A stretch of DNA of 12,390 nt, from positions 1-12,390 of the forward strand of contig WLNG01000017.1 in assembly GCA_009699915.1 (NCBI GenBank), read 5' to 3'. Every line of letters begins with the position of its first letter. The first letter of the stretch is position 1. The notes beneath the pieces were generated by a model that was not told the origin of the DNA, did no database searches, and worked only from the letters and a program-made list of their open reading frames with translations. This DNA comes from Actinomycetota bacterium (GTDB taxonomy: Bacteria > Actinomycetota > Thermoleophilia > Solirubrobacterales > Solirubrobacteraceae). The position numbers were made by a program, and so were the translations under genes. Shown one piece after another: positions 1 to 12,390 of the stretch.

Positions 1-1664
1 AGATTCCGCGCTGAGGAGGGCGAGGTCTGATCGCGCGGGTCGGTCGCGATGACCTGCCAGCGATGCAGACCGTCGGCGAGCGCCATCGGCGGCGTGAAGG
101 TCGTGAGCGTGGTCGTTCCGGCCTGGACGCCGTCGATCAGCACCGAGTACGTCACCGGTCCCCAGAGCTCTGCCGCAGGAGTCCAAGTCAGCACAGGCCG
201 GCGGCGCGCGCGCCACCACGTGGTCGTGAGCGCCACAGGCGCTCCGGGCGCGCGGTCGTACGCGGCAAGGGCCACGGTCCGCCCCGCGGGCCCCGCGAGC
301 ACCACCGCCATCAGCGTGTCGCCTGCACGATCGGCGGCGACCTGCAGCCCGGCGAGCGGATCGGGCGTACCCAGCGAGACCCCTGCGAGCGGGTCGGGCG
401 GCGCCAGCGGGTCCTCGCTGAGGTGGGCCAGCTCGCCGAACGGCGGCGCCTGGGCGAGCGCCGGGTCGTCCTGCAGCAGCCGCGCCCTGAGCTCGACCGC
501 GCTGCCGGGCGCGGGGGCCGCAAGCCAGGCGACAACACCATCTGAGTTTTCGCCGAAGGCGGTCCCTGGTTGCGCGTCGGCCCCGCCTGCAGCACCCAGG
601 ACGACCGGCGTGCCGAGAACGTCGTCACGGATCACGCAGGCACGCACCGACCCATCCGGCGTCTGCAGCACCGCGATCCCCCGGCCGCGGCCGTTCAGCG
701 CGATTCGCGGCGGACCAACGGCGCCAGCGGACGGATCGCCGTCGAGCGTCAGCGGCGTCTCGAAGCGCGACCCGCGCAGCCGGCGTGCGACGCCGCGCCA
801 CACGTCCACGCTGTCCGTGGCGTCGCGCACCTGTTGGCGCATCACGACCCACGCGTAGGACGAGTCGTCCTCGATCCGGACCTCCGGCAGCTCGGCCGAG
901 CCGGCGACCCGGCCCTGCACCGTGGAGGCAGTCGCGTCGATGAAGACCTGCGAGAGCGCGCTGCGGACGAGCCGACGGGCGAGAACCCGGGTCCCGCCGC
1001 CCAGCTCGCGCTCACCCCAGACGACCAGACCGATCCCATCCCCGGAGGCCGTCACGCGCGGCCGCTGCGTGCCGGTCCCCGCCTCGCGCGCCGGGTCGGC
1101 ATCTACCGGCGTCGCGTGGACTCGGAAGTCGGTGACCGTGCGAGGCAGATAGGCGGTACGCACGTCGCCGTCCTCGACCCAGGCGGCATATCCGACTCCG
1201 GCCGGGGAAAGGTCCACGACCGGAGCGTCCGCGCCGGCCCCTGCGAGCTGCTGCGGCGGACCGAAGACGGCACGCTCGCCGGAGCGCACCGCGGCAAAGA
1301 CGCCGCGGGCATTCGCCCAGACCACCGCCATGCGACCGTCGTTCGCCGCGGCGACGGCCGGTGCAGAGGTCAGCTGCGGCTGGCCCGCGTCGATCCTGAA
1401 GGCGCCCTGCGACACCCCAGCGCGCAGCAGCGCCAGGTAGGCGTGGTCGGCGCCGCCATCCCGGCGCACCCAAGCCAGCAGCCCGTCACCGTCGCGCGCG
1501 ACGTCGAGGCCCCCAAGCTGACGGACGTCCGCCGACGGCCCGTCCACCCCGGTGATGCCGCGGAATGCGCCCGCCGGCTGCGGTGCCACAGCGGCCGCGG
1601 GCAGCGCCAGCGCGCAGTAGATCGCCAGGGCCGCCGAACGGCCCGCTGTCCCAGAGATTTCCAC
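1..1664 (-). CDS. Exported beta-propeller-like protein with a C-terminal Fn3/Ig-like segment (partial, 3' end outside window)
   Basis: A minus-strand frame stays open from a GTG at 1664 to the left edge, giving 554 residues without a stop, so the C-terminus is missing. I chose the GTG because an in-frame stop lies just upstream (1707-1709) and it starts a plausible signal peptide: hydrophobic residues about 11-27, with possible cleavage after AVA (about 27) or AGA (about 33). Residues about 45-460 contain recurring short strands of the type G-x-x-x-A-V-V-W-x-x-x-x-G, for example near 62, 111, 157, 211, 269, 329 and 376. This fits six or seven beta-propeller blades. Around 415-440 the motif DPLA occurs three times. 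Residues about 487-545 (VLTWTP, YSVLIDG, HRWQVIATD) look like a fibronectin-III/Ig-like domain. No enzyme motif is visible. It starts 42 nt after the upstream membrane-protein gene and may belong to the same transcript. The exported propeller fold is inference from repeat spacing; the function is unknown. Confidence 0.72.
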   Translation of the reverse strand, partial: MEISGTAGRSAALAIYCALALPAAAVAPQPAGAFRGITGVDGPSADVRQLGGLDVARDGDGLLAWVRRDGGADHAYLALLRAGVSQGAFRIDAGQPQLTSAPAVAAANDGRMAVVWANARGVFAAVRSGERAVFGPPQQLAGAGADAPVVDLSPAGVGYAAWVEDGDVRTAYLPRTVTDFRVHATPVDADPAREAGTGTQRPRVTASGDGIGLVVWGERELGGGTRVLARRLVRSALSQVFIDATASTVQGRVAGSAELPEVRIEDDSSYAWVVMRQQVRDATDSVDVWRGVARRLRGSRFETPLTLDGDPSAGAVGPPRIALNGRGRGIAVLQTPDGSVRACVIRDDVLGTPVVLGAAGGADAQPGTAFGENSDGVVAWLAAPAPGSAVELRARLLQDDPALAQAPPFGELAHLSEDPLAPPDPLAGVSLGTPDPLAGLQVAADRAGDTLMAVVLAGPAGRTVALAAYDRAPGAPVALTTTWWRARRRPVLTWTPAAELWGPVTYSVLIDGVQAGTTTLTTFTPPMALADGLHRWQVIATDPRDQTSPSSARN

Positions 1665-1706
1665 GGCGCAGGTCCAGAGTACGGGCGCCCGCGACGGTGC
1701 GCGCCG

Positions 1707-2141
1707 TCAGCGTGCGCGCAGCGGCGCAGGCTCGCGCGAAGGCGCCTGACGGCGCGGTCGCCAGCGTGCTCGAGCGTGGTCGAACGCCTCCCAGTCGATG
1801 CCTTCGCTACCGGGCCCTCGATCCGGGCGCCAGGGCCGCGGAAGGTTGCCGCCCCCGCCGCCGCCAGCGCCCTCCTCCCCCTGATCGTCCTCGGGGTGCG
1901 GGGCGCGCGCGAGATGCGCAGCGACCGTGAACAGGACGACGCTCGCGCCGACGACGAGAACGCCGAGGGCCGGACGACCGAGGGCGCAGATCAGCACGCC
2001 GAACGTGAAGACAGGCAGCGCTGCTGCACCCAGATGCCGCGCAGCGGCGGGATGGCGTCTGCTCGCCGGCGTGCCCGTCAGGCCATAGGCCAGCGAGCAG
2101 AGCATCACGAGGAGGAGAAAGAGGACGGCGACCGGCAGCAT
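1707..2141 (-). CDS. Small hypothetical membrane protein (144 aa)
   Basis: An ATG at 2141 opens a 144-residue frame ending in TGA at 1707. Three hydrophobic stretches are visible: residues about 2-20 (very leucine-rich, which could instead be a signal anchor), about 39-55, and about 57-77. They are followed by a polar, glycine- and arginine-rich tail with a run of glycines near 94-99 and a WEAFDHARARW-like segment near 116-126. The tail probably sits in the cytoplasm or hangs as a disordered extension. I do not recognise the family. It starts 51 nt after the pntB stop, with only a weak ribosome-binding site, and lies 42 nt ahead of the exported propeller gene. It is therefore probably the tail of the pnt transcript or part of a short unit with the propeller gene. 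The membrane segments make the reading frame credible compared with antisense frames. Confidence 0.6.
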   Translation of the reverse strand: MLPVAVLFLLLVMLCSLAYGLTGTPASRRHPAAARHLGAAALPVFTFGVLICALGRPALGVLVVGASVVLFTVAAHLARAPHPEDDQGEEGAGGGGGGNLPRPWRPDRGPGSEGIDWEAFDHARARWRPRRQAPSREPAPLRAR

Positions 2142-2192
2142 GCGACTCGCGCTGGCGATGCCCGCGGGCTCGCCACGCGAAACGCGCAGGGC

Positions 2193-3623
2193 CTAGAGCG
2201 CCGCGAGTTCCTGCGTGATCTGGCCGACCGACGCCTTCGCGTCCCCGAAGAGCATCGAGGTCATCGGTTCGTAGTAGAGCTCGTTCTCGATCCCCGCGAA
2301 GCCCGGGTTCATCGACCGCTTCAGAACGATCACGGACTTCGCGTGGTTCACGTTCAGGATCGGCATGCCGTAGATCGGCGACTGTGGGTTCGTCTTCGCC
2401 GCAGGATTCGTGACGTCGTTCGCGCCGATCACGACCGCCACATCGGTGCGCGTGAACTCCGGGTTGATCTCGTCCATCTCCTTGAGCTGCTCATACGGGA
2501 CATCGGCCTCGGCCAACAGGACGTTCATGTGTCCCGGCATGCGCCCGGCGACGGGATGGATCGCGTACTTCACCTCGACGCCGCGCTTCTCGAGCTCCGT
2601 CGCCATCTCGCGCACCGCATGCTGCGCCTGCGCGACCGCCATGCCGTATCCCGGGACGATGACCACCAGGCGCGCATAGGCCATCTGGATCGCCGCGTCC
2701 GCCGCAGAGGTGGCGCGCACGCTGCCGGCGTGCTCTCCGGCACCCGAAGCGCCCGCCACAGCGCCGCCGCCGCCGAAGCCGCCGGCGATGATCGACGGGA
2801 TCGAGCGGTTCATCGCGCTGGCCATCAGCCGCGTGAGGATCGTGCCGGAGGCGCCGACGATCATCCCGGCCACGATCAGCGCGGTGTTGTTCAGCGCGAG
2901 CCCAGTGGCCGCCGCGGAGAGCCCGGTGAACGCGTTCAGGAGCGAGATCACCACCGGCATGTCGGCACCGCCGATCGGCAGCACCACGAACAGTCCGAGC
3001 GCCGCGGCCGCGACGAGCAGCGCGACCATGAGCCAGCCCGCCGTGCCGCCTGCGGCAATCGCCGCAGCGCAGCCGATGGTGACCAGCAGCAGCGCGAGAT
3101 TGAGCAGCTGCTGGCCTACCCCCTTGAGCCCGATCGGCCGACCGGGGAGCACCTCCTGCAGCTTCCCGAAGGCGATCAGCGATCCCCAGAAGCTGATCGA
3201 GCCGACGATCGCCCCGAACAGCGAGGGGATCACGAAGGTCAGGGGGTCGCCGTCATACCCGGAGCTCTCGATGAACTCGGCCCAGGCGATCAGCGCGATC
3301 GCGCCACCGCCGACGCCGTTGAAGAGCGCCACCATCTGTGGCATCGCGGTCATCTTCACCTGCCGTGCCGCGGGGACGCCGACGACCGTGCCGACGACGA
3401 GGCCCGCGGCGATCAGCGCCCAATTGTGGCCCATTCCCGGCAGCAAGAAGGTCGCGACGATCGCGAGCAGCATCCCGACTGCAGCGATGCGGTTGCCACG
3501 CACGGCGGTGCGCGGCCCGGTCAGGCCCATCAGTCCGAAGATGAAGAGCCCGAACGCCACGATGTAGAGCGCGTTGATGAAGTCCTGATCGCGCACAAAG
3601 GACGAGGCCAGCGGAAGCGTCAC
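2193..3623 (-). CDS. pntB: NAD(P) transhydrogenase subunit beta
   Basis: This is the membrane plus NADP(H)-binding subunit (domains II and III) of the proton-translocating transhydrogenase, which couples hydride transfer from NADH to NADP+ to proton entry. The protein has 476 residues, close to the family's usual size. Residues about 14-290 form a series of hydrophobic helices carrying the conserved MPQMVALFNGVGGGA block (94-108). After a flexible Gly/Ala linker (about 281-300), the soluble domain shows VPGYGMAVAQAQH (323-335), the NADP-binding segment, then HPVAGRMPGHMNVLLAEA (356-373), GANDVTNPAA (400-409) and the HAKSVIVLKRSM...GFAGIENELYY region. The start is the GTG at 3623, preceded by GGAGG with a 7-nt spacer. 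It overlaps the pntAB stop in a GTGA arrangement, which indicates translational coupling. A longer in-frame reading extends upstream but has no family similarity. Identification is very secure. Confidence 0.97.
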   Translation of the reverse strand: MTLPLASSFVRDQDFINALYIVAFGLFIFGLMGLTGPRTAVRGNRIAAVGMLLAIVATFLLPGMGHNWALIAAGLVVGTVVGVPAARQVKMTAMPQMVALFNGVGGGAIALIAWAEFIESSGYDGDPLTFVIPSLFGAIVGSISFWGSLIAFGKLQEVLPGRPIGLKGVGQQLLNLALLLVTIGCAAAIAAGGTAGWLMVALLVAAAALGLFVVLPIGGADMPVVISLLNAFTGLSAAATGLALNNTALIVAGMIVGASGTILTRLMASAMNRSIPSIIAGGFGGGGAVAGASGAGEHAGSVRATSAADAAIQMAYARLVVIVPGYGMAVAQAQHAVREMATELEKRGVEVKYAIHPVAGRMPGHMNVLLAEADVPYEQLKEMDEINPEFTRTDVAVVIGANDVTNPAAKTNPQSPIYGMPILNVNHAKSVIVLKRSMNPGFAGIENELYYEPMTSMLFGDAKASVGQITQELAAL

Positions 3624-3934
3624 TGCTTGTCCTCCGGCTCGTCGGGCTTGGCCGTGGGCTTCGCCTTGAACATCTCGAGCATGCGGTCGGTGACGAGGAA
3701 ACCGCCGACGACGTTGATCGTCCCGAAGACGATCGCCACAACGAGGATCACCTTCGTGAAGGCGCCGAGGTCCGGATAGAAGCCGAGCACGAAGATCCCG
3801 CCGACCACAACGATCCCGTGGATCGCATTCGTCCCGGACATCAGCGGGGTGTGCAGCGTGTTGGGGACCTTGGAGATCACCGCGTAGCCGAGGAACCCTG
3901 AGACGACGAGGATCGCGAGATTCGTGACGAACAT
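3620..3934 (-). CDS. pntAB: NAD(P) transhydrogenase subunit alpha part 2 (membrane segment)
   Basis: This 104-residue membrane protein corresponds to the C-terminal helices of E. coli PntA, encoded separately here as in Rhodospirillum-type three-subunit transhydrogenases. It helps form the proton channel with PntB. Three hydrophobic helices are visible (about 3-20, 38-53, 60-80). The conserved loop SKVPNTLHTPLMSGTNAIHG (21-40) follows the first helix, and the VFGTINVVGGFLVTDRMLEMFK ending is typical. A short charged, Pro/Lys/Glu-rich tail follows. The ATG at 3934 is the right start: GGAGG lies 4 nt upstream and overlaps the TAG stop of pntAA. The reading upstream of it (to about 4006) is arginine-rich antisense-like material overlapping pntAA. 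The stop overlaps the pntB start, so the three genes are clearly one operon. Confidence 0.95.
   Translation of the reverse strand: MFVTNLAILVVSGFLGYAVISKVPNTLHTPLMSGTNAIHGIVVVGGIFVLGFYPDLGAFTKVILVVAIVFGTINVVGGFLVTDRMLEMFKAKPTAKPDEPEDKQ
3631..3635 (-). promoter_or_regulatory. Ribosome-binding site GGAGG of pntB
   Basis: A GGAGG lies 7 nt upstream of the GTG at 3623, inside the last codons of pntAB. It fixes the pntB start at this GTG rather than at any of the in-frame candidates further upstream, which would run through the coding region of the preceding gene. Confidence 0.8.
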
Positions 3935-3942
3935 GTGGCCTC

Positions 3943-5085
3943 CTACGCCGCCCCGAGAGCGGCCTTCGCGCCGGGATGCAGGACCGCGCCGTCGCGCGTG
4001 ACGCACGCCCCGGCGACGATCTCGTCATCGAAGTCGAGCCGCAGCGAGGCCGATCCGCCATCGGTGCCATCGCTGATGAGCAATCCGAGCAGCTCCTGCA
4101 CGTTGCGCGCGTAGAGCTGGCTGGCGTGCTCGGCCATGTGGGCCGGGAGGTTCAGCGGCGAACGGATCGTGACGCCGTGGCGCACGACGGTCTCCCCCGG
4201 CTCGGTCAGCTCGCAGTTGCCGCCGGTCTCACCGGCCAGATCGATGATCACGCTGCCCGCCCGCATCCCCTCGACGGCCTGCGCGCTGACGAGCTTCGGG
4301 GCCGGCCGGCCGGGCACCAGCGCAGTCGTGATCACAACGTCGAAGCCCTTGATCGCGTCGGTCAGCGCCTGCTGCTGGGCCGCTCGCTCCTGCTCGGTGA
4401 GCTCGCGTGCGTAACCGCCCTCCCCAGCCGCCTCGATCCCGAGATCGAGGAACGACGCGCCGAGCGACTGGACCTGTTCGGCGACCTCGGGGCGCACGTC
4501 GTAGCCGGTTGTGACAGCGCCCAGGCGGCGGGCGGTGGCGAGCGCCTGCAGGCCCGCAACGCCGGCGCCCAGAACGAGCACCTTCGCGGGCGGGATCGTC
4601 CCGGCAGCGGTCATCAACATCGGGAAAAAGCGCCCGAGGCTCTCCGCCGCGATGATCACCGACTCATACCCGGCGACGTTCGACTGGCTGGAGAGCGCAT
4701 CCATCGACTGCGCGCGCGAGATCCGGGGCACGGCCTCCATCGCGAACGCCGTCACCTGTGCGTCGCGCGCCGCCGCTGTGGTCGCTGTGCTGGAGAGCGG
4801 CGCCAGAAACCCGAGCAGGACGGCGCCCGCGTTCATCCGCGCGATGTCGGTGGGCGCGGGCGGGGCGATCGTCACGACGACCTCCGCTCCCCAGATCGCG
4901 GCGGGATCCTCGGTGACGGTGGCGCCGGCCTCGGCGTACGCGTCGTCGGGAATCAGCGCGCCGGCGCCGGCGCCGCGCTCGACGAGCACCGTGACGCCGC
5001 GTGCGGTGAGCTTGCGCACCACCTCGGGGACGAGCGCGACCCGGGTCTCGCCCGGCGCTGTCTCCCGTGCCACTGCGAGCCTCAT
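3943..5085 (-). CDS. pntAA: NAD(P) transhydrogenase subunit alpha part 1 (NAD-binding)
   Basis: This is the soluble NAD(H)-binding domain I of proton-translocating transhydrogenase, 380 residues, related to alanine dehydrogenase. The N-terminus RLAVARETAPGETRVAL (2-18) is characteristic. RAQSMDALSSQSNVAGYESV (124-143) is the conserved block near the nicotinamide site. The Rossmann fingerprint GAGVAG is at 173-178, followed by YDVRPEVAEQV. IDLAGETGGNCELTEPGE (281-298) and SPLNLPAHMAEHAS (309-322) are further family blocks. It lacks membrane helices, as expected for the split arrangement. I chose the ATG at 5085; a TTG three codons upstream is in frame but adds nothing conserved. No clear Shine-Dalgarno precedes the ATG. 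It begins 49 nt after the S-component fusion gene in the same direction, so read-through from the B12 operon is possible, but an independent promoter cannot be excluded. Confidence 0.96.
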   Translation of the reverse strand: MRLAVARETAPGETRVALVPEVVRKLTARGVTVLVERGAGAGALIPDDAYAEAGATVTEDPAAIWGAEVVVTIAPPAPTDIARMNAGAVLLGFLAPLSSTATTAAARDAQVTAFAMEAVPRISRAQSMDALSSQSNVAGYESVIIAAESLGRFFPMLMTAAGTIPPAKVLVLGAGVAGLQALATARRLGAVTTGYDVRPEVAEQVQSLGASFLDLGIEAAGEGGYARELTEQERAAQQQALTDAIKGFDVVITTALVPGRPAPKLVSAQAVEGMRAGSVIIDLAGETGGNCELTEPGETVVRHGVTIRSPLNLPAHMAEHASQLYARNVQELLGLLISDGTDGGSASLRLDFDDEIVAGACVTRDGAVLHPGAKAALGAA

Positions 5086-5134
5086 TGGTGGCAAACGCTA
5101 CTGGGCGGCTGCGATGGCTCCTGTCCGCCGGTGG

Positions 5135-6709
5135 TCACGGGCGACGCAGGCGGAACGGCATCGGCCGACCGGCGAGTGCAGCCAGAGCCTGGGCGGTAAC
5201 CCAGACCGGGGTCTGCGTGCTGGTGCGGGAGTACCGGATCCTGCCGTTGTCCATCTGCAGCGAGCGCAGGTATTCGATCGGCGAGCGCGTCATCCCCGGC
5301 AGCCTGCGAGTGGCGCGCATGCCGATGGCGATCAGAGCCTGGATCGCCAGCGCGGTGGACTGCGCGTTCGACGCGCCCGGCGGCTGCAGCGCCCAGCCGC
5401 CGTCCATATTCTCGTGCCCGAGCAGCCACGAGGCGCCGCGTGCCGCCGCGCGCGGGTAGCGCGCTGCGACGAGCGCCTGCACCGCGGCAGCGGTGTCGTC
5501 GGAGCTGCTCACGCCGCGCCCGGAGTAGGAGAAGCCGCCGTCTTTGCCGGCGCGCGCCGCAAGCCACGAAGCGGCGCGGCGCACCACCGTGGAGCGCGAA
5601 CCCAGACCGCTCGCCCGCAACGCCAGGATCCCGTAAGAGGTCAGGTTGACGAGGCCGTCGAACGAGCCGTCGGAGTCCTGGGCGGCGCGCAGCCTGGTGA
5701 GCAGGCCGCCGGTCTGCGCGGAGATTCCGGCTGCGGCAAGCGCCAGCGCGGTGCGCTCGAGATCGGCGGTCGTGCGCGAGCGGCCCGCGTAGCGGCGCAG
5801 CAGCGACTCCGCCGATCGTCCGCGCCGGCGCACGGCGAGCGGATCGCGTCCGAGCGCAGCGATCCCGATCACGGTCCACGATGTCTGGACGGCGTTCGAG
5901 GAGGCGCCCTTCGCGGTGCCCCAGCCGCCGTCGGTGTTCTGCACACTCGCAAGCCACGTCGCGGCGCTGCCCGCCCGGGTCACGCTCATCGCCGCGGCAG
6001 GCTGGGCGGCGCCCCCAAGCCCCCAGCCGGCGACGAGCACGCAGGCGACGAGCAGCGTCACGAGTGGCGCCGCGCCCGCAGCCGGAGGCTTCGGCGCTAG
6101 GTCCTCCCAGTGCACGGCGAGGCGGCTGCGGAAGCGCAGCAGCGCACGTACAAGCATCGGACCGAACGCGAGCGCGAAGGCGACGTTTCCGACTGCGTGC
6201 GCAAGGTTGAAGGGGAGCGATGTGAGACTGATGGCCAGATACTGCCCGAACGTGTGACTCCCCGCATAGGTACTGAACACGGAGAGGTCCATCACCGCTC
6301 CAAAGGCCAGCCCCGCGGCGCCGCAGGCCACGGCGAGCGGCACCCGTCCGATGTCGCGCCCCGCGAGCCGTCCGAGCAGCGCGCCGAGCAGGCCGCAGAG
6401 CCCCCAGGCGACCATCTGCCACGGCGTCCATGGGCCCTGTCCGAAGACGAGGTTCGACGCGAGCGCCGCGACGGCCCCGACGACGAAGCCCGGCGCGCCG
6501 CCGAGTGCGAGCCCGGCGATCAGAACGATGTCGGTCGTCGGCTTGACGTTCGGGATCGGCGCAAAGGCGATCCGCCCGATCGCCGCGAGCGCCGCAAGCG
6601 TCGCGACGAGCGCCAGCGTGCGCGAATCGGCGTGGGAGCGCTCGTACCAGGTGAATCCGAGGATCAGGGCCAATCCGAGGACAACGAAGGAGGCCAGCTC
6701 CCAGGTCAC
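5135..6709 (-). CDS. ECF transporter S-component fused to a (alpha/alpha)6 prenyltransferase/transcobalamin-like barrel; predicted cobalamin substrate
   Basis: This 524-residue protein joins two modules. Residues about 1-205 are hydrophobic and resemble ECF S-components: PIPNVKPTTDIVLIAGLALG (51-70), then GFVVGAVAALASNLVFGQGPWTPWQMVAWG and a loop with NLAHAVGNVAF. These integral proteins bind the vitamin and dock on EcfT. After a cytoplasm-like linker (about 194-212) another membrane helix follows (214-231). Residues about 245-515 are a repeat domain with QNTDGGWG (257-264), QDSDGSF (344-350), KDGGFSY (389-395) and MDGGWAL (435-441). Six alanine-rich inner-helix segments (about 275, 318, 357, 404, 450, 502) give the number expected for an (alpha/alpha)6 barrel. 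The start is the GTG at 6709, coupled to the ATPase stop in a GTGA overlap with GAGG 7 nt upstream. The cobalamin role is inferred from the riboswitch and the DUF4430 partners. The fold assignments are from motifs. The fusion itself is a continuous frame. Confidence 0.88.
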   Translation of the reverse strand: MTWELASFVVLGLALILGFTWYERSHADSRTLALVATLAALAAIGRIAFAPIPNVKPTTDIVLIAGLALGGAPGFVVGAVAALASNLVFGQGPWTPWQMVAWGLCGLLGALLGRLAGRDIGRVPLAVACGAAGLAFGAVMDLSVFSTYAGSHTFGQYLAISLTSLPFNLAHAVGNVAFALAFGPMLVRALLRFRSRLAVHWEDLAPKPPAAGAAPLVTLLVACVLVAGWGLGGAAQPAAAMSVTRAGSAATWLASVQNTDGGWGTAKGASSNAVQTSWTVIGIAALGRDPLAVRRRGRSAESLLRRYAGRSRTTADLERTALALAAAGISAQTGGLLTRLRAAQDSDGSFDGLVNLTSYGILALRASGLGSRSTVVRRAASWLAARAGKDGGFSYSGRGVSSSDDTAAAVQALVAARYPRAAARGASWLLGHENMDGGWALQPPGASNAQSTALAIQALIAIGMRATRRLPGMTRSPIEYLRSLQMDNGRIRYSRTSTQTPVWVTAQALAALAGRPMPFRLRRP

Positions 6710-8340
6710 GGCGTCACCTCGAAGCTCATCCGGTCGCGCAGCAGGTCGCCGCCCTCCTGCGGACCGAGCACCGGCGGGTCCTCGCCGGCGAGCACGCGTG
6801 CGGTCTCCGTCGCGAAGTGCCATCCGCCGGAGAGGACCTCCGCGGCCGGGGCATCGGCGATCACGCGGCCGTCGGCGAGCAGCACGACACGGTCGGCAAG
6901 CGCTGCGGCGAACTCGGCATCATGCGTCGCGACCAGTACGGCGGCCCCGCTGGCCGAGAGCTCGCCCATGCGCTCGATCAGGTCGCCCTTCGCCGCGCGA
7001 TCCATCCCCCGGGTCGGCTCGTCGAGCAGCACGGCCGCGGGGGCGGTCCCTTCACCGAGCACGATCGCGAGCGCCAGCCGCTGACGCTCGCCGCCGGAGA
7101 GATCGCGCGGATGACGCCCCGCGAGCGCGGCGAGCCCAGCGGCCTCGATGGCCTCGACCGGCGCCTCATCGGCGACGCGCTCGTGCAGGAGATAGTCACC
7201 GGGGTTCTGCAGCAGCAGGGCGACCCGGCCCGCCGCCTCGACGCTGCCGCGCGTCGGCTCCTGCACGCCGGCCAGGTGGCGCAGCAGGGTGGATTTTCCT
7301 GCCCCGTTGCGGCCCATCACGGCCAGCCGCTCACCGGGGCGCACCTCAAGGTCGATTCCGCGCAGGATGCCGGGGCCATCAGAAAGCTCGTGCCACAGCC
7401 CGCGGACGCGCAGCGCAGCCGGGCCGCCGCGATCGCGCGAGCGCCGCCAGCCCGTGCGGCGACGATCGGCCGGCCCGGGCGCCACGGCGGCGCGCTGCGG
7501 CTGGTCCTCGCGCAGCAGACCGTGCGCGCGCAACGTGGCGCGGGCCTCCTTCACGCCGGTCGGCGCAGGGCGCAGCCCGGCACGGGCGAAGAGGCGCGCG
7601 GCAGGGGTCTGCAGCGCGGGCATGCGCTCCGCTGCCCAGCCGAGCATCTCGCGGGGCGGGGCGTCGCAGGCGACGCGGCCGTCCTCCAGCACGATCACGC
7701 GGTCGGCGTGCGCCATGCAGCGCTCGAGCCGGTGCTCGGCAAGCAGCACAGCGGTCCCCTGCTCCTCGTTGAGACGGCGCAGCAGCCAGACCAGCTCGTC
7801 ACCGGCGACCGGATCCAGCTGCGAGGTCGGCTCGTCGAGCACGACGAGCTTCGGACGGCCGGCGAGCGCCGCGCCGAGGGCGACCCGCTGGAGCTCACCG
7901 CCGGAGAGCTCGTGCGTCGGGCGATCGAGCAGCCGCGCGATACCGAGCGCCAGCGCAGCCTCCTCCACACCACGTGCGACCGCCGCTCGCGAGGCGCCGC
8001 GGTTCTCCAGTGGGAACGCGAGTTCCGAACGCACCGTCCCCATGACGATCTGCGTCTCAGGGTCCTGAAGCAGCGTCCCGCAGACCGCTGCGAGGTCCCC
8101 CGGGCCGTGGTGGCGCGTATCGAGACCGCCGGTGACGACACGGCCGCTCGCGCTTCCGCCGTGGAAGTGCGGGACCAGCCCGCAGGCCGCGCGCAGGAAG
8201 GTGGACTTGCCGGAGGCGGAGAGACCGGCGACGACGACGAACTCTCCGGGTTCGACGCTCAGTGTCACCTCGCGCAGCGACGGCTCAGCCACTCCCGGAT
8301 AGGTGTAGGAGAAGGCGTCGAACTCGAGGACGCGGCTCAT
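6706..8340 (-). CDS. ecfA: ECF transporter ATPase, two ABC domains in one chain (EcfA-EcfA' type)
   Basis: This is the energising ATPase of an energy-coupling-factor importer, 544 residues containing two complete ABC cassettes, so one chain could supply both halves of the usual EcfA/EcfA' pair. Domain 1 has Walker A GLSASGKST (39-47), Q-loop Gln92, signature LSGGE (145-149), Walker B LVVLDE (165-170) and switch His203. Domain 2 has Walker A GRNGAGKST (343-351), Gln378, LSGGE (414-418), Walker B AVLLDE (436-441) and His473. All catalytic residues are therefore present in both. The linker (about 255-307) is rich in Arg and Pro. The ATG at 8340 overlaps the ecfT stop (ATGA) and has a G-rich Shine-Dalgarno (GGGGGG) about 7 nt upstream. 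Its stop overlaps the S-component gene start. The dedicated operon points to a group I ECF transporter with its own S-component. The identity as an ECF ATPase rests on the EcfT and S-component neighbours. Confidence 0.95.
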   Translation of the reverse strand: MSRVLEFDAFSYTYPGVAEPSLREVTLSVEPGEFVVVAGLSASGKSTFLRAACGLVPHFHGGSASGRVVTGGLDTRHHGPGDLAAVCGTLLQDPETQIVMGTVRSELAFPLENRGASRAAVARGVEEAALALGIARLLDRPTHELSGGELQRVALGAALAGRPKLVVLDEPTSQLDPVAGDELVWLLRRLNEEQGTAVLLAEHRLERCMAHADRVIVLEDGRVACDAPPREMLGWAAERMPALQTPAARLFARAGLRPAPTGVKEARATLRAHGLLREDQPQRAAVAPGPADRRRTGWRRSRDRGGPAALRVRGLWHELSDGPGILRGIDLEVRPGERLAVMGRNGAGKSTLLRHLAGVQEPTRGSVEAAGRVALLLQNPGDYLLHERVADEAPVEAIEAAGLAALAGRHPRDLSGGERQRLALAIVLGEGTAPAAVLLDEPTRGMDRAAKGDLIERMGELSASGAAVLVATHDAEFAAALADRVVLLADGRVIADAPAAEVLSGGWHFATETARVLAGEDPPVLGPQEGGDLLRDRMSFEVTP

Positions 8341-9215
8341 CGCTCGACCCCCCGCCGGTTCCAGAACGGAACGAGTGCAGCGGCGACGATCAGGACCGCC
8401 AGGACGATCACCCCGAGTCCCCCCTCCGCGTGCAGGCGCGGGTACGCGTCAAAGGCCGCGACGCCGGTGATCGCGGCGGCGACGCCGAGTGCGATCAGTG
8501 CGAGGCCGGCCGCAAGAACGCCGACATCATGGCGCGACCATGGTTCACGCGGTCCGGACGGAGCGCTGCGCCGCGTCGCGTAGCCGCGCAGCTCGAGCGT
8601 CGCAGCGACGTCGACGGCCCGGTCGAGCGCGCCGGATGCGACGGCGCGCACGACGGCCACTCGGCCGCGGGTCGTACTCATGTCCTCGGCGTTCGGCCTG
8701 CAGCGCATGGCCTGATCCATGCGCTGCGCGTCACGCGCGAGCACCGGCACCATTCGCGTCGCCAGCGTTGCCGTCAGCGCTGAGCGGAAGGACCTGCGGC
8801 CGAAGGCGCGCAGGATCGCGTCCGGATCGACGCAGGCCGTCAGCAGCGCGAAGGCGAGCACGATCACGACGACACGCATCCCCAGCAGTGCGCCGTACAC
8901 CAGCGCCTCGAGCGTGATGTCGACCTGCCCGAACGGCGGAATCTCGCCGAAGCGCCAGACCACGGTGAGCCCATCGCGCACGACGATCGCGTTCACGAGC
9001 GTGATCGTCACGGCGAGAAAGAGCGAGAATCGCGCCGCGCGCACAAGGTCCGATCCGACGCCGGCGCGCCACCCGGCCGCGAGCACAGCGACCGCGATCG
9101 CGGCCAGGACGACGGGATGCGTGAATCCCAGCGCCAGGCCGACCAGCGCCAATCCGTAAAGCGCCGTGACACCGGCGCGCGCCGCGTGCAGGGGGCTCGC
9201 GCGATGGCGGTACAT
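8337..9215 (-). CDS. ecfT: ECF transporter transmembrane subunit EcfT (CbiQ family)
   Basis: This 292-residue membrane protein is the scaffold coupling the ATPase to the S-component. Hydrophobic helices are visible at about 16-30, 34-49, 61-79, 101-126, 230-254 and 266-283. The cytoplasmic part between about 130 and 215 carries the coupling helices. The second of the two Ala-Arg-Gly-type motifs is recognisable as AATLELRGYATR (204-215); the first is only weakly matched near AMRCRPNA (169-176), where Pro-Asn replaces the expected Gly. VDPDAILRAFGRR (129-141) and LATRMVPVLARDA (151-163) fit the family. The gene sits between a DUF4430 lipoprotein gene (1-nt TGATG overlap) and ecfA (ATGA overlap), so tight translational coupling is likely. 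CbiQ of cobalt importers belongs to the same superfamily, but no CbiM or CbiN is present here. Confidence 0.92.
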   Translation of the reverse strand: MYRHRASPLHAARAGVTALYGLALVGLALGFTHPVVLAAIAVAVLAAGWRAGVGSDLVRAARFSLFLAVTITLVNAIVVRDGLTVVWRFGEIPPFGQVDITLEALVYGALLGMRVVVIVLAFALLTACVDPDAILRAFGRRSFRSALTATLATRMVPVLARDAQRMDQAMRCRPNAEDMSTTRGRVAVVRAVASGALDRAVDVAATLELRGYATRRSAPSGPREPWSRHDVGVLAAGLALIALGVAAAITGVAAFDAYPRLHAEGGLGVIVLAVLIVAAALVPFWNRRGVER

Positions 9216-10147
9216 CAGCGGGCCGCCTCGAGCGGCAGGCCGACCGGTCCGCCTGAATCGACTGCGACCGCGTACCTCCGCCGCAGGACCTGCGGCTCGA
9301 GCGCGCGTGCCGCGGCGAGCACGCCGGCGGCATCGGTGCCGGTCACGACCCAGACCGGCGGGTCCTCGCCCACGCGGGTCGCCGCGACCAGTCCGCCGCC
9401 TGGACCCAGCGTGCGCACCGTGCGCCCGGCGGGGTCGAGCAGCGCGATCGCGCGGCCCCGGTCCTGCGGGCGGGCGTAGATCCCGCTGGCGGCGGGGCCG
9501 TCCTCCAGTACGACGAGTGCCCGCTCAGCGCCGATCTGCTCCCAGGTACCGACGATGATGCGCAGCGACTCGCCCGCAGCCGTCGCGCGCAGCGGCGCGA
9601 CCCCGTCGCCGACGTCCTCGCGGCCGAGCGCCTGCCGCACCGCTCCGCAGGCGGCGTCCTTCACATCGGCGCACTCGATCCGCGTCGGCAGGCGCCCCGG
9701 CACGCCCGGCCCGTGGCGGAATGGCTCGGGAAACTGGCCGACCACCGCGGGCACTCGCTCGGCGACGCTCCAGTCGCGCAGATCCCACCAGATCGAATCG
9801 TTGGCGCGGACCCGGGTCGCTGCCGCACCCTTGGGCGCCTCGACCCCATTGACGAAGTAGAACCAGTCATAGTTTCTCCCCCCGCGGCGCCCGCCGCAGA
9901 GGTCCTTGACACATTGGACGAAGCCGCCGCCGTAGCGGGTCTTCAGCTGGGCTTCGCGTGCCAGCAAGCGCATCGCCGTCTCGGACGCAGGCACCTTCGT
10001 CACAGCGGTCTCGGTGACCGCCACCGCGCCGAAGTCGCGCGTGACGCGCAGACGCACCGCGGCGGTGTCCTTGCCGGCGCCCGGGCCACAGCCGGGCGCG
10101 CTGATCAGGATCGCGATGGTCCCCACCACCGGCATCACGATCCGCAT
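9215..10147 (-). CDS. DUF4430 (transcobalamin beta-domain-like) probable lipoprotein with an uncharacterised C-terminal domain
   Basis: The 310-residue product begins with a short hydrophobic signal sequence ending in SAPGC (16-20). Cys20 is the likely lipid attachment site, although the lipobox is not ideal (Ala at -3, Pro at -2, Gly at -1). Residues about 30-127 match the DUF4430 pattern: a strand, a helix with SETAMRLLAREA (55-66), two cysteines in CVKDLC (79-84), then YDWFYFVNGVEAPKG (93-107) and a NDSIWWDLRDW end (116-126). DUF4430 is homologous to the cobalamin-contacting beta domain of transcobalamin and intrinsic factor. Residues about 133-300 form an alpha/beta-looking region I do not recognise, with LRIIVGTWEQI (195-205) and VWVVTGTDAAGVLAAARAL (265-283). 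I chose the ATG at 10147 because of GGAGG 8 nt upstream and the better signal peptide; an ATG at 10165 is also in frame. The inferred role is surface capture of cobalamin for the adjoining ECF importer. Confidence 0.88.
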   Translation of the reverse strand: MRIVMPVVGTIAILISAPGCGPGAGKDTAAVRLRVTRDFGAVAVTETAVTKVPASETAMRLLAREAQLKTRYGGGFVQCVKDLCGGRRGGRNYDWFYFVNGVEAPKGAAATRVRANDSIWWDLRDWSVAERVPAVVGQFPEPFRHGPGVPGRLPTRIECADVKDAACGAVRQALGREDVGDGVAPLRATAAGESLRIIVGTWEQIGAERALVVLEDGPAASGIYARPQDRGRAIALLDPAGRTVRTLGPGGGLVAATRVGEDPPVWVVTGTDAAGVLAAARALEPQVLRRRYAVAVDSGGPVGLPLEAAR

Positions 10148-10155
10148 GCGCCCGG

Positions 10156-10160
10156 CCTCC
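10156..10160 (-). promoter_or_regulatory. Ribosome-binding site GGAGG deciding the lipoprotein start
   Basis: GGAGG with an 8-nt spacer precedes the ATG at 10147. The upstream in-frame ATG at 10165, only 3 nt after the preceding stop codon, lacks a comparable site and would add a charged LEAGR prefix before the signal peptide. Confidence 0.65.
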
Positions 10161-10168
10161 AGCATCGA

Positions 10169-11329
10169 TCAGCCCACGAAGAAGACGACGCGGTTGCGGA
10201 TCTTCGACGGGTCGGCAGCGCGCCGGAAGTAGCGGCTGGCGTTGCCTGCGGCGTCGGTCAGCCGCACGTCGAGGACGTAGCGGCCGCCCTTGAGAGCCGC
10301 GGGCAAGAGGTAGGACCAGGCGGCCCGATCCCCGACGGTGAACCAGTGGCCGCGCTCGGCGCCGCAGCGCCTCATGTCCAGCCAGCGCTCCTGACGCACG
10401 TCGTAGGTCTCACAGCGCCGATCGCCACCCGCGTTCGCAGGCACGCGGCGAGTCAGGCGCAGCTGGACGCGCCGCAGGCCCGACGCATCAGTCGCGGCCA
10501 TCCCGCGGAGCAGTCGCGGCGCCGCGCCGGGCGGGTAGCGGCGGCCGTCGCGCAGCGTCGCGATGCGCCCGTGCGGCGCGCGTCGATCGGCGACGGTGCC
10601 GCAGCGCCCGTCGTAGCCGGTCGTCACGCAGGCGGCGATAGTGGCGCTGGGGGTAGACCCGTCGCGCGTGGCGCGCAGGTCGGTGACGCCGACGGTGGTG
10701 AGCGTGATGCGCGCAGTGCCGTCGGCCCCGGTCGTCGCCGAGCCGCCGCCGGGGAGCGCGATCTGCGCACCGGCAGCCGGGCCGCGGCGGATCCCCGCGG
10801 TCGCCCCGCCAACGAAGTCGTTAGCCGCCTCGGTGACGCTGGCGGTGAACGCCACGCCCGCGCGGATCGCCGCCGGGATGGAAAGGTCGAGCAGCGTCAC
10901 GGAGAAGTCTCCCGCCGAGTTGGGGATCGGCGCGAAGACCGCTTCGTCGCCTTCCTGCACCGGCTGCTGGCAGATCCCGACCGTCGCGGCCGTCCCGTTG
11001 ACGAAGAACCCCCAGTAGTAGGGATCGCTGTAGGTGAACGCCTGGCCCTTGATCGCGTCGATGCCGTAATCGCCGAACCCGTCGTACCAGGTCCCGTCCC
11101 AATCTCCGGCGGTGGCCCGATCGAGTGCCGCCGCGGCGGTCGCACCGCCGCACGTGCCGCCGAACTTGACCAGCTCGACGCCGGTGGCGGCGACCGGAGT
11201 ACGTGGGAGCAGTGTCGAGGTCACTCCCTCGACGCGCACCGACATCGACGCGGAGGCCGCAGCCCAAGCGCAGACCAACGACGACATCAGGACAACGGTC
11301 AGAAGACCACAAAAGCGCAGCGTGCGCAT
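10169..11329 (-). CDS. Secreted DUF4430 (transcobalamin beta-domain-like) protein, first gene of the B12 operon
   Basis: The product has 386 residues and a Sec-type signal peptide (basic MRTLR, hydrophobic core 8-23, probable cleavage after ASA at about 27). Residues about 28-135 are a DUF4430 domain of the actinobacterial type: SMSVRVEGVTSTLLPRTPV, paired cysteines Cys60 and Cys120, DGTWYDGFGDYGIDAIKG (78-95), YYWGFFVNGTAATVGICQQ (104-122) and QEGDEAVFAP (125-134). Residues about 140-235 look like an Ig-like/big-domain module (IPAAIRAGVAFTASV, TTGADGTARITL). Residues about 245-386 form another beta-rich module with Ig-like strands (DASGLRRVQLRLTRR; GGRYVLDVRLTDAAGNASRYF). No membrane anchor is visible at the C-terminus. 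The ATG at 11329 lies 40 nt after the cobalamin riboswitch, with an AAGGGG Shine-Dalgarno about 10 nt upstream. A longer in-frame start would run into the riboswitch. Three nucleotides or so separate its stop from the next gene's first possible ATG. Cobalamin binding is inferred from the domain family and the riboswitch. Confidence 0.9.
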   Translation of the reverse strand: MRTLRFCGLLTVVLMSSLVCAWAAASASMSVRVEGVTSTLLPRTPVAATGVELVKFGGTCGGATAAAALDRATAGDWDGTWYDGFGDYGIDAIKGQAFTYSDPYYWGFFVNGTAATVGICQQPVQEGDEAVFAPIPNSAGDFSVTLLDLSIPAAIRAGVAFTASVTEAANDFVGGATAGIRRGPAAGAQIALPGGGSATTGADGTARITLTTVGVTDLRATRDGSTPSATIAACVTTGYDGRCGTVADRRAPHGRIATLRDGRRYPPGAAPRLLRGMAATDASGLRRVQLRLTRRVPANAGGDRRCETYDVRQERWLDMRRCGAERGHWFTVGDRAAWSYLLPAALKGGRYVLDVRLTDAAGNASRYFRRAADPSKIRNRVVFFVG

Positions 11330-11369
11330 AAACGAGCCACCCCTTTCCGCGAGGGCGTATGTGCTTGAT

Positions 11370-11527
11370 GGCCGGAGGCAGGTCTCCTGGCTCCCGGGCA
11401 CCGTTCCCGCGCCTTCCCGGAGCCCCGTCGGCTCCAGTGGCTGCTTGCGCATGCGGGGCGGTATCACGCCCGGTCACAGTGGCGGGTCCGCGCCGGATTT
11501 ACACCGGACTTCCCTTTTCCACCGACC
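11370..11527 (-). ncRNA. Cobalamin (AdoCbl-type) riboswitch
   Basis: On the minus strand the leader carries the hallmark blocks of the cobalamin riboswitch in the right order. AAAAGGGAAGTCCGGTG (about 11517-11501) is followed by TAAATCCGGCGCGGACCCGCCACTGTGA, then GCAGCCACTGG, GGGAAGGCGCGGGAAC, and finally the B12 box AGCCAGGAGACCTGCC (11392-11377). Closing stem P1 can form between GGTCGG (11527-11522) and CCGGCC (11375-11370), including one G-U pair. The element ends 40 nt before the start codon of the DUF4430 gene. No U-tract follows a stem in that interval, so control of translation initiation is more likely than transcription termination. It should repress the whole downstream cassette when cobalamin is plentiful. 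Confidence 0.96.
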
Positions 11528-11539
11528 TTGAACACAGCG

Positions 11540-11545
11540 AGCATA
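11540..11545 (-). promoter_or_regulatory. Candidate -10 element TATGCT for the riboswitch transcript
   Basis: TATGCT (four of six positions match TATAAT) lies 12 nt upstream of the first P1 base of the riboswitch, so transcription would start just ahead of the aptamer, near 11533. No good -35 hexamer is found at 16-18 nt; TTGACG at 11578-11573 is too far away (27 nt). This is a positional argument only. Confidence 0.35.
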
Positions 11546-11567
11546 CCCCAGCGCTAGGCTCGACTCT

Positions 11568-12143
11568 GTGACCGTCAATCTCACCCGGATCTACACGCGC
11601 CTCGGCGACGACGGCCAGACCCATCTGGGCGACATGAGCCGCGTCTCCAAGACCGATGCACGCATCGAGGCGTACGGCACCGTCGATGAACTCAACAGCC
11701 ACATCGGCGTCACGCTGACGGTCGGCGGGATGCCCGAGACGTTCATCACCTGGCTGCGCCGGATTCAGAACGACCTCTTCGATGTCGGCGCCGACCTCGC
11801 GGTCCCCGAGACCAGCGGCGACGGCGGCGACGAGCGCGGTCGCCTGCGCGTGCGCGCTGAGCAGGTCACCTGGCTCGAGCAGCGCTGCGACGAGGTCAAC
11901 GCGACCCTTGCCCCGCTGAAGTCGTTCGTCCTGCCGGGTGGCACGACTGCGGCAGCGCACCTGCACGTCTGCCGCACCGTCTGCCGCCGAGCGGAGCGAC
12001 GCGTTCTCTCCGTCGAGGGGTCGAGCCCCGAGGTGCTGCGCTACCTCAACCGCCTCTCCGACCTGCTCTTCATCCTGAGCCGCGGCGCGAACGCCGGCGA
12101 CGAGCCGCTCTGGCAGCCCGGGCTCTCGCAGGATCAGGCCTAG
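11568..12143 (+). CDS. pduO: PduO-type ATP:cob(I)alamin adenosyltransferase
   Basis: This cytoplasmic enzyme transfers the 5'-deoxyadenosyl group of ATP to cob(I)alamin (or cobinamide), making coenzyme B12. The 191-residue length is typical. The N-terminal ATP-binding segment TRLGDDGQTHLGDMSRVSK (10-28) is followed by RIEAYGTVDELNSHIG (32-47). The C-terminal half has SFVLPGG (119-125), HLHVCRTVCRRAERRV (131-146), containing the catalytic-region Arg and Glu residues, and VLRYLNRLSDLLFILSR (156-172). All expected motifs are present. The start is GTG at 11568; no strong ribosome-binding site precedes it, and TAGGCT at 11555-11560 could be a -10 element, which would make the mRNA nearly leaderless. 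It is divergent from the B12 operon and shares about 40 bp of upstream DNA with it, so it is not itself under the riboswitch. Functionally it would process the cobalamin imported by the ECF system. Confidence 0.96.
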   Translation: MTVNLTRIYTRLGDDGQTHLGDMSRVSKTDARIEAYGTVDELNSHIGVTLTVGGMPETFITWLRRIQNDLFDVGADLAVPETSGDGGDERGRLRVRAEQVTWLEQRCDEVNATLAPLKSFVLPGGTTAAAHLHVCRTVCRRAERRVLSVEGSSPEVLRYLNRLSDLLFILSRGANAGDEPLWQPGLSQDQA

Positions 12144-12328
12144 CGGACGCGGCGCCCGCGGCCCGCGCGCTCGAGCGGCCCGTAACGCGCATGGCGTCGA
12201 GCCGCAAGGACGCCCACGGCGAATCCTGCGAGTGCGAGAACGGCGGTTGGCACGCGTTCCACGGTAACGCGCGGAGCTGCCTGCGTGCGCGGCCCGTCCG
12301 CGCGAGCGTCCGCGCGAGGTTTCAGCAC
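12140..12328 (-). CDS. Possible small single-pass membrane protein (start uncertain)
   Basis: A minus-strand frame ends at TAG (12142-12140), overlapping the pduO stop tail to tail in CTAG. From the GTG at 12328 it gives 62 residues: a basic N-terminus, one hydrophobic segment (VPTAVLALAGFAVGVLAA, about 26-43) and an Arg-rich end (RRHARYG onward), consistent with one membrane helix with a positive cytoplasmic side. A TTG at 12343 is an alternative start. The frame has no stop up to the right edge, so the gene could begin outside the window. No family is recognised and no good ribosome-binding site is visible. In DNA this GC-rich a short open frame may arise by chance. The rest of this edge, 12329-12390, shows nothing else I can assign. 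Confidence 0.35.
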   Translation of the reverse strand: MLKPRADARADGPRTQAAPRVTVERVPTAVLALAGFAVGVLAARRHARYGPLERAGRGRRVR

Positions 12329-12390
12329 GACCCGACTCGGCAAGACCGTCGGCGCGTGACAGGGCGCGGAACGGGTGCGTTGCGACGGTC

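What the first reader, a model, noticed from the sequence alone, without database searches (positions are those of the whole stretch)
5135..11527. B12-riboswitch operon encoding a split transcobalamin-like binder together with a complete ECF importer
Seen in sequence: one riboswitch followed by two exported DUF4430 proteins, EcfT, a double-ABC EcfA, and an S-component carrying a barrel-type repeat domain, all coupled by short gaps or overlaps. Established: animal transcobalamin and intrinsic factor hold cobalamin between an (alpha/alpha)6 barrel and a beta domain homologous to DUF4430. Inference: the two halves are supplied here by different chains. The barrel is fixed to the importer, and one or both DUF4430 proteins act as the lid or capture partner, passing cobalamin straight to the S-component. 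This would replace the periplasmic binding protein of BtuFCD systems.
Basis: partly seen in the sequence, partly recalled or inferred. Interest (0 to 1): 0.88.

Follow-up and report, generated by a model that had tools for sequence, protein, structure and literature searches.

The report
Vitamin B12 importer with built-in catcher
A bacterium of the Solirubrobacterales carries one B12-controlled gene set for a vitamin B12 importer whose membrane subunit has a barrel domain fused to it, next to two secreted proteins related to part of the B12 carriers of animals; the general kind was predicted in 2007, but this fused form looks like an undescribed variant.

Summary
Confirmed: a cobalamin riboswitch (RF00174, 88 bits, minus strand) heads five tightly coupled genes: two exported DUF4430 proteins (D1; D2 lipoprotein-like), EcfT, double EcfA, and an S-component carrying an extra TM segment and an alpha/alpha barrel. 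An adenosyltransferase diverges upstream. The substrate is well supported: 53 of 55 loci with enough upstream sequence have the riboswitch; the S-component's best PDB match is CbrT, a proven B12 S-component (1.8e-28); 44 of 50 relatives with the system lack a corrin-synthesis marker. The lid-and-barrel idea is partly supported. Comparison changes the picture: most Bacillota operons read carry a single-chain barrel-DUF4430 protein, and about half also carry a second, paralogous barrel. The window's barrel is of the second kind, fused to S at least twice independently; it co-occurs with D2's C-terminal domain (22 of 22 operons against 4 of 21), though five operons of one family break this. So D2, rather than D1, is the likelier partner. 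Burroughs et al. 2007 already predicted DUF4430/toroid B12 scavenging with CbiO/CbiQ genes. New variant of a known kind.

The parts
11360..11565 (-). cobalamin riboswitch aptamer (RF00174)
   Evidence: cmscan 88.1 bits, E 4.1e-21, full model length; only RF00174 match in the held genome
10169..11329 (-). D1: exported protein with DUF4430 domain (about 10934-11065) and an Ig-like C-terminal stretch
   Evidence: PF14478 1.2e-7, Big_13 3.6e-4 under its cut-off; N-terminal hydrophobic segment; start ATG 11329 inferred
9215..10165 (-). D2: lipoprotein-like DUF4430 protein (domain about 9779-9979) with its own C-terminal domain, here called D2C (about 9233-9760)
   Evidence: PF14478 2.3e-10; APGC lipobox-like site by eye
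8337..9215 (-). EcfT (CbiQ family)
   Evidence: PF02361 3.6e-14
6706..8340 (-). double ATPase EcfA, two ABC domains in one chain
   Evidence: PF00005 two stretches, 1.7e-41; TIGR04520 7.3e-81, 271.5 bits, under its cut-off of 315
6098..6709 (-). S-component part of the fusion, CbrT-like
   Evidence: PF12822 2.3e-7; profile of 25 of 60 S-domains: best PDB match 6fnp_A 1.8e-28
6026..6082 (-). extra hydrophobic segment, probably transmembrane, between S-component and barrel
   Evidence: mean hydropathy 2.22 over 19 residues
5135..5980 (-). alpha/alpha barrel (toroid) domain, six inner-helix repeats by eye, fused to the S-component; ends at the stop codon
   Evidence: PF13243 1.9e-10, PF00432 4.3e-7; alignment A5 of 68 barrels
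11568..12143 (+). PduO-type cob(I)alamin adenosyltransferase, divergent
   Evidence: PF01923 5.7e-63; TIGR00636 over cut-off

Best explanation
This is a B12-repressed, CbrT-type ECF importer for cobalamin (or cobinamide) with extracytoplasmic capture proteins. When cellular cobalamin is low the riboswitch leaves the operon on (inferred from the riboswitch class). EcfT and the double EcfA drive the S-component, which takes B12 through the membrane as CbrT does (inferred from homology). The barrel, held outside by the extra TM segment, and the membrane-tethered DUF4430 lipoprotein D2 together catch B12 from outside and pass it to the S-component (inferred; no binding or structure data). D1 is a second, more divergent secreted DUF4430 protein that may fetch B12 farther from the membrane (speculative). 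Shown: gene content, riboswitch, kinships, conservation, paralogy of barrels, co-occurrence of D2C with a free or S-fused barrel. Not shown: B12 binding, contact of D2 with the barrel, transport.
For: Riboswitch: 53 of 55 loci with at least 700 nt upstream of the first DUF4430 domain, out of 80 fetched (46 by a typed pattern, 7 more by Rfam; all 8 pattern hits that I put to Rfam were confirmed); 31 of 32 relatives of the same order by Infernal, the miss (G002) being a contig that ends inside the operon (my reading of its coordinates; the 32 are those of the 50 system-bearing relatives whose neighbourhood I had fetched and kept); 20 of 20 Bacillota loci (picked from 61 DUF4430-bearing genomes of 199, because two DUF4430 hits lay close together). 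In four Actinomycetota genomes that I take for Coriobacteriia the only RF00174 hit, under the cut-off (23-29 bits), lies at the start of this operon. S-component: 6fnp_A (CbrT) 1.8e-28, next 4hzu_S 0.0023; 6FNP is ECF-CbrT, CbrT binds CN-cobalamin with Kd about 9 nM (PMC5997447, passages). In L. delbrueckii cbrT sits with pduO (passages); here pduO is the divergent neighbour. DUF4430 profile: PDB hits Transcobalamin-1 3.8e-7, RUMGNA_00854 1.4e-5, Transcobalamin-2 1.4e-3. Auxotrophy: CbiC (PF02570) in 6 of 50 relatives with the system and 8 of 11 without, Fisher 1.2e-4; all 61 have PF02310 B12-binding; Burroughs et al. report the same trend (passages). S-barrel fusion arose at least twice (19 Actinomycetota rows in one starred clade, one Bacillota row elsewhere). 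D2C-positive operons have a free or S-fused barrel in 9 of 9 (Bacillota) and 13 of 13 (other Actinomycetota); D2C-negative in 2 of 10 and 2 of 11. A chain with barrel then DUF4430 is present in 16 of the 19 complete Bacillota operons and in L214.
Against: The barrel profile hits squalene cyclases best, and no transcobalamin or intrinsic factor at E up to 0.01; PF01122 reaches its cut-off in 0 of 197 genomes. CbrT alone binds B12 with nanomolar affinity, so a catcher is not strictly needed. Five operons of one family (L054-L057, L069) have D2C but no barrel nearby. Two of 55 loci (L162, L207) have no RF00174 over the cut-off. Eight DUF4430-bearing genomes, five of them with the ECF genes beside DUF4430, show no RF00174 under strict filters. 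Five system-bearing relatives, six with G056's remnant, also have CbiC. The Fisher tests ignore relatedness, and one search left out incomplete loci.
Confidence: 0.6

Rival explanations
1. Cobalamin importer as above, but the DUF4430 proteins catch B12 on their own or with other partners, and the barrel has a mechanical or docking role at the S-component (for example steadying or recruiting it) without touching B12.
For: Barrel is fused to S, not to DUF4430, in the window's order; five operons have no nearby barrel; barrel not detectably transcobalamin-like.
Against: D2C and free or S-fused barrels co-occur across two phyla; paralogous barrels are fused to DUF4430 in Bacillota, as a toroid is to the beta-domain in transcobalamin (PMC1796856, passages).
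Confidence: 0.22
2. The barrel is an enzyme of the squalene/terpene cyclase kind, unrelated to B12 capture.
For: Best Pfam and PDB matches are squalene-hopene cyclases; repeats like QW motifs by eye; a DxDD-like site.
Against: D.DD[TS] is present in 27 of 68 (A5) and 7 of 30 (A1) barrels and the window reads SSDD there; one barrel of about 280 residues; predicted outside the cell; next to B12-import genes in the loci read.
Confidence: 0.05
3. The system imports another corrinoid-related substrate (cobinamide, another cobamide, a lower-ligand base) or cobalt rather than B12 itself.
For: ECF-CbrT also carries cobinamide (PMC5997447, passages); EcfT falls in the cobalt CbiQ family; in C. difficile one cobalamin riboswitch controls an ECF transporter assigned to cobalt (PMC11477304, passages).
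Against: No CbiM or CbiN hit among the operon's proteins; S-component nearest to CbrT; a corrinoid adenosyltransferase next door; most relatives with the system lack CbiC.
Confidence: 0.1

Closest known systems
ECF-CbrT of Lactobacillus delbrueckii (6FNP)
   Same: S-component kinship (1.8e-28), ECF architecture, pduO neighbour, B12 substrate inferred
   Different: CbrT is a bare S-component sharing a common ECF module (PMC5997447, passages); here a dedicated EcfT/EcfA, an extra hydrophobic segment, a barrel and two DUF4430 proteins belong to the operon
SLBB (transcobalamin-like) / toroid proteins in CbiO-CbiQ operons, predicted by Burroughs et al. 2007 (PMC1796856)
   Same: DUF4430-type domains, alpha/alpha toroids, paired secreted SLBB proteins, CbiO/CbiQ genes, usual lack of B12 synthesis, B12 scavenging proposed
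   Different: the text gives toroids fused to SLBB; the words riboswitch, S component and energy-coupling do not occur in it; a toroid on a transporter subunit is not in the passages I read
Transcobalamin, haptocorrin and intrinsic factor of animals
   Same: beta-domain homologous to DUF4430; alpha/alpha toroid class of barrel
   Different: one soluble chain; barrel family PF01122 not detected here; no transporter subunit attached
SCO2321 family membrane protein (NF053823)
   Same: the window protein matches at 3.8e-30, best stretch in the barrel
   Different: 105 bits against a cut-off of 300, so not a member as NCBI defines it; the model states no function
Surface B12-binding lipoproteins of Bacteroides/Bacteroidetes (BtuG, BtuH)
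   Same: surface proteins that capture B12 before import (PMC6143338, PMC8941943: titles and starts of abstracts in a listing; the name BtuG is recalled)
   Different: other protein families in Gram-negative bacteria; kinship not tested

Membership tests
Cobalamin riboswitch RF00174 | score over the curated cut-off | tested here: met
   88.1 against 31.5 bits
ECF transporter, CbrT-like | EcfT, two ATPase domains, S-component | tested here: met
ECF transporter, CbrT-like | S-component nearest to CbrT among solved structures | tested here: met
   6fnp_A 1.8e-28, next 0.0023
ECF transporter, CbrT-like | binds and transports cobalamin | not testable with these tools
   needs an assay
Transcobalamin/intrinsic factor | DUF4430-type beta-domain | tested here: met
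   profile hits Transcobalamin-1 and -2
Transcobalamin/intrinsic factor | N-terminal barrel of family PF01122 | tested here: not met
   no PF01122 hit for the window barrel at E up to 10 (HMMER's filters drop most weak hits); 0 of 197 genomes over cut-off
Transcobalamin/intrinsic factor | barrel and beta-domain in one chain | tested here: not met
   separate genes in the window; one chain only in relatives such as L214
Transcobalamin/intrinsic factor | B12 held between barrel and beta-domain | not testable with these tools
   structure prediction switched off
Squalene/terpene cyclase | DxDD catalytic site (recalled as defining) | tested here: not met
   SSDD in the window; 27 of 68 and 7 of 30 complete
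SCO2321_fam NF053823 | score over 300 bits | tested here: not met
   105.1 bits
BtuFCD | BtuF-type periplasmic binding protein in the operon | tested here: not met
   no such Pfam hit among the six proteins scanned; the rest of the genome was not searched for it

The most novel reading that the evidence does not exclude
A B12 clamp assembled from two different chains at the membrane: the barrel tethered to the S-component and the lipoprotein D2 close over B12 like transcobalamin, and the loaded clamp hands B12 directly to the S-component on the same polypeptide, a capture-and-transfer device that I found described for no ECF transporter.
Probability: 0.4. Interest if true: 0.75.

Novelty: new variant of a known kind. 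Interest (0 to 1): 0.55.

Why it matters
ECF transporters are generally held to bind substrate with the S-component alone (recalled; CbrT does so). A conserved B12 family with a tethered catcher would be an exception, would show how Gram-positive bacteria can compete for scarce B12 without BtuF, and would give a bacterial setting for the origin of animal B12 carriers, which Burroughs et al. [quoted passage not shown] The two kinds of barrel and the D2C-barrel co-occurrence name the exact pair to test.

Tried and rejected
The typed riboswitch pattern missed 8 loci of which Rfam found RF00174 in 7, so pattern misses were not counted as absences; L207, first judged by pattern only, was put to Rfam for this check and is also negative. 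Transcobalamin kinship of the barrel was sought with a barrel profile, the L214 single chain (no PDB hit at E up to 10), Pfam at E up to 10 and PF01122 in 197 genomes: none. Conserved D, N and Q positions at the inner helices looked like corrin-contacting residues of intrinsic factor that I recalled, but I could not check the register and dropped the claim. Alignments meant to combine barrel and DUF4430 rows for the L214 chain failed. A leader hairpin at the D1 start is no better than shuffles (z 0.74). The DUF4430 tree gives a D2 clade but not the origin of D1. I first took L128 for a DUF4430-barrel chain; Pfam does not bear that out, and it now counts only as seen by eye. Viral and metagenome collections were not searched.

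Rows left out: A1 used 30 of the 51 barrels, A2 34 of 97 DUF4430 domains, A3 27 of 29 fusions, A4 25 of 60 S-domains, A5 67 of 69 fetched barrels plus the window. One search left out 1 of 20 and 12 of 36 loci as incomplete and did not include the window's own order. One search left out 16 of 80 loci that do not reach D2 and 9 of 64 with little upstream sequence. Searches used a hand-picked part of the loci; short barrel matches (such as that of the L214 single chain) were not in the tree.
Full report
What is in the window. On the minus strand a full-length cobalamin riboswitch (11360-11565, 88.1 bits) is followed by D1 (DUF4430), D2 (DUF4430), EcfT, a double EcfA and an S-component with a C-terminal barrel; spacing is a 3-nt gap and then overlaps of 1, 4 and 4 nt. 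A PduO-type adenosyltransferase starts at 11568 on the plus strand. The window's genome is an unnamed MAG, 60.6% complete, with no other RF00174 or DUF4430 match. The nearest named loci are mostly Solirubrobacterales MAGs, with Conexibacter and Svornostia among them.

Topology. D1 starts with a hydrophobic, signal-like segment, D2 with one that ends in a lipobox-like APGC; a loose script pattern found a lipobox-like site in 91 of 110 loci with D2 (the two sets overlap in genomes), and most of the printed misses have an N-terminal hydrophobic stretch by eye. After the S-domain comes a basic loop and another hydrophobic segment, then the barrel. With both ends of a six-helix S-component inside (recalled), this puts the barrel outside. 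Three separately encoded barrels that I read begin with signal-like sequence (L052; L115; L214's second barrel gene). This is inference, not a measured topology.

Conservation. The S-barrel protein has a match in 50 of 61 genomes searched, the window's own included. Of 80 fetched loci (the 80 best of 223), 64 reach D2; 55 of these have at least 700 nt upstream of the first DUF4430 domain and 53 of the 55 have the riboswitch: 46 by pattern and 7 by Rfam only. Eight of the 46 were put to Rfam and all 8 were confirmed. The two without, L162 and L207, are negative at Rfam's cut-off. The barrel follows S in 60 of the 64; in the other four the contig ends there. A divergent PduO gene within 400 nt is seen in 23 of the 55 loci that have a riboswitch (not the same 55).

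Substrate. Three lines agree: the riboswitch; S-component kinship to CbrT, whose B12 binding and transport are measured (PMC5997447, passages); and genome content. CbiC, a corrin-synthesis enzyme, is present in 6 of 50 relatives with the system and 8 of 11 without (Fisher 1.2e-4; with G056, which keeps only a remnant, moved: 5 of 49 and 9 of 12, 1.9e-5). All 61 have B12-binding domains. In the window's own genus the one genome with CbiC (G006) lacks the system. One marker gene was tested and the genomes are related, so these P values are rough. Burroughs et al. 2007 reported the same trend for bacteria with such domains (passages).

Wider picture. In several other Actinomycetota lineages the barrel is a separate gene after S; in others no barrel was found beside the ECF genes. 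Two genomes of the same class (G194, G134) split the system into two riboswitch units, D2-EcfT-EcfA-S and D1-barrel (L115; L119 and L135; in L119 D2C was not detected). In four genomes that I take for Coriobacteriia (no name given; judged from gene content) the genome's only RF00174 hit, under the cut-off, lies at the operon's start; eight further DUF4430-bearing genomes have none, five of them with the ECF genes beside DUF4430. In Bacillota (20 loci read, picked from 61 DUF4430-bearing genomes of 199 for two close DUF4430 hits), 20 of 20 have RF00174 over the cut-off upstream, and 16 of 19 complete operons carry one open frame with barrel then DUF4430, the order of transcobalamin (barrel E 2e-6 or better). 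L214 shows the whole thing: signal, barrel, DUF4430, ZU5 and three SLH domains right behind the riboswitch.

Two barrels. A tree of 62 hand-picked barrels separates DUF4430-fused barrels (16 of 17 in one clade, 95/94) from 46 others, free, S-fused and one DUF4430-fused (L266). Two rows labelled free, L128 and L130, sit in long chains where L130 has a weak DUF4430 match under the cut-off and L128 looks alike only by eye; both have long or moderately long branches. The window's barrel is in the second part, inside a starred clade of 19 S-fused rows; one Bacillota S-fusion (L259) lies elsewhere, so the fusion arose at least twice. Repeated fusion is good evidence that this barrel works at the S-component. 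Operons with D2's C-terminal domain have a free or S-fused barrel in 22 of 22 cases, against 4 of 21 without it (the window's order not included). Five operons of one family of the same order are exceptions, with D2C and no barrel nearby. D2's DUF4430 falls in one clade across both phyla (39 D2 rows with 3 others, support 95; quick tree, few columns).

Reading. The window keeps the second kind, welded to S, with D2, and has D1 in first place. D2 is therefore the likelier lid. Nothing here shows that lid and barrel meet or bind B12.

Prior work. Burroughs et al. 2007 (PMC1796856; abstract, passages, and sections 8 and 10 read) named the DUF4430-type domain in bacteria, its fusions to toroids in both orders, paired secreted proteins, and operons with CbiO and CbiQ, and proposed B12 scavenging. 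I found no experimental study of such a system, nor mention of a toroid fused to an S-component, in the listings of ten searches of the open library; those listings are capped and subscription papers, including Rodionov et al. 2009, were not available. Other papers: PMC10960864, PMC2667541 and PMC11477304 were seen as passages, PMC4350170 as one passage.

Noticed in passing
window 2193-5094 (-): ORFs that look like the NAD(P) transhydrogenase subunits PntA and PntB (recognised by eye, no family scan run) lie just downstream of the B12 operon.
   Followed up: no
L070 (G056): A decayed-looking copy: riboswitch and intact D2, then a fragment of EcfT and barrel remnants in broken frames; this genome has CbiC. 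An assembly error is not excluded.
   Followed up: partly
L122, L124, L128, L130: RF00174 hits under the cut-off (23-29 bits), each the genome's only one, lie at operon starts and suggest a divergent cobalamin riboswitch; eight other DUF4430-bearing genomes have no hit.
   Followed up: partly
L104, L111 and L122-L126: In L104 and L111 a beta-propeller-like protein (Pfam run on L104 only) stands between riboswitch and D2; in L122-L126 long chains join one to three DUF4430 domains to propeller-like repeats and end in a hydrophobic tail.
   Followed up: partly
L121 (G217, Streptomyces-like by gene content): Two divergent RF00174 hits (91.6 bits, and 26.9 bits under the cut-off) lie upstream of an operon with EcfT, EcfA, S, barrel and DUF4430.
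   Followed up: no
L054-L057, L069 (family f4): S-component without barrel and D2C without a nearby barrel; G048 has a weak barrel match on another contig (L058).
   Followed up: partly
L143, L149, L196, L181: Record titles call these genomes Bifidobacterium breve or Chlamydiae, but the loci resemble Solirubrobacterales ones; the labels look wrong.
   Followed up: no
L254, L260, L262; L257, L259, L261: Some Bacillota operons have two riboswitches in tandem (first three); some first genes show two barrel matches before DUF4430 (last three).
   Followed up: no
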